This document shows positions 1 through 64,000 of a DNA stretch of 64,000 bases, in pieces. Under the pieces are notes generated by a model. The model did no database searches. It saw only the letters and a program-made list of their open reading frames with translations, and was not told the DNA's origin. Numbering within the stretch: position 1 is the stretch's first letter; every line of letters begins with the position of its first letter. Both the position numbers and the translations under genes were made by a program. Source of the stretch: Woeseia oceani (GTDB lineage: Bacteria; Pseudomonadota; Gammaproteobacteria; Steroidobacterales; Woeseiaceae); NCBI RefSeq assembly GCF_001677435.1, contig NZ_CP016268.1:2841001-2905000 (forward strand). The letters are read 5' to 3'.

Positions 1-32
1 CGGTATTGTGCCCCGGAGGTATGGGCAATTTT

Positions 33-1256
33 TCAGGTTTTGCCGCCGCTCGCCCGATCCAGCCCCAGGGCAACACTCATCGCCTGCCGCTTCATGACCG
101 TACTTCGATTGAACGCCTGCATACCGCCGGCACGAACTGCGCCGAGCAAGCCGGATTCACTGCGAAACAGTCGGCTGATACCGTCGATGAAGCGCAGCAT
201 GGTGCCGTTGGCTCCGCGGCGGGCACGCTCGTAGCGACGCAGTACCGGCAGGTCACCTGGGTACTCGCCATTGCCCAGTGCGTCAGTCATTACCGTAGCA
301 AGCATCGCAGCATCGGCCAGCCCAAGGTTGGCTCCCTGCCCTGCCAGCGGGTGCACTGTATGCGCCGCGTCGCCGATCAACGCAAGACCCCGCCTGACGT
401 ACTCGCTGGCATGTTGCGCCCGCAGCGGAAACGAGCCGCACGGCGCATCAACCCGCAGTGCACCGAGCACGCCGTCACTGGCATCCGTGAGTTGCCCGGA
501 CAATCGCTCGGGATCGCTTGCCGCCATTTCCCGCGCCTTATCCGGATCAGTGGACCAGACGATGGACACGCGACCGTCGAGCAATGGCAGCAGCGCAATA
601 GGACCGTCGGGCATAAAACGCTGCCAGGCCGTGTACTGGTGTGGCCGGTCGCAATGCGCATTCGTAACCAGTGCCGCCTGCGGGTACTGCCAGCCGTTGA
701 CTTCAATACCAGAGTGGCGGCGTATCGCCGACGCACCACCGTCAGCGCCAATCAGCAATTCCGCGGACATTTCACTGCCGTCGCCGAACACAACCGCGTA
801 ACCCCGCTCGTTGGCGGCGATGGACTTGATCGGCGCCGCGTAGCGCACATCGACCTCGGACTCGGCAAGCCGTTGTTGCAGGCACTGCCGCAGCAACACA
901 TCTTCGACAATAAAACCCAGCTCCGGCAAGGCAAACTCCGCGGCGGAAAAATACAGCGCTGCCGCACCTTCCGCACTACCGGATTTGTCCCAGACCCGCA
1001 TGTCCCGATACGGACACGCTCGTCCTGCGATCATGTCGGCACTCACACCAACGGCATTCAGCAGACGCAGCGAGCCGACCGACAGCGCAGAGACTCGCAG
1101 ACCTATCGGATCATCGACGCCCAGTGAGGCCGGCTGACCGGCATCAACAAGCGTGATTCGCAAGCGCTCATGGTGCTGCGAGCGCGCCAGCAATGCCGCC
1201 ATTGCGAGGCCAACCACACCGGCACCGGCTATGACGACATCATGGGTCCTGTTCAT
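33..1256 (-). CDS. ubiI: FAD-dependent ubiquinone hydroxylase, UbiI/VisC type
   Basis: A 407-residue flavoprotein monooxygenase of the UbiH/UbiF/VisC/COQ6 family, which hydroxylates the ubiquinone precursor ring using O2 and NAD(P)H. The FAD dinucleotide motif GAGVVG is at residues 11-16, the ADGG motif at 171-174, and the second FAD motif GDAAHTVHPLAGQG at 295-308. The GDAAH form resembles UbiI/VisC rather than UbiH. Its ATG overlaps the ubiH stop by 4 bp (ATGA), so the two are probably translationally coupled. Assignment to C5 hydroxylation (UbiI) is inference: a Coq7 elsewhere in the window would cover C6 and the neighbour is UbiH-like. UbiF, UbiM or UbiL are alternatives. Confidence 0.85.
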   Translation of the reverse strand: MNRTHDVVIAGAGVVGLAMAALLARSQHHERLRITLVDAGQPASLGVDDPIGLRVSALSVGSLRLLNAVGVSADMIAGRACPYRDMRVWDKSGSAEGAAALYFSAAEFALPELGFIVEDVLLRQCLQQRLAESEVDVRYAAPIKSIAANERGYAVVFGDGSEMSAELLIGADGGASAIRRHSGIEVNGWQYPQAALVTNAHCDRPHQYTAWQRFMPDGPIALLPLLDGRVSIVWSTDPDKAREMAASDPERLSGQLTDASDGVLGALRVDAPCGSFPLRAQHASEYVRRGLALIGDAAHTVHPLAGQGANLGLADAAMLATVMTDALGNGEYPGDLPVLRRYERARRGANGTMLRFIDGISRLFRSESGLLGAVRAGGMQAFNRSTVMKRQAMSVALGLDRASGGKT

Positions 1257-2482
1257 TTCAAAGGTACCCCGCGCGACAGTCGCGGCAATTCACCAGCGAG
1301 GCCCATGGTGTGCCGGGCGAACAAGCGTCGTACCCCAGGCACCAGATCAAAGCCCAGCATGCCAACGTCGCGTAACAGGCGCAGCGAACGACGCCGGCTG
1401 CCAAACAGGCGGACCAGTCCGTCAGTAAAGTGAACGAGCTTTTTCTGGTCGGCACGTCGCCATTCAGCGTAGCGCTCAAGCACGGTGGCGTCACCCGGAT
1501 CGCCAGCACCGTCTGCCAAAGCGTCGGCAATGCAGTCCGCCAGCGAGGCCACATCGCGCAACCCCAGATTGAATCCCTGTGCCGCAACCGGGTGCAAACC
1601 GTGCGCTGCATTGCCGACGAGGACTCCGCGACCGACGACCAGGCTGTTCGCTTTGCTTAAGGACAATGGATACCGCGCACGTTTACCCATCTTCGAGAAC
1701 CGGCCAAGACGAAAACCAAAGGCCTGCTGCAATTGCTCGGTAAACTCCTCGTCGCTGAGTGACAGCACGTTATCGGCTCGCTCGGGTTGCAAGGTCCAGA
1801 CGAAGGTCACTCTGTCGTCGGCCGTCGGCAATATGGCGATCGGCCCGTCATTAGTAAATCGTTCGTAGGCGATGTTGTTGTGCGGCTGGCCCGGTTGCAA
1901 GTTGCCAATCACCGCGTGCTGGCCATAGTCAACGTGTTGCGCGCCGATACCCAGCATTTCGCGGACGCCGGAGTTAGCGCCGTCGGCAGCAACCAGTAAG
2001 CGGCATTGCAATTGCCGGACATCGTCATTGGAGTCCGCACTGACCGTTACAGACCGTTCGGTAGTTTGCACACGGCTGATGCGGGCGGGACAAATGACGT
2101 CCACGTTGTCGGCCGCCAGCAATGCGTCGTTCAATACCGTGCCCAGCACCCGGTTGATCACGACATACCCCAGCGCTTCCACGTTTTGTTCTGCAGCATC
2201 GATATGCGAAAAGCCGAATCGACCGCGATCAGAAACGTGTATGTGCCGAATAGCCGTGGATGCCGCGCGTATCGCCGGCCAGAGCCCAAGAGCTTCAAAG
2301 GTGCGCTGACTGCTCCGCGACAATGCCGTCGAACGGTCGTCAAAGCTTGGCTGCAAGGGCGCGGATCGTTCTATAGCTTCAACAACCGCGATGCGTTGGC
2401 CTAAGGGCGCAAGTGCCAGCGCCAGGCTGATCCCAATCATGCCGCCGCCAGCGATAACGATGTCGTATTCGTCAGTCCTCAT
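1253..2482 (-). CDS. ubiH: 2-octaprenyl-6-methoxyphenol hydroxylase UbiH
   Basis: A 409-residue FAD monooxygenase for the C1 hydroxylation step of ubiquinone synthesis. It has GGGMIG at residues 12-17, a DDRSTALS motif at 48-55, ADGAN at 166-170, and GNAAHGLHPVAAQG at 290-303. Asn in place of Asp in that last motif is characteristic of UbiH, which separates it from the paralogue downstream. It overlaps pepP upstream and the ubiI-like gene downstream by 4 bp each, reproducing the classical pepP-ubiH-visC order of gammaproteobacteria. Confidence 0.9.
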   Translation of the reverse strand: MRTDEYDIVIAGGGMIGISLALALAPLGQRIAVVEAIERSAPLQPSFDDRSTALSRSSQRTFEALGLWPAIRAASTAIRHIHVSDRGRFGFSHIDAAEQNVEALGYVVINRVLGTVLNDALLAADNVDVICPARISRVQTTERSVTVSADSNDDVRQLQCRLLVAADGANSGVREMLGIGAQHVDYGQHAVIGNLQPGQPHNNIAYERFTNDGPIAILPTADDRVTFVWTLQPERADNVLSLSDEEFTEQLQQAFGFRLGRFSKMGKRARYPLSLSKANSLVVGRGVLVGNAAHGLHPVAAQGFNLGLRDVASLADCIADALADGAGDPGDATVLERYAEWRRADQKKLVHFTDGLVRLFGSRRRSLRLLRDVGMLGFDLVPGVRRLFARHTMGLAGELPRLSRGVPLK

Positions 2483-3783
2483 GCGGCATTCATCAGCTTT
2501 TCTATCTCGTCGGCATTGCCCGGCAGAGACTTGCTGAGGATGTCAGGACCTTTCTTGGTGACCGCAACGTCATCCTCAATCCGTACACCGATATTGCGCC
2601 AGCGCCGGGCGGCACCGCTGGATGCGGATATATAGATACCCGGTTCAACAGTCGTCACCATCCCGGATTCCAGCAGGCGCCACTCATCCCCTACCTTGTA
2701 ATCACCAACATCATGCACGTCGATGCCGATCCAGTGCCCGGTCCGGTGCATGAAGAACTCCCGGTACGCTTCGTCGCGCAGCAGGCGGGCCAGTGTTCCA
2801 TCCAGCAAGCCGAGTTTCTTCAACCCGCGGGTAATGACCCGTACCGCGGCATCGTGCGGATCGTTCCATTGATTGCCAATGCAGGTTTTCGCTATGGCCG
2901 CCTGCTGGGCTTCGTAGACGATATCGTAGATCGCCCGTTGCTCCGGCGAGTAACGACCATTGACGGGGAGCGTGCGCGTGATATCGGACGCGTAGTAGTC
3001 CAGTTCACAGCCAGCATCGATCAGCACCAGATCGCCATCCACCAGCGGTTCGCTGTTCTCCACATAGTGCAGGATGCAGGCGTTGGCGCCGCCGCCCACG
3101 ATCGGGCTGTAGGAATAGCGCGCGTTGGCCTGTCGGAACTCGTGGATAAATTCAGCTTCCAGTTCGTATTCAAACATGCCCGGGCTGAGCCGTTGCATTG
3201 CCCGCCGGTGTGCCGCACTTGCGACTTTAGCCGAGCGACGCATGGCTGAAATCTCGGCCCGACTCTTATAGAGCCGCATGTCGTGCAACAGATGGTCCAG
3301 CGCCACGAACTCGTGTGGCGCATGCGCACCCGATGATCGGCGGGAACGTAAAGACTTGATCCAGTCGCCAACCCTCGCGTCGAAGTCCGAGTAAGCCCCC
3401 ATTGCGAAATAGACGCGGCTGCGGGACTCGATAATGCCGGGCAGTATGTCGTCGATATCATCGATGGGGAACGCGTCATCGGCACCGTATGCGCTGACCG
3501 CACCTTCAGGTCCGGCGCGGTAGCCGTCCCAGCGCTCTTTGTCGGCATTGCGCTCGCGACAAAAGATGATGAATTCGCCATTGGCCCGGCCAGGCGCCAG
3601 CACCATAACGGCGTCAGGTTCGTCAAAGCCGGTCAGGTAGTGAAAGTCACTGTCCTGACGGTAACGGTACTCAACGTCCCTGCTGCGGGTCTTGGCCGGC
3701 GCGCTGGGCAGCAGCGCTATGCCGTCCTCGCCGACCATGCGTATCAGTTGTTTGCGTCGTTTGGCGAATTCGTTGCTGTTCAT
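2479..3783 (-). CDS. pepP: Xaa-Pro aminopeptidase (M24B), PepP
   Basis: A 434-residue metallopeptidase that removes the N-terminal residue before proline in the cytoplasm. An N-terminal creatinase-like domain precedes a C-terminal pita-bread fold. The five expected dinuclear-metal ligands are visible: D256 and D267 in the DAGC...ASD segment, H350 in HRTGHWIG, E380 in TVEPGIY and E403 in RIEDD. The length equals that of typical PepP. It is the probable promoter-proximal gene of a pepP-ubiH-ubiI unit, with the UPF0149 gene 33 bp upstream on the same strand and therefore likely co-transcribed. Confidence 0.95.
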   Translation of the reverse strand: MNSNEFAKRRKQLIRMVGEDGIALLPSAPAKTRSRDVEYRYRQDSDFHYLTGFDEPDAVMVLAPGRANGEFIIFCRERNADKERWDGYRAGPEGAVSAYGADDAFPIDDIDDILPGIIESRSRVYFAMGAYSDFDARVGDWIKSLRSRRSSGAHAPHEFVALDHLLHDMRLYKSRAEISAMRRSAKVASAAHRRAMQRLSPGMFEYELEAEFIHEFRQANARYSYSPIVGGGANACILHYVENSEPLVDGDLVLIDAGCELDYYASDITRTLPVNGRYSPEQRAIYDIVYEAQQAAIAKTCIGNQWNDPHDAAVRVITRGLKKLGLLDGTLARLLRDEAYREFFMHRTGHWIGIDVHDVGDYKVGDEWRLLESGMVTTVEPGIYISASSGAARRWRNIGVRIEDDVAVTKKGPDILSKSLPGNADEIEKLMNAA

Positions 3784-3816
3784 TGACTGAAATAGTAGCC
3801 GGTGAAATCCGGCATT

Positions 3817-4407
3817 CTAATGGAGTGCGTCCGGGCTCTTGCCAGAAACACGTTTCTGGTCCCTGACATCGGCAAGTTCCTCAAAGGCGAGCTGGGCCGC
3901 AACCCGGACGTATTCGACCAGTTCCACGTAGGCGGCTTCTGTTTCCTCGTCAGCACCTTCGTCGTCGGCCGCGGCACGTGTGATCTGCAGCATGTCCTTA
4001 ATAAGATCCGCCAGCGGCTCAACTGACAGCCGTTCGCGTACCTTGTCATTACGCTGACCCGAGACCAAGCCGTGCAAGTATCCCTCGCACCAGTGACCCA
4101 GGGCCTCCGCCCGCGTTGAGGCAGGCGCAAATTCATCCGGTAACATCAGAATGAACGCCGATTGTCGTTCCGACAGCTGTTGGTAGCTCGAGCCGTGCAC
4201 CGCGATCAGCAAGGCTTCGCATTCCGCACGCGCCGCGTTTCCGGCATCGACGCCCTCCAGGACCTGATCCAGCCAGGCCTGGCCGGCTGGCGCACCTTCT
4301 GTTGCGAGGCGACTGCACAACAAGCCGTGCGCCTGCGCCACCTCCCAGGTTGAGCCGCAGCGTCGCAACGCGGCCTCGAGTTCGTCGTAATCTATTGCTT
4401 GTTCCAT
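3817..4407 (-). CDS. ygfB: UPF0149 family protein (YgfB/YecA-like)
   Basis: A 196-residue acidic cytoplasmic protein of the UPF0149 family. The ATG at 4407 (MEQAIDYDELEAAL) was preferred because the upstream extension is basic and overlaps the divergent gene. Conserved family features visible are the N-terminal HGLLCSRLA stretch, FAPASTRAEALGHWCEGYLHGL in mid-protein (only a fragment cited here), and the C-terminal YVRVAAQLAFEEL. Function is poorly defined; E. coli YgfB sits in the same pepP-ygfB-zapA cluster, and Pseudomonas YgfB has been linked to control of peptidoglycan recycling genes. The C-terminal tail is species-specific and Ser/Lys/Asp-rich. Confidence 0.85.
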   Translation of the reverse strand: MEQAIDYDELEAALRRCGSTWEVAQAHGLLCSRLATEGAPAGQAWLDQVLEGVDAGNAARAECEALLIAVHGSSYQQLSERQSAFILMLPDEFAPASTRAEALGHWCEGYLHGLVSGQRNDKVRERLSVEPLADLIKDMLQITRAAADDEGADEETEAAYVELVEYVRVAAQLAFEELADVRDQKRVSGKSPDALH

Positions 4408-4540
4408 AATGCGGTCAGGCCGTCTGTGTAGCTTCCGTTGCGCACGCATGATCCCACGGAATTGCATGTCCTGCCACGCAAAAGCAGGCGATCCCGCTGA
4501 CAAGATTGATTCTGTAAGCACTCGGCTCTATATTGCCGCC

Positions 4541-4771
4541 ATGACTGAAAATACAACTGCCAAGTTTGAAAACGAGCTGAAACGGCTGGAACAGCGCGTG
4601 GACGCATTGGTCAAAGTCTGCGATACCTTGCAAGACGAGAATCGCACACTAAAGCAACGTCAGGATGCGCTGACCGCTGAGCGAGCCACGCTGTTGCAAA
4701 AGAACGAACAGGTCCGGGCGCGTGTAGAAGCGATGATTGGCCGCCTGAAGGCAATGGAACAGAGCGGCTAG
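4541..4771 (+). CDS. TIGR02449 small coiled-coil protein
   Basis: A 76-residue protein that looks almost entirely helical, with heptad-like spacing (FENELKRLEQRVDALV, then LQDENRTLKQRQDALTAER). It matches the small coiled-coil TIGR02449 family that lies immediately upstream of zapA in many gammaproteobacteria and resembles ZapB in size and character. The ATG at 4541 was chosen because it begins the coiled coil; the longer in-frame extension runs into the divergent ygfB promoter region. The next gene is zapA, 104 bp downstream on the same strand, so a divisome-associated role is likely but inferred from context only. Confidence 0.75.
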   Translation: MTENTTAKFENELKRLEQRVDALVKVCDTLQDENRTLKQRQDALTAERATLLQKNEQVRARVEAMIGRLKAMEQSG

Positions 4772-4875
4772 GCAAACAGGCTAGCCGCCAGCCGCGCACA
4801 AGCGCTTGCCGACGCCGCCTCACGACATGACGGCGCGCTGCCGGCAACACACTACCGAATACCGGAGCAAGATCG

Positions 4876-5190
4876 ATGAGCGAAATGTATGCCCAAGTCA
4901 GTGTGCGAATTCTTGAGAAAGAGTACCAGGTGGCATGCCCGGCCAGTGAACGCACCGACTTGCTGGACTCTGCCGAAATACTGAATTCGAAAATGCGTGA
5001 AATACGCGACAGTGGCAAGGTAGTCGGGCTCGACAGAATCGCTGTCATGGCGGCATTGAATATGGCCAACGAATTGTTACACGCCCGAGCCCGCGACAAG
5101 GATCTCGACGGCGACTATAGTCAACGAATCAAACTTATCGCCGATCGTGTAGAATCGGCGTTAAGCGGTAGTCAGCAACTCGAGTTGTAA
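4876..5190 (+). CDS. zapA: Cell division protein ZapA
   Basis: A 104-residue ZapA family protein that cross-links FtsZ protofilaments at midcell. It has the N-terminal globular part (QVSVRILEKEYQVACP, residues about 7-22), the LLDSAEILNSKMREIR helix, and the LDRIAVMAALNMANELL segment followed by a C-terminal coiled coil. The start at 4876 has a GGAG ribosome-binding site 8 nt upstream. It is followed after about 35 bp by the candidate 6S RNA gene, the standard zapA-ssrS order. Confidence 0.92.
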   Translation: MSEMYAQVSVRILEKEYQVACPASERTDLLDSAEILNSKMREIRDSGKVVGLDRIAVMAALNMANELLHARARDKDLDGDYSQRIKLIADRVESALSGSQQLEL

Positions 5191-5225
5191 GCTCCTAGTT
5201 ACTGACGCCGCGAACGAACAGAATT

Positions 5226-5415
5226 GGCGTCTCCTGCGGTGTTCGATACCGTTCTGGAAACCCCTCGACCCTAACTATTTACATCGGGGTCGTGCACTGT
5301 CGGCAGCATGTGTGCAAACCCACTACATGTGGATAGCCTGGTGCTGTCACGGCTGGCCCCACCTGTTGCTCCGGTTCGAGAGCGACGACCGGTAACGGCA
5401 CAGGCGGGAGGCGCC
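5226..5415 (+). ncRNA. ssrS: 6S RNA (SsrS)
   Basis: About 190 nt immediately downstream of zapA. The ends form a 12-bp closing stem (5226-5237 with 5404-5415, two G-U pairs). The interior has elements typical of gammaproteobacterial 6S RNA: a CCCCTCGACCC / GGGGTCG region, the GCATGTG...CATGTGGATAGCCT block resembling the E. coli GCATGC...GAAGCCTTA segment, and a long quasi-symmetric rod. 6S RNA mimics an open promoter and sequesters sigma70 RNA polymerase in stationary phase. Ends are approximate. In E. coli the next gene is ygfA (5-formyltetrahydrofolate cyclo-ligase); it is not present here. Confidence 0.82.
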
Positions 5416-6134
5416 TCCTTCCATTCTGCTTCGATCGACACAATATGCGGCCAGTTGCGCAAACTTGCGCAAAATTCCCCGCCGCAAAGATCAACAACGG
5501 AAAAAAAAAACAACGCGTCTTCAAGCCGCCAATTTCGTATTGCTCGCTTACGAACGACACGACTAACACCCTTCGCGACAACAGCGCAGCACGCATGGAT
5601 GCGTTCGCAACAAGCTGTGTTCGCAGGCACTGCGCAATGAAAATTGGCGCGGCAAAAAAACGATTCAGCAACCGCTTGCCACGCTGTCGCGACACTGCGA
5701 CTACCAATCGGTCCAGCACTCCGCAAACACCGCGATCGCAAACGCTGCTCACAGTGATTACTCCAAGTCATTAGTTTTATAGAATTTTTTTTCTTAGACG
5801 AATACTACGAGCCGACATCAATACGACAGTCAGTTCACGAGTTCACCCAAAACGACAACGACTGCATAGCACTTGGCCGCGCGAACTGTCGGTAACAACG
5901 CGGCGTCCGAACAAGCGGTGCATCAGCCAACGTCAACGCGACTGATGAAGCAACGAACACATTTTCAAATTCCGATTTTTTGAATCGTCGGAATGCAATC
6001 GTTACGACTTGCGCAAATCACTCGCCAAAGTAGCTGCAATCGCATCGCCACACAGTGTGACCGGGTTCACTTAACTTGCTGGATTTTTTACTTTTGTTGT
6101 ATATACTCAGCCCCGGGTACCCGACACGGAGAAA
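5416..6134. other. Gene-free region between 6S RNA and lysine-rich protein gene
   Basis: About 720 bp in which no reading frame on either strand resembles a protein. The open frames are low-complexity, lack convincing ribosome-binding sites and read as arginine- or threonine-rich noise. The top strand looks rich in A and C, with recurring words such as ACGAC, CAACG and CGAAC, an A10 run near 5505 and a T8 run near 5787. A TATACT hexamer near the right edge is a candidate promoter for the downstream gene. The stretch occupies the place where ygfA would be expected. It may be a decayed gene, a long leader, or an unrecognised RNA. Confidence 0.6.
6076..6107 (+). promoter_or_regulatory. Candidate promoter of the lysine-rich protein gene
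   Basis: TATACT at 6102-6107 is a good -10 element, 27 bp before the ATG. The only TTG-type -35 candidate (TTGCTG, 6076-6081) lies 20 bp upstream, longer than ideal, so the promoter may be weak, activated, or misread. The local AT-richness stands out from the surroundings. Confidence 0.35.
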
Positions 6135-6581
6135 ATGATGGCTACCAAAAAGAAGTCAAGCAAAAAAACTTCAAAGCGGAAGACCGCTACGAAGCGCAAA
6201 GTAACGAAGAAGAAAGTCGCTAAAAGAAAAGTAGCGAAGAAGAAAGTCGCCAAGCGTAAGACGGCTAAGAAAAAAGTCGCCAAGCGTAAGACGAAGAAAA
6301 AAGCTAAGAAAAAAGTAGCTAAGCGCAAGACGAAGAAAAAAGTCGCCAAGCGCAAGACCAAGAAAAAAGCCAAGAAGAAGGCTAAAAAGAAAGTAGCTAA
6401 ACGGAAAACAAAGAAGAAGACCAAGAAGAAAGCCGCTAAGAAAAAAACGGCCAAGAAGAAAGCTAAAAAGAAAGCTAAGAAAAAAGTCGCTAAGAAGAAA
6501 GCTAAGCGCAAAGTGAAAAAGAAGGCCAGTAAGAAAAAGGCCACTCGGAAGACCCGTAAGAAGGCTTCCAAGAAGAAGTAA
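6135..6581 (+). CDS. Lysine-rich histone H1-like repeat protein
   Basis: A 148-residue protein with, by my count, 83 Lys and 11 Arg and no acidic or aromatic residues. It is built from imperfect repeats of the type KKKVAKRKT / KKKAKKK, interrupted by Ala, Val, Thr and Ser, like eukaryotic H1 tails and bacterial AlgP, Hc1/Hc2 or BpH1-type proteins. It probably binds DNA or RNA non-specifically as a disordered polycation; nucleoid compaction or ribosome association are possibilities, not shown. GGAG at 6128-6131 precedes two adjacent ATGs (6135 and 6138); the second has the better spacing. A strong hairpin terminator lies about 90 bp downstream, and rpiA follows on the same strand. Confidence 0.85.
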   Translation: MMATKKKSSKKTSKRKTATKRKVTKKKVAKRKVAKKKVAKRKTAKKKVAKRKTKKKAKKKVAKRKTKKKVAKRKTKKKAKKKAKKKVAKRKTKKKTKKKAAKKKTAKKKAKKKAKKKVAKKKAKRKVKKKASKKKATRKTRKKASKKK

Positions 6582-6670
6582 GTAGCTGGAAAGAACGGCT
6601 GCTGTTTTACAAAGGGCGCGGTACGGCCCAAGCTTAAACGGTAAGCCAATGGTCTTCTTCCAGACCAAGG

Positions 6671-6698
6671 AATATGCCCGCTTTTGCGGGCATATTTC
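6671..6698 (+). terminator. Hairpin terminator after the lysine-rich protein gene
   Basis: Perfect 11-bp stem AATATGCCCGC / GCGGGCATATT around a TTTT loop (6671-6681 and 6686-6696), followed by a short T-rich tract. It separates the lysine-rich gene from rpiA. The A/T at the stem base also allows function on the other strand. Confidence 0.7.
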
Positions 6699-6837
6699 GT
6701 TTCTGGCCGAGCAAATTCCGACCTGGTTCATAGCCAAATTCCGGTTGATGGGATAAGCTCCTCCGCCAATACATTCACCAGCACCGCAAGCCACCGGGTT
6801 AAGCCGAAACCGGACTTGCGACATTGACGGTCAGCCG

Positions 6838-7497
6838 ATGGATCAAACCGCAAAAAAGATGAGCGTTGCGAAAGCCGCACTCGAATACATCGAATCTGGA
6901 ATAGTGCTCGGCGTGGGAACAGGCTCGACCGTGAACTGCCTGATCGACTTCCTGCCTTCATTAAATACACGTGTGGAAGCTTTTGTTTCCAGCTCAGCCG
7001 CGACCACCAAGAAGCTGGAGGAACTGGGCTTCGAGGTTTCCACCTTGAATGACGTGGGCGATATCGATTTGTATATTGATGGCGCCGACGAAGCGACCAA
7101 GCATCGGCAGCTTATTAAGGGTGGCGGTGGTGCACTGACTCGCGAAAAGATCCTGGCGGCCGCCTCCCGCAAGTTCGTCTGCATCATCGACGATTCGAAG
7201 CTGGTCGGTATGCTGGGAGGTTTCCCACTACCTATTGAAGTCCTACCAATGGCTCAGGCCTTTGTGGCCCGCAAGATAGTCAAGATGCGCGGCCAGCCGA
7301 TCTGGCGCGAGAACTATGTGACCGACAACGGCAACCACATACTTGATGTCCACAACCTGAAGATTACCAATCCGCCTGAGCTTGAAACCCGTATCAATCA
7401 GATACCCGGCGTTGTGTCGGTCGGCATCTTTGCCCAGCGACCGGCGGATGTGCTGTTGATTTCAAGTGAGCAGGGAGTGCGAACGATACGTACCTGA
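6838..7497 (+). CDS. rpiA: Ribose-5-phosphate isomerase A
   Basis: A 219-residue enzyme interconverting ribose-5-phosphate and ribulose-5-phosphate in the non-oxidative pentose phosphate pathway. Diagnostic motifs are GTGSTVNC at residues 28-35, the catalytic DGADE at 81-85 and KGGGGALTRE at 94-103. Length is normal for RpiA. In E. coli rpiA also lies close to the zapA-ssrS-ygfA block, so the position is conserved although ygfA and serA are missing here. Together with rpe 4 kb away, the window encodes both pentose phosphate interconversion enzymes acting on ribulose-5-phosphate. Confidence 0.96.
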   Translation: MDQTAKKMSVAKAALEYIESGIVLGVGTGSTVNCLIDFLPSLNTRVEAFVSSSAATTKKLEELGFEVSTLNDVGDIDLYIDGADEATKHRQLIKGGGGALTREKILAAASRKFVCIIDDSKLVGMLGGFPLPIEVLPMAQAFVARKIVKMRGQPIWRENYVTDNGNHILDVHNLKITNPPELETRINQIPGVVSVGIFAQRPADVLLISSEQGVRTIRT

Positions 7498-7636
7498 GCC
7501 GGTTGGCCAGGCACGGCGAGGCGTGGCGGTTTTCAGAACCAGCATTCCTGGCAACCATTACCTGCCGACCGCCGGCGAACGACAACACCAGCGAACCGGC
7601 AAAGAAGCCCGACCATCGGTCGGCCAAAGCGCAGCT

Positions 7637-7685
7637 CCAGCTACAAAAAAAGGGCCCACAATGTGGGCCCTTTTTTTGTAGCTGG
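7637..7685. repeat. 49-bp perfect palindrome abutting tRNA-Gln
   Basis: Two 24-nt arms (7637-7660 and 7662-7685) are exact reverse complements around a single central A. The outermost bases of the right arm are the complement of the tRNA-Gln CCA end (7683-7685). The core is the bidirectional terminator listed separately; the outer part CCAGCTAC / GTAGCTGG extends the symmetry beyond what termination needs. Confidence 0.85.
7645..7677. terminator. Bidirectional terminator between rpiA and tRNA-Gln
   Basis: AAAAAAAGGGCCCACA / TGTGGGCCCTTTTTTT: a GC-rich stem flanked by A7 and T7, so a U-tract follows the hairpin in both directions. It should terminate rpiA on the plus strand and tRNA-Gln on the minus strand. 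Confidence 0.85.
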
Positions 7686-7756
7686 CTGGGGGACAAGGAT
7701 TCGAACCTTGATTGGCGGAGTCAGAGTCCGCAGTCCTACCATTAGACGATCCCCCA
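7683..7756 (-). tRNA. tRNA-Gln (anticodon CUG)
   Basis: A 74-nt cloverleaf on the minus strand. The acceptor stem is TGGGGGA paired with TCCCCCA, with discriminator G and an encoded CCA. The D-arm contains TCTAATGGTAGGA, the anticodon stem GCGGA/TCCGC encloses CTCTGAC, giving anticodon CTG (CAG codon, Gln), and the T-arm contains AAGGTTCGAATCCTT. The U1-A72 pair is the known glutamine identity element of E. coli tRNA-Gln. It lies 93 bp downstream of rpsI on the same strand. Confidence 0.95.
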
Positions 7757-7764
7757 ATTCCATC

Positions 7765-7798
7765 CACGGGTTCGCCGGGCACTGCCGGCGGACCCGTG
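7765..7798 (-). other. 14-bp hairpin between rpsI and tRNA-Gln
   Basis: Arms CACGGGTTCGCCGG (7765-7778) and CCGGCGGACCCGTG (7785-7798) pair with one G-U and a 6-nt loop. No U-tract follows on the minus strand, so it is not a typical intrinsic terminator. It may attenuate or mark processing of rpsI read-through into the tRNA. Confidence 0.55.
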
Positions 7799-7849
7799 AT
7801 CTGACTCGGGTAACAGCGCAGAGGCAAAGCCGCTGCGCTGCCGAAACGA

Positions 7850-8242
7850 TTAGCGCTTCGAGAACTGGGTTGCGCGACGAGCTTTGCGCAGGCCGACTTT
7901 TTTACGTTCGACAGCACGCGCATCACGGGTAACAAAACCTGCACGGCGTAACTCAGGACGCAACGATGCATCGTATTCCATCAATGCACGAGTCAGACCG
8001 TGGCGAATTGCGCCGGCTTGTCCGGTCGTACCACCGCCGGTAACACTGACGTTGATGTCGAACGCGTCGTTCAACTTCATCAGGTCCAGGGGCTGACGGA
8101 CAATCATGCGCGCCGTCTGGCGACCAAAGAAGGTGTCCAGCGGGCGATTATTCACCGTGATGGCGCCTTTGCCGGGCGTCAAATAAACACGCGCCGTCGA
8201 GGTTTTGCGTCGTCCGGTACCGTAAAACTGTGTATCACTCAT
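7850..8242 (-). CDS. rpsI: 30S ribosomal protein S9
   Basis: A 130-residue S9 protein of the small subunit, with the N-terminal [15 protein letters not shown] segment, [15 protein letters not shown] (around residues 70-84), and the basic C-terminus ending in RRATQFSKR whose final Lys-Arg reaches the P-site tRNA. A GAGG ribosome-binding site precedes the ATG. It lies 32 bp downstream of rplM in the universal rplM-rpsI operon. Confidence 0.97.
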
Positions 8243-8274
8243 TCTTGTTGCCTCTATCCCGGTGCGCGAGCGCC

Positions 8275-8709
8275 TCAGGCGTTAATGTCCAGTTGGATCG
8301 GCTGCTGAGCCTCGTGACTGTGTTCCGGGCCGGCGAAAACGCGCAGCTTCGAGAACATCTTACGACCGAGCGGGTTGCGCGGCAGCATGCCTTTTACAGC
8401 GAACTGCAACGCGCGCTCGGGCGCTTCGTTAAGTAGCTTCTCAAGCGGCACTGATTTCAGGCTGCCAATGTAACCCGTATGCCGGTGGTACATCTTGTCC
8501 TTGAGCTTGTTACCGGTAACCCGAATCTTCTCGGCATTGACGACAACGATGTAGTCGCCGGTATCTACGTGCGGAGTGTATTCCGGCTTATGCTTGCCAC
8601 GCAGGCGGCTCGCAATTTCCGTTGACAATCGACCCAGGGTTTTGCCAGTCGCATCGACAACGTACCAGTCGCGGCGTACTTCTTCCGGCTTGGCGGAGAA
8701 CGTCTTCAT
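8275..8709 (-). CDS. rplM: 50S ribosomal protein L13
   Basis: A 144-residue L13 protein, one of the early assembly proteins of the large subunit. It shows [15 protein letters not shown] near the N-terminus, [16 protein letters not shown], the [12 protein letters not shown] block and [16 protein letters not shown]. Length is near that of the family. It is the first gene of the rplM-rpsI operon; about 255 bp upstream without a gene should hold its promoter, but no clear leader structure was identified. Confidence 0.97.
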
Positions 8710-8964
8710 TTATCAATATCCAGTTGGGAAATCGGGCATCTGAAACTCAGTGCTTCAGACGCTACGCCCGGGCAGGGAGGCACTTGCCACTCAGCCCCGG
8801 CGAAAGGCGCGAAATTCTACTGTAGGTGGTTCGGCAATGCAAACCCTTCCGGCGATTCGCGGAGTTACCAGTCAGCCGGCACAGGCATCGAGAACACCTA
8901 TAATTTTCAGTGACTTAACGCGCCGTGCCAAAGCGGACTGGAACTCCGGGTCAAACCGGTCGGC

Positions 8965-9693
8965 TCAGAATGCGTATTCGATCGACAACGCGGTGTAAGT
9001 ATCGGTCTTCTCTGTGGCAACCGGCACATCGCTGTTGTTCTTGATCGTGTACGAGGCAACCAGGGCAAATTCACCCAGCAGACGGGTTCGTAGCGCCGTT
9101 ATCGACTCTGTATAGGTGTTGGTATCGCCCGATTCAATGCTCAGCTCCTGGGTGAACTGCGAGGTGTCCGTCAACTGCCACCGGTAGAGCAAGCCGCCGC
9201 GGCCGATGAAACCGTCCTCGGAGGTACCGTCACTCAGATCTGCCTGCCGTGCACCGAAACCGATTTCAGCACTCAGGTGGTGCTTCTCAGTTTCTATAAG
9301 CCGTCGGCCGTAACCGACCGTCTGGGAGAACTGCTGATCGTAGCCACTGAACAGGTCTTTCCGCCAGGTTAGCCGGCCAAACAGAAAATCATGCTCGGAT
9401 ATGTTGAACTCTGACTTCCAGCCCACTTTGTAGGCCTCAGCCGTCGACTCATTGTTCTCATCGGCTTTAATGGCGGTGGCATCCAGCAAGTGCTGCCAAT
9501 TGCCGTGCTCGTAGCCCACAGCAAACTGGGAATTGAGGCTTGAACTGTCCGTATTGCCACTGGTCGCCAGGAAGCCCAGCGCTGCCTTACCGCTCCACGG
9601 GCCTGCCTCTTCCGCCGCCGGCCCACCTTGCGCGAGGGTCGTGGTCGACAGTGCGGTCAATCCTGACAACAGGGCGATGAGTCGCCATTTCAT
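8965..9693 (-). CDS. DUF481 family outer-membrane protein
   Basis: A 242-residue protein with an N-terminal signal peptide (MKWRLIALLSGL, cleavage probably after TTLA) followed by alternating beta-rich segments such as AALGFLATSGNTDSSSL and VGYGRRLIETEKHHLSAE. It ends in ALSIEYAF, the terminal aromatic expected of outer-membrane beta barrels. This is the DUF481 (YdiY-like) architecture; function is unknown, with a salt/alkaline-induced E. coli relative. The start at 9693 was chosen over longer in-frame starts because AGGAG lies 7 nt upstream and the signal peptide begins there. It is divergent from coq7, with a perfect inverted repeat between them. Confidence 0.82.
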   Translation of the reverse strand: MKWRLIALLSGLTALSTTTLAQGGPAAEEAGPWSGKAALGFLATSGNTDSSSLNSQFAVGYEHGNWQHLLDATAIKADENNESTAEAYKVGWKSEFNISEHDFLFGRLTWRKDLFSGYDQQFSQTVGYGRRLIETEKHHLSAEIGFGARQADLSDGTSEDGFIGRGGLLYRWQLTDTSQFTQELSIESGDTNTYTESITALRTRLLGEFALVASYTIKNNSDVPVATEKTDTYTALSIEYAF

Positions 9694-9829
9694 ATTTCTG
9701 CTCCTAGTTTTCATATATTCCACGGGCCGCACGTCCAAGGACAACAGCGACATTCGGATCGCCGTTTACCTGGCTGCTGTGCCAAAAAGGCCGGCAGTAT
9801 ACTGGCGTGCCACGTTCTCCGGTACCCTC

Positions 9830-9846
9830 TGTAACCTATTGTTACA
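9830..9846. promoter_or_regulatory. Inverted repeat TGTAAC-N5-GTTACA between DUF481 gene and coq7
   Basis: A perfect 6-bp dyad with 5-bp spacer (9830-9835 and 9841-9846) in the 211-bp divergent intergenic region. Its size fits a dimeric regulator's operator. It is not a canonical CRP, Fnr, LexA or TyrR site (spacing or half-site differ). Confidence 0.4.
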
Positions 9847-9904
9847 GTTATCGGAAAATGCGCGAACTCAGTGCCAATGGGGATTCGATGGTTATAATGC
9901 CAGC

Positions 9905-10549
9905 ATGAATAAGCGGCAAATGTCACCCATAGATCAACTCCTGTCCGGCGTGGACAACGCACTCCGCACCGTCGCCGTAAAAAACGGCGGTCCCGCCCGT
10001 GCCAATCCGGCGCGGCAGGTTGCGGATACAGAGCTCTCCCCTGCTGAACGGCGGCATGCCGCTGGCCTGATGCGAGTCAATCATGCCGGCGAGGTCGCTG
10101 CACAAGCCCTCTACCAAGGACACGCCGCTGTCGCTCGCGACCCGGCCGTGGCCGCGCACATGCGCCAGGCCGCCGATGAAGAGCGTGACCATCTGCACTG
10201 GTGCGAAGAACGCATAGGCGAACTCGACGCATCGGTCAGTCGACTCAGCCCATTGTGGTATGCGGGAGCATTTGCGATCGGCGCGGCCAGCGGTGTACTC
10301 GGAGATCGCTGGTCCCTCGGTTTTGTTGCCGAGACCGAACGGCAAGTTGCCGAACATTTGGGCAATCATCTCGAACAACTGCCTGCTACAGACCTGCGCA
10401 GCCGCGCGATCGTGCAGCAAATGCGGGACGAAGAGATCGAACACGGCGCGGAGGCCGAGCAGCGTGGGGCCGCCGATTTACCGCCAGCAGTGCGTCGAAT
10501 GATGCAAATGACGGCTAAAATAATGAAACGGACCGCCTACCGACTTTAA
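9905..10549 (+). CDS. coq7: Coq7-type demethoxyubiquinone hydroxylase
   Basis: A 214-residue carboxylate-bridged diiron monooxygenase that hydroxylates C6 of 2-polyprenyl-3-methyl-6-methoxybenzoquinone in ubiquinone synthesis. All six expected iron ligands are visible: E63 (NHAGEVAAQ), E93 and H96 (EERDH), E145 (VAETERQ), and E177 and H180 (DEEIEH). Bacteria with Coq7 usually lack UbiF, consistent with the UbiI- and UbiH-like genes seen here. Start is either ATG 9905 or ATG 9920; neither has a strong ribosome-binding site. A mostly AT-rich 135 bp separates it from crp on the same strand. Confidence 0.93.
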   Translation: MNKRQMSPIDQLLSGVDNALRTVAVKNGGPARANPARQVADTELSPAERRHAAGLMRVNHAGEVAAQALYQGHAAVARDPAVAAHMRQAADEERDHLHWCEERIGELDASVSRLSPLWYAGAFAIGAASGVLGDRWSLGFVAETERQVAEHLGNHLEQLPATDLRSRAIVQQMRDEEIEHGAEAEQRGAADLPPAVRRMMQMTAKIMKRTAYRL

Positions 10550-10578
10550 AGCTGCTGGTCTATGGGTATTTAGTTAAA

Positions 10579-10584
10579 TATAAT
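10579..10584 (+). promoter_or_regulatory. Candidate -10 element upstream of crp/vfr
   Basis: A consensus TATAAT about 100 bp before the crp start, in an AT-rich stretch following coq7. No good -35 hexamer is seen at 16-18 bp, so activation or an extended element may be needed. The implied leader is about 95 nt. Confidence 0.4.
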
Positions 10585-10658
10585 CCCAGCACCAATTAGA
10601 ATTAATAAAACACAGACTTAGCTTGCTCTTGGCAGTCGGCTAAATTGATATGGGGAGA

Positions 10659-10677
10659 GGCGCATCGCGCCGAGGAT
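10659..10677 (+). promoter_or_regulatory. Hairpin abutting the crp ribosome-binding site
   Basis: GGCGC-ATC-GCGCC (10659-10671) ends directly before the GAGGAT Shine-Dalgarno (10672-10677), which is 7 nt from the ATG. The hairpin leaves the ribosome-binding site single-stranded, but stacking could modulate access. Confidence 0.35.
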
Positions 10678-10684
10678 CAAACTG

Positions 10685-11332
10685 ATGCAAACAACTGCGA
10701 AGAACCTGAGCGATGTGCCGGCGATAAACCGCTTTCTGAGTTACTGCCGCGTGAGAACAGTGCCCTCCAAGACCGTCATGATTCACGCGGGTGATCTGCC
10801 GGACGTTCTTTACTACATCGTCGACGGCTCTGTCGAAGTCATGATCGAGGATGAGGATGGCAACGAGATGGTGCTGGCCTACCTCAACAAGGGGCAGTTC
10901 TTCGGCGAAATGGGCCTGTTCTACGAACAGCCAACTCGCAGCGCCTGGGTACGGACGCGCACGGAATGCGAAATTGCCGAGATGACCTATCCCCGTTTTC
11001 GGCAGATCGCCAGCGAAAGCCCCGGCCTGGTCTTTGAACTCGCCACACAGCTGGCAACCCGCCTTGACCGAACCAACCGCAAACTGGGTGATCTGGCGTT
11101 CGTCGATGTTACCGGTCGCGTTGCTCACGCAATCATGGACCTGTGCAATGAACCCGATGCGATGACCCATCCTGATGGCATGCAAATCAAGGTCAGTCGC
11201 CAGGAACTCAGCCGACTCGTTGGCTGTTCACGCGAAATGGCGGGGCGGGTCCTGAAAGTGCTCGAAGAGCAGGGACTGGTTACCGCAAGCGGCAAGACCA
11301 TCGTCGTCTACGGCGCACGCCCTAACCGCTGA
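10685..11332 (+). CDS. crp: cAMP receptor protein, Crp/Vfr family
   Basis: A 215-residue global regulator with an N-terminal cyclic-nucleotide-binding domain and a C-terminal winged helix. The cAMP pocket is conserved: GEMGLF at residues 74-79 and RSAWVR at 85-90, including the Arg-Ser that contact the phosphate and ribose. The recognition region VSRQELSRLVGCSREMAGRVL (residues 170-190; fragment cited) closely matches E. coli CRP and Pseudomonas Vfr, so TGTGA-type sites are likely recognised. The length and RTR-rich hinge fit Vfr. It is a single gene, convergent with rpe. Confidence 0.93.
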   Translation: MQTTAKNLSDVPAINRFLSYCRVRTVPSKTVMIHAGDLPDVLYYIVDGSVEVMIEDEDGNEMVLAYLNKGQFFGEMGLFYEQPTRSAWVRTRTECEIAEMTYPRFRQIASESPGLVFELATQLATRLDRTNRKLGDLAFVDVTGRVAHAIMDLCNEPDAMTHPDGMQIKVSRQELSRLVGCSREMAGRVLKVLEEQGLVTASGKTIVVYGARPNR

Positions 11333-11361
11333 TCACCGGGTGCGGCGCTCAGCCGCCCTGA

Positions 11362-12027
11362 TTATTTCCCGGCTATTGCCGCTCGCATTGCTGCGATGGT
11401 GGCGGCGTAGTCGTCGCTGCCAAAAATAGCCGAACCAGCAACAAACATGTCGGCCCCGGCACGCGCGCAATCGCCGATGTTGCCGGTCTTTACGCCGCCG
11501 TCCATTTCCAGTCGAATGTCGTTGCCGCTGGCATCGATCAGCTGCCGCGCACTGCGCACTTTATCCAGTGACGACTCAATGAACGCCTGCCCCCCGAAGC
11601 CGGGGTTCACCGACATGATCAGTACCAGATCGATGTCATCAATAACGTGCTCGAGCCACGACAACGGGGTGGCCGGGTTGAACACCAGACCGGCTTTACA
11701 CCCTTGCTCGCGAATTAGGCCCAGCGTACGGTGTACGTGCCTGCTCGCCTCTGGATGAAAACTGATGAAATCGGCACCTGCCTTCGCGAAATCCGGAATC
11801 AGCCGATCAACCGGCTCGACCATCAGGTGCACGTCGATGGGCGCGGTAATGCCGTAGTTGCGCAGCGCCTCACAGACCATTGGACCGATCGTGAGATTGG
11901 GGACGTAATGGTTGTCCATCACGTCGAAGTGCACGACGTCCGCGCCAGCATCAAGCACAGCCTGCACATCGTCACCAAGCCGTGCGAAATCGGCGGACAA
12001 GATAGAAGGCGCAATTAACGGTTCCAC
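11362..12027 (-). CDS. rpe: Ribulose-phosphate 3-epimerase
   Basis: A 221-residue TIM-barrel enzyme interconverting ribulose-5-phosphate and xylulose-5-phosphate. Conserved elements are [14 protein letters not shown] at the N-terminus, [14 protein letters not shown] (metal ligands H and D), VDVHLMVE, the [15 protein letters not shown] loop and LEMDGGVK near the C-terminus. The start codon is GTG with AAGGA upstream. It is convergent with crp, 29 bp apart. In many gammaproteobacteria rpe precedes gph and trpE; that context is absent here. Confidence 0.96.
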
Positions 12028-12118
12028 GGGAATTCCTTGGTGTTCGGGTAGCGAAGTCCGGGCACTTTACCCAAAGGTGTCCACCTTTTCACGCCGAAAG
12101 TCAGTCGCTGATCGATGC

Positions 12119-12916
12119 TCAGCGAATCGCGCGGCGCGCTTTCAACATTTCGTATGCACTGCGAATGTCTCGCGTGCGCTTTTGCGCCCCGTCTATTTCG
12201 ACTTTACCCGCGTTCGAGCCGGACAGTTTGTCCGGGTGGTTGCGATTGATCAGCCGGCGGTAAGCCTTCTTGATCTCATCATTGCTGGCGGTCTGGGGAA
12301 TACCCAGAGTCTCATAGGCTCTTGCCAGTCGTGCGGCATCCGCGTTGCCCTGCGGCGATTGCCGGAATCCGCGCTGGGCGCGCAACATCGCTTCGAGTTG
12401 CGCAAGCTCCACCCGACCGATATCCAGCGCCGTGCATACCTGCCACAACAAGGCACGCTCACGCTGATGCAATGTGCCCTTCGACAACGAGGTTTCCATC
12501 AACAAATGCACGAACAAGCGACGTAGATCCACTGCGCGACCGCTCGTGCGGCGCATCTCGCGGATGGTCGCCGACAATGGAAAGGACGCGGCTTTGCCCG
12601 ACTGAAACCAGACAATAGCCTCACGCACCTGGCCGGCATTGAGTCCCAGCCGGTGCATAAGCGCTCGTGCGGCTCTGATTTCGGCTTCGCTGACCCGCCC
12701 GTCCGACTTGGCCAAATGCCCCATGGTCTGAAACAACGGCCGCACGAAGGAGGCCGGCAAGCGCTCGAGACTCGCCCCGCCCTCGCCTGTCCGTGCAAAT
12801 TTCGCGGCAAAGCCACGATCAAACTGATGACCGAGGAACAAACCTGCCAGCGCCAGCCATACTCGACCGGTCGCCAGACCGACGACGGTACCAATCACTT
12901 TGCCCAAATACGGCAT
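12119..12916 (-). CDS. djlA: DjlA-like membrane-anchored DnaJ co-chaperone
   Basis: A 265-residue protein with three visible parts: an N-terminal hydrophobic, glycine-rich membrane segment (residues about 5-28), a central TerB-like helical region (LAKSDGRVSEAEIRAARAL), and a C-terminal J domain containing the HPD tripeptide at 227-229, which stimulates DnaK ATPase. This is the DjlA architecture, where the protein is tethered to the inner membrane and recruits DnaK. It is divergent from purC. Confidence 0.88.
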   Translation of the reverse strand: MPYLGKVIGTVVGLATGRVWLALAGLFLGHQFDRGFAAKFARTGEGGASLERLPASFVRPLFQTMGHLAKSDGRVSEAEIRAARALMHRLGLNAGQVREAIVWFQSGKAASFPLSATIREMRRTSGRAVDLRRLFVHLLMETSLSKGTLHQRERALLWQVCTALDIGRVELAQLEAMLRAQRGFRQSPQGNADAARLARAYETLGIPQTASNDEIKKAYRRLINRNHPDKLSGSNAGKVEIDGAQKRTRDIRSAYEMLKARRAIR

Positions 12917-13053
12917 CTACGTAAGCAGCCTCTTCACGTTGCAACGGCCAATGCTAACGTCGGACCGTCACGATTCCTACAAGTGCCGCTTGCCCCTGCA
13001 TTCGCGACACGCCATCATGCGCCCAATCCAGCTACCGCCACTGCGGAAATGTC

Positions 13054-13953
13054 ATGCCATTGCCAACCGAAGCCTTGTTTGAATCCGACGTGCCATCATT
13101 GACCCGCCTCGCACGAGGCAAAGTGCGCGATATATACGCCGTTGACGATGATCACCTGATGATCGTCACGACCGACCGTCTGTCCGCTTATGATGTCGTC
13201 CTGCCTGATCCCGTACCGGGCAAGGGCTACGTACTCACGCAGCTGTCGAACTTCTGGTTTGAGCGCATGGCAAGCGCCGTACCGAACCACCTGACGTCGT
13301 TGACCGTTGCCGATGTAGTAAGCGATCCGGCCGTACGCGAGCCGCTGGAAGGCCGCACGATCGTCGTCAAACGTCTCCAGCCCCTGCCTGTCGAAGCGGT
13401 CGTTCGCGGCTATCTGATCGGCTCTGGCTGGCGCGACTATTGTGACACGGGCGCGCTCTGTGGAATCCAGTTACCAAGCGGTCTGCAACAAGCGGCCAAA
13501 CTACCGGAACCGCTGTTTACTCCGGCGACCAAAGCCGCCGTCGGCGACCACGACGAGAACATCGATTTTGCGACGTGTTGCGATCTGATCGGCCGCGAAC
13601 TCGCCGAACGGGTACGTGCCGTGACCATCGATATCTACCTGCGCGCCAGCGAGTACGCGGCCAGTCGCGGCATTATTGTGGCGGATACCAAATTCGAATT
13701 CGGCCTCGATGATGACGGCAAGCTGTATCTGATCGACGAAGCGCTGACCCCGGACTCGTCCCGTTTCTGGCCGCAAAGCGAATACCGCACCGGCATCAGT
13801 CCGCCGAGTTACGACAAGCAATTCGTGCGTGACTATCTGGACACGCTGAGTTGGGACAAGACCGCGCCGGGACCGGCGTTACCCTCGGAAGTATTGCAAC
13901 GCACCGCGGCGAAATACCGCGAAGTGCTGGAGCGCCTGACCGGGACGGTTTAG
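13054..13953 (+). CDS. purC: SAICAR synthetase PurC (long form)
   Basis: A 299-residue phosphoribosylaminoimidazole-succinocarboxamide synthase, the ATP-dependent step adding aspartate to CAIR in purine synthesis. Visible motifs are [10 protein letters not shown], the [16 protein letters not shown] loop, [22 protein letters not shown] (cited in part), IADTKFEFG-like [10 protein letters not shown], and [13 protein letters not shown]. At about 300 residues it is the longer, yeast-like form rather than the roughly 237-residue E. coli form. It converges on the BtuF-like gene with a 4-bp overlap (TTAG carries both stops). Confidence 0.95.
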
Positions 13954-14762
13954 CAAGGCGCTGCGCGTTTTGCGCTCCAGGCCTGCACGATACGGCTCAT
14001 CTCCGCCAAACCGTCGCTAAGCGCCGCAGGGCCTGGCTGCAGGATCAATGCGGACTTTATTTCGTGCAGTTCGCCGTCGCGAACGGCCGGCACGTCCGCC
14101 CACCCGGGCCGCTCAACAACCCGTTCCGCCCTGAATTTTTTGCCACACCAGGATGCCATGATGATGTCCGGGCGGCGGCGCACAACCTCCAGCGGATCGG
14201 CAATGATCCGGTTCTTGCCCAGCGACTCTTTGGCCAGTTCGGGAAAGCAATCGTCGCCACCGGCAATGGTCAGCAATTCTGAAACCCAGCGAATGCCGCT
14301 GATTTGCGGCTCATCCCATTCCTCGAAATACACCCGCGGCCGGACCGGCATGGACGCTGCGCGCCGCTGTGCCGCCGCCAGATTGCTCCGCAACGTGGCG
14401 CACAGGCTTTGCGCTTTCGCCTGTTGTCCCACCAGGCCGCCAACGACGGCCACCATCGTCAGAATTTCTTCTACAGAGCGGTGGTTGAACACGTGCACGG
14501 CAATCCCGCGCCGAATCAGATCGGCTGCAATATCCGCCTGCAGATCTGAAAAACCGAGGACGAGGTCCGGCGCCAGATCGACAATCCTGTCAATCTTTGC
14601 ACTGGTGAAGGCCGACACCCGCGGCTTCTCGCGTCGCGCTTGCGGCGGGCGAACTGTGAATCCGGAAATGCCGACGATACGCCGGTCCTCACCCAGCAAA
14701 TACAGGGTCTCCGTGGTTTCCTCGGTGAGGCACACGATACGTTCGGGATAGCGTACGGACAT
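13950..14762 (-). CDS. BtuF-like cobalamin/iron-siderophore-type binding protein
   Basis: About 270 residues with the helical-backbone substrate-binding fold of BtuF-type ABC transporter components: [18 protein letters not shown] near the start, [27 protein letters not shown], and GGDDCFPEL. The start at 14762 ([10 protein letters not shown]) gives a protein without a signal peptide; a TTG at 14858 would add a partly hydrophobic N-terminus but overlaps the yihY start. No btuC, btuD or TonB receptor lies nearby. Cytoplasmic, signal-less members of this family are common and often annotated as cobalamin-binding proteins, but the ligand here is unknown. The convergent stop overlaps purC. Confidence 0.75.
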
Positions 14763-14841
14763 AGAAGAAGAGCAGACTCTGGTTACACACAGGAGCGCGA
14801 CACAGTACCATGTTGCCGTAACAGACCATTGAGGGGCTACA

Positions 14842-16167
14842 GTGCTTCCCGCAATCAACGATCACATAGAGAAAATCGTCTGGGGCAATCACCTGCAGTC
14901 TGCCGGTCGTGCCGGTCGATTCGCAGCGACATTATTGCGCTTTCTCTATGGGCTCGCACGAGACATTGTGTACGGCCAGCTGACGTTGCGGGCCATGAGC
15001 CTCGTCTACACCACGCTGCTATCGGTCGTGCCGCTGATCGCGTTCAGCTTCTCCGTCCTGAAAGGCTTCGGCATCCATCAACAGCTGGAACCGCTGCTGT
15101 ACGACTTCCTGACGCCGCTGGGCGAACAGGGCGAACGCATTGGCAGCGAAGTGATGGCGCTCGTTGACAATGTGAAGGGCGGATTGCTCGGCGGCATCAG
15201 TCTCGCGTTCTTCATCTACACCGCCATCTCCATGGTGCAGAAAGTCGAGGAAAGCTTTAACTACGTCTGGTACGTCAGCAAACCGCGCAGCTTTGCCCGC
15301 CGGTTCACCGAGTACACCATCGTCCTGTTGATCGGTCCGGTTGCCGTGGTTGTCGCTATCGGCATTCTGGCCTCGATACAAAGCAACGACTTCACCCAAT
15401 ACATACTGAACAGTGCACCGCTCAGCCCGCTCGTCATCGGCTTCGGCAAATTGACACCCTATTTGCTGATCAGCGCCGTATTCACATTCCTGTACATGTT
15501 CATGCCGAACACCAAAGTGCGGCTGAGTGCGGCATTGCTCGGCGGGCTGGCTGGGGGGTTCCTGTGGGCCAGCATGGGCGCCTTCTTCACGTCGTTTGTT
15601 GTCGAAGCGGCCCGTATACCGAATGTCTATCGCGGTTTCGCCGTCGCGGTCATGGCACTGATCTGGCTGTACCTCAACTGGCTTGTTCTGCTGATCGGCG
15701 CACAGATCGCGTTCTACGTGCAAAAGCCCGCGTTCCTGCGCCTTGGCAGGCGCGAACCCCGTCTCTCGAACGGTGTCCGCGAACGCCTGGTGCTGAGCAT
15801 CATGTTGTTTGTTGGCCGTGCGTTTCGTGACCCGGGCCACAACGTGACACTGGACGCTATCAGCAACGAGCTGAAGATCCCCACGCTGGCGCTCGCGCCG
15901 ACCGTGACCCGGCTTGAACGAGCCGGTCTGTTGTTGACGACTGAGAAAGAATTCCTGGTCCCGGGCCGCGACATGGCTCGAATCAGCCTGCACGATATCG
16001 TCGATGTTGTGCGCTCGGGTGGCGTAACCGGTTCCTACCGTGATCCGAACTGGAATAAGTCGATCGACAAACTGGGCGCTGCGATCGAGTCGGCAGTGGC
16101 CGATACGCTGGGTGACAAGACACTCGCGGATCTGCTGGACGACGCCGCTAACGACGCCAGGTCGTGA
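14842..16167 (+). CDS. yihY: YihY/BrkB family inner-membrane protein with C-terminal winged-helix-like extension
   Basis: A 441-residue protein. Residues about 45-300 hold six or so transmembrane segments and the family motifs RAMSLVYTTLLSVVPLIAF, the VEESFNYVWYV stretch and NVYRGFAVAVMALIWLYLNW. The last ~130 residues are soluble and contain a helix-turn-helix-like segment (TLDAISNELKIPTLALAPTV, then RLERAGLLLTTEKEFLVPGRD), as in the longer proteobacterial YihY proteins. The family was once misnamed RNase BN; true function is unknown. GTG start with GAGGGG 5 nt upstream. It is convergent with pmbA. Confidence 0.88.
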   Translation: MLPAINDHIEKIVWGNHLQSAGRAGRFAATLLRFLYGLARDIVYGQLTLRAMSLVYTTLLSVVPLIAFSFSVLKGFGIHQQLEPLLYDFLTPLGEQGERIGSEVMALVDNVKGGLLGGISLAFFIYTAISMVQKVEESFNYVWYVSKPRSFARRFTEYTIVLLIGPVAVVVAIGILASIQSNDFTQYILNSAPLSPLVIGFGKLTPYLLISAVFTFLYMFMPNTKVRLSAALLGGLAGGFLWASMGAFFTSFVVEAARIPNVYRGFAVAVMALIWLYLNWLVLLIGAQIAFYVQKPAFLRLGRREPRLSNGVRERLVLSIMLFVGRAFRDPGHNVTLDAISNELKIPTLALAPTVTRLERAGLLLTTEKEFLVPGRDMARISLHDIVDVVRSGGVTGSYRDPNWNKSIDKLGAAIESAVADTLGDKTLADLLDDAANDARS

Positions 16168-16171
16168 CCGC

Positions 16172-17518
16172 TCAGGCGCCGGCGATCGTCATGTCATCGA
16201 CCAGCACTGAGCCGCAACGAATACCGCCGCGCAAATCCTGATCGTTACCGATGGCCAGTATGCGTTGATACAGGTCGCGCAGATTGCCAGCGATCGTCAC
16301 CTCGTGCACCGGGTGAACGATCTCGCCATTTTCGACCCAATAGCCAACGGCGCCGCGCGAATAGTCACCGGTTACATTGTTTACGCCCTGCCCGATCAGC
16401 TCAGTGACCAACAAGCCTCGCTGCATGGATTTGATTAACTCAGCTTGGCCGCCTGCATTGCCAGGCACCAGCAGATTATGTACGCCTCCGGCATTGGCCG
16501 TCGTTTCAAGCCCCAGGCGTCGCGCTGAGTAGGAACTGAGTACGTATCCCTGCAACACGCCGTCCGCGACGATGTCACGATCACGGGTTGCAACCCCTTC
16601 TGCATCGAATGCCGCACTGGCCAGCGCGCCTTCTATGTGCGGTCTTTCCTGAATCTGCATGAACTCCGGGAATATTTTATCGCCGCTGGCATTGAGCAAA
16701 AACGAAGCCTGACGGTACTGCGCACCACCACTGATCGCGCCAATCGCATGCCCGATAAAACCGCGCGCCAGCTCCGGCGCGAACAATACGGGTGCCCGGG
16801 TAGTGGCAATCTTCCGCGCTCCCAGCCGACCGACCGTGCGCTGGGCGGCAACCGTGCCGACAGCCGCCGGCGCTTCAAGCGCGGCGGCGTCTCTGGCACT
16901 GCTGAACCAGTAGTCGCGTTGCATGTCGCCGTTTTCCTTGCCGACCACAACGCAACTCAGGCTGTGACTGGTCTTGCGCACGCTGGCCAGAAAGCCATGC
17001 GTATTGCCGTATGCTCGCGCACCGTTCGAGGAGCCAACCGTTGCGCCCTCGGAATTCACAATGCGGGGATCATAGTCACGCGCAGCGGTTTCACATTCGA
17101 TCGCGATTCGGATGGCCTCGTCAGCATTGATATCCCACGGATACATCAGCTTGAGATCCGCAGGGTTGTCCGCCATCAAGTGCGCGTCGGCGAGACCCGA
17201 GTGTTTGTCCGGTGCGGTGCAGGAGGCGAAGGAACAGGCCTTGGCAACGGCTTCACGCAATGCTCCTTCGGAAAAATCCGAAGTACTTGCGCTGCCCTTG
17301 CAGGAATTCATGTAGACGGTCACACCAACGCCACGATCATTGGTGTACTCGAGATTTTCAACGTCGCCCAGTCGCGCGGTGACGCTCAGGCCGACGTCGT
17401 GACTGGCAGCCGCCTCGGCCTGATCCACACCTCGACGCCTGGCTTCATCGAGCAGTATGCTGACAACCTGCTCCAGATTGGCGGCGTCCGGCGCGATACG
17501 TTCTATCGTCTCACTCAT
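16172..17518 (-). CDS. pmbA: TldE/PmbA metalloprotease subunit
   Basis: A 448-residue partner of TldD. The TldD-TldE heterodimer degrades unfolded peptides and in E. coli matures microcin B17 and removes CcdA. This subunit lacks the HExxxH motif, as expected for TldE. Recognisable segments are DVGLSVTARLGDVENLEY, the GSASTSDFSEGALREAV region, and NNVTGDYSRGAVGYWVENGE near the C-terminus. Start at 17518 was preferred to the upstream in-frame codon because it begins the conserved N-terminus and has GGGAG upstream, though with a rather long 11-nt spacer. It is divergent from darP, a conserved arrangement. Confidence 0.92.
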   Translation of the reverse strand: MSETIERIAPDAANLEQVVSILLDEARRRGVDQAEAAASHDVGLSVTARLGDVENLEYTNDRGVGVTVYMNSCKGSASTSDFSEGALREAVAKACSFASCTAPDKHSGLADAHLMADNPADLKLMYPWDINADEAIRIAIECETAARDYDPRIVNSEGATVGSSNGARAYGNTHGFLASVRKTSHSLSCVVVGKENGDMQRDYWFSSARDAAALEAPAAVGTVAAQRTVGRLGARKIATTRAPVLFAPELARGFIGHAIGAISGGAQYRQASFLLNASGDKIFPEFMQIQERPHIEGALASAAFDAEGVATRDRDIVADGVLQGYVLSSYSARRLGLETTANAGGVHNLLVPGNAGGQAELIKSMQRGLLVTELIGQGVNNVTGDYSRGAVGYWVENGEIVHPVHEVTIAGNLRDLYQRILAIGNDQDLRGGIRCGSVLVDDMTIAGA

Positions 17519-17668
17519 AGTATTGATGGCTCCCAGGGCCCGCGGGTTCGTGGCCACACCTTCCGATTCTGCGGCATGCTAGTATGCGCGATCATCGCTG
17601 GCCGGCGAACAGCCGGAGCAGCGCGTCATCGCCATCCGCTTTTTAAAGCGGCGACAGCTTAGCCGTTG

Positions 17669-18169
17669 ATGAACTCAAAGCCCAGCAAAAGCGCGAAAAA
17701 GCGCGACGCCAAAAGTATCCAGTCGTTAGGTGAACGATTGCTCGAATTGACCGAGCAACAACTCTCCGGGATGCCGATGGATGATGACCTCCGCGACCTC
17801 ATCATGCACAGCAAGAGCATCCGCTCCAATTCCGCTCAGCGTCGGCAAAAAATGTATCTGGCGAAAGTAATGCGGAACGCTGATACCGAACAATTGCAGG
17901 CAGCAGTGGATGCGCTGGACCAGGGCAAGAATCTCGAACGACAGTTATTTCACCGGGCAGAACGGTGGCGCGACCGCTTGGTCAGCGAAGGTGCTCCGGC
18001 GTTGCAGGAATTCAATGCAGCCTGCAACGGCGATCACCCGCAACTGGCCCGCCTGCTGAAGGACCTCCGGCCCAACATGCCCGAAGCGGCGCGCCGGCAG
18101 CTCAGTCGGCAGATATTCCGCCAGATTCACGTCGATTTAGCGGCAGCAATACAGAAAAGCGACTGCTAG
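17669..18169 (+). CDS. darP: Ribosome-associated protein DarP (YjgA, DUF615)
   Basis: A 166-residue DUF615 protein that binds late 50S assembly intermediates and promotes peptidyl-transferase centre maturation. It has the basic N-terminus ([19 protein letters not shown]), [29 protein letters not shown] (cited in part) and the C-terminal [19 protein letters not shown] 17669 is used; a TTG directly precedes it. The pmbA-darP divergent pair is a classic gammaproteobacterial neighbourhood. purE follows 68 bp downstream. Confidence 0.93.
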
Positions 18170-18237
18170 AATCGCGGATTGATTTTTTGGCCGGCAGCCT
18201 CTCTTGTCAGTCGTCACTTCAGCCAACAAGAATTCAT

Positions 18238-18732
18238 ATGAACACAAAAATCGGCATCATCATGGGCTCGCAATCAGACTGGGAGACCATGCGTCATACA
18301 GTCAAGGTACTGGAGCAACTGGGTATCGATCACGAAGTAAAGGTCGTGTCTGCGCACCGCACGCCGGACCTGTTATTTGAGTACGCGGAGAACGCGCATA
18401 GTCGTGGACTGCAGGTCATCATCGCCGGAGCTGGCGGTGCCGCGCACTTGCCTGGCATGACCGCCGCCAAAACCCGCTTGCCGGTCATTGGTGTTCCGGT
18501 TCAATCCAAAGCTCTGAACGGCATGGACTCGTTACTGTCCATCGCGCAGATGCCCGGCGGCATTCCCGTCGCGAGCATGGCGATTGGCAAGGCCGGTGCG
18601 ACCAATGCCGCGTTGTTCGCGGCCGCGATACTCGCTATAGAAGACGCGCAGGTCGCCACTGCGCTGGACCAGTTCCGCGCGCGGCAAACTGCAAAGGTGC
18701 TCGCGGACGACGATCCGCGCGCCGGAGACTGA
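18238..18732 (+). CDS. purE: N5-CAIR mutase PurE (class I)
   Basis: A 164-residue mutase converting N5-carboxyaminoimidazole ribonucleotide to CAIR. Class I motifs are present: [12 protein letters not shown] near the N-terminus, [31 protein letters not shown] with the catalytic His, and [22 protein letters not shown]. It forms a purEK pair with a 3-bp gap, as required because PurK supplies the substrate. Confidence 0.96.
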
Positions 18733-18735
18733 AAC

Positions 18736-19824
18736 GTGGTCCGCGTAGGCATAATCGGGGCCGGACAGCTTGGTCTCATGCTCGGCATGGCGGGCCGCGA
18801 GCTCGGCGTGGAATGCGTCTTTCTCGATCCGGCGGAGAACCCGCCAGCCGCGAGTGTCGGCAAAGTCATTCGCGCTCAGTTTGACGATGCCAAAGGCCTG
18901 GCGGAACTCGCTGCAGCAACGTCGGTCATTACCTACGAGTTCGAAAACGTATCTGTTGCAGCCTTGTCCGAATTGAACGAGAAAACCGCGGTTTACCCGC
19001 CCGTGGCGGCACTCGGTGAAGCGCAGGACCGACTGAACGAAAAACAGCTGTTCGCCGAACTCGACATTCCGCTGCCACAATACCGCACGGTCGACAGCGA
19101 ACAGGATTTGCGCCATGCCATCCGCGACATCGGCCTGCCGCTGGTGCTGAAGACCCGTCGTCTGGGCTACGACGGCAAGGGCCAGTACCTGCTGAAGTCC
19201 GTCGATGACGTTGAAGACGCGTTGCGCACTCTGCCGAACAAACCATTGATCGCCGAACAATGGGTCGACTTTGATCGCGAAGTATCCGCCATCGGCGTGC
19301 GCGATCTGGACGGCAACGTCGCGGTTTACCCGCTGACAGAAAACCAGCATCGCAATGGCATTCTGCGCAACTCCAGGGCGCCGGCAGGACCTGCCGCCAT
19401 GCAGGAGTTGGGCAACCGGCACCTGCAAAAGCTGATGACCCATCTGGATTACGTTGGCGTTATGGCGTTGGAGTTTTTTGTGGTCAACAACGAATTGCTG
19501 GCCAACGAATTTGCGCCACGGGTACACAACTCCGGACACTGGACCATTGAAGGCGCAGCCACCAGCCAGTTCGAAAATCACATCCGTGCTATTTCGGGAA
19601 TGCCGCTCGGCGCTACCGATGCCGTGTCTCATGTGGGCATGGTAAACCTGATAGGTGCCATGCCGAACAGCCCGGACACGCTGACCGAGGCCGGCATGCA
19701 TGTCCATGACTACGGCAAGGAGCCGCGCAGCGGCCGTAAACTCGGTCATATCACACTGAGTGACGACGATCCGGAACAGCGTGATCAGCGACTGCAGAAG
19801 CTGGAAGCGATGCTGGCAGGATAG
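18736..19824 (+). CDS. purK: N5-CAIR synthetase PurK (ATP-grasp)
   Basis: A 362-residue ATP-grasp enzyme forming N5-CAIR from AIR, bicarbonate and ATP. It begins RVGIIGAGQLGLMLGMAG, has VLKTRRLGYDGKGQY in the ATP-binding loop, EQWVDFDREVSAIGVRD and EFAPRVHNSGHWTIEG with the catalytic region. GTG start directly after the purE stop, so translational coupling is likely. A short direct repeat follows the gene before the next ORF. Confidence 0.95.
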   Translation: MVRVGIIGAGQLGLMLGMAGRELGVECVFLDPAENPPAASVGKVIRAQFDDAKGLAELAAATSVITYEFENVSVAALSELNEKTAVYPPVAALGEAQDRLNEKQLFAELDIPLPQYRTVDSEQDLRHAIRDIGLPLVLKTRRLGYDGKGQYLLKSVDDVEDALRTLPNKPLIAEQWVDFDREVSAIGVRDLDGNVAVYPLTENQHRNGILRNSRAPAGPAAMQELGNRHLQKLMTHLDYVGVMALEFFVVNNELLANEFAPRVHNSGHWTIEGAATSQFENHIRAISGMPLGATDAVSHVGMVNLIGAMPNSPDTLTEAGMHVHDYGKEPRSGRKLGHITLSDDDPEQRDQRLQKLEAMLAG

Positions 19825-19842
19825 ATGCCGAACGCAGGCCGC

Positions 19843-19880
19843 GAACTGGCTCACGGCGCTGGTCGGGAACTGGCTCACGG
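19843..19880 (+). repeat. Short tandem repeat downstream of purK
   Basis: GAACTGGCTCACGG occurs at 19843-19856 and again at 19867-19880 (24-bp period), with a partial third copy (GGAACTGGTCTC) near 19921. It may be replication slippage; no function is suggested. Confidence 0.6.
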
Positions 19881-19964
19881 AGCCCGCGGTGTCGATGGGC
19901 TACAATCCGGGTACACTCAGGGAACTGGTCTCTAACAACTAATTTGTCGCAAGACGCTTTGCCA

Positions 19965-21263
19965 ATGTCCTATCTGGAACATTTTAAACTTAACGAGCAA
20001 CCGTTTCGGCTAACCCCGGATCCTGAATTCGTCTACTGGAGCAAGCAGCACGCTCGGGCCAAGGCGTACATGGAGTCCACAATCTGGCTGGCGGACGGCT
20101 TTGTGGTCATTACCGGTGAAATCGGCTCGGGCAAAACCACTCTCCTGCAGGCATTTTTAGCTGAACTGGCCGATGACATCGTCTACGCAGTCGTTTCTCA
20201 AACCCAGCTCACGCCAACCCAGTTCCTGCAAGCTGTCCTCGCGGAGTTCGGCTTTGAGCCGTTCAACAAGCGCAAGGTTGAGCTGCTCGACATGCTCAAC
20301 ATGTTTCTGATCGAGCAATACTCGAACGGCAAGAAAGTCGTATTGATTGTTGATGAAGCACAGAACCTGAGCAAGAAGGTTCTTGAAGAAATTCGCATGC
20401 TGTCCGGCATCGAGACACACAAAGAAAAGGTTTTGCGAATTATTCTCGCGGGCCAACCTGAACTGCGTGAAAAACTGGAATCGCCGCGACTCAAGCAGCT
20501 CATTCAGCGGGTCCGCTTGCGCTTCCACATAGGTCCGCTCGACCTCCGGGAAATGCATGAGTACATTGAACACCGGCTGGAAGTGGCTGGCCACGGCAAA
20601 CACGACCTGTTTAGCGAAGACTGCTACGACTGCATACACCGCTACACAGGCGGCGTGCCGCGACTCATCAACACACTGTGCGATACGGCCCTGCTCTGCG
20701 CCTACGCGGAACAGAAAACCTCGCTGACGCAAGCCGACATCATTGCCGCGGCGGAAGAACTTGGCTGGAAAGAGGTCTCCGACGACCACGACCGGTCAGC
20801 CAACCTGCCGCAGCTGACCACGCGCCATTCAGCACCTTTGTGCTCGGTGCAGATTCGTACTGATGGCCACCTTGTGTCCGAATACAATCTGAAATCGGGT
20901 CGCGTAGTAATCGGTCGGGCACCGGACAACGAAATTTATATCAAAAGCAAATTTGTCAGCCGGCATCATGCACAAATCGTTTGTAACGAAGACGGTTGCA
21001 TCGTCGAGGACCTGAATAGCACGAATGGAATATTCATCGGCAACCGACGGGTCAAGAAACACTATCTTCAGGACGGCGACGTTGTCTCACTGGGCATTCA
21101 CGATCTGGTCTTCCGTGATCTGCAGGACGATCAGGATGAGGAACTCGACGACATCGTCGACGAGGAGTTCGATGATGAAATCATTGACGAACTGGAAGAC
21201 GAAGAACTCGACGACGACAGCATGGATGACGAAGAACGAGCTGCCAACGACAGCACTGCCTGA
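19965..21263 (+). CDS. ExeA/GspA-type AAA+ ATPase fused to an FHA domain with acidic tail
   Basis: A 432-residue protein in three parts. Residues 1-270 are an ExeA-like ATPase: YLEHFKLNEQPFRLTPDP at the start, Walker A GEIGSGKTT (51-59), Walker B VVLIVDEAQ (125-133), and TGGVPRLINTLCD (228-240). Residues about 290-385 form a forkhead-associated domain with GRVVIGR (312-318), SRHHA (332-336) and NSTNG (351-355), the phosphothreonine-binding signature. Residues about 388-429 are an Asp/Glu-rich tail. The usual GspA peptidoglycan-binding and transmembrane parts are absent, so it is probably cytoplasmic. ATG 19965 begins the family N-terminus; a TTG lies 21 bp upstream. No gspB, exosortase or kinase gene is near; function unknown. 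Confidence 0.88.
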   Translation: MSYLEHFKLNEQPFRLTPDPEFVYWSKQHARAKAYMESTIWLADGFVVITGEIGSGKTTLLQAFLAELADDIVYAVVSQTQLTPTQFLQAVLAEFGFEPFNKRKVELLDMLNMFLIEQYSNGKKVVLIVDEAQNLSKKVLEEIRMLSGIETHKEKVLRIILAGQPELREKLESPRLKQLIQRVRLRFHIGPLDLREMHEYIEHRLEVAGHGKHDLFSEDCYDCIHRYTGGVPRLINTLCDTALLCAYAEQKTSLTQADIIAAAEELGWKEVSDDHDRSANLPQLTTRHSAPLCSVQIRTDGHLVSEYNLKSGRVVIGRAPDNEIYIKSKFVSRHHAQIVCNEDGCIVEDLNSTNGIFIGNRRVKKHYLQDGDVVSLGIHDLVFRDLQDDQDEELDDIVDEEFDDEIIDELEDEELDDDSMDDEERAANDSTA

Positions 21264-21272
21264 CAGTCAGGT

Positions 21273-21554
21273 TTAGATTTCGTGATCGTTCTTGGCGCGC
21301 CGATCATGTTCGCGACTGTCCCGCCGCTTCAACAACACAACCAAGCCCGCAACCAGGCAAAACAAGCCGACAGAGAAGCAGATCGTCGGCCAGTACCAGT
21401 GATGCAGGTACATTGATGCTGCCAGTGATATCGCTCCTACCAACAGGTAGAAGTAAGGCAGACTTTCATAGATTGGTTTCGACACCCACATACCAGGACC
21501 CGCTTGAATAGTTATACGGGATTGTGGCTTGCGCAGCTGGCGTAGTCCAGCCAC
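21273..21554 (-). CDS. Small two-helix membrane protein, uncharacterised
   Basis: Up to 93 residues with two hydrophobic helices (YFYLLVGAISLAASMYL and PTICFSVGLFCLVAGLVVLL) and a basic, then charged C-terminus (KRRDSREHDRRAKNDHE). Start may be the GTG at 21554 or the ATG at 21491, which would give 72 residues; neither has a clear ribosome-binding site. It is not recognised. It converges on the FHA-ATPase gene with a 9-bp gap. Confidence 0.55.
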   Translation of the reverse strand: MAGLRQLRKPQSRITIQAGPGMWVSKPIYESLPYFYLLVGAISLAASMYLHHWYWPTICFSVGLFCLVAGLVVLLKRRDSREHDRRAKNDHEI

Positions 21555-21663
21555 GGCGGTGGAATACGCGACCGCGGCCAGGGCCGCAGGACCCCGGCCG
21601 CGATCAGATCTTAACCATTTGTTTTTTGGGTATTTTTGCTGCGAATCGGCAGCGGCGACAGGC

Positions 21664-21828
21664 TTATTTGCCGCGGAACATGAAGAATCCGAAGACGCGC
21701 GACATCAGAGAATCTGACAACCCGTCGACGGACAGGTCACTTTCAATCTCCATCGCGTCACTCCGCAGGCTTTGCACGAAAGACTTCGCGGTTGCATCAA
21801 GATCGTGTTCGGTAATAGTGCTGTCCAA
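21664..21828 (-). CDS. Putative 54-residue protein with TTG start
   Basis: A short frame beginning TTG at 21828 and ending TAA, preceded by GAGGA with 7-nt spacing. The translation (M/L)DSTITEHDLDATAKSF... continues through VQSLRSDAMEIESDL and ends SRVFGFFMFRGK. It looks protein-like: an acidic amphipathic N-terminal half and a short hydrophobic C-terminal SRVFGFFMF patch. It lies between tldD and the small membrane protein gene, on the same strand as both. It is not recognised. Confidence 0.45.
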   Translation of the reverse strand: MDSTITEHDLDATAKSFVQSLRSDAMEIESDLSVDGLSDSLMSRVFGFFMFRGK

Positions 21829-21965
21829 TGTTCTGTCCTCGCTGGCTGATTGCTGGACAGACTTTAGCGATCACAGGTTTTGCCTGCAGTGAAACGATTC
21901 ACAAAGACCGCGCGCCCTGTGGACTAATTTACGGCTTATGTAATATCAGTCGCCGCGCGCAACAC

Positions 21966-23411
21966 CTAGCCGGTGCCGCCGACTGTAATTTCATCGATCT
22001 TCAATGTCGGCTGGCCAACGCCAACCGGCACGGATTGCCCGTCTTTGCCACAGGTACCGACACCGCGATCGAGCGTCAGGTCGTTGCCAACCATGGATAT
22101 CTTCTGCAGCACATCCGGCCCGTCGCCAATGAGCATGGCGCCCTTGACCGCTTTGCCAATCTTACCGTTCTCGATGAGATAAGCCTCACTCGCTGAGAAC
22201 ACGAATTTGCCCGAGGTGATATCCACCTGACCACCTGCAAAATTGGGTGCGTAAATGCCTTTCTGCACCGAGCTAATGATTTCCTCGGGGTCATGGCGGC
22301 CTGCAAGCATGTACGTATTGGTCATGCGCGGCATGGGAATGTGCGCAAACGATTCGCGACGGCCGTTGCCGGTCGCCTCTACGCCCATCAAGCGTGCATT
22401 GAGCCTGTCCTGCATGTAGCCGCGCAAAATGCCGTTTTCTATGAGGACGTTGTACTTGCCCGGCGTGCCTTCATCGTCGACCGCAAGCGAACCGCGTCGC
22501 CCGGGCAAAGTTCCGTCATCGACAATAGTGACGTTCTCGGCGGCAACACGCTCGCCGATACGACCGCTGAATGCCGATGTGCCTTTGCGATTGAAGTCGC
22601 CTTCCAGTCCGTGGCCCACCGCCTCGTGCAAGAGGATGCCTGGCCAACCGGCACCAAGCACAACCGGCATTGTGCCGGCCGGTGCCGGCACTGCCTCAAG
22701 CTGTATTGATGCCTGGCGCACGGCCTCGCGTGCGAGGGACATCGGCAAGTCGTCATCGGCAAAAAAGTACGAAAGACCGCTGCGCGCACCGCCGCCGGAG
22801 TAGCCCTGCTCGCGACGCCCGTTTTCTTCCATGATCACGCTGACGTTCATGCGCACCAGCGGGCGAACATCCGCGGCCAGTGTGCCATCGGCTGCCGCGA
22901 CCAGAACCATGTCCTGACTGCTGCCGAGACTGACCATGACCTGCACTATGCGCGGGTCCAGTTTGCGGGTCTCCAGATCAACCCGGTTCAGCAAGGCGGT
23001 TTTTTCCGCATCGCTCACGCTCGTGATTGGATCAACCGCGGAATACAGAGCCGGGTAACGGACCGCCGGCCTGATCTGCACGGATTTCGACTGTCCCTGA
23101 CGGGATATCGCCCGGGCGGCTTTCGCCGCGTGCTGCAACGCTGGCAGCAGCAATTCATCGGAGTACGCAAAGCCGGTCTTTTCACCGCTGACAGCGCGCA
23201 CACCGACGCCACGATCCACACTGAAACTGCCCTCGCGGATGATGCCATCCTCCAGCGACCAGTTTTCCTGGCGGCTTACCTGAAAATACAGATCGGCCGC
23301 GTCGATATCGCCGCCGTTGATCAAGCCAAGTGCGTTCTCAAGGTGCCGCTCGTCCAGTCCGGCGGGCTCCAGCAAATTGCCGGTTACAGTATCCAGTGCG
23401 TGCTCAGTCAT
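21966..23411 (-). CDS. tldD: Metalloprotease TldD
   Basis: A 481-residue catalytic subunit of the TldD-TldE protease. The zinc motif [11 protein letters not shown] is at residues 262-272, and the conserved [12 protein letters not shown] (207-217), [25 protein letters not shown] (cited in part) and [18 protein letters not shown] segments are present. It is followed upstream on the minus strand by the nitrilase and yhdP genes, the usual yhdP-nit-tldD order in gammaproteobacteria. Its partner pmbA is 4.4 kb away on the same strand. Confidence 0.95.
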
Positions 23412-23446
23412 ATTTTCTGTTTGTTACCCAGTGTCTGTGAGCCGCC

Positions 23447-24277
23447 TTACAGGCGGCGATGGTTAAGCACCGGGAAATCCCGGCGCAGCCTTGCCGTTAA
23501 TTCAGTATCCAGATCAGCAACGATGACGCCATCGCCACTTTCCTGCATGGCGACGATACGCCCCCATGGGTCAATGATCATTGAATGCCCCCAGGTGCGG
23601 CGACCGTTCGGGTGCTGCCCATACTGCGCCGCCGCGACAACCCAGGCGAGATTCTCGACCGCCCTGGCCCGCAGCAATATTTCCCAGTGTGCCTGCCCGG
23701 TCGTCTCGGTGAACGCCGCCGGGATGCTGAACAGACTGGCGCCCGCCACCGCCATTTGCCGGTAAAGCTCGGGAAACCGCAGATCGTAGCAAATACTCAG
23801 GCCGACAACGCCCACTGCGTGTGGCACCGTAACAACGTCGTCGCCCGGCGTACAGTAGGCGGATTCGCGGTAGCGTTCGCCGCCCGCCGCAATATCGACA
23901 TCGAACAGGTGCATCTTCCGATAGACCGCACGCGAGCTGCCACTGGCATCGAACAGCATACTGGCGCCGTAACAGCGCCCTTCGTCACCGACCAGCGGCA
24001 AGCTGCCCGCGACCAGCGCCATGCGATGGCGCCTGGCAGCGCTGCTCAGGAAGTCCTGAACAGGCCCGCTCCCTTCGACCTCGGCGATCGCCAGCTTGTC
24101 CTGATCGTGACGCCCGAAGAACGCAAAATTTTCCGGCAGAAACGCCATGGTGCAGCCAGCCTGCGCCGCTTCGGCCAGCAGCCGATCACAAGTTTCAAGG
24201 TTCAGCGCTACGTTGTCACCGCTGCACAGTTGCAATGCGGCAACCCGGTGCATCGCGGGATTGAGATTAGCGGCCAT
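23447..24277 (-). CDS. Carbon-nitrogen hydrolase (Nit/deaminated glutathione amidase-like)
   Basis: A 276-residue nitrilase-superfamily amidase. The catalytic Glu-Lys-Cys triad is E49 (FLPENFAF), K121 (YRKMHLFDVD) and C163 (LSICYDLRFPE). The KMHLFDVD and CYDLRFPELYR contexts are typical of Nit1/YbeM enzymes that repair deaminated glutathione. It overlaps the end of yhdP by 11 bp and precedes tldD by 35 bp, so the three form one unit. The precise substrate is inferred from family resemblance. Confidence 0.88.
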   Translation of the reverse strand: MAANLNPAMHRVAALQLCSGDNVALNLETCDRLLAEAAQAGCTMAFLPENFAFFGRHDQDKLAIAEVEGSGPVQDFLSSAARRHRMALVAGSLPLVGDEGRCYGASMLFDASGSSRAVYRKMHLFDVDIAAGGERYRESAYCTPGDDVVTVPHAVGVVGLSICYDLRFPELYRQMAVAGASLFSIPAAFTETTGQAHWEILLRARAVENLAWVVAAAQYGQHPNGRRTWGHSMIIDPWGRIVAMQESGDGVIVADLDTELTARLRRDFPVLNHRRL

Positions 24278-27200
24278 TTGGCAGGCAAGCAGCCAGTTTG
24301 CTCGCTTCTGCGAAGCGCGCGGCGTTGGTGGAGTCCACTTCCGGCTCGTCCCAACTGCCGTCTATCGCGTAGTAGACCTGGCCCATCTCCTGCAAGGGTT
24401 TCTTGAAAATCTGCGAGAAGATCAGTAACGCGGCGGCAACCTGCGGTCCCGCGACCACGGCACCGACCACCGGCAACGTATTGCCGACGTTGGCGCTGAC
24501 GATCGCGGCCTGCGTGTAGTCCTGTTCAAAGAGACCCGCACGACCGACGATGCCGATATCGGCGGCGGGGCCTTTCAATGACAGATCACAGGTGAAGGCA
24601 TCGCCGTCAACCAGATTGAACGTACCGGTGATCTCATCAAACAGAAAACCCTTGTCCAGCACATCACGAAAATCCAGTGCCAGACGGCGCGGCAAGGCAA
24701 CGACACTCATCAGGCCGAACATGCGGCCCGCACCGGGCTCAACTTCATCCAGGCGCCCCGTACCAAAGCGCACCGTTACCGCGCCGTCGAGGGCGCTGAC
24801 GAAGTCCTGACGCGGTCCGCCGCTCCAGCTGACATCGAAGGCTATCTCCATGTCATCACCGTCGATTCCTGGCTGTGAACTCAGCCGTTGCATGGTCGCC
24901 GCAATGTCCGTGCTTTTTAGTGTCGCGCGAACCCAGGTGCGCTGCCCGCTGGGTTCGCTGGTATCGACCACCCAGCCTGCTGCACCGTCAATCCGGAAAC
25001 TCGGATCTTCAGTGTGTATTCGTTCAGCGCGCAAACCATCCGGGGTGCGCACAAACTCAGCATCAATCTTGCCGAGGTGGCGGTCGCCGAAGGCAAACTC
25101 CTCAGCACGTATCGACAATGCCGGCACGGTCCGCGGGTCAGTCGCAATACCGGCCTCCGCATCGTCACCTTCACTGCCTGGCAGTACCAACCGTTGCATT
25201 TCCAGCGTCAGTATTCTGTCCGACGAAAAACTGTACGGAATATTGACCGTACCGATCGCTTGCGGACCGTCGATTTTCACGATCCAGTCAGTTCCGCTGC
25301 GGTCCAGTTCAATCCGGTGGCTGGCAAACTGCTGCCCCAGAACATGCAATGCCTCCACTTCCACATTGGCCGCCCGGATCCGGTCTGCAATGCCCGTACC
25401 ACCGGCGGCGTCCCGGCCGATCGCCAGCCAGTCGTGCAAGCGAAATTCCGGTATGGAACCAACAATGTGCAAACCGCGCGTCTCCGCCGTACCTGCTTCG
25501 ATACCGCCGGCCGCGAGAACGCCGCGGTTGAAATCCCAACCCATCTCGTTCTTGATAAAGGCGAGCGACCATTGCAGATCGCTGCCAAGACGGCCCGCTG
25601 ATTCAATACGGCTGGCCGTCAGGAAATCGATTGTGAATGACAGTGCGCGGGTCGCATTGCGTACTTTCGTCAGTGGCGCCGGCAATTCTACGGACATGCC
25701 ATCGAGTTCCGAGCGCACACTTATTTGCAGAGGCCCAGGAGCGTCGCTGTCGGATCGTGGAAAGCGAATACTGCCGTGATAATTGGTCGTGCCGTCGATC
25801 ACTCGGGCCAGCGCATCGCCGAATGCGGCACTGATTCCGCTGCTGGTTGCCCGGCCGTCGATTTCTGCCACGACGCTATAGCCCGGCAATTCGTCACCCG
25901 CCCGCTGCAAATCGATCGTGATCGGTTCACCGAGAAAATTGCCAAACAACGACTCAGCCGAAATGTCGTCCCGCGAAATGCTGACCGCACCGTTAAGCCC
26001 GGTTATCGGCGGATCAAAGCCGTCAATCCGCAATGTCCCATCGCTGCTGCGCACTCGCGTTGTAAACGTGTACTCATCGCGACGGAGTATTGGGTAGTTC
26101 AATTTGAGCGTAAACGATGCGTCACCGGAAACATTCACGCGTTGCAGGTGACCACCAAAGATTTTCGAGATCGGACTGCGCTGTGCGAATTGCCGTATGG
26201 AACCCAAAGTGCCGGTAGAGAATGCATCGATAGTCAGGACCGGATCACGCAGATCCGCGATCTCAATGCGGGCATCCACAACAGAGTTTCCGGCGTTCAC
26301 CGCAGTATTATTTTCTGAAAACAGTCGTGTCCGGTCGACCACCAGATCGAGACTTTCAATCTCGGCATCAGGCCATAAGTCGGAATAACGCAGCGTGGCA
26401 TCCTTGAGCTCCGCGTCAATCCGAAACACGCCTTCGCCATTGTCGAACGGAAACTTGTCGAGTGCGCCGCTGAATCGGGTTGTACCTATCGGCACATTGC
26501 CCGCAACCAACGCACTGCGCAGCCAGCGATACAAACCGGGCTCAATCAGGCTGGCAGGAAGGTAGCGGCGTGCCGCTCCCAGGTCCGAGATGCTCCAGCG
26601 ACTTTCAAGATCCAGCACCGGCGAACTGCCATCCGCCGGTAAGCTCAGCTGCACGCTGCTGCGGCTGGACAGGTCTTGGTTGCGCAATTGAATACTGTCC
26701 GACAACACCATGATCCCACGGCTGTTGCGGCGCCAGATTACCGTGCCCTGCGCGCTGTCGAGCGCAACCTTGTTCTGCAACCAACGTGCGAGATCAAGCT
26801 GCATGTCCGTGGAGTTGATTTCCAACCGTCCGCCGGAGCGATTGGCCCGCAAGCTACCGCTGAAGCCACTCATGCCCGGCCAACGCTCGGTGGCCAGAAA
26901 GCTGGCATTGGTCAGCTCCATGGCCACGTCATAGCGCAGTGACTGGCTGTGTAAATCCGCAAGACTCAAAGTCAGATTGGCGATCTCGCCACTGGGATTG
27001 TATTGCCGAAACTGTGTTGCATACGTCTCAGGAATCCAGGGCAGCAATTCAGCCAGGTCGTCGAGATTGAGATAACTCGCACCGGCCGAAAACGACGTCA
27101 AAGTGCCGTCATTGTCTTGCCCGCCCTGCATGTTGAACGAGGTAGCAGGCCAGCTGCCGCGTTCACTGCGCAATTGAAAATCATTGGCAACCAGCATCCA

Positions 27201-28103
27201 GCCGGCGTCATCTCGTTGGTATTCGAGCCGGCCCGCCCCACCCAACGGCACGACGGTACCGGCCGATTGCATGTCCCGGATATCGAATTCCACAACGGCA
27301 TTGCGCGGTGCACTGGCAACTTGCTCAACAGAAAAACTGATGTCGGCAGTGCCACTGCTCACCGTTGGTGCCGTGATCGGCAGGAATGGCGACCACCCGG
27401 CCAGATTAAGCCCGCGCGTATCAACGCTGTAATTCCAGATCATCGGCGCATCAGCAACGCTGGTATAGCCACTGATACGGGCACTCAGACGATCCCCCAG
27501 GTTGGCTGGCAGTTCCAGCACCGTATCGATATCAATTCGCTCCGGCATTCTTGTCATGCGCAGACTGCCCACGATGAAATTGACCGTCTGTCCATTGAGC
27601 GGATGTGTGTAGCTGACATCGAAGTCTTCAGCGATAACGGTAACGGAGCCGTCGCTGCGTTCGCGAGCGAAGCGTGACGCCAAAGTATCCAGCGCGATGT
27701 TCTGCACCCGCCATTTGCCGTCCTCGCCTTTGTGCACGTCCACGGCCGAATCGCGTACCAACACGCGATCAACCACCAGACGCCGATCGCGCAGCAGCCG
27801 CATCAGCTCAACGCCAATGCTGACTTCGTCGGCCGCGAACCTGCCGCCATCCTCTCCCGGCAACAGCAACTCCGCATTGTAGAAGTTCAGTTCCGGCCCG
27901 CTGAATCGCCAACGCGCATTCATGCCACTGAATTCGACCTGCATGCCAATCGCCGCATTCGCCCAGCTTTTTATTTCATCCTGGTATTCGGGCAGCCGCG
28001 GCAAAAACAGCCGGAACAGGCCGACTGCCACCGCCAGCAGAATCACGACCGCCGCGGCGAGGTACGCCAGGAGTTTCAGCAGTCGGGTAAATAATTGCTT
28101 CAT
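24267..28103 (-). CDS. yhdP: YhdP family AsmA-like envelope protein
   Basis: A 1278-residue protein, the largest in the window. An N-terminal transmembrane anchor (residues about 12-33, LAYLAAAVVILLAVAVGLF) is followed by a long periplasmic, beta-rich region of the TIGR02099/DUF3971 type. The C-terminal AsmA-like part includes NVGNTLPVVGAVVAGPQVA and IFSQIFKKPLQ. In E. coli, YhdP, TamB and YdbH together transport phospholipid to the outer membrane. The length and the position next to rng, upstream of the nitrilase, match yhdP. It lies 18 bp after rng on the same strand. Confidence 0.92.
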   Translation of the reverse strand: MKQLFTRLLKLLAYLAAAVVILLAVAVGLFRLFLPRLPEYQDEIKSWANAAIGMQVEFSGMNARWRFSGPELNFYNAELLLPGEDGGRFAADEVSIGVELMRLLRDRRLVVDRVLVRDSAVDVHKGEDGKWRVQNIALDTLASRFARERSDGSVTVIAEDFDVSYTHPLNGQTVNFIVGSLRMTRMPERIDIDTVLELPANLGDRLSARISGYTSVADAPMIWNYSVDTRGLNLAGWSPFLPITAPTVSSGTADISFSVEQVASAPRNAVVEFDIRDMQSAGTVVPLGGAGRLEYQRDDAGWMLVANDFQLRSERGSWPATSFNMQGGQDNDGTLTSFSAGASYLNLDDLAELLPWIPETYATQFRQYNPSGEIANLTLSLADLHSQSLRYDVAMELTNASFLATERWPGMSGFSGSLRANRSGGRLEINSTDMQLDLARWLQNKVALDSAQGTVIWRRNSRGIMVLSDSIQLRNQDLSSRSSVQLSLPADGSSPVLDLESRWSISDLGAARRYLPASLIEPGLYRWLRSALVAGNVPIGTTRFSGALDKFPFDNGEGVFRIDAELKDATLRYSDLWPDAEIESLDLVVDRTRLFSENNTAVNAGNSVVDARIEIADLRDPVLTIDAFSTGTLGSIRQFAQRSPISKIFGGHLQRVNVSGDASFTLKLNYPILRRDEYTFTTRVRSSDGTLRIDGFDPPITGLNGAVSISRDDISAESLFGNFLGEPITIDLQRAGDELPGYSVVAEIDGRATSSGISAAFGDALARVIDGTTNYHGSIRFPRSDSDAPGPLQISVRSELDGMSVELPAPLTKVRNATRALSFTIDFLTASRIESAGRLGSDLQWSLAFIKNEMGWDFNRGVLAAGGIEAGTAETRGLHIVGSIPEFRLHDWLAIGRDAAGGTGIADRIRAANVEVEALHVLGQQFASHRIELDRSGTDWIVKIDGPQAIGTVNIPYSFSSDRILTLEMQRLVLPGSEGDDAEAGIATDPRTVPALSIRAEEFAFGDRHLGKIDAEFVRTPDGLRAERIHTEDPSFRIDGAAGWVVDTSEPSGQRTWVRATLKSTDIAATMQRLSSQPGIDGDDMEIAFDVSWSGGPRQDFVSALDGAVTVRFGTGRLDEVEPGAGRMFGLMSVVALPRRLALDFRDVLDKGFLFDEITGTFNLVDGDAFTCDLSLKGPAADIGIVGRAGLFEQDYTQAAIVSANVGNTLPVVGAVVAGPQVAAALLIFSQIFKKPLQEMGQVYYAIDGSWDEPEVDSTNAARFAEASKLAACLPNGR

Positions 28104-28121
28104 GGAACGATTGGCATCCGC

Positions 28122-29606
28122 CTAAATAAGCACAACATCAAACTGATCCTGCAGGTACAGCGATTCGGGTTGCAGTCGGACCGACTTGCCCGTCTGACGT
28201 TCAATCTCTGCGAGGCCACCCGCCTCTTCATCCAGCAACAGCTCGATCACGTCCTGGTGTGCCAGTACGAGAATTTCGTCGAACGTGAATTGCCGATGCT
28301 GGCGGATGATTTCGCGGAAAATATCGAAACACACCGAATCAGCTGTCTTGACGAATCCCCGACCGCTGCAGCTTGGACATTCCTCGCACAGTATATGCTG
28401 CAAACTTTCGCGCGTTCGTTTGCGCGTCATTTCCACCAGCCCGAGCGGCGAGACCGGTGTCATCTGGTGCCGCGCATGATCGTTGGCCATCGCCTCTTCC
28501 AGCGCTTCCAGCACCCGGTTGCGGTGATCAGCCACCTCCATGTCAATGAAATCTATAATGATTATACCGCCCAGGTTACGCAATCTCAGTTGTCGGGCTA
28601 TCGCCACGGCCGCTTCCAGGTTGGTGCGGAAAATCGTTTCCTCCAGGTTGCGATGACCGACGTAGCCGCCTGTATTGACGTCCACAGTGGTCATCGCTTC
28701 CGTCTGATCGAAGATCACGTAGCCGCCGGATTTCAATGGAATGCTGCGATCCAGTGCTTTGCGAATCTCGTCCTCCGTACCGTGCAGATCAAATATCGGC
28801 CGGCGCCGCTTGTACAACTCGAGTCGGGGTTCAACCTCCGGCAGAAAACTGCGGGTGAATTCCTGGAGCTTGTGAAAGTCGGCCTCGGAATCAATCAGGA
28901 TTCTCTCAACATCGGTACTGACCAGATCGCGCAGAACGCGCATCGGCAATTGCAGGTCTTCATGCACGAGACTGCGCACTTTGCTTTCGCGGCCCTTTTG
29001 TTGAACGCTGGTCCAGAGTTTTTGCAGAAAATCGAGGTCGGCGCTCAGCGATTCCTCGCTCGCGCCTTCAGCCGCCGTGCGCGCAATTATGCCGCCCTGG
29101 GGATTGTCACCCTGCAGTGACTCGATCAGGCTGCGTAGCCGCAGCCGCTCGTTGTCATCTTCAATGCGCGTCGAAATGCCGACGCCACTGCCACCGGGCA
29201 GCAGTACCAGAAAGCGCGACGGCAAGGTGATGAACGTCGATAACCGCGCTCCCTTGTTGCCGAGTGGGTCTTTGACGACCTGCACCAGGACTTCGGCACC
29301 TTCCCGAACCAGCTCACGTATATCCTGGGCGGACTGTTCCGCCTGCTCGCCATCCGGCAATGCTTTCTTGGCGATATCGGACGCGTGCAGAAACGCCGTG
29401 CGCTCAAGGCCTATATCGACAAACGCGGCCTGCATGCCCGGCAAGACTCGGGACACGCGACCCTTGTAGATATTGCTGATCAGGCCACGCCGGGTATCGC
29501 GCTCGATATACACCTCTTGCAGAATACCGTTCTCGAGCAAGGCGGCGCGCACTTCGCGCGGCGTCACGTTAATGAGAATTTCTTCTTTGGGTGCCTCGTC
29601 GGTCAA
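28122..29606 (-). CDS. rng: Ribonuclease G
   Basis: A 494-residue endoribonuclease of the RNase E/G family, which matures the 16S rRNA 5' end. An N-terminal S1 domain is interrupted by the characteristic insertion (GRVSRVLPGMQAAFVDIGLERTAFL, cited in part). The catalytic region holds TVDVNTGGYVGHRN and IIIDFIDM with the metal-binding aspartates. The zinc-link cysteines are in CEECPSCSGRG. The start codon is TTG with GGGAG 8 nt upstream. It lies between maf and yhdP in a conserved order. Confidence 0.94.
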   Translation of the reverse strand: MTDEAPKEEILINVTPREVRAALLENGILQEVYIERDTRRGLISNIYKGRVSRVLPGMQAAFVDIGLERTAFLHASDIAKKALPDGEQAEQSAQDIRELVREGAEVLVQVVKDPLGNKGARLSTFITLPSRFLVLLPGGSGVGISTRIEDDNERLRLRSLIESLQGDNPQGGIIARTAAEGASEESLSADLDFLQKLWTSVQQKGRESKVRSLVHEDLQLPMRVLRDLVSTDVERILIDSEADFHKLQEFTRSFLPEVEPRLELYKRRRPIFDLHGTEDEIRKALDRSIPLKSGGYVIFDQTEAMTTVDVNTGGYVGHRNLEETIFRTNLEAAVAIARQLRLRNLGGIIIIDFIDMEVADHRNRVLEALEEAMANDHARHQMTPVSPLGLVEMTRKRTRESLQHILCEECPSCSGRGFVKTADSVCFDIFREIIRQHRQFTFDEILVLAHQDVIELLLDEEAGGLAEIERQTGKSVRLQPESLYLQDQFDVVLI

Positions 29607-29622
29607 AGCGCCAACTCCCTGT

Positions 29623-30204
29623 CTATTGATTAAGTACTTCCACGCCGGCCGAGCGTAACATTGCAGCCGTCTCGAAAACCGGCAATCCCATCACACCGCT
29701 GTAACTGCCGCGGAGTTCGGCAATAAACACCGCCGCCAGACCCTGCACGGCATAACCGCCGGCCTTGTCTTGCGGTTCGCCCGTTCGCCAGTAGGCTTCA
29801 GCTTCCGCCTGACTTATGTCGCGAAAGCGAACCTGGCTGCAACTCAACGCGCTTAGCCGGTGCTCGCGAGAGACCAGCACGACGCCGGTCATGACCTCGT
29901 GTGTGCGGCCGGACAACGCAGCCAGCATTGCCACCGCTTCGTCTTGATCCGCTGGCTTGCCAAACACCTCGCCGCCCAGAACAACAACAGTATCCGCGCC
30001 CAGCACAAGTGACTCCGGTCGTGATCGCAGCGCCGCCATCGCTTTGTCACTGGCCAGCCGAACAACCAGTTCTGCCGCCGTTTCGCCGGGCTGCGCCTGT
30101 TCATCCAGGTCTTCGCCGGAGTAGGTGAACTGCAACCCCAGCGAAGTGAGTATTTCACGGCGGCGCGGCGATGCAGACGCAAGATGCAGCGGCAAGATTG
30201 GCAT
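29623..30204 (-). CDS. maf: Maf-family nucleoside triphosphate pyrophosphatase (YhdE-like)
   Basis: A 193-residue Maf protein that hydrolyses non-canonical or specific pyrimidine NTPs. It shows the N-terminal LASASPRRREILTSLG signature, VLGADTVVVLGGEVFGKP and GGYAVQGLAAVF. The ATG at 30204 was chosen because the conserved core starts immediately after; the upstream extension overlaps rlmH. YhdE (dTTPase/UTPase) type is likely from linkage with rng. It sits 13 bp after rlmH. Confidence 0.92.
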   Translation of the reverse strand: MPILPLHLASASPRRREILTSLGLQFTYSGEDLDEQAQPGETAAELVVRLASDKAMAALRSRPESLVLGADTVVVLGGEVFGKPADQDEAVAMLAALSGRTHEVMTGVVLVSREHRLSALSCSQVRFRDISQAEAEAYWRTGEPQDKAGGYAVQGLAAVFIAELRGSYSGVMGLPVFETAAMLRSAGVEVLNQ

Positions 30205-30217
30205 AGGAGTACCCGAC

Positions 30218-30688
30218 TCAGGCGCGGTGATACGGGTGGCCTTCCAACACAGTGCACGCCCGATAAAGTTGTTCGACACACACGACCCTCGCAAGACCGT
30301 GCGGCAGTGTCAGTCGTGACAGTGACCAGGTGAAGTCAGCCCGTGCCATGCAATGTTCGTCAAGGCCATCAGGGCCGCCGATGACGAAGCAGACATCACG
30401 GCCGTCCGACTGCCAGTCGTTGATGGACGATGCCAGTTCCGTACTGCCGAGTTGTGAGCCTCGTTCATCAAGCATCACAACGCGTTCGCCGTTCGCCAGT
30501 TTGCCGAGGATCTTTTCGCATTCTTCGCTACGCGCACCACTGCTGTCGCCGTGTCTGCGACGCCGACTGGTTGCAATCGTTTGCAGCGCGAACTTCCACG
30601 GTCGCGGCAATCGGCCTGCGTAGTCTTTGAACGCAGTATCAACCCATGCCGGTTGCCGATCACCTACCGCGATCAGTCGAATATGCAT
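30218..30688 (-). CDS. rlmH: 23S rRNA pseudouridine-1915 N3-methyltransferase RlmH
   Basis: A 156-residue SPOUT-class methyltransferase acting on helix 69 of the assembled 70S ribosome. Its C-terminal knot region contains CFVIGGPDGLDE and LSRLTLPHGLARVVCVEQLYRA, with the YHRA terminus typical of RlmH. Length equals E. coli YbeA. It follows rsfS on the same strand after 137 bp, retaining the ybeB-ybeA pairing. Confidence 0.95.
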   Translation of the reverse strand: MHIRLIAVGDRQPAWVDTAFKDYAGRLPRPWKFALQTIATSRRRRHGDSSGARSEECEKILGKLANGERVVMLDERGSQLGSTELASSINDWQSDGRDVCFVIGGPDGLDEHCMARADFTWSLSRLTLPHGLARVVCVEQLYRACTVLEGHPYHRA

Positions 30689-30825
30689 GAATCAGGATCC
30701 ATGAGCCGGCCCTGCTGCCAGGCGGGAGCTCGGCGGCAAACGGATATTGTGCCGCAGTCCGCTGTACAGTGTTCTCGCGGTGGGCAGCACTGTTTGTTGT
30801 GTCGGCCGGCCAGTGACTGCGACAC

Positions 30826-31179
30826 TTAAGCGTCTTTCGCCACCGAATCCGAGTTGGGACTCAGCGACCAGAGTTTCTCGATGTTGATGAACTCGCGGAC
30901 GCGCGGCAGCATGACATGCACAAGGATGTCATTCAGGTCCAGCAATACCCATTCGCTGCCTTCCTCGCCTTCGACGCCCATCGGCCGGTGCCCGGCTTCA
31001 CGTGCTCGATCAGCCACGTTGTCTGCCAGCGCTTTGATGTGCCGGTTGGAGGTGCCGCTGGCAACGATCATGTAGTCGGTTACTGACGTCATCTTGCGTA
31101 CATCGAGTTCGACGATGTCTTTCGCCTTGACCTCTTCCAGTGCCGCTATCACGAGTTTGCTCAGTTCTTTGCTATTCAT
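30826..31179 (-). CDS. rsfS: Ribosomal silencing factor RsfS
   Basis: A 117-residue protein binding L14 on the 50S subunit to block subunit joining in stationary phase. Signature segments are DIVELDVRKMTSVTDYMIVAS, TSNRHIKALADNVADRA and WVLLDLNDILVHVMLPRVREF, each typical of YbeB/Iojap. It is downstream of nadD by 37 bp, the universal nadD-rsfS pair. Confidence 0.95.
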   Translation of the reverse strand: MNSKELSKLVIAALEEVKAKDIVELDVRKMTSVTDYMIVASGTSNRHIKALADNVADRAREAGHRPMGVEGEEGSEWVLLDLNDILVHVMLPRVREFINIEKLWSLSPNSDSVAKDA

Positions 31180-31216
31180 CTAACTTGCCGTAGTACATCG
31201 TGTTCCATCCCGTCAA

Positions 31217-31864
31217 TTACTGAATTTCTGCTGTATCTGGTTTGCGGTAGCAACCGCTTTTTTCAATGACTGCCCGCACGGCATCCGGCATCAGAAACCG
31301 CGGATCCCGCCCCGCGGCTATCAGCTCGCGAATTTCGGTCGAGGATATTTCGAGTTGCGTGACGTCGTGTATATAAATGTGACCGGAACGTGCCTGGTGC
31401 AGGTCGCCAATTCTGTGCGTACCGCGATCCGCCAGCAGCGTGCCCAAAGGCCCCATGTCCGGCGCCCGCCAGCCCGGCCGGTGCGCAACAACGATATGTG
31501 CCAACTGCAGGATTTCCCGCCATTGGTGCCATTTGGTCAGGTTCAGGAACGCATCCATGCCAATAATCAATGCCAGCGGCCGTAGCGGAAACTCCGACCG
31601 CAAGGCGGACAGCGTGTCCACCGAGTAGGACGGCCCGTCACGCAGCAATTCGCGGTCGTCGACCACGAAACCGGCCTGGCCCTCGGTCGCCGCCAGCACC
31701 ATCGCGAGTCGCAGCTCGGCATCAGCGAACGGCTCACCGCGATGCGGTGGATTGCCACAAGGCATGAAACGCACCTCATCAAAACGCAGTGCCTGCAACA
31801 TCTCAAACGCGGTACGCAAATGACCGAAATGTATCGGATCAAAAGTCCCGCCAAATACTCCCAT
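31217..31864 (-). CDS. nadD: Nicotinate-nucleotide adenylyltransferase NadD
   Basis: A 215-residue enzyme forming nicotinic acid adenine dinucleotide in NAD synthesis. The nucleotidyl-transferase motif GGTFDPIHFGHLR lies at the start, followed by MPCGNPPHR, LIIGMDAFLNLTKW and the ISSTEIRELI motif near the C-terminus. ATG 31864 puts the start directly before GVFGGTFDP; a TTG 9 bp upstream is the alternative. holA lies 44 bp upstream on the same strand. Confidence 0.95.
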   Translation of the reverse strand: MGVFGGTFDPIHFGHLRTAFEMLQALRFDEVRFMPCGNPPHRGEPFADAELRLAMVLAATEGQAGFVVDDRELLRDGPSYSVDTLSALRSEFPLRPLALIIGMDAFLNLTKWHQWREILQLAHIVVAHRPGWRAPDMGPLGTLLADRGTHRIGDLHQARSGHIYIHDVTQLEISSTEIRELIAAGRDPRFLMPDAVRAVIEKSGCYRKPDTAEIQ

Positions 31865-31907
31865 CGGGCTCAACGCGCCCCTCCCTGCCTGTCGTTTCTA
31901 TTGCTGC

Positions 31908-32927
31908 TCACGCGGCGCGCACACGATCGCCTGCGAGTACCAGTACAATTTCTGTGGCCTGTTGCCAGGGATCCCCTGAGCGTTGACCCTTGGCGGATGC
32001 ATCTGCGTTACGCAGCGCTTGCATCAAGCGGTAAAATACCGATCGAGAGTGCCGGCTGATGCAGGCACGCACGAGACCCTGTCGGTTCTGCCATACGCCG
32101 TTTTTCTGCATGGCCTGTCCCAGCTCAGTGCCGCCAGCAACGCTGTCCGCGATGCGGGACAGCGCGCGCACTTCGCGGGTCAATGCCCATATGACAATGA
32201 CCGCTTCAACACCCTCCGCACGAACGCCACCGAGGATGCGCAACGCCCGTTGCACGTCGCCGGAAACCGCAGCATCGACCAGTTTGTACACGTCGTATCG
32301 GCTACTGTCAGCGACCGCGCGCTGCACCTGTTCTGCCGTTACCGCACCTTCGCCGAGCAGCAGGCGAAGTTTTTCAATCTCTTGTTGCGCGGCGAGCAAA
32401 TTGCCCTCCACCCGGTCTGCGATCAGGCGTACCGCATCGCGTTCCGCCTGCAAGCCCACCGCTTTCATTCGCGCATTGATCCACGCTGGCAGCTCACGCC
32501 GATCGACCGGCCATACAGCCACGTGGCCACCGGCTCCCATCAGCGCTTTGACCCACTTCGCGGAAGTCGCGTTGCGATCAAGCTTCGGCCCGCTGACGAT
32601 CAGCAACAAATCATCAGCCAGTTGTTCGGTCAGTGTGGCAATGACCTGCGAGCCTTCACGACCGGGTTTGCCGGTCGGCAGGCGCAGCTCGACGATGCGC
32701 TTTTCAGAGAACAGGGACAGGTTGCCGCCGGCCGCGCCGAGTTCCTTCCAGTCAAAGCCGGACGTCGCCACGTACAGGTCGCGGGTCGTAAAACCTGCGG
32801 CACGGGCGCTTGCGCGTATGTTGTCCAATGCTTCCTGCACGAGCAAAGGCTCGTCACCGGTAACCAGATAACAGGGCAACAGGGATTTTTGAAGCTGGGA
32901 CTTAAGCTGGTTCGCCGGTATTTTCAC
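31908..32927 (-). CDS. holA: DNA polymerase III delta subunit HolA
   Basis: A 339-residue clamp-loader delta subunit that opens the beta clamp. The N-terminus KIPANQLKSQLQKSLLPCYL, VTGDEPLLVQEALDNIR, and the central FSEKRIVELRLPTGKPGREG are typical of the family, as is the C-terminal collar domain around DAAVSGDVQRALRILGGVRAEG. GTG start. In most relatives lptE and leuS lie immediately upstream of holA; here about 6 kb of other genes intervenes. Confidence 0.93.
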   Translation of the reverse strand: MKIPANQLKSQLQKSLLPCYLVTGDEPLLVQEALDNIRASARAAGFTTRDLYVATSGFDWKELGAAGGNLSLFSEKRIVELRLPTGKPGREGSQVIATLTEQLADDLLLIVSGPKLDRNATSAKWVKALMGAGGHVAVWPVDRRELPAWINARMKAVGLQAERDAVRLIADRVEGNLLAAQQEIEKLRLLLGEGAVTAEQVQRAVADSSRYDVYKLVDAAVSGDVQRALRILGGVRAEGVEAVIVIWALTREVRALSRIADSVAGGTELGQAMQKNGVWQNRQGLVRACISRHSRSVFYRLMQALRNADASAKGQRSGDPWQQATEIVLVLAGDRVRAA

Positions 32928-32999
32928 ACAAGACAGCGCAAGAAAGATTCACGCCAGATGATACCCGGCAATGGCCACGCCAACCAGTCACGACGCGGT

Positions 33000-33269
33000 T
33001 CAGGCAAGGTCATACTGTTCCAGGGCCACGGCTTCGTTTTCCAGCAGCACGGGAATGCCGTCCTGAATCGGGTACAGGGTCTTGCCGTCATCAGTCACGA
33101 GAGCTTCCTTCAGCGGCCCTGTAACCAGCGCACCGTCGCGGTTCTTGAGGGATCCGTCCTGAATGCGGGCATTCACCGCTTTCAGCAGGTCCGCCCGGGC
33201 CAGCGCCAGCTCACGGTGCGTCACCGGGCAACAGAGTATTGACAGCAGTTTCTTGTCCATAGTGTCCAT
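33000..33269 (-). CDS. Trm112/UPF0434 family small protein
   Basis: An 89-residue protein beginning KKLLSILCCPVTHREL, with DGKTLYPIQDGIPVLLENEA in the C-terminal half, as in UPF0434/Trm112-like proteins (E. coli YcaR). In eukaryotes and archaea Trm112 activates methyltransferases; the bacterial role is unknown. Two in-frame ATGs 9 bp apart (33269 and 33260) are possible starts and neither has a strong ribosome-binding site. It is divergent from the MerC-like gene. Confidence 0.85.
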   Translation of the reverse strand: MDTMDKKLLSILCCPVTHRELALARADLLKAVNARIQDGSLKNRDGALVTGPLKEALVTDDGKTLYPIQDGIPVLLENEAVALEQYDLA

Positions 33270-33295
33270 TCTGGCCGCTTGCGGCCCATATTGTT

Positions 33296-33312
33296 ATGTT
33301 ATACCATTTTAC
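33296..33312. promoter_or_regulatory. Possible Zur half-site upstream of the MerC-like gene
   Basis: ATGTTATA at 33296-33303 equals the left half of the gammaproteobacterial Zur consensus (ATGTTATA-N-TATAACAT); the right half here matches poorly. It lies about 50 bp before the MerC-like ATG, in the divergent region with the Trm112-like gene. Confidence 0.25.
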
Positions 33313-33355
33313 TTGCCCAGCTGGCGACTAGCCGGCGCCTCGTGACACCGCAGCC

Positions 33356-33781
33356 ATGCCGCAATCTGCCCAACCACAAAGCCGACCCGCCGACCTTGAC
33401 CGCATTGCGGTGGTCCTGTCGGGCCTGTGCCTGCTGCACTGCCTGGCATTGCCGCTGTTTATTGCGCTGCTGCCGGTCGTTGCCGAGTTTGCCGAGAGCC
33501 ACTGGCACACACCGATGCTCGCGATCGCATTACCGGTCAGCGCGACGGCCATTGTCATCGGATACCGCCGGCACGGCAACCGTGCATTGGTTGCCGCGGG
33601 CGTTATGGGTCTGATTCTGCTGGTGACAGGCGCCACAGTTGCGCACAACCAGCTGGGCGCGATGGCCGACCGCGTATTCACCGTTGTGGGTTCCTTGCTG
33701 CTCGCGGCGGTTCATTGGCAAAACAGTCGGCTGCTGCGCAGCACGCCGGCCCGGGTTGACGTTGCCCTGGCGAAAAACTGA
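33356..33781 (+). CDS. MerC-domain membrane protein
   Basis: A 141-residue protein with four predicted membrane helices: SGLCLLHCLALPLFIALLPV, MLAIALPVSATAIVIGY, AAGVMGLILLVTGATVAH and VFTVVGSLLLAAVHW. The LSGLCLLHCLALP stretch places a cysteine and His-Cys pair in helix 1, matching the metal-binding end of MerC-family proteins. No merR, merT or merA gene is near, so mercury transport is unlikely to be its main job; a role in thiol-binding metal handling is possible. One of two plus-strand genes in an otherwise minus-strand block. Confidence 0.78.
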   Translation: MPQSAQPQSRPADLDRIAVVLSGLCLLHCLALPLFIALLPVVAEFAESHWHTPMLAIALPVSATAIVIGYRRHGNRALVAAGVMGLILLVTGATVAHNQLGAMADRVFTVVGSLLLAAVHWQNSRLLRSTPARVDVALAKN

Positions 33782-33786
33782 GCCCG

Positions 33787-34869
33787 TCAGCTTTTTAATG
33801 CCCGTTGCACGTCCTCGTGCCCGGCCTGCGCCGCTACGGCCAGCAATCTTGGCAAGTCTTCCGGCCGCGGCCGAAACCGGCTGTTTCGATGCAGACACTG
33901 CACCGTTACTTTCAAGGCGATAGCGTGTTGCCCGGCGTCCAGCAATCTCGGCAACAACTCCCGGGCGTAGTGCAATGGCACGTCCGGCAGACTCCAGCCG
34001 AGCATCGCATTAAAGAAAGCCAGTTCGACCAGTAATGGTTCGTTAGCCGCGCCGGCAGACTCGCGCAAGTGCGCAAAGCCGCCCTCAAGGTTGCCACGAC
34101 TGAGCAACGCGTACGCATGGTTCAACACTTTTTGCTGCTGCCGCTGATCAAGCGCCGCCTGACGACCAGGGGCAACGGGTAGCGGTACCGCAATGTCCGT
34201 TTCGCCAGCGATGTCGATCCGCGCCAACAACAAGCCGCAAACGTTCGCCACTGCCAGCAGCCAGTACAGCGCCAGCAACAAGCGCCAGTAACCGCCCTCA
34301 TCCACTGCCGCCAGCAAGCGCAGACTGACGATGGCAACCAGTAGCAACGCTGCCAGCCACAGCCAATCCGGCAACAGACGGCGCAACAATCTGACGAGTG
34401 CCGCAGGGTTCACGCTTTGGACGGGAGAATCTGTGAGCGCCAGCAAGGAAAACTGCAGTGGCAGCAATACCGCTGCTGCGCCAGTCACAAGCCATGCAGC
34501 AGCCGGCGGTGTAACCCGATGGACCGCGAAAAATAGGTACGACCAGCCCATGACCAGCAACACCGCAAACAGGCGCCGCGGTTGGCTGAAAAGCATGAAG
34601 TGTTCCGTGCCAACGACCGGTAACGGCCGACGTAATGCGCGCTCCTCAATCAGTGACAGCAAATACCGCAAAACCGCTGGCAGCAGTACGCCGGCAATGA
34701 ACAACGCCCCGAGCAAGCCGAGCAAAAAGGTATTTGCCTCGTCAGAGGTAAAAAGCCGCAGTAGCGCCACGCCCAAACAACCCAACACCCAGAATAACAA
34801 CAAGGTCAGCAACAACGGTGCGGCGCTGACAGGCTCCAGCACGGCTCGCAGCAAGCGGTCCGGACTCAC
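33787..34869 (-). CDS. Uncharacterised multi-pass membrane protein with soluble helical C-terminus
   Basis: A 360-residue protein not recognised by family. Residues 1-215 hold about six transmembrane helices (for example [38 protein letters not shown] and [20 protein letters not shown]). Residues about 240-360 are soluble and helical, with repeat-like pieces ([40 protein letters not shown]) resembling TPR units. Its GTG start overlaps the yidD stop by 4 bp (GTGA), so it is probably translated with yidD and sufE. It ends 6 bp from the MerC-like gene, convergent. Confidence 0.75.
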
Positions 34870-35132
34870 GACGATTCCCGTTCGCTGTCATCCTCAACGG
34901 GCACCGGGTCGTAACCCGAGCCTCCCCACGGGTGGCAGCGGCCGATACGACGCGCAATCAGCACACTCCCCCGAAAAGCACCGTAACGTTGCAGCGCCAG
35001 GCGCGCGTACTCTGAGCAAGTAGGCTGATAGCGGCAATTGGCGCCCAACAACGGTGAAACGACAACACGGTACAACCAGACCAGCCCGAGCAACGGGCGA
35101 CTCAACAGTCGGCTGGCGCGGCCGGCGCTCAT
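34866..35132 (-). CDS. yidD: Membrane protein insertion efficiency factor YidD
   Basis: An 88-residue peripheral membrane protein of the YidD family. It has the [20 protein letters not shown] segment, [19 protein letters not shown] with the conserved cysteines, and [12 protein letters not shown]. yidD usually lies between rnpA and yidC near the origin; here it is apart from them and overlaps sufE upstream by 4 bp (ATGA) and the unknown membrane protein downstream. It assists YidC-dependent insertion. Confidence 0.95.
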
Positions 35133-35551
35133 GTAGCCGCTACGGCGTCCTGCGCATAATTCCGAATGGCAGCCAACATCGCGGCCAATCCATTGCTGCG
35201 GGTCGGACTCAAGTGCTGCTCAAGACCCAGTGACCGCACGAAGTCGGCAGACGACTGCAGTATTTCCGTTGCCGGCTTGTCACTGTAGATGCGTAACAAC
35301 AAGGCAATCAGGCCGGAAACGATGGCCGCGTCACTGATCGCGCGAAAATGCAAACGTCCGGCATGTTCTTCTGCAACGAACCACACCTGCGACTGGCAGC
35401 CGCGAATTTTGTTCGCGTCCGTTTTTTCGTCATCGGCAAGATCCGGCAAACGCTTGCCGAGATCAATGAGGTACTGGTACCGATCCATCCAGTTGTCAAA
35501 GAAACCGAACTCGTCGATGACTTCCTGCTGCGCTGCCTGAACTTCATTCAT
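35129..35551 (-). CDS. sufE: SufE family cysteine desulfurase sulfur acceptor
   Basis: A 140-residue SufE protein. The persulfide-accepting cysteine is C52 in [12 protein letters not shown], and the N-terminal [22 protein letters not shown] helix and [23 protein letters not shown]-terminal block are typical (cited in part). SufE enhances SufS or CsdA activity for Fe-S cluster or sulfur transfer. No sufS or csdA is nearby. It lies 7 bp after cysS, so co-transcription with cysS and yidD is likely. Confidence 0.93.
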
Positions 35552-35557
35552 TGCCGT

Positions 35558-36937
35558 TCATTCACTTCGACGCCAGCGAGTACCGCCAGCTCCGTCTTCA
35601 ATACTGATGCCAGCCGCAGTTAGTTGATCGCGTATACCATCGGCCGCCGTAAAGTCCCGTGCCGCTCGAGCCTCTTCACGCTGCTGCAGCAGAGCCTCTA
35701 TATCTGCCGCCGACAACTCCCCGACATCGCCACCAGCGAACCACTCCTCCGGATCGACATTGATTAACCCGGTCAGGTCGCCACATGCGTAGAGTTGCGC
35801 CGCCAGAGCGACACGCTCGTCGTTGTCGGTCGTCTTGTTCAACCTGCGCGCGATGTTGAACATCTCGGCGAATGCTTTCGGCGTATTGAGATCATCCTCC
35901 AGCGCCGCGACAACCTCGGCTGCAGGCTCGGCGGCCGCACGCCGCTCTGCGGGCACTTTGATACCGCGCAATGCACCGTACAACCGGTCCAGCATGCGCC
36001 GTGCACCGGCGACGGTTTCGTCTGACCAGTCCAACGGCTGCCGATAGTGAGCACTGAGCAATGCAAGTCGAATCACCTCACCGGGAATCGTCTCAATCAT
36101 GTCGTGCACAAGCAGTACGTTGCCGAGCGATTTCGACATCTTGGTGCTGTCGATGCTGAGAAAACCGTTGTGCAACCAATAACGCGCAAACGGTTCGCCA
36201 TGGTGCGCACAGGTACTTTGCGCCAGCTCGTTCTCGTGGTGCGGGAAGACGAGGTCCTGCCCGCCACCGTGGATATCAATCGTGCGCCCGAGGTGCTTTT
36301 CCGACATCGCCGAGCATTCGATGTGCCAGCCCGGCCGCCCGCGGCCCCATGGAGAATCCCAGCCGGGCAAGTCGGGCGTCGACGGCTTCCACAACACAAA
36401 ATCGTGCGCGGCGCGTTTGTAGGGCGCCACCTCGACACGCGCACCGGCAATCATTTCACGCAAATCCCGCCGTGACAGCTGCCCGTAATTCTCACAGGTG
36501 CCCACATCGAACAGCACATGACCATCGGCGACATAGGCATGGCCAGCCGCAACAAGTGCCTCGATCATGGCAACCATCTCGCCGATATGCTCAGTCGCCC
36601 GCGGCTCTATATCCGGCGCCTGCACGCCGAGCGCGCCCATGTCGTCGTTGTACGCCTTGATGTAACGCTCGGTTATTTCATTGATCGGCTTGCCGGCAGC
36701 ACTCGCTGCCGCGTTGATCTTGTCGTCAACGTCGGTGATGTTGCGGGCAAAGGTCAGCGCATAACTCCGCCGCAACAGGCGCGCCAGCAGGTCAAACACG
36801 ACGGCCGGCCGCGCGTTACCGATGTGCGCGTAGTTGTAGACCGTCGGGCCACACAGGTACATCGTTACCTTGCCCGGGACGAGCGGCGTGAACGGAATCT
36901 TTTTTCCTTGCAGGGTATCGTGCAAATGAAGGGTCAT
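35558..36937 (-). CDS. cysS: Cysteinyl-tRNA synthetase
   Basis: A 459-residue class I synthetase. The N-terminal [15 protein letters not shown] motif includes the HIGN signature and the first zinc cysteine. [20 protein letters not shown] and the KMSKSLGNV signature follow, in the normal order. Length matches the family. An ATG at 36937 starts it, divergent from hisI. It heads a cysS-sufE-yidD unit. Confidence 0.96.
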
Positions 36938-37122
36938 GCGGGTCGGTCGTCCTTTGTAATCAATGCTGTGCGCCGCCTTTGGCGGACGGCAATGATAACA
37001 ACATCAACTGCCCGGGGCTGCACCGGGTTCGCCAGCCCGGCGCTAGCGGTCGCGGATTTGCGCGAATGCCGTATAATCACCCGCCCGGCGCCACCCGGAC
37101 AGACGGAAATTCAGGAGTAACA

Positions 37123-37614
37123 ATGTCTTATCGACCCATCGCCTTCGCGGGACGCAGCAGTATCGAACAAGTCGAGGAAAGTACCGACTTCGCACCGAAA
37201 TTCGATGATCGCGGCCTGATCACGGCAGTGACCACGGATGCCGACAGCGGCGAACTGCTCATGCAGGGTTACATGAATGCCGAAGCACTGATGCTGACCA
37301 TCCGTACCGGTGAGGCGCATTACTACAGCCGCAGCCGGCAGGTCTTGTGGCACAAAGGCGCAACCAGCGGCCTGACTCAGAAGGTAGAGGAACTGTTGAT
37401 CGACGACGACCAGGACTGCATCTGGTTACGAGTGAACGTAGCCGGTGGCGCGAGCTGTCACGTGGGCTACCGTTCGTGCTTCTACCGGCGCGTGCCGGTC
37501 GGTGAAGAAGTGGCGGCAGACAACGAGAACGTCGCTTTGCAATTTACCGATACAGAGAAAGTGTTTGACCCGGAAGAAGTCTACGGCGACGCACCCAATC
37601 CCACGATACTCTAG
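37123..37614 (+). CDS. hisI: Phosphoribosyl-AMP cyclohydrolase HisI
   Basis: A 163-residue enzyme of histidine synthesis opening the adenine ring of PR-AMP. It has [52 protein letters not shown] (cited in part), [22 protein letters not shown] with the zinc cysteines, and it lacks a fused HisE. The ATG at 37123 has AGGAG seven nt upstream. It stands alone, away from other his genes; hisE is not seen in the window. Confidence 0.95.
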
Positions 37615-37618
37615 AACG

Positions 37619-38353
37619 TCAGTAGCGGCCTTCACCATCGTGGCGACGGCCGTCGCGGCGGCGCACGGCGGCCGGTTGCGGCTCGCGGACAGCAATCGCC
37701 CGGGCCTGGAACCAGAATTCCGCGGTGCCAATCAGCCATAGAAAGTAGCCCATCAGCTCGATAAATTCTTCGGCCGCCAGTTTGACTATGCGCTGATATT
37801 CGTCGCCCAGTACCGCTTGCCACAGCGGCTCATGCCCCACGAACGGCGCGAACGCGAAATGCACCAGCGCGCCGGCGAACAGCAGCGTCAAACCCGGCGA
37901 TGGCCACATCCGTAGCCAGGCAACGCGAAACCGCCGGGCGTGCCGCCACACATAAACGATGATCAGCGCCGATATCACTGCGGCTACCGCCTGCCAGAAG
38001 TTGTCCGCTACGTTGCGATCGAGAAAAAAGTCCAGTTCGCGAACAAGGAAAACGGCGGCCATACCACCGAAAGTCAGTGCAACGGGCCGCAGTGATGGAC
38101 AGTATTGTGCGACCCACGCATACAGCAAACCGCATATCACCAGCATGCCTGGCTGGAGCATCTCAATGGGCGAATACTCGCTGGTACCCATGACGTCTTC
38201 GACGTGCGTAAACGTTTGCAGGCGAAGACCGCCCGGCGCCATGATTTCAAGTTGCGTCAGCAGCCAGGTGCACAACGCAATGCCGAAGAAATACGAGAGA
38301 TAACGCAACAGCACCATAGTGACAGGTACCTGTTCGTTTGAGAGGCTGCTCAC
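37619..38353 (-). CDS. Uncharacterised multi-pass membrane protein with basic tail
   Basis: A 244-residue protein with about six hydrophobic helices (YLSYFFGIALCTWLL, MLVICGLLYAWVAQY, VALTFGGMAAVFLV, AVAAVISALIIVYVW, LTLLFAGALVHFAF, and LIGTAEFWFQARA) and an acidic/aromatic loop RELDFFLDRN. It ends in an Arg/His/Asp-rich tail (RRRDGRRHDGEGRY). Not recognised. Start is a GTG at 38353, or an ATG at 38317 giving 232 residues. It is convergent with hisI, 5 bp apart. Confidence 0.7.
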   Translation of the reverse strand: MSSLSNEQVPVTMVLLRYLSYFFGIALCTWLLTQLEIMAPGGLRLQTFTHVEDVMGTSEYSPIEMLQPGMLVICGLLYAWVAQYCPSLRPVALTFGGMAAVFLVRELDFFLDRNVADNFWQAVAAVISALIIVYVWRHARRFRVAWLRMWPSPGLTLLFAGALVHFAFAPFVGHEPLWQAVLGDEYQRIVKLAAEEFIELMGYFLWLIGTAEFWFQARAIAVREPQPAAVRRRDGRRHDGEGRY

Positions 38354-38404
38354 TATAGTCAGATGCCGCCGTTTCTACCAGTGTTGCCAGCCACGATTGC
38401 GCAC

Positions 38405-38944
38405 TCAATCATTACGCAAGCGCCAAAGCAAGCAATTGTTCTTATCCACGATGCCGCGAGCCTGCAGCCAGTACGCCGCATCGTGTGCATCGTCCCGGAA
38501 CCAGCGTTCGGTGGTACCCAGGCGGAAGCTGTAGCCCCAGTCATTCATGTCCTTCATTAATCGCTCTTGTCCCGCACCGTCAATCTCGTTGGCCAGCAAT
38601 ATTTGCAGATAACAAACGGCCGACTCTTCATCGTCGTCGCCACCCGCGTCCCGTACCAGAGCAGCACGCCGTGCCGCGCTCATGCAGACCAGGTGACTCA
38701 GCTCGTGCAATGCCGAGTGCAACGGTGTATCGCCGCGGACATACAATGTCGTGCCGACGATGCCGGCCTCTGGCTCGCCCCAAAAACTTCCTGTAATCGG
38801 CTGTCCGTCAGTGACAAAAGCAACGCTAAACCCGAAACGACTTGCCAGTGCCGGCAAGGCCGCGCGTGGCAGGTCTCCGATACACAACATCGGCAGATCG
38901 CCATCTGCGGCGTTCGCGATTTCAACCGGGACGCACACGCTCAA
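38405..38944 (-). CDS. Putative HExxH metalloprotein, possibly EpmC (YfcM)-related
   Basis: A 179-residue protein with the zincin-type motif HELSH at residues 80-84, preceded by TTLYVRGDTPLHSAL and followed by LVCMSAARRAAL and an acidic GGDDDEESAV run (101-110). The order HE(L/I)SH, then a Cys, then ARR, then an acidic cluster recalls elongation factor P hydroxylase EpmC (YfcM), but the match is remote and inferred by eye. Translation probably starts at the TTG 38944 or at an internal ATG 38890; no good ribosome-binding site is visible. lptE starts on the same strand just downstream of this gene's stop side, about 490 bp away, so they are separate genes. Confidence 0.6.
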   Translation of the reverse strand: MSVCVPVEIANAADGDLPMLCIGDLPRAALPALASRFGFSVAFVTDGQPITGSFWGEPEAGIVGTTLYVRGDTPLHSALHELSHLVCMSAARRAALVRDAGGDDDEESAVCYLQILLANEIDGAGQERLMKDMNDWGYSFRLGTTERWFRDDAHDAAYWLQARGIVDKNNCLLWRLRND

Positions 38945-38952
38945 ACTTCAAT

Positions 38953-43499
<4,547 letters not shown>

Positions 43500-43500
<1 letters not shown>

Positions 43501-44360
43501 CAGGCGTCGTCGTTCGTTGCCCGCTGCACCTGAACGGAATCAATACGTCGACGATCCGCTTTGACAACCCGAAACTCGAAATTGCCAAACTGCAGGGTCT
43601 CGCCACGGCGCGGCAGTCGACCGAGCTCATGCATCACGAGGCCACCGATCGTATCGTACAGTTCGTCATCGAGATCGCAGCCAAAGTAGTCGTTGAAATC
43701 TTCGATACGTGTCAGTGCCTGCACCGACCAGCAAGGACGGCCGTCCCGTTCGGAATCTTCAAGGATCGGGTCCGCTTCTTCCGGGTCGTGTTCGTCGTCG
43801 ATCTCACCAACAATTTCTTCAAGCACATCTTCAATCGTCAGCAGGCCGGACACCCCGCCGTACTCATCCACCACAATCGCCATGTGGTTGTGGCTGTCGC
43901 GAAACTCCTTGAGCAACGCGTTGAGTCGCTTGGATTCAGGGATAACTGACAACGGCCGCAAATAGTCATCGATCCGCAATTCGCCGTTGGGCCTGGCGAA
44001 ATAGCGCAACAAATCCTTCGCAAGTAACACGCCGATAACTTCATCGCGGTCTTCGCCAATCACGGGAAAACGAGAATGACCGGAATGGATAATGGTCTTG
44101 AGCATCTCATCGACGCTCTGATCGCGCTCGATAACCACCATCTGCGAGCGCGGAATCATTACTTCACGCACCTGGGTTTCAGCCACCTCCAACACCCCGG
44201 CGAGCATGTTCTGCTCCTCCGGATCGAAGACGCTTTCCGCCTGCTGCAAGAGATCCTGTATTTCTTCGCGGCTCCAGGGCTCACCTTTGATCGCACGCAT
44301 TACCCGCGTGATGATGCCGGCGCTGCCCGTGCCGCTGGTACTGGGAGGTTTGTCACTCAT
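43500..44360 (-). CDS. corC: CorC/HlyC family CBS-domain protein
   Basis: A 286-residue cytoplasmic protein with two CBS domains (around [22 protein letters not shown] and [21 protein letters not shown]; both cited in part) and a C-terminal CorC_HlyC domain ([37 protein letters not shown]). Lacks the DUF21 membrane part, so it is CorC/YbeX. Linked to magnesium/cobalt efflux and to ribosome/outer-membrane homeostasis in relatives. The ATG at 44360 starts MSDKPPST. Gene order ybeY-corC-lnt is conserved. Confidence 0.93.
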
Positions 44361-44427
44361 TGAGCTGGTCTGTCTTTCCTGCGAAGTTATGCCGCGCTGG
44401 CGGCCGGCCATTGTAGCACCTGATTTC

Positions 44428-44901
44428 TCAGCCGCGGACCTGTTCCTGATAAGGATCCCTGATACCGGCTGTCGCCAGAATACCAATTTCTATTTTTTCC
44501 ATCGCTGCGGCATCGTCTGCTGCTTCGTGATCGTAGCCAAGCAAGTGCAGAGTCCCGTGCACCAGCAGATGCGCCCAATGATCGGCGGGCCGCTTGTTCT
44601 GCTCGGCCGCCTCGCGCAGCACCACCGGTGGACACAGCACCAGATCGCCCAGAGCCACGGGCTCGTCCTCCGGCAGCAATTCCTCCTCACTGCCAGCGAA
44701 CGACAGCACATTGGTTGCGTAGTCTCGCTGTCGGTAGCGGTTATTCAAGTCGCGACCTTCATCCGCGTCAACCAGCCGCACGGCTATTTCACAACCGCGT
44801 TCATCCGCATAGCCGACATGCTCAAGCGCCGCCTGTAACCAACGCTGCACGAATGCCTCATCGGGCAAATCATCGCCGCCGCAGGCGACTTGCAAATGCA
44901 C
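44428..44901 (-). CDS. ybeY: Endoribonuclease YbeY
   Basis: A 157-residue zinc-dependent RNase for 16S rRNA 3' maturation and late 30S quality control. The three-histidine motif is [12 protein letters not shown] in the C-terminal half, and [20 protein letters not shown] matches the family's conserved DVLSFP-like stretch (here NVLSFAG). The start codon is GTG at 44901, 14 bp after the phoH stop. Gene order phoH-ybeY-corC is conserved. Confidence 0.93.
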
Positions 44902-44915
44902 TTGTAATGGCGCGC

Positions 44916-45938
44916 TCAGGAACGCCGTTCCTTGCCATGACCGACGGCCTCGTAGGCTTCAACGATGCGTTGTACCAATTCGTGGCGCACGACATCGCCC
45001 GGGGTGAAATAGGTGAAGCCTATACCCTTGACCTTCGCAAGAATTTCGATTGCATTCTTGAGGCCGGATGTCTGGCCCGCTGGCAGGTCTATTTGGGTAA
45101 CGTCCCCCGTCACTACCGCACGCGAGCCAAAACCAATACGTGTCAAAAACATTTTCATCTGCGCGACGCTGGTGTTCTGTGCTTCGTCCAGTATGACAAA
45201 GGCTTCGTTCAATGAGCGGCCACGCATGAAGGCCAGTGGTGCCACTTCAATAATGTTGCGTTCTATGAGGCGGGCAACCTGCTCGGGCCCCAGCATGTCG
45301 TATAGCGCGTCGTACATCGGGCGCAAATACGGATCAACCTTTTGCGACATGTCGCCAGGCAGGAATCCCAGCCGCTCTCCGGCTTCGACCGCTGGCCTGA
45401 CCAGAATGATCCGCCGGACCAGTTCATTCTCCAGAGCATCGATGGCTCCGGCAATGGCGAGGTAGGTCTTGCCCGTGCCCGCCGGGCCTATACCGAACGC
45501 GAGATCGTGGTCGTGAATATTCTTCAGGTACGCACGCTGATTGAGGCCGCGCGCGCGAATCAGTTTGCGCCGCGTCTGAATTTCGTAGCGCGCAGACTCA
45601 TTGCTATCGGCCTCCGGGTCCAGCTCGGCGACATTCGATTCGTTCATAACGGATTCCTGCAGGCACATGTGTACGCGTTCCGGGTCGAGGTATTCGCTAC
45701 CGGTCAGCTTGAACAAAGATTTGATGACCTTGCTGCCAATTTGCGCAGCGCCTTCATTGCCGGTCACCCGGAAACGATTGCCGCGACTGGATATGTCAAC
45801 GTTGAGGCGGCGTTCGATCTGCCGCAAGTGTTCGTCAAACTGTCCGCAGAGATTGGCAAGACGGTTGTTATCGGCGGGTTCCAGGATGATATCCCGGGAT
45901 ATGGGTACAGCGTTCAATGGTGAGAAATTCGCCCTCAA
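44916..45938 (-). CDS. phoH: PhoH-like ATPase (YbeZ)
   Basis: A 340-residue cytoplasmic P-loop NTPase of the PhoH/YbeZ family. The Walker A is [11 protein letters not shown], the Walker B is [11 protein letters not shown], and the RSLNEAF and [22 protein letters not shown] blocks are typical (cited in part). It is a partner of YbeY in several bacteria. The start is a TTG at 45938 or the TTG at 45917; no ATG precedes the conserved core. It lies 72 bp downstream of miaB on the same strand. Confidence 0.93.
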
Positions 45939-46010
45939 AGCAGGTGGATGCCTGAGGTTTAGCCTACCGCGATCATGCGCCCTATGGAATACCTGATTGT
46001 GCCGGCGAAT

Positions 46011-47351
46011 TCAGGCCGCCGCCTGGCGGGATGCGACCCGGCCACGCAACGAATTCGGCAGTGCTTCGGTAATGACGACGTCAATGAACTGGCCGATCGT
46101 CGACGCTGGTGCATCGAAGTTCACCCAACGCATGTTCTCAGTGCGCCCGCACATTTGTTGTGGATCTTTTTTCGACGGTTTCTCGACCAGCACACGCTGC
46201 TTCGTGCCAACCATTGCGGCACTGATGGCTTGCGCCTGTTCGATGATCTGCGCCTGCAATCTTTGCAAGCGCTGTTTCTTGACCGCCATTGGCGTGTCGT
46301 CAGCGAAGGTACCGGCGGGCGTGCCAGGGCGCGCGCTGTAGATGAAGCTGAAAGACTGATCAAAACCTATATCAGTTATCAGTTGCATGGTTTGGTCAAA
46401 ATCCGCATCAGTCTCGCCGGGAAAACCGACGATGAAATCCGATGAGATGGAAATATCAGGACGTACTTCGCGCAACTTGCGAATTTTCTGCTTGTACTCG
46501 ATCGCGGTATGGCCACGCTTCATTCGCATCAGGACCCGATCTGCGCCACTTTGTACGGGCAAGTGCAGATAATTCGCAAGCTCCGGCACTTCCGCATAAG
46601 CCTGAATCAGGCTGTCCGTGAACTCAACCGGGTGCGACGTGGTAAAGCGTATGCGGTCTATCCCGTCAACGGCAGCGACGTAATAGATCAGCGTCGCCAG
46701 ATCGGCAATCTGGCCATCGTGCATCGGCCCCTGGTAAGCGTTGACATTCTGGCCCAGCAAGTTGATCTCGCGTACGCCCTGCCCGGCGAGGGCGACGATT
46801 TCCACGATCACATCGTCCAGCGGCCGACTGATTTCCTCGCCCCGCGTATACGGCACGACACAGAAGGTGCAGTACTTGCTGCAGCCTTCCATGACCGAAA
46901 CAAACGCCGTCGGACCTTCAGCGCGTGGCTCCGGCAAACGGTCGAACTTTTCAATCTCCGGAAAACTGACATCGACCACGGGCAGGCCCGCTGCGCGCAC
47001 CTTGTCGACCATTTGCGGCAACCGGTGCAAAGTCTGCGGGCCGAACACCATGTCCACGAACGGGGCGCGCCGGGTGATGCCCTCGCCTTCCTGGCTCGCC
47101 ACACAACCGGCTACGCCGATCAGCATGTCCGGCCGGTTTTCCTTCAGTGAGCGCCAGCGCCCTAGCTCGGAAAAAACCTTTTCCTGCGCCTTTTCGCGTA
47201 TCGAACAGGTGTTGACCAGCAGCAGATCCGCTTCCTCCGGCGTTGCCGTCAACTCGTAGCCGTGCGAGGCCCGCAATACGTCGGCCATCTTCTCCGAGTC
47301 GTACTCGTTCATCTGGCAGCCGTAGGTTTTGATGTATAGCTTCGCGCTCAC
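46011..47351 (-). CDS. miaB: tRNA-2-methylthio-N6-isopentenyladenosine synthase MiaB
   Basis: A 446-residue radical-SAM enzyme adding a methylthio group to isopentenyl-A37. The first cluster cysteines are in [14 protein letters not shown] near the N-terminus, the SAM-binding motif is [15 protein letters not shown], and a C-terminal TRAM-like domain follows [19 protein letters not shown] start at 47351. It heads the miaB-phoH-ybeY-corC-lnt-leuS-lptE run. Confidence 0.95.
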
Positions 47352-47396
47352 GATTCGCCCATATCACTGATTTAATTGAAAAACCTGATCAGCGAT

Positions 47397-49112
47397 CTAC
47401 CGTATGTAGCCGAGGCCCTCGAGCTTGACGAGGATACGGTGCGCGGCCAGATCCGGTGTGATCTCGCTGGTATCGATGCGCACTTCGGGCGTCTCGGGCA
47501 CCTCATACGGGTCGCTGATGCCGGTGAATTCGCTGATGATACCGGCCCGCGCCTTCGCATACAGCCCCTTGCGGTCCCGCGACTCGCAAACTTCGAGCGG
47601 CGTCGCGACGTGCACTTCGACGAAACCACCGCCGGCCGACGTCACCGTCTCGCGTACCGTGCGCCGGGTACGAGCGTAAGGCGCGATCGGTGCACACAGG
47701 GCAATTCCGCCGTGTTTGGCAATCTCGCTGGCTACAAATCCAATCCGCTCGATGTTCAGATCGCGGTGCTCTTTTGAAAAACCCAGCTCGCTCGACAAGT
47801 TTTTGCGCACGATATCACCGTCCAGCAGGCTCACCTGACGGCCACCGATTTCCATCAATTTGTTCATCAATGCATTGGCGATGGTTGATTTGCCTGATCC
47901 GGACAAACCGGTGAAAAAGACCGTGAAGCCCTGTCGGTGTCGTGGCGGGTGTGTGCGTTGCAGCTCAGCGACGATTTCCGGGTAGGAAAACCAGTCGGGT
48001 ATCTCCAGACCCTCCTGCAAGCGCCGGCGCAGTTCGGTGCCGGAAATGTGCAGCACGTTGTCGTCGTCATTTGTCTCGTCAATCAGCACGTACTGCGCAC
48101 GGTTCTCGACGTAGGCCATCAACCGGAACGGCACCATCGAGATGTCCAGCTCTACTTCGTGTTGACGCAACAAATCCTGCGCATCGTAAGGTCCGTAGAA
48201 ATCCTTTCCATTACTGTCTTTGCCCGGCCCCGCGTGATCCCGGCCGACGATCAGGTGGGTGCAGCCGTAGTTCTTGCGAATGATGGCATGCCACAAGGCT
48301 TCGCGCGGTCCCGCCATTCGCATGGCCAATGGCAGCAAACTCAGCATGCTGGTCTGCTCCGGGTAATGCTTGATAATCTGCTCGTAGCAGCGCACCCGCG
48401 TGTAGTGATCAATATCCCCTGGACGAGTCATCCCGACTACGGGGTGTATCAACAAGTTGGCTTCCGCCTCGTGCGCGGCGCGCAAGGTCAGCTCCTGATG
48501 CGCGCGGTGCAAAGGGTTGCGGGTCTGGAATGCCACTACCCGACGCCAGCCAAGTTTGCGAAAGCGCTCGCGCACTTCACGTGGCGTGTTACGCAGGTGT
48601 TTGAAGTCGTAGTGCATCGGCGGCTCAACGCCGCGCAGTTGCCCACCCACGTATACCGAGTGTGTGTTGTTCAGCAACTGATAGACGCCGGGGTGAGCGG
48701 TGTCCGTAGTGCCATAGACATTCTGCGCTTCCACGGCTTTGTCAGGCGACCAGATGTCACCCACTTCCAGCGTCGCGACCAAGACGCCTTCAGGGTCTCG
48801 CAAGGCAATACGCCGGCCAGCGCTCAGCTGTGCAGCAAAGGCATCAGTGACGTCCAGCGTGATCGGAATTGGCCATAGCACGCCGTTAACAAGACGCATG
48901 CCACTGACGACCGCATCGTAATCGGCCCGGCTGTGATAGCCATCCAGCGGCGAGAAGGCGCCATTGAGCAACAGCTCAAGGTCACAGAGCTGATGTGGCG
49001 TCAGGTCCCAGGACGGCCAGTCCCTGGCCGCCAGTTTCTCGGCAGACGCGTCTGCCGCTGACAAATACAATTCCTGAAGTTCGCCGCCGTGCGGCAATTT
49101 GTTGGCACCCAT
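47397..49112 (-). CDS. Bifunctional ATP sulfurylase/APS kinase (Sat-CysC fusion)
   Basis: A 571-residue fusion. Residues about 1-390 are a homomeric ATP sulfurylase (Sat) with an N-terminal PUA-like region, the catalytic QTRNPLHRAHQEL motif and GRDHAGPGK. Residues about 396-571 are an APS kinase with P-loop GLSGSGKS at 402-409, LLDGDIVRKNLSSELGFSKE and GISDPYE. It converts sulfate to PAPS in one polypeptide. Most gammaproteobacteria use CysDN plus CysC; no cysD, cysN, cysH or aprAB is nearby. It sits alone between miaB and ssb. Confidence 0.93.
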   Translation of the reverse strand: MGANKLPHGGELQELYLSAADASAEKLAARDWPSWDLTPHQLCDLELLLNGAFSPLDGYHSRADYDAVVSGMRLVNGVLWPIPITLDVTDAFAAQLSAGRRIALRDPEGVLVATLEVGDIWSPDKAVEAQNVYGTTDTAHPGVYQLLNNTHSVYVGGQLRGVEPPMHYDFKHLRNTPREVRERFRKLGWRRVVAFQTRNPLHRAHQELTLRAAHEAEANLLIHPVVGMTRPGDIDHYTRVRCYEQIIKHYPEQTSMLSLLPLAMRMAGPREALWHAIIRKNYGCTHLIVGRDHAGPGKDSNGKDFYGPYDAQDLLRQHEVELDISMVPFRLMAYVENRAQYVLIDETNDDDNVLHISGTELRRRLQEGLEIPDWFSYPEIVAELQRTHPPRHRQGFTVFFTGLSGSGKSTIANALMNKLMEIGGRQVSLLDGDIVRKNLSSELGFSKEHRDLNIERIGFVASEIAKHGGIALCAPIAPYARTRRTVRETVTSAGGGFVEVHVATPLEVCESRDRKGLYAKARAGIISEFTGISDPYEVPETPEVRIDTSEITPDLAAHRILVKLEGLGYIR

Positions 49113-49248
49113 ACTCTACATTTTCCCTGAGGTTCGAACAGGGCCGGCCGCGCTGTATTACAGCGGGTTTGTGCCGGCATCATTTGGCGTTGGCGGAGCT
49201 TAACCCTACCTCCAAATGACGGTGCAACGAATATGGAATGCCCTTTTA

Positions 49249-49683
49249 TTAAAACGGAATATCGTCGTCGAAATCATCCACTGATGGGCCGGGTGCCGGA
49301 CCCGACGGAGCAGAACCACCTGCTGCCGGCGCACCACCACCGGAGCGACCACCGCCCAGCATTTGCATTTCGTCAGCAATCACTTCCGTCGTGTAACGGT
49401 CATTGCCCGACTTGTCCTGCCATTTGCGGGTGCGCAATTTGCCTTCGACATAGACCTGAGAACCTTTCTTAAGGTACTCAGCAGCGATCTCGGCCAGGCG
49501 ACCGAACATCGCCACACGATGCCACTCGGTGCGCTCTTTTTGCTCGCCGCTCTGCTTGTCTTTCCACGATTCGTTGGTTGCAATCGTCAGATTGGTAACC
49601 GCTGAGCCGCTCGGCATGTAGCGGGTTTCCGGATCCTGCCCGACGTTTCCAACGATGATGACTTTATTGATTCCACGGGCCAT
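49249..49683 (-). CDS. ssb: Single-stranded DNA-binding protein
   Basis: A 144-residue OB-fold SSB. It begins [19 protein letters not shown] and has [30 protein letters not shown] in the core (cited in part), a Gly/Pro/Ser linker, and the C-terminal DDFDDDIPF tail that docks repair proteins. The MFS-type gene lies upstream on the same strand and uvrA is divergent, the usual uvrA/ssb association. No CTGT-N8-ACAG LexA box was seen upstream. Confidence 0.96.
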
Positions 49684-49716
49684 AGCGGTTCCTGTTATTG
49701 GTCTTTGACGGTATCG

Positions 49717-49740
49717 AAGCGGCCGCCTGTGCGGCCGCTT
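49717..49740 (-). terminator. GC-rich hairpin between the MFS gene and ssb
   Basis: Perfect 10-bp stem AAGCGGCCGC / GCGGCCGCTT (49717-49726, 49731-49740) around a 4-nt loop, just after the MFS stop in the minus direction. Only a weak T-tract follows, so it is a terminator candidate or an mRNA-stabilising structure. Confidence 0.45.
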
Positions 49741-49797
49741 GGAGTATTGTGCGGGCTGCCTATTGTAGAGCCTGGGACCTCAATTGCCAGTCCGATT

Positions 49798-50994
49798 TCA
49801 GGTCGTTTCCAACGCTTTCGTCCGCTGTGCCGACAATCCCAGTACCAGTAACCAGAGGCCAGCCAGCAGGGCGCAGGCCAGGAAGACGCGACCGGCATCG
49901 CCGTCGGTCAGCAACAGGCCGCCCAGCAATCCGCCGGCGAATGCGCCGCTGAACTGGCAGCTCGAAAACAGACCGAGAGACGCGCCACGCAGCTCGCCAT
50001 CCGCCAGAATGGACAAACGGGCCGGCAAGGCCGCCTCGAGGAAATTGAAACCGGCGAAAAAGACCGCCAACGCCAGCAACACCAGCCACTGATTGCCACC
50101 GGGCAGGAACAGTGACAGCTGCCCTGCCATCAACAACGTCACTGCGATCAGCAAAGTACCGCGCTTGCCACGACGTTCGTCGCTGATTATCAATGGCACC
50201 GTGCCGACCAGCGACAACAGCAACGCACCCACATAGATATACCAGTGACTGGCCAGCTCGATACCGAGGCGCTCACTCAATACGAAGGGCAATGCAACGA
50301 ACGTGGCTGTCAGCATTGTATGCAGCAGAAACACAAACAGATCGAGCTGCAGCAGCGGCCCGCGCATTGCCGCCGTCAACGGCAAGCGAACGCTGCGCCG
50401 GGTACGGCCCAGCTTACGCGGCAACAGGAACAGCATCAGTCCGGCAAGCAGCGCCAGAGCGGCTGCCATCCAGAACAGTGATCGTACGCCGCCTGCCGCG
50501 GCAATCACCGGGCCGAAAATCAACGCCAGCAGAAATGAGCTGCCAATACTGATGCCAAGTACCGCCATGCTGCGGGTCCGAATCTGTTCCCGGCTCGCAT
50601 CCGCGAGCAAAGCAGTCAGCGTTGCGGAGACTGCGCCGGCGCCTTGCAGCAAACGGCCAGCAATAACGCCCCAGATAGCTGTACTCTCGGCCGCAAGCAC
50701 GCTGCCGGCGGCAAACAGCAGCAGTCCGAAGACAATCACGGGAATACGGCCCACACGGTCCGAACACGCACCGAATGGCACCTGCAACAACGCCTGGGTC
50801 AGCCCGTAACCGCCAACCGCGAGTCCGATCAGCAAGGGCGTTGCACCATCAAGTTGCGCTGCGTACACCGCCAGCACCGGTAACAAGGCGAACAGGCCGA
50901 ACATGCGGAACATGGCGATCGCTGCAATGACGCCGATCGCGCGGCGCTCGGCAGGCAACATCGCGCCGAAGAATCCTGATTGTGTTTCTGACAT
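49798..50994 (-). CDS. MFS transporter
   Basis: A 398-residue major facilitator with about 12 hydrophobic helices. The loop 2-3 motif [16 protein letters not shown] is the classical MFS signature, preceded by [16 protein letters not shown]. The first helix and the DHA1-like layout suggest a drug or metabolite exporter; the substrate is unknown. The position between uvrA and ssb is a recurring arrangement in gammaproteobacteria. The ATG is at 50994, divergent from uvrA, with about 200 bp between them. Confidence 0.9.
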
Positions 50995-51193
50995 GCGAAC
51001 CCGGTTTGACGGTAAACGGCTGATTAAGCACGGGATGAATGACTGCAGTGCACGGCTGCGAGCGAAACAATGTACGCCAGGATCAGTACATGTTTGGGCC
51101 GTCGCTTTGCGCCTGCGTCAGGCAGCGGCGTATATTAGCAGGTTGTTTCGCGATGTCTCACCCGCATGCCAGCCACAAGTTGAAAGCCCAGTA

Positions 51194-54052
51194 ATGAAAT
51201 CCATCAATATCCGCGGCGCTCGTACGCACAACCTCAAGAATCTCGATCTGAGCCTCCCGCGGGACCAGCTGATCGTCATCACCGGCCTGTCCGGCTCCGG
51301 TAAATCGTCGCTGGCATTCGACACGATCTATGCGGAGGGTCAGCGGCGCTATGTCGAGTCGCTGTCCGCTTACGCCCGGCAGTTCCTGTCGATGATGGAA
51401 AAGCCCGATGTCGATCACATCGACGGCTTGTCGCCGGCGATCTCCATCGAGCAAAAATCGACCTCGCACAATCCGCGCTCCACGGTGGGCACAGTCACGG
51501 AAATCTATGACTACCTGCGCCTGCTGTACGCCCGCGCCGGCACACCGCGCTGCCCGGATCACGGCACCGCGCTGGAAGCGCAAACCGTCAGTCAGATGGT
51601 CGACCAGGTGCTCGCATTGCCGGAAGGCACGCGCCTGATGCTGCTGGCACCGGTCGTGGCCAACCGCAAAGGCGAACACCTGCAATTGATGCGGGATCTG
51701 CAGGCACAGGGCTTCATACGTGCGCGCATCAATGGCGAAGTGTACGAACTCGACGAACCGCCGAAACTGGACCTGCGCCGCAAGCACAATATCGATGCGG
51801 TCATTGATCGCTTCAAAGTGAAGGCAGACCTGAAACAGCGCCTGGCAGAATCGTTTGAAACAGCATTGAAGCTGGCTGACGGCACTGCACGGATTGTGTT
51901 CATGCAAGAGCCGGAGCGCGACGAGCTCGTCTTTTCTGACCGATTCGCCTGCAATGTTTGCGGCTACAGTCTCACCGAACTTGAGCCGCGGTTGTTCTCG
52001 TTCAACAATCCGAACGGTGCCTGCCCTACCTGCGACGGACTCGGCGTCAAGCAGTTTTTTGATCCCGAGCGGGTCGTCGTCAACTCTGATCTGTCACTCG
52101 CCGGCGGCGCAATTCGCGGCTGGGACCGAAAGACGACGTATTACTTCCAGATGATCAAGAGCATCGCCGATCACTACAAGTTCGACATAGAAACACCATT
52201 TTCGGAACTGGACGACAAGCTGCAGAAAATCGTGTTGCAGGGCAGTGGCAAGGAAAAGATCGAGTTTCACTACGAAAACACCCGCGGCATGCAGATACGG
52301 CAGAAACACCGCTTTGAAGGTGTCATTCCCAATCTTGAACGCCGTTACAAGGAAACCGAATCCTCAGCCGTTCGCGAGGAATTGAGTCGCTTCCTAAACA
52401 GTCAGCCCTGCCCCGAATGCAATGGCACGCGTCTGAACCGTGCGGCTCGCAATGTCTTCATTACAGACCGTTCGTTGCCGGAAATTTCTGACCTGTCCGT
52501 TGGCCACGCACGCGAATTTTTCTCCCAGCTGAAACTCGAAGGCTGGCGTCAGACCATTGCTGACAAGATCGTCAAGGAAATTGGCGCGCGCCTGGGCTTT
52601 CTCAGCGACGTGGGTCTCGACTACCTGTCGCTTAATCGCAGTGCGGACACTTTGTCCGGCGGCGAAGCGCAGCGCATACGCCTGGCCAGCCAGATCGGCT
52701 CCGGTCTTGTCGGCGTGATGTACATACTCGATGAACCGTCCATTGGTCTGCACCAGCGCGACAACCAACGCTTGCTCGGTACGCTGATACACCTGCGTGA
52801 CATCGGCAATACGGTGATCGTCGTCGAGCATGATGAAGAAGCCATACTGGCCGCCGATTACGTTGTCGATCTTGGTCCCGGCGCAGGCGTCCACGGCGGC
52901 CAGGTCGTCGCAATGGGCACACCGGATGACGTCAAGAACAACGAACGTTCGTTGACCGGCCAGTACCTGTCGGGCCGCCGGGTTATCGCAATGCCTGAGG
53001 AGCGGCATAAGGCTGATCCGAAACGCGAGATCCGAATCGAAGGAGCACGCGGCAATAACCTCAAGAACGTCAGTGCGTCCTTTCCGATTGGCTTGATGAC
53101 CTGCATCACCGGTGTCTCAGGGTCGGGCAAGTCAACGCTCATCAACGACACCTTGTACAAGGCGGTCGCCGGGGACCTTAACCGGGTCAACAAGAATCCG
53201 GCGGCACACGATGCCGTGCACGGCCTCGACCACATCGATCGCGTCATCGACATCTCGCAGTCGCCAATAGGCCGGACGCCGCGTTCGAACCCGGCAACCT
53301 ACAGCGGTCTGTTCACGCCGATACGTGAACTGTTTGCCGGGACCCAGGAAGCACGCGCGCGCGGCTACATGCCGGGCCGGTTCAGTTTCAACGTCAAAGG
53401 CGGACGCTGCGAAGCGTGTCAGGGCGACGGCGTAATCAAGGTTGAAATGCACTTTTTGCCCGACGTCTACGTGCCTTGCGACGTATGCCGGGGTCAACGT
53501 TACAACCGCGAAACCCTGGAGATACGCTACAAGGGCCGCAACATCCACGAAGTACTGGACATGACGGTTGAGGATGCGCTGGAATTTTTCCGCAATGTCC
53601 CGGTCGTGGCCAAAAAGCTGCAGACCTTGCTGGACGTCGGCCTCTCGTATATTCGCCTAGGACAAAATGCGACTACACTGTCCGGCGGTGAAGCGCAACG
53701 CATCAAGCTGGCCAAAGAACTGTCAAAGCGCGATACCGGCAGTACGTTGTACATCCTGGACGAGCCGACCACCGGCTTGCACTTCTATGACATTGAGCAG
53801 CTGTTGGCAGTGCTGCACAGACTGCGCGATCGCGGCAACACCGTTGTCGTCATCGAACACAATCTGGACGTCGTGAAAACCGCGGACTGGATTATCGACC
53901 TTGGTCCGGAGGGCGGTGACGGTGGCGGCGAGATTATCGCGTTCGGTACACCCGAACAGGTAGCGGCCAACAAGAATTCGTTTACCGGCGAATACCTGCG
54001 CCCATTGCTGGGCGGCGTGGCGGAGAAAAAGCCTGCCCGAAAACGCCGTTAA
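51194..54052 (+). CDS. uvrA: UvrABC excision nuclease subunit A
   Basis: A 952-residue tandem ABC ATPase that finds DNA damage in nucleotide excision repair. Walker A of the first half is GLSGSGKS at residues 31-38 and of the second is GVSGSGKST. Two zinc-finger regions are seen (CNVCGYS...CPTC and CEACQGDG...CDVCRG), with ABC signatures TLSGGEAQR in both halves. The ATG at 51194 begins [14 protein letters not shown]; the long in-frame extension is non-conserved. It converges on the cyclophilin gene 3 bp away. No clear LexA box was seen in the upstream region. Confidence 0.97.
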
Positions 54053-54054
54053 GC

Positions 54055-54684
54055 TCAGTCGCTGGTCTCAAGCCTGACGACGGAGGTGATTTTCACCGGC
54101 GCCGACAACAACTGCCCCTCGGTGTATGGGGTCTCGGATGGCGCGCTCGCATCGCTCAGATGAATGCGGCGCACCGTATCCATGCCACGGGTCACCCGAC
54201 CAAACGCGGCGAACCCCTGCCCGTCCGGGTTGCGCATGGCGCCGTGATCCAATCCCGGCTGCGCCCCTATGCAAATGAAAAATTCCGCGGCTGCCGTACC
54301 GACATCGCCACGCGCCATCGACAACGTGCCGTCCTCGTGAGTCAACCCGGTCTTTGCGGTCGATTCATGAGCGATTGGCGGGAACGCCGGCTGCGCATCG
54401 CCGATGCCGCCCTGAATGACTTCTATCCACGGCTTGCCCTTGTCATTTTCAAAGGTGACCGTTCTGTAGAAGGTGGCTCCGTCGTAATGACCGCCGTCAA
54501 CATAAGCGAGGAAATTGGCGACTGTCAGCGGCGCGCGGTCGGCATACAGCTCGATCTCGATCGGTCCTTCGCTGGTTTGCATCAACAGCCGCACAGTTCC
54601 AGCATCCGCAGCGTTGGCGACAGCGGAAAAGTACAACACCACTGTGGCGACAACACCCAACACAAATCGACAGACAGTCTTCAT
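54055..54684 (-). CDS. Exported cyclophilin-type peptidyl-prolyl isomerase
   Basis: A 209-residue protein. A signal peptide (MKTVCRFVLGVVATVVLYFS, cut after ANA or ADA) precedes a cyclophilin domain with PLTVANFLAYVDGGHYDGATFYRTV and IQGGIGD (both cited in part), then LSMARGDVGTAAAEFFICIG and GFAAFGRVTRGMDTV. The active-site Arg of the FHR/FYR position is kept (TFYRT). It is likely periplasmic. Its ATG overlaps the ATP-grasp gene stop by 4 bp, so it is the last gene of that unit. Confidence 0.9.
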   Translation of the reverse strand: MKTVCRFVLGVVATVVLYFSAVANAADAGTVRLLMQTSEGPIEIELYADRAPLTVANFLAYVDGGHYDGATFYRTVTFENDKGKPWIEVIQGGIGDAQPAFPPIAHESTAKTGLTHEDGTLSMARGDVGTAAAEFFICIGAQPGLDHGAMRNPDGQGFAAFGRVTRGMDTVRRIHLSDASAPSETPYTEGQLLSAPVKITSVVRLETSD

Positions 54685-55577
54685 TTCTCACTCCTGGATT
54701 GCACGTAGTGGTCGAACGCCACGGCAAACCGCTCTGGTGCAGCGTCAACCATTCGAAGGTACAACGACGGCTCGATCAATTCGAGCTCCATCAACAGAAA
54801 CCGGCCATCGGCGGCCCGGACGAAATCCGCGCGCGCGTATAGCGGCATGGGTTTTATGAGTTGCATAAGTTGGTCAGCAGTTTGCTGCAATGCCGGTTCA
54901 ACATCGACCGCCAGTATCCGGGCGCCGTGTTCTTCCTGTACCCGGAAATCAGCCGGCTTCGGCACTTTGCGAATGGCGTGACTCATTTCGCCACCAATAT
55001 AGAACAGTGAATACTCACCCTCAGATTGGATGGCCGCCACAAACGGTTGCGCCATGCACGGGCGTGCAGCAAACGTATCAAGCAATATCGCGCGTATCTC
55101 CGGACTGATTTCCCGCTCCAGCAAGAATGTGTTGGAAGCGTTGGTACTGATGACCGGCTTGATGACTATGCGCTCACTATCAAGCTTGTCATGCAGTCCG
55201 TTCAACAGCGGCTCCGTCAGGGTATCCAGCCACTCAGTAGGGACGATAGCAACGCCACGGGATTCGAGATCGCGCAAATACGTCTTGGCCAGATTCCAAC
55301 GTAACAACGAAAGGGGGTTCGCCAGCACGGTACCGGATGCTTCGATGCGCTGCAGTGCCTGCAAGAATGTCTGCGGGTCATCCGGGTAGTCCCACGGTGT
55401 GCCAACGTAGACGCCGTCGAAACTGGCCCAGTCGTCGCGTTCGCTGCGCCAGGGCAACACCTCGACTCGCCAGCCTTTTGCCTGCAACGGAGCAATGGCG
55501 AGATCCGCATCAATCGACCAACCTTCGGTATTGTCCATCGTCAAGAACGCGCACCGGCGGCTTCCGTCTGTACTCAT
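54681..55577 (-). CDS. ATP-grasp (RimK/glutathione synthetase-like) protein, substrate unknown
   Basis: A 298-residue cytoplasmic protein. The N-terminal Rossmann-like half (CAFLTMDNTEGW, DWASFDGVYVGTPWDYPDDP) is followed by ATP-grasp elements: ERIVIKPVISTNASNTFLL with a nucleotide-binding Lys, QPFVAAIQSEGEYSLFYI, and the metal-binding ADGRFLLMELELIEPSLYL near the C-terminus. Such orphan ATP-grasp proteins ligate a carboxylate to an amine; the substrate is not known. It overlaps the hydrolase upstream and the cyclophilin downstream by 4 bp each (ATGA), which implies coordinated translation. Confidence 0.8.
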   Translation of the reverse strand: MSTDGSRRCAFLTMDNTEGWSIDADLAIAPLQAKGWRVEVLPWRSERDDWASFDGVYVGTPWDYPDDPQTFLQALQRIEASGTVLANPLSLLRWNLAKTYLRDLESRGVAIVPTEWLDTLTEPLLNGLHDKLDSERIVIKPVISTNASNTFLLEREISPEIRAILLDTFAARPCMAQPFVAAIQSEGEYSLFYIGGEMSHAIRKVPKPADFRVQEEHGARILAVDVEPALQQTADQLMQLIKPMPLYARADFVRAADGRFLLMELELIEPSLYLRMVDAAPERFAVAFDHYVQSRSEK

Positions 55578-56302
55578 TGAATCTCGTCCGGAAAACGCCC
55601 GTTCGCCAGGAACGCCAGGGTCAGTTCAATGACTTCACGGTCCCGCATCATGAAGGCATGACTGGCATGCACCTGGCGAAAATCGCTCATGCCGTCCAGT
55701 TTCGTATCGTCAACGGTGACCCGACCGTCGTTGGGCTTGTCGAGCATGACATAGGTAACCGGATCAATGGACCGATCGCCGGCGATCACCGCGAACTCGA
55801 ACGTAGGCGCGCCAAGCTTGAGCGGCACGCTGTCATCACCCTTACCCAGCTCGGAACCTGCCGGTCCGTTGATGAAATCGAAACCCGGGAGCAAACGCCA
55901 TTTGTCGGCCGCAGCACTGCCATTGTTCGGTGGTCCGAGCATAACCACCCTGCCGAGGTCGTCAAGCCGCTGTTCGTTGGTGTAGTAACGCAACAGAATT
56001 CCGCCCAGCGAATGCGTTACGAAATGAATCGGCCCGTCAGGTCGCAAGCGCCGGCATTCGGCAACACCTTCGTCGACAGCTAACGGTGCCAACAAGGCGA
56101 TGGGGTGTTCGCGGGACGGATAGCCGACATTGGCGACAGCGTAGCCAGCCGCGGTCAACGCTTTCTCCATCGGCACCATCGAACGCTCGGTGCGGGCCAT
56201 GCCGTGCAACAGCACAACGCACTCCTTGCTACGGTCAAGGTCAGTGGCAGACGACGGACCGGTCATGCTAAAGGCCAGCACAGCATACAGGGCAACATTC
56301 AT
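55574..56302 (-). CDS. Alpha/beta-hydrolase (lipase-like), probably exported
   Basis: A 242-residue hydrolase. A short hydrophobic N-terminus (VALYAVLAFSMTGPSSA) could be a signal peptide or anchor. The oxyanion-type motif CVVLLHGMARTERS is at residues 28-41 and the nucleophile S98 is in THSLGG; a late His in VHASHAFMM is a candidate catalytic base. It resembles the lipase/esterase PGAP1-like group that acts on lipids or wall esters. Overlaps DUF2238 upstream and the ATP-grasp gene downstream by 4 bp (ATGA). Confidence 0.8.
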   Translation of the reverse strand: MNVALYAVLAFSMTGPSSATDLDRSKECVVLLHGMARTERSMVPMEKALTAAGYAVANVGYPSREHPIALLAPLAVDEGVAECRRLRPDGPIHFVTHSLGGILLRYYTNEQRLDDLGRVVMLGPPNNGSAAADKWRLLPGFDFINGPAGSELGKGDDSVPLKLGAPTFEFAVIAGDRSIDPVTYVMLDKPNDGRVTVDDTKLDGMSDFRQVHASHAFMMRDREVIELTLAFLANGRFPDEIQ

Positions 56303-56919
56303 AGTACCTTGAGCTGCCTATCCTGCAAGCGCCCCAAAAAGACCAACGCCAGCAAAGCTCCAGTCAACGCGAATGCCATGTCCGATTGCGTATCCCAGAT
56401 ATAGCCCTGGGTCCCAAGAAAGGATTCCGCGGCCTCGTCCGACATCAGTGCAACCCACCATTCGATCAACTCGTAGAACGCACTCACAGCCAGACAGAAG
56501 CATACAATGAAAAAATTGCGCCACGACGCAGAGTTGAAAACCCCCTTCACGACAACGACTTCGCGCGCGACCATGGCTGGCACGAAACCCTGTACGAAAT
56601 GCCCAAGTTTGTCGTAGTTGTTGCGCGACTGATCGAGCGCTTCCTGAATCCAGTCAAATAACGGGACCTCGGCGTAAGTGTAGTGACCACCGACGATCAG
56701 GATGACACAGTGCACGAGTATCAAGGCATACGTTAATGGCGTTAGCGGAAACCGAGAGCGCGTCAGCAACAGAACCAGCGCGCCGATGACGGCCGGCATC
56801 ACTTCCAGCAACCATGTCGGGTAGTCGTGCGGCTTGATTGCCGACCAAATCAAAACCGCGAGGAATACGCCGGTCCACAGCCACGCATTCCTGTTCCAGG
56901 GATTGCTTACATCACTCAT
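56299..56919 (-). CDS. DUF2238 (YjdF) inner-membrane protein
   Basis: A 206-residue protein with about six transmembrane helices. The DUF2238 signature is HYTYAEVPLFDWIQEAL and YDKLGHFVQGFVPAMVAREV, with ELIEWWVALMSDEAAESFLG (each cited in part). Function is unknown. The ATG follows a GGAGCAGG ribosome-binding site. It is the first gene of a four-gene run (DUF2238, hydrolase, ATP-grasp, cyclophilin) joined by ATGA overlaps. Confidence 0.85.
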   Translation of the reverse strand: MSDVSNPWNRNAWLWTGVFLAVLIWSAIKPHDYPTWLLEVMPAVIGALVLLLTRSRFPLTPLTYALILVHCVILIVGGHYTYAEVPLFDWIQEALDQSRNNYDKLGHFVQGFVPAMVAREVVVVKGVFNSASWRNFFIVCFCLAVSAFYELIEWWVALMSDEAAESFLGTQGYIWDTQSDMAFALTGALLALVFLGRLQDRQLKVL

Positions 56920-56956
56920 ACAGCCTGCTCCTGTGGACGCCCCGGCGCCAAGCGAA

Positions 56957-57268
56957 CTATACCTTGAACCAGAATTCTATCTCCGACGTCGCCACCTCAA
57001 ACCGCGCCGCATGTTGTTCCTCCGGCTCCAGCTGATACCACTCTCCGACTCCGTAGCGTTCTTCCTGTTCGCCCCGCGTCAGTATCAACTCGCCTGCCGT
57101 AATCACGCCTGCATTGCGGGACGGATGAGTGTGGGCAGCAATGACCGTGCCGGCCGGGTACGACGCGAACAACACTTCACAACGCTCGGCGGCGAGTCGA
57201 TACGCATCGAACGGGCCGTCGAATTCGGGCAAAGACTGAATCAGGTCGGGGAAAAGCGAACGATCCAT
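56957..57268 (-). CDS. Small cupin-domain protein
   Basis: A 103-residue single-domain cupin. The metal-binding motif is in AAHTHPSRNAGVITAGELIL and a second strand pair is YQLEPEEQHAARFE. It begins MDRSLFPDLIQSLPEF and has GGAGG before the ATG. Small cupins bind metals, sugars or auxin-like ligands, and no specific function can be given. It lies 21 bp after slyX on the same strand, so they are probably co-transcribed. Confidence 0.82.
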   Translation of the reverse strand: MDRSLFPDLIQSLPEFDGPFDAYRLAAERCEVLFASYPAGTVIAAHTHPSRNAGVITAGELILTRGEQEERYGVGEWYQLEPEEQHAARFEVATSEIEFWFKV

Positions 57269-57289
57269 AGCGTAACCTCCTGCGGTGAA

Positions 57290-57499
57290 TCAGTAGTGCG
57301 GCGGGCGTTCGTCGCCGCCGTCGTCGGCACCTTCTCCGTTAGCCGCCATAGACTGCAAACGTTCGATCAGCCTTGCCGACAATCGCTCGAGGCGGGTCAA
57401 CTGTGACTGCTGATCGGTCAGCACCTGGTTAAGCTCTCCCAACATCACCTCTTGATAGGCAAGTTTGGTCTCAATCTCGATTATGCGTTGTTCGTCCAT
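57290..57499 (-). CDS. slyX: SlyX coiled-coil protein
   Basis: A 69-residue SlyX family protein. The ATG at 57499 starts MDEQRIIEIETKLAYQEVML, followed by heptad-rich ELNQVLTDQQSQLTRLERLSARL, and it ends in the family's PPHY motif (DERPPHY). Function is unknown; the protein is small, acidic and coiled-coil. The upstream extension was rejected as non-conserved. It is divergent from uup across 131 bp. Confidence 0.9.
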   Translation of the reverse strand: MDEQRIIEIETKLAYQEVMLGELNQVLTDQQSQLTRLERLSARLIERLQSMAANGEGADDGGDERPPHY

Positions 57500-57630
57500 A
57501 GCTCTCACCTGTATCCTCTTGCACAGCCTGGCCCGGCAGACTGCTGACAGACAGTACGGTGCCTGCCACGATTGTTCAATCCCGCAGCCGTCCGTGCACC
57601 GCCACCACACGAGCAAGTAAGCGCAAAAGC

Positions 57631-59553
57631 ATGTCCCTCATTCGATTCGAAGACGTTTCCCTTGATTTTGGCGACCAGAAAATACTGGACGCCGCCAGCT
57701 TTGCCATTGAGACGGGCGAGCGCGTTTGCCTGATCGGTCGCAACGGCGCGGGCAAATCCACCACCCTCAAATTGATCAGTGGCGAAATCGAGCCGGACCG
57801 CGGCGAGGTTGTCTACACGGACAACCTGGTAATCAGCCAGCTGGCGCAGGCACTGCCTGAAGCTGGCGACATGAGCGTTAGCGACATGGTGCGCTCCGGG
57901 CTGGGCAATGCACAGTCGCTGCTGGACGACTACAGCCGGCGGGCGGCCAATGTCAGCAACGATGCCGAAATGCAGGAGCTCGAAGCGTTGCACCGGCAAA
58001 TCGATGCATTGGGTGGCTGGCAAATCGAACAACGGGTAGAAAGCACGATCAGCGAACTCAACCTGCCGGCACACAAACGCATGAGCGAGCTATCCGGTGG
58101 CTGGCGTCGACGCGTTGCACTGGCACGTGCCCTGGTACGCAAACCCGACCTCTTGTTGCTCGACGAACCGACCAACCACCTCGACATTGTGACCATTGAG
58201 TGGCTTGAGCATGTGATTCTTGGCTTTCAGGGTGCCGTCTTGTTTATCACCCACGATCGCGCGTTCTTACAAAAACTCGCCACCCGTATCGTCGAGATTG
58301 ATCGTACCCGGCTAAGCAGCTGGCCAGGCGATTTCGCCAACTTCCAACGCCGCAAGGAGAAGGCGCTGGAAGACGAGGCAGCCGAGAACGCGCGCTTCGA
58401 CAAAAAACTGCAACAGGAAGAAATCTGGATTCGGCAAGGCATCAAAGCCCGTCGCACCAGGAACGAAGGTCGCGCTCGTGCACTGGTCGCCATGCGCAGG
58501 GAACGGGAAAAGCGCCTGACGCTGGATGACAACGCGCGTATGCACATCGAAGAAGCGGAAAGTTCGGGTCGTAAAGTAATACGCGCCCGTAATCTGAGTT
58601 ATCGCTATGACGAACAAGTCTTGTTGGAAGATTTTTCCATCCAAATCATGCGCGGCGATCGAATTGGAATACTGGGTAACAATGGTGTCGGCAAAACCAC
58701 CTTGTTGCGTTTGTTGCTCGGCAAACTCGAACCTCAGACTGGCACGGTAAAACACGGCACCAATCTGGTCGTTGGCTATTTTGATCAGCTGCGCGAGTCT
58801 CTCGAACCGGAAAAATCGGTCGCGGAGAACGTTGGCGAAGGCCGGACCTATATCAATCTGGGTGGCAAGGACCGGCACATCATCGGCTATTTAAAAGGGT
58901 TCTTGTTCAGTCCGAAACGCGCACTCACTCCGGTGAAAGCATTGTCCGGCGGTGAGCGTAATCGCGTGATCCTCGCCAAACTGTTCACCCGTCCCGCAAA
59001 TCTGCTGGTTCTCGATGAACCCACCAACGATCTCGACATGGAAACTCTCGAAGTCCTCGAAGACAAACTGACACAGTTTGCGGGCACGCTACTGGTTGTC
59101 AGTCATGACCGGCAGTTTCTGGATAACGTGGTCACCAGCACCATCGTGTTCGAAGCAAACGGCGTCGTCAGGGAGCACGTCGGCGGATACAGCGACTGGC
59201 TGCGCCAGGGACAAGCCCTGGCCGAAATGGAAAACCCGGCACAGAAGGCAGCGGAGCGCCGCGAAGAAAAACGAGAGGCACAAGCAGCCAGCGGCGCCGA
59301 GAAACTGAAATATCACGAACAACGCGAACTGGATGCATTGCCAGAGACGATCGAGCAACTTGAAAAGCAAATCGACGCGCTGCAGCTGAAAGTTGCCGCG
59401 GCAGATTTCTACGCGGCGGGTCATGAAGCCGCACAGCCTGTACTCGACGAGCTTGCCGAAAAACAGGCAACGCTTGAGCAACTTATTGACCGCTGGTCAG
59501 AACTGGAAGAAAAGCAGCAGGCTTGGCGTGAGTCACGCGGCCGCACGACTTAG
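57631..59553 (+). CDS. uup: ABC-F ATPase Uup
   Basis: A 640-residue ABC-F protein with two ABC domains. Walker A sites are GRNGAGKS at residues 36-43 and GNNGVGKTT in the second half; signature motifs are LSGGWRRR and LSGGERNR. A C-terminal coiled coil of about 90 residues (EQLEKQIDALQLKVAAADFY and following) identifies Uup rather than EttA or YheS. Uup affects ribosome function and reduces precise transposon excision. The ATG at 57631 begins MSLIRFEDVSLDFGDQ. Confidence 0.93.
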   Translation: MSLIRFEDVSLDFGDQKILDAASFAIETGERVCLIGRNGAGKSTTLKLISGEIEPDRGEVVYTDNLVISQLAQALPEAGDMSVSDMVRSGLGNAQSLLDDYSRRAANVSNDAEMQELEALHRQIDALGGWQIEQRVESTISELNLPAHKRMSELSGGWRRRVALARALVRKPDLLLLDEPTNHLDIVTIEWLEHVILGFQGAVLFITHDRAFLQKLATRIVEIDRTRLSSWPGDFANFQRRKEKALEDEAAENARFDKKLQQEEIWIRQGIKARRTRNEGRARALVAMRREREKRLTLDDNARMHIEEAESSGRKVIRARNLSYRYDEQVLLEDFSIQIMRGDRIGILGNNGVGKTTLLRLLLGKLEPQTGTVKHGTNLVVGYFDQLRESLEPEKSVAENVGEGRTYINLGGKDRHIIGYLKGFLFSPKRALTPVKALSGGERNRVILAKLFTRPANLLVLDEPTNDLDMETLEVLEDKLTQFAGTLLVVSHDRQFLDNVVTSTIVFEANGVVREHVGGYSDWLRQGQALAEMENPAQKAAERREEKREAQAASGAEKLKYHEQRELDALPETIEQLEKQIDALQLKVAAADFYAAGHEAAQPVLDELAEKQATLEQLIDRWSELEEKQQAWRESRGRTT

Positions 59554-59642
59554 CTGGCCCGCGCCACATGCTTTTTCGCCACGTTTCGTGCTTTATAACC
59601 GCCACGTAACGCAACGCAGCGACGCCACATACCTGGCAGCGT

Positions 59643-60029
59643 TTACAGCAGTTGCAACGCGATAGCCATCTGGCAAATAAAGCCAACTGCAAACGCCAAT
59701 GTACGTACCCACGGAACAGAGAACGTGTACGCAAACACGTGTACCAGACGAGCATAAAAATACACCTGGCACGCCATGACGGTAGTGTCATTGCTGACAC
59801 CAACCGCGTTCGCAACAAGTACCAGCGCCGCGAACACCACAAGGTTTTCCACAGCATTGGCGTGCGCCAACTTCATCTTTTGAGCCCAGCCGGACAAGGG
59901 CTTGGGTTCAACCGGATAGCCCACAGCATCGATCAGACCGCGAACGGCGATCATATTCAGTATGTAAGGGATCCACAAAACTGCCGTCAGCGTTGCTACC
60001 CAAGTAAGACTCATGAGTTCACTGCTCAT
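59643..60029 (-). CDS. MAPEG family membrane protein
   Basis: A 128-residue protein with four hydrophobic helices, including VATLTAVLWIPYILNMIAV, NLVVFAALVLVANAVGV and VRTLAFAVGFICQMAIALQ. The central KMKLAHANAVENLVVFAALV motif (cited in part) is the MAPEG signature with conserved Asn, Glu and the following helix. Substrate is unknown. AGGAG is found upstream of the ATG. Confidence 0.9.
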   Translation of the reverse strand: MSSELMSLTWVATLTAVLWIPYILNMIAVRGLIDAVGYPVEPKPLSGWAQKMKLAHANAVENLVVFAALVLVANAVGVSNDTTVMACQVYFYARLVHVFAYTFSVPWVRTLAFAVGFICQMAIALQLL

Positions 60030-60343
60030 ACCGTTCTCCTCGTGGTTTATCCAACGTTATTCTGCTTATTGGTACCGACGTTGGCCGATGCAAGCGCATT
60101 GCATGGTGCGACGGTCATGCGTATTCGCTATTGCATCGTGCATGTCGAACGCATTAACCATAGCAGTCAGCGTAACGGTCTGCCTGAATCCAAAACAAAA
60201 AAACCCGAAGCGCAGCAAAACTGCCGCACTTCAGGCTTCATCGCGCCGTACAATCCTGTGCGATTTAACGCCCAGAAAACGATTGTCAGCGTCGGAACAA
60301 CCGCCGTGGGTACGTACTCACTGCAAGCAGCAAGTACGTATTG
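60030..60343. other. Intergenic region between MAPEG and cold-shock genes
   Basis: About 310 bp with no protein-like reading frame. It should contain the MAPEG promoter on the minus strand and the 3' region of the cold-shock gene. The latter includes a 60197-60237 intrinsic terminator and an inverted repeat TACGTACT / AGTACGTA (60311-60340) directly after the cold-shock stop. Confidence 0.6.
60197..60237 (-). terminator. Intrinsic terminator downstream of the cold-shock gene
   Basis: On the minus strand a stem of CCTGAAGTGCGGCAG-type sequence (with one G-U) closes over a TTTT loop and is followed by a T7 tract. It lies about 107 nt after the cold-shock stop. Confidence 0.7.
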
Positions 60344-60553
60344 TTAAAGCGGTGTAACGTTCTCTGCCTGCGGGCCTTTCTGGCCTTGCGTTACTTGCAT
60401 AGACACGCGCTGCCCTTCATGAAGGGTCTTCCGGCCGTCACCTGCAATGGCGCTGTAATGGACAAAAACGTCTTTGCCACCTTCGCGCTCAATAAAGCCA
60501 AAACCCTTTTCATCATTGAACCACTTTACGGTTCCTTCAACTTGCTCTGACAT
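60344..60553 (-). CDS. Cold-shock protein, CspA family
   Basis: A 69-residue single cold-shock domain protein. The RNA-binding motifs [13 protein letters not shown] (RNP1) and DVFVHYSAI (RNP2) are intact. It binds single-stranded RNA or DNA and melts structures. A candidate promoter at 60692-60719 gives a leader of about 130 nt, long enough for thermoregulatory structure, as in cspA. Whether it is cold-induced is not known from the sequence. Confidence 0.95.
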
Positions 60554-60691
60554 ATCGTTCTTTAGCTCTTGTAACTGCCAATTTACTTGGCTTGATGAAC
60601 ACCGGATTGACCGGCGGTGAACTCACAAGTCTGGGATACAAAAATCGCCAGCTGAATCGCTGACGACATTGAGCAGATTTGAGATGGAGCT

Positions 60692-60719
60692 ATGGTACGC
60701 CTGAAATTGAATTGTGCAA
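60692..60719 (-). promoter_or_regulatory. Candidate promoter of the cold-shock gene
   Basis: Reading the minus strand, TTGCAC (60714-60719) and TACCAT (60692-60697) are separated by 16 bp. The implied leader is about 130 nt, within the 245-bp gene-free stretch upstream of the cold-shock gene. Confidence 0.35.
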
Positions 60720-60798
60720 ATAATTGGCGGTCCGCAGGAACCCTATTTGAGACGGTATTTATAGCGGTTACAGCAAGTCACAAAGAGACAGATCTGTC

Positions 60799-61194
60799 TT
60801 AATTGTTCTGCAGGTACGACAGCCACGGTTCAAAGTAACGGGAATCCCATCCACCGGTAACACCCTGGTAATCGTTTTCCGGTACGTCGACATGCACAAG
60901 GTCAATACGACCTTCGCCATCTTCGTCGGAAAAAGACAGTATCAAGGTTGAGTCGGGCGCATCGTCGGCGAAGTTGACCGAACGCCATGATTGCACGATC
61001 AAACGTGGTTTGATGACGCTTAACATCGTCCCTTTCAACAACCCGCCAAAAGCTTCGAACGGTGCGCCTGCTACATCACTGACCCTGGCGGGTGCACCCG
61101 TGAATGCGGCATGCACATCAGCGTCAAGGTACATCCGGAACAACTGATCAGCCTTCGCCGGCAGTACGATCGTCTTGTTTATAGTGCTGCGCAT
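60799..61194 (-). CDS. SRPBCC-family (AHSA1-like) protein
   Basis: A 131-residue START-like protein of the AHSA1/SRPBCC superfamily: INKTIVLPAKADQLFRMYLD, APFEAFGGLLKGTMLSVIKP, and LVHVDVPENDYQGVTGGWDSRYFEPWL (all cited in part). This fold binds hydrophobic ligands or acts on Hsp90; the ligand here is unknown. It is a single gene upstream of the cold-shock gene. Confidence 0.82.
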   Translation of the reverse strand: MRSTINKTIVLPAKADQLFRMYLDADVHAAFTGAPARVSDVAGAPFEAFGGLLKGTMLSVIKPRLIVQSWRSVNFADDAPDSTLILSFSDEDGEGRIDLVHVDVPENDYQGVTGGWDSRYFEPWLSYLQNN

Positions 61195-61303
61195 GACCTT
61201 GCTCCTAAGCCTTTATTCACCTTGCAGATACCGAAAAACGAATGATGCCATAACGCGCAATTATGGGGAGTCACCGACCGGTGCGAGCACCCGGCAATGC
61301 AAA

Positions 61304-61723
61304 CTACTGGCCGTACTTGCGCTGCATGAACTGGACCGATTCAGTGATCAACAATTCCAGTACCGACTTGTCTATGTCGGCCATCGATTTGATGTAGAGG
61401 CAGGACTTGCCAGTCTTGTGCTTGCCCAGTTTCTGCATCAAGGAACCGTACATTGAGAAGCCGGGCATGATGTACAGGGTCAATGCCTGTTTCCGCGGCG
61501 AGAAACCACACAGAAACCAGCGGCCGGCACGACCGCTCGCGTACCGGTACTCGTAGCTACCGAAGCCTACGATGTTGGTCCCCCACATGGCCGGTTTAAA
61601 GCCGCTGGCGCGACGCATGATCACGGACAAGGCTTTGCTGTCAGCCCGTCGTCGAGGGTCTTCGATCGCGTTCAGGAATGCCGCAACGCTTTGCGAGGTT
61701 CGTTGGGTTTTAGCTTCAGCCAC
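61304..61723 (-). CDS. DUF1801 family protein
   Basis: A 139-residue protein with the DUF1801 pattern: SVAAFLNAIEDPRRRADSKAL, MWGTNIVGFGSYEYRYASGR, GFSPRKQALTLYIMPGF, and GKSCLYIKSMADIDKSVLEL (all cited in part). Function is unknown; YdhG/FraH-like relatives exist. Start is a GTG at 61723. It ends about 110 bp before the SRPBCC gene on the same strand. Confidence 0.85.
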   Translation of the reverse strand: MAEAKTQRTSQSVAAFLNAIEDPRRRADSKALSVIMRRASGFKPAMWGTNIVGFGSYEYRYASGRAGRWFLCGFSPRKQALTLYIMPGFSMYGSLMQKLGKHKTGKSCLYIKSMADIDKSVLELLITESVQFMQRKYGQ

Positions 61724-61765
61724 CTTTGCATACCCCGGTACAGTACGTACGGTTTGTATGAGGAT

Positions 61766-62386
61766 CTAACGCGTACCAAACAAGCGATCTCCGGCGTCAC
61801 CCAGCCCAGGCACGATGTACTTGTGATCGTCCAGGCGTTCGTCAATGCTCGCGGTATAGATAGTCACGTCCGGGTGCGCCGCTTCGACGGTCTGCAGGCC
61901 TTCCGGGCAGGTGACGATACACACAACGACGATTTTTCTGGCACCGGCCGCTTTCAACACATCAATTGCTGCCGCTGTTGAACCGCCGGTAGCCAGCATC
62001 GGGTCGATGACTATGCACAAGCCATCTTTCGTCTGCTCCGGAAGCTTCTGGTAATACGCCACGGGTTGTTTGGTCGTTTCATCGCGGTACATACCGAGAA
62101 AGCCGACCCGCGCCGTCGGCGCCAGATCCAGTATGCCTTCCAGCATGCCTACACCGGCACGCAGTATGGGAACGACGACGAGGTCCTCTGCAATCACATG
62201 ACAAGCAGCTTCCGCAATCGGCGTCTGTACGGTAACTTTTTCGACTTTTATTTCCTTCAGCGCTTCATAGCAAAGGAACATCGTAATTTCCGTCGCCAGT
62301 TCGCGGAATTTCTTGTGGCCGGTCTCTTTGTTGCGTATCAACGCCAGCTTGTGCTGAACGAAAGGATGGGTAATTTCTTCGTGCAT
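61766..62386 (-). CDS. upp: Uracil phosphoribosyltransferase
   Basis: A 206-residue salvage enzyme converting uracil and PRPP to UMP. Signature blocks are HPFVQHKLALIRNKETGHKKFRELA, the VVPILRAGVGMLEGIL loop and VIDPMLATGGSTAAAIDVLKAAG (PRPP loop), all cited in part. AGGAG lies 9 nt before the ATG at 62386. TATATACTGAG on the minus strand near 62520 is a -10 candidate. No uraA transporter is nearby. Confidence 0.96.
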   Translation of the reverse strand: MHEEITHPFVQHKLALIRNKETGHKKFRELATEITMFLCYEALKEIKVEKVTVQTPIAEAACHVIAEDLVVVPILRAGVGMLEGILDLAPTARVGFLGMYRDETTKQPVAYYQKLPEQTKDGLCIVIDPMLATGGSTAAAIDVLKAAGARKIVVVCIVTCPEGLQTVEAAHPDVTIYTASIDERLDDHKYIVPGLGDAGDRLFGTR

Positions 62387-62657
62387 GGGTCGAGGCTCCT
62401 TGTCGGCACCGAATTTCAAGGCGGATTGCGTGCGGCGATGCCTAAGTCAGGCCGGTGATTAACCCGCCTTTACCGCGAGCTCTCGTACTGACCGGCCACG
62501 CAGGCGGGGTCGTGAGTGCTCAGTATATACCAGCAACCACACTGCCGTAGCGCACTGCAAAAGCAAGACGGCCTGACTACAATCACGCGGACTGACGAGA
62601 CGCGCGTCAAAAGAAAACCGGGCTTACAGCCGTGTCAACGCGATCCGAACTACGCGA

Positions 62658-63011
62658 TCAACGCTCTGACCACAGTGCGTATTCGTTGCCACACGGGTCC
62701 AGAAAATGAAAGCGGCGGCCGCCGGGAAAGGAGAATATTTTCTTGCTGATCCGCCCGCCTGCGTCGGTCACCCGTTGCACGGCCGCCTCAAGATCCTCAT
62801 TGTAGAAAACGACCAGCACACTGCCGGCCGCAACTGTCGCCTGGCTTTCAGCGCGGTAAAAGCCTCCCGCGAGCCGGCCATCATTGAATGAACAGTAGTC
62901 CGGCCCATAGTCTTCGAATGTCCAGCCGAACAGCGTTTTGAAAAACACCTGAACTGCAGCCGGATCGCGTGCAGGAATTTCGATGTAGTCGATCCTGTTT
63001 TCTCTGTTCAT
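62658..63011 (-). CDS. VOC (glyoxalase/bleomycin-resistance) family protein
   Basis: A 117-residue VOC-fold protein: NRIDYIEIPARDPAAVQVFFKTLFGW, EDLEAAVQRVTDAGGRISK, and FLDPCGNEYALW (all cited in part). The metal-binding His/Glu of glyoxalase I are not obvious, as in many VOC proteins of unknown substrate. It is the second in a minus-strand run behind the hypothetical and OsmC genes. Confidence 0.85.
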   Translation of the reverse strand: MNRENRIDYIEIPARDPAAVQVFFKTLFGWTFEDYGPDYCSFNDGRLAGGFYRAESQATVAAGSVLVVFYNEDLEAAVQRVTDAGGRISKKIFSFPGGRRFHFLDPCGNEYALWSER

Positions 63012-63031
63012 ATTTATTCCCGGAACAATGC

Positions 63032-63478
63032 TCAGCTCGCTAAGGATTTGAGACGCAGGATCGGTCGCTCTGCGTGTATCGTCACGTCACCAAACTTTCC
63101 CTGCAACTCGTAGATGCCATCACCTGTACGCCGCAGCCCGTTGATTCGGCCGAGGCCCAGGCGGCTCGCCAAACCAGCAATGGCAGCTTTATCCGCTGTT
63201 CGGTTCGCAGCAACCAGGCGCACGCAATACGGGAACTCGAGAACTCCGGGCCGGATGCAAGCATCCTCGGAAGGCCGTGGCTCCTCATAAAACGGGTGTT
63301 GTGGAGCAAGGCATATATCGAGCTCCAGCAACAACGCTTCGCCGTTCACATGCCAGGACAACACGTACGAAGCCGTCAGGTCTACCGCCTTGAATTCGCG
63401 CAGAGCTGTCCAGTCTGTGGTGTCATCACTCATTGTAGGAACTTGTTGGTTGGTAGCGTCGTTCACCGTTTCAGTCAT
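63032..63478 (-). CDS. Uncharacterised protein
   Basis: Up to 148 residues: an acidic N-terminus (ETVNDATNQQVPTMSDDTTDW), then a beta-rich body (FKAVDLTASYVLSWHVNGEALLLELDI, PGVLEFPYCVRLV, DGIYELQGKFGDVTIHAERPI; cited in part). Starts at 63478 or 63433 are both possible. Family not recognised. It lies 16 bp after the OsmC gene and before the VOC gene, on the same strand. Confidence 0.6.
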   Translation of the reverse strand: MTETVNDATNQQVPTMSDDTTDWTALREFKAVDLTASYVLSWHVNGEALLLELDICLAPQHPFYEEPRPSEDACIRPGVLEFPYCVRLVAANRTADKAAIAGLASRLGLGRINGLRRTGDGIYELQGKFGDVTIHAERPILRLKSLAS

Positions 63479-63494
63479 TCCTGCTCATCGTCAC

Positions 63495-63956
63495 TCAGGA
63501 TACCGGTTCAACGCGTATTTCCGTGCGCACTGAGTTGGCGATAAAACATTGTTCGTGCGCTTCCTCGTGCAATGTCGCGATCAATTCACGTGATGGACTC
63601 GCGCCGCTGTACGACGCCTCCGGGAAAAGCACCACTTCGCTGACCATCATGCCGCCCCTTTCGTTCTTGCCCATTTTTCCGATCGCCCGATCAACGTAGT
63701 CATCGACCACGATGCCGCGTTGCACGGCGAGCGAGAGAAAAAACAACATATGACAACTCGCCAGAGACGCCACGTACGCTTCTTCCGGGTCAACGTTCTC
63801 GGCAACGGACATTGGTAACGGCACGATATGCGGTGAAGCCGAGGCCGGCACCACCGCGCCGCCATCAAAGAGCCACTCGTGAGCACGACTGTAACGATTA
63901 TCCACAAAGGGCTGGTCGCCACGGCGCCAATGTACGGTCGCGTTAAACCGTGGCAT
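63495..63956 (-). CDS. OsmC family thiol peroxidase-like protein
   Basis: A 153-residue protein of the OsmC/Ohr superfamily: NATVHWRRGDQPFVDNRYSRAHEWLFDGG, then DPEEAYVASLASCHMLFFLSLAV (Cys in SCHML) and AHEQCFIANSVRTEI (second Cys), all cited in part. The pair of cysteines is the family's peroxidatic/resolving arrangement. It presumably reduces organic or lipid hydroperoxides. The ATG is at 63956, near the end of the window; nothing is seen in the last 44 bases. Confidence 0.88.
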   Translation of the reverse strand: MPRFNATVHWRRGDQPFVDNRYSRAHEWLFDGGAVVPASASPHIVPLPMSVAENVDPEEAYVASLASCHMLFFLSLAVQRGIVVDDYVDRAIGKMGKNERGGMMVSEVVLFPEASYSGASPSRELIATLHEEAHEQCFIANSVRTEIRVEPVS

Positions 63957-64000
63957 AGCGGTTACTCCTCATGCTCTAGTCACCTGGCTGTTGCCGGTTC

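Follow-up and report, generated by a model that had tools for sequence, protein, structure and literature searches.

A conserved fusion of an ExeA-type AAA+ ATPase with an FHA domain and an acidic tail in Woeseia oceani and its relatives

Introduction

ExeA-type ATPases are regarded as membrane-anchored assembly factors, and in GspA proteins the ATPase is followed by a transmembrane helix and then by a periplasmic peptidoglycan-binding part. For the ATPases associated with XrtA we know of no established role. Among FHA proteins, GarA is a kinase substrate and acts through a phosphorylation-linked switch. Assembly of the secretin at the peptidoglycan requires ExeA together with ExeB (PMC4098917).

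Here we describe a gene of Woeseia oceani that combines features of these systems. The Woeseiaceae are widespread marine-sediment bacteria, and the DNA analysed (the window) is a stretch of 64,000 nucleotides, positions 2,841,001-2,905,000 of a genome whose 4,059,891 bases form one contig. An original prediction, made from the letters and open reading frames of the window, had read one gene as an ExeA-type ATPase joined to an FHA domain and a strongly acidic C-terminus.

Results

Architecture of the window protein

We found that this reading of a single polypeptide was confirmed by Pfam, by the signature residues and by the charge of the tail (Table 1). The Pfam model AAA_22 spans residues 44-171 (98.8 bits; cut-off 27) and the FHA model residues 314-377 (72.7 bits; cut-off 20.7). 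An alternative TTG start seven codons upstream of the ATG is also possible; the listed homologues start at the ATG position, not at the TTG. No sigma-70-like site was found in positions 19700-21700, a result that is uninformative as promoter evidence.

Table 1. Positions in the window of the AAA-FHA gene, its parts and its upstream neighbour
Feature	Position	Strand	Remarks
purK	18736..19824	+	directly upstream, 140 bases; gene name by reading of the protein
AAA-FHA fusion gene	19965..21263	+	open reading frame and translation; 432 aa plus stop; ATG start
ExeA-type AAA+ domain	19965..20774	+	residues 1-270; Pfam AAA_22; TnsC/MuB/ORC fold in the model
Walker A GEIGSGKT	20115..20138	+	residues 51-58; G51, G54, G56 and K57 invariant (36/36)
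Walker B VVLIVDEAQ	20337..20363	+	residues 125-133; E131 and Q133 invariant, D130 at least 90%
Linker	20775..20840	+	residues 271-292; pLDDT about 50 for 271-290; unconserved, weakly predicted
FHA domain	20841..21122	+	residues 293-386; signature GR 317-318, S332-H335, N354-G355; Pfam
Acidic tail	21123..21260	+	residues 387-432; net charge -26; mostly disordered; helix 387-398 predicted at its start

Invariance was counted in an alignment of 36 diverse fusions, the window protein included. Six residues of the FHA domain (G317, R318, S332, H335, N354 and G355), which we take to be the phosphothreonine-contact signature, are invariant in all 36, and the FHA core is not degenerate, a possibility that the original prediction had wished to see checked. 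From this signature the FHA domain is predicted to bind phosphothreonine. The window protein is presumably an active ATPase. Solved sequence relatives of the FHA part are the FHA domains of EmbR, Rv1747, TB39.8 and GarA, with OdhI also among them; two equivalog models were missed by the protein, FhaB (60.5 of 125 bits) and OdhI (39.3 of 200 bits).

The absence of a GspA-type transmembrane and peptidoglycan-binding end was likewise upheld. After residue 240 the best 19-residue hydropathy value is 0.5, against 2.1 in the GspA of the same genome, so that hydropathy detects no transmembrane stretch in the protein, and the C-terminus consists of the FHA domain and the acidic tail. The window protein is best read as cytosolic. 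Acidity of the tail is kept among relatives, with a median of 43% D/E in 38 family tails, and its sequence is not.

An AlphaFold model, computed from an input alignment of 23 proteins of which 8 have the FHA domain, has a mean pLDDT of 84.6. Confidence is high for the AAA part and for most strands of the FHA domain; values below 50 are confined to linker residues 275-287, tail residues 400-432 and a short FHA loop (330-332) that contains the signature residue S332. When the model was compared with solved structures, the nearest AAA structure was TnsC (Z 21.3, rmsd 3.0 over 247 residues), next came MuB (Z 20.9, rmsd 2.6 over 229 residues) and then Cdc6/ORC, and the top Foldseek matches of the AAA part were ORC2 and MuB. 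On this modelled fold the AAA domain would bind ATP and may form a ring or filament.

Conservation of the fusion

An orthologue is present in 84 of 101 sampled Woeseiaceae genomes, mostly at 63-74% identity and in a few cases cut by contig ends; of the 17 genomes that lack it, 12 are no larger than 2.0 Mb. At the level of the order, an active-type fusion was counted in 42 of 59 genomes, plus one truncated fusion, and the FHA domain was seen in the fusions of G109, G107 and G120. The class sample yielded at least 17 genomes with the fusion out of 274, one of which (G329, L082) contributes a divergent row of unsure place. Among the matches listed for a phylum sample of 299 genomes, only the window's own covers the FHA part. 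Compared with the window protein, family rows have a median identity of 81% in the AAA domain, 60% in the FHA domain, 9% in the linker and 11% in the tail, these identities and the family domain charges resting on nine rows. Conservation at 81% and 60% in the two domains means that their fusion is not due to chance, and the architecture is a conserved family rather than an isolated fusion.

Two outside origins were considered and rejected. Eighteen viral loci match the protein at 23-37% identity and none extends past query residue 283; 129 plasmid records match, none reaching 80% query coverage. One relative in the sampled genomes is much longer: a protein of 1067 aa (G106, L154, 4310-7510, minus strand) has about 650 coiled-coil-looking residues between its AAA and FHA parts.

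Relation to GspA and XrtA-associated ATPases

The best NCBIfam model for the window protein is TIGR03015, at 308.9 bits and below the cut-off of 324.5 bits. This near miss is not diagnostic because the GspA-like protein of the same genome also scores 285 on the model; four other ATPases pass it with 354-419 bits. As the window protein stays below the cut-off of every NCBIfam model, our check for an already named family leaves an architecture that is conserved but unnamed. No open-access article on an ExeA/GspA-FHA or AAA+-FHA architecture, exopolysaccharide and Hanks-type contexts included, was found by title, and Haft 2006 (PMC1569441) contains no occurrence of ATPase, GspA, ExeA or tyrosine.

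A quick tree of 71 AAA domains, built without bootstrap, placed the window protein in a group of 34 rows (30 with FHA and four FHA-less; SH-aLRT 100). The group is split from all 14 GspA rows, a label given to proteins longer than 500 aa, and from all 17 canonical TIGR03015 rows, four of which were scanned with the model and passed. A more careful tree of 88 rows, from which 25 close family rows of 113 were left out, recovered 34 family and order fusions as a clade (96/93; starred). Other order-level fusions lie outside the starred clade, and fused and FHA-less members from the class are mixed; in this tree the fused B proteins (see below) were grouped by score, and two long rows among them, L082 and L178, are doubtful. 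Given this mixing, the FHA domain may have been gained once and then lost, or gained or moved repeatedly.

Three assignments were rejected on these results. Membership of GspA was set aside since the protein, with its ExeA-type AAA+ domain and Walker A and B motifs, has no transmembrane part and falls in a separate tree group. Membership of TIGR03015 was set aside on the score (308.9 of 324.5 bits), on the position outside an exosortase locus and on the tree, in which canonical members lie across the starred branch. Our first idea, in which the fusion was a canonical XrtA ATPase that had been displaced, was dropped after the 71-domain tree.

Gene neighbourhoods

Genes from 60 fetched stretches were clustered together with the window's genes; an active-type fusion stands at the centre of 54 stretches, one of which is the window. 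purK is a conserved neighbour of the fusion: in 32 of the 54 neighbourhoods the gene immediately upstream, on the same strand, belongs to the purK cluster, and in the other 22 it does not. The spacing, with gene starts set by pattern, is 10-140 bases in 29 cases, 242 and 289 bases in two and 1,254 bases in one. Many housekeeping genes around the fusion also keep their order, and because these unrelated flanking genes are ordered too, the purK linkage may be frozen order only. On the other side, a small minus-strand open reading frame (21273-21554), membrane-protein-like, faces the fusion gene in convergent orientation, and members of its cluster are present in 11 of 61 clustered stretches.

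Polysaccharide genes adjoin the fusion in some relatives (unless a model is cited, we named the polysaccharide, purine and kinase-operon genes by our own reading). In G162 and G315 the fusion stands at the end of a run of export, chain-length, tyrosine-kinase-like and outer-membrane genes. At the G162 locus the export and chain-length genes pass XrtA/PEP-CTERM models, the kinase-like gene falls below cut-off and the outer-membrane gene has no match; we found no exosortase match in the G162 genome. The fusions of G138, G127 and G148 are also near polysaccharide genes, as judged from the genes read there. In all, 5 of the 54 fusion neighbourhoods were read as polysaccharide loci, and all four FHA-less members of the group (G234, G289, G307 and G241) lie in exopolysaccharide loci; because it was the ATPase that led us to these stretches, the relatives' loci cannot count as randomly sampled.

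According to the original prediction, no exosortase locus is found here. The window gene is indeed outside such a locus, but the genome has an ATPase-less exosortase locus elsewhere, and the XrtA link is not simply absent, as some near relatives sit in exopolysaccharide loci. The one exosortase match of the genome, at 1,529,997, is 1.33 Mb from the fusion in contig coordinates. Its locus (L164, G000:C1:1520001-1540000) has export, chain-length, kinase and outer-membrane genes followed directly by a deacetylase, named by reading and cross-matches, and no ATPase match was found in that stretch.

This pattern extends to the family. An ATPase was present in none of 18 Woeseiaceae exosortase loci (from 17 of 23 genomes, in stretches of at most 20 kb) versus 7 of 10 loci outside the order (Fisher 1e-4, the family loci not being independent). 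As control loci we took every fourth of the listed class-wide exosortase rows (ranks 1-77), giving 20 loci that were not chosen by ATPase, and set aside 10 with fewer than two of the three export, chain-length and kinase markers in the stretch. One locus set aside, L301, has the ATPase, and over all 20 control loci 8 have it; 3 of the 10 comparable controls are also without. Every exosortase genome of the family sample has the fusion (23/23), as do 61 of 78 genomes without exosortase (Fisher 0.011). The fusion may thus serve exosortase loci in trans. The exosortase system cannot be its main client, since 61 of the 84 fusion carriers are without an exosortase match.

Protein kinases of the carriers

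The original prediction noted that no kinase is nearby. This holds for the window, which has no match to Pkinase (PF00069), but means little in a genome with 12 such matches, the nearest about 138 kb from the fusion gene; a search for kinases elsewhere in the genome, as had been suggested, thus found such matches. Woeseiaceae genomes have up to 22 Pkinase matches, with four or more in 88 of 101 and 0-3 in 12 fusion-less genomes of 2.0 Mb or less. All 84 carriers of the fusion have at least four, and 13 of 17 non-carriers have 0-3 (Fisher 3e-13), an association that is confounded because genome size explains much of it. The non-carriers G021, G030, G036 and G043 (drafts of genus g12) are kinase-rich, with 5-8 matches. 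The earlier reading, in which the ATPase would be regulated by phosphothreonine partners or directed to them, agrees with the invariant FHA residues and the kinase-rich carriers.

Elsewhere in the genome (L160 5635-9483; G000:C1:2378635-2382483), a kinase with a membrane-looking N-terminus, a phosphatase-like gene (by reading) and an FHA protein stand in a row. After its first FHA domain this FHA protein has EKTMVI, which resembles the tail motif described next.

A second AAA-FHA fusion

The genome encodes a second fusion, protein B (L009/L159; G000:C1:2030846-2032123, minus strand), 29% identical to the window protein, here protein A. In B the FHA match is intact and the Walker B motif is decayed, with ENVH in place of DEAQ. 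Relatives of B are widespread in Woeseiaceae, with several paralogues in some genomes (three of G026 were fetched, one of them doubtful), and in the window genome's own lineage B lies between a thymidine-kinase-like gene and a run resembling cytochrome c maturation genes (names by reading). B is also present in G030 and G033, both without A.

Of 19 B tails, 16 have a motif ([DEQ]T-hydrophobic-x-hydrophobic/D) 3-11 residues beyond the point where the FHA domain is projected to end, and a narrower pattern gave 8 of 19; both patterns were set after the tails had been viewed, and the doubtful L082 and L178 are among the 19. Shuffling gave a mean of 1.4, with none of 1000 shuffles as high as 16. 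The same motif is found in none of 38 family A tails and, outside the family, in 5 of 41 A tails; the B of the window genome has SDTIIMK after its FHA domain. These features make B a candidate partner of A.

Two further proteins (L152 9442-11043 and L167 2582-4207) are AAA-FHA proteins with a decayed Walker B and an extra C-terminal part, TPR by Pfam in L152. The L152 protein adjoins export, chain-length and kinase genes and a short FHA-less ATPase.

Discussion

The explanation that we consider best is that the window protein is a cytosolic AAA+ ATPase of the ExeA superfamily that is recruited by phosphothreonine and perhaps aids surface-polysaccharide export; we give this reading as a whole a probability of about 0.4. 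Recruitment or switching through the FHA domain is on balance probable, and the polysaccharide task is a tentative assignment with less than even odds. Its AAA domain, of TnsC/MuB-like fold, would bind ATP and build a ring or filament, and the FHA domain, standing where GspA has its membrane anchor and peptidoglycan part, would dock on a threonine-phosphorylated partner. Once a Hanks-type kinase had phosphorylated that partner, the ATPase would be brought to its site or switched, the flexible linker and acidic tail setting reach and electrostatics; we infer both the kinase and the target. The outcome, by analogy with ExeA, may be the assembly or gating of an envelope machine. The task suggested by the loci of some relatives is to assist the assembly or activity of a surface polysaccharide export machine, and in Woeseiaceae, where the gene sits behind purK outside polysaccharide loci, it would act in trans.

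Other accounts change the role given to the FHA domain or to its ligand. Some FHA domains bind partners without phosphate, and it is unlikely, in our view, that this one is a phosphate-independent oligomerisation or docking module on an ATPase that carries out a housekeeping envelope task outside kinase control: the FHA domain is less conserved than the AAA domain (60% against 81% in the nine family rows), as such a module might be, but a phosphate-free dock would not need the six signature residues that all 36 fusions retain. A little less doubtful, though still with the odds well against it, is a two-part phospho-switch in which the phosphorylated threonine motif of B is the ligand of A's FHA domain and the two form a mixed ring or filament. 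The intact FHA domain and decayed Walker B of B, its wide occurrence in Woeseiaceae and the contrast in tail motifs (16/19 in B, 0/38 in family A) argue for such a switch; the post hoc choice of pattern, with 8/19 for the narrower one, the presence of the motif in 5 of 41 A tails from outside the family and the persistence of B without A in G030 and G033 argue against it, and B's own FHA domain is an equally possible reader of the motif. We regard as improbable a kinase-gated AAA machine of active A with at least one decayed B, in which phosphothreonines after B's FHA domain, read by the FHA domains, would set the make-up of a ring or filament for envelope polysaccharide assembly in trans.

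The fold and the neighbourhood each suggest a different task. With DNA-bound TnsC and MuB and ORC/Cdc6 as top structural matches, and with a sequence profile that matches MuB at 4e-9, the protein might act on DNA as a TnsC/MuB/ORC-like ATPase whose added arm reads phosphoproteins, for example in a response to damage or in replication, its tail guarding the nucleic-acid surface. We hold this to be quite improbable, as the AAA domain has a net charge of -8, the order-level neighbourhood is housekeeping, no transposase was seen among the neighbour genes that were read, and ExeA, whose AAA domain is of this kind, has its role at the envelope (PMC4098917). The position of purK, within 10-140 bases in 29 of the 32 neighbourhoods that have it directly upstream, and the presence of GarA and OdhI among the solved FHA relatives would suit a GarA/OdhI-like regulator of purine synthesis whose target is PurE/PurK or an enzyme linked to them. 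That is the least probable of these accounts and in our judgement highly unlikely: the shared order spans unrelated genes on both sides and may be frozen, 22 of 54 neighbourhoods are without purK directly upstream, and the FhaB and OdhI models stay below cut-off.

If phosphothreonine recruitment is the right reading, a conserved branch that has exchanged its membrane anchor for a phosphothreonine reader would be a handle for naming both client and kinase. It would give the large kinase sets of Woeseiaceae a concrete output and offer a possible route for kinase control of surface polysaccharide.

Set beside known systems, the window protein shares the AAA+ domain of GspA/ExeA, at 42% identity to the GspA-like protein at C1:529199 of the same genome, and differs in that the membrane and periplasmic part is replaced by the FHA domain and acidic tail. 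The likeness to the XrtA ATPases (TIGR03015) lies in the best NCBIfam match, below its cut-off, and in setting: XrtA-type polysaccharide loci contain part of the window's group, both FHA-bearing and FHA-less proteins. With TnsC and MuB it has the AAA+ fold in common, at 13-19% identity over the aligned parts of the top rows and with the FHA domain as an addition; a shared fold shows no function. The FHA domain carries the phosphothreonine signature as it does in GarA/OdhI, TB39.8, Rv1747 and EmbR, proteins in which we know of no ExeA-type ATPase. The parts are thus of known kinds, and their combination is a conserved, unnamed variant.
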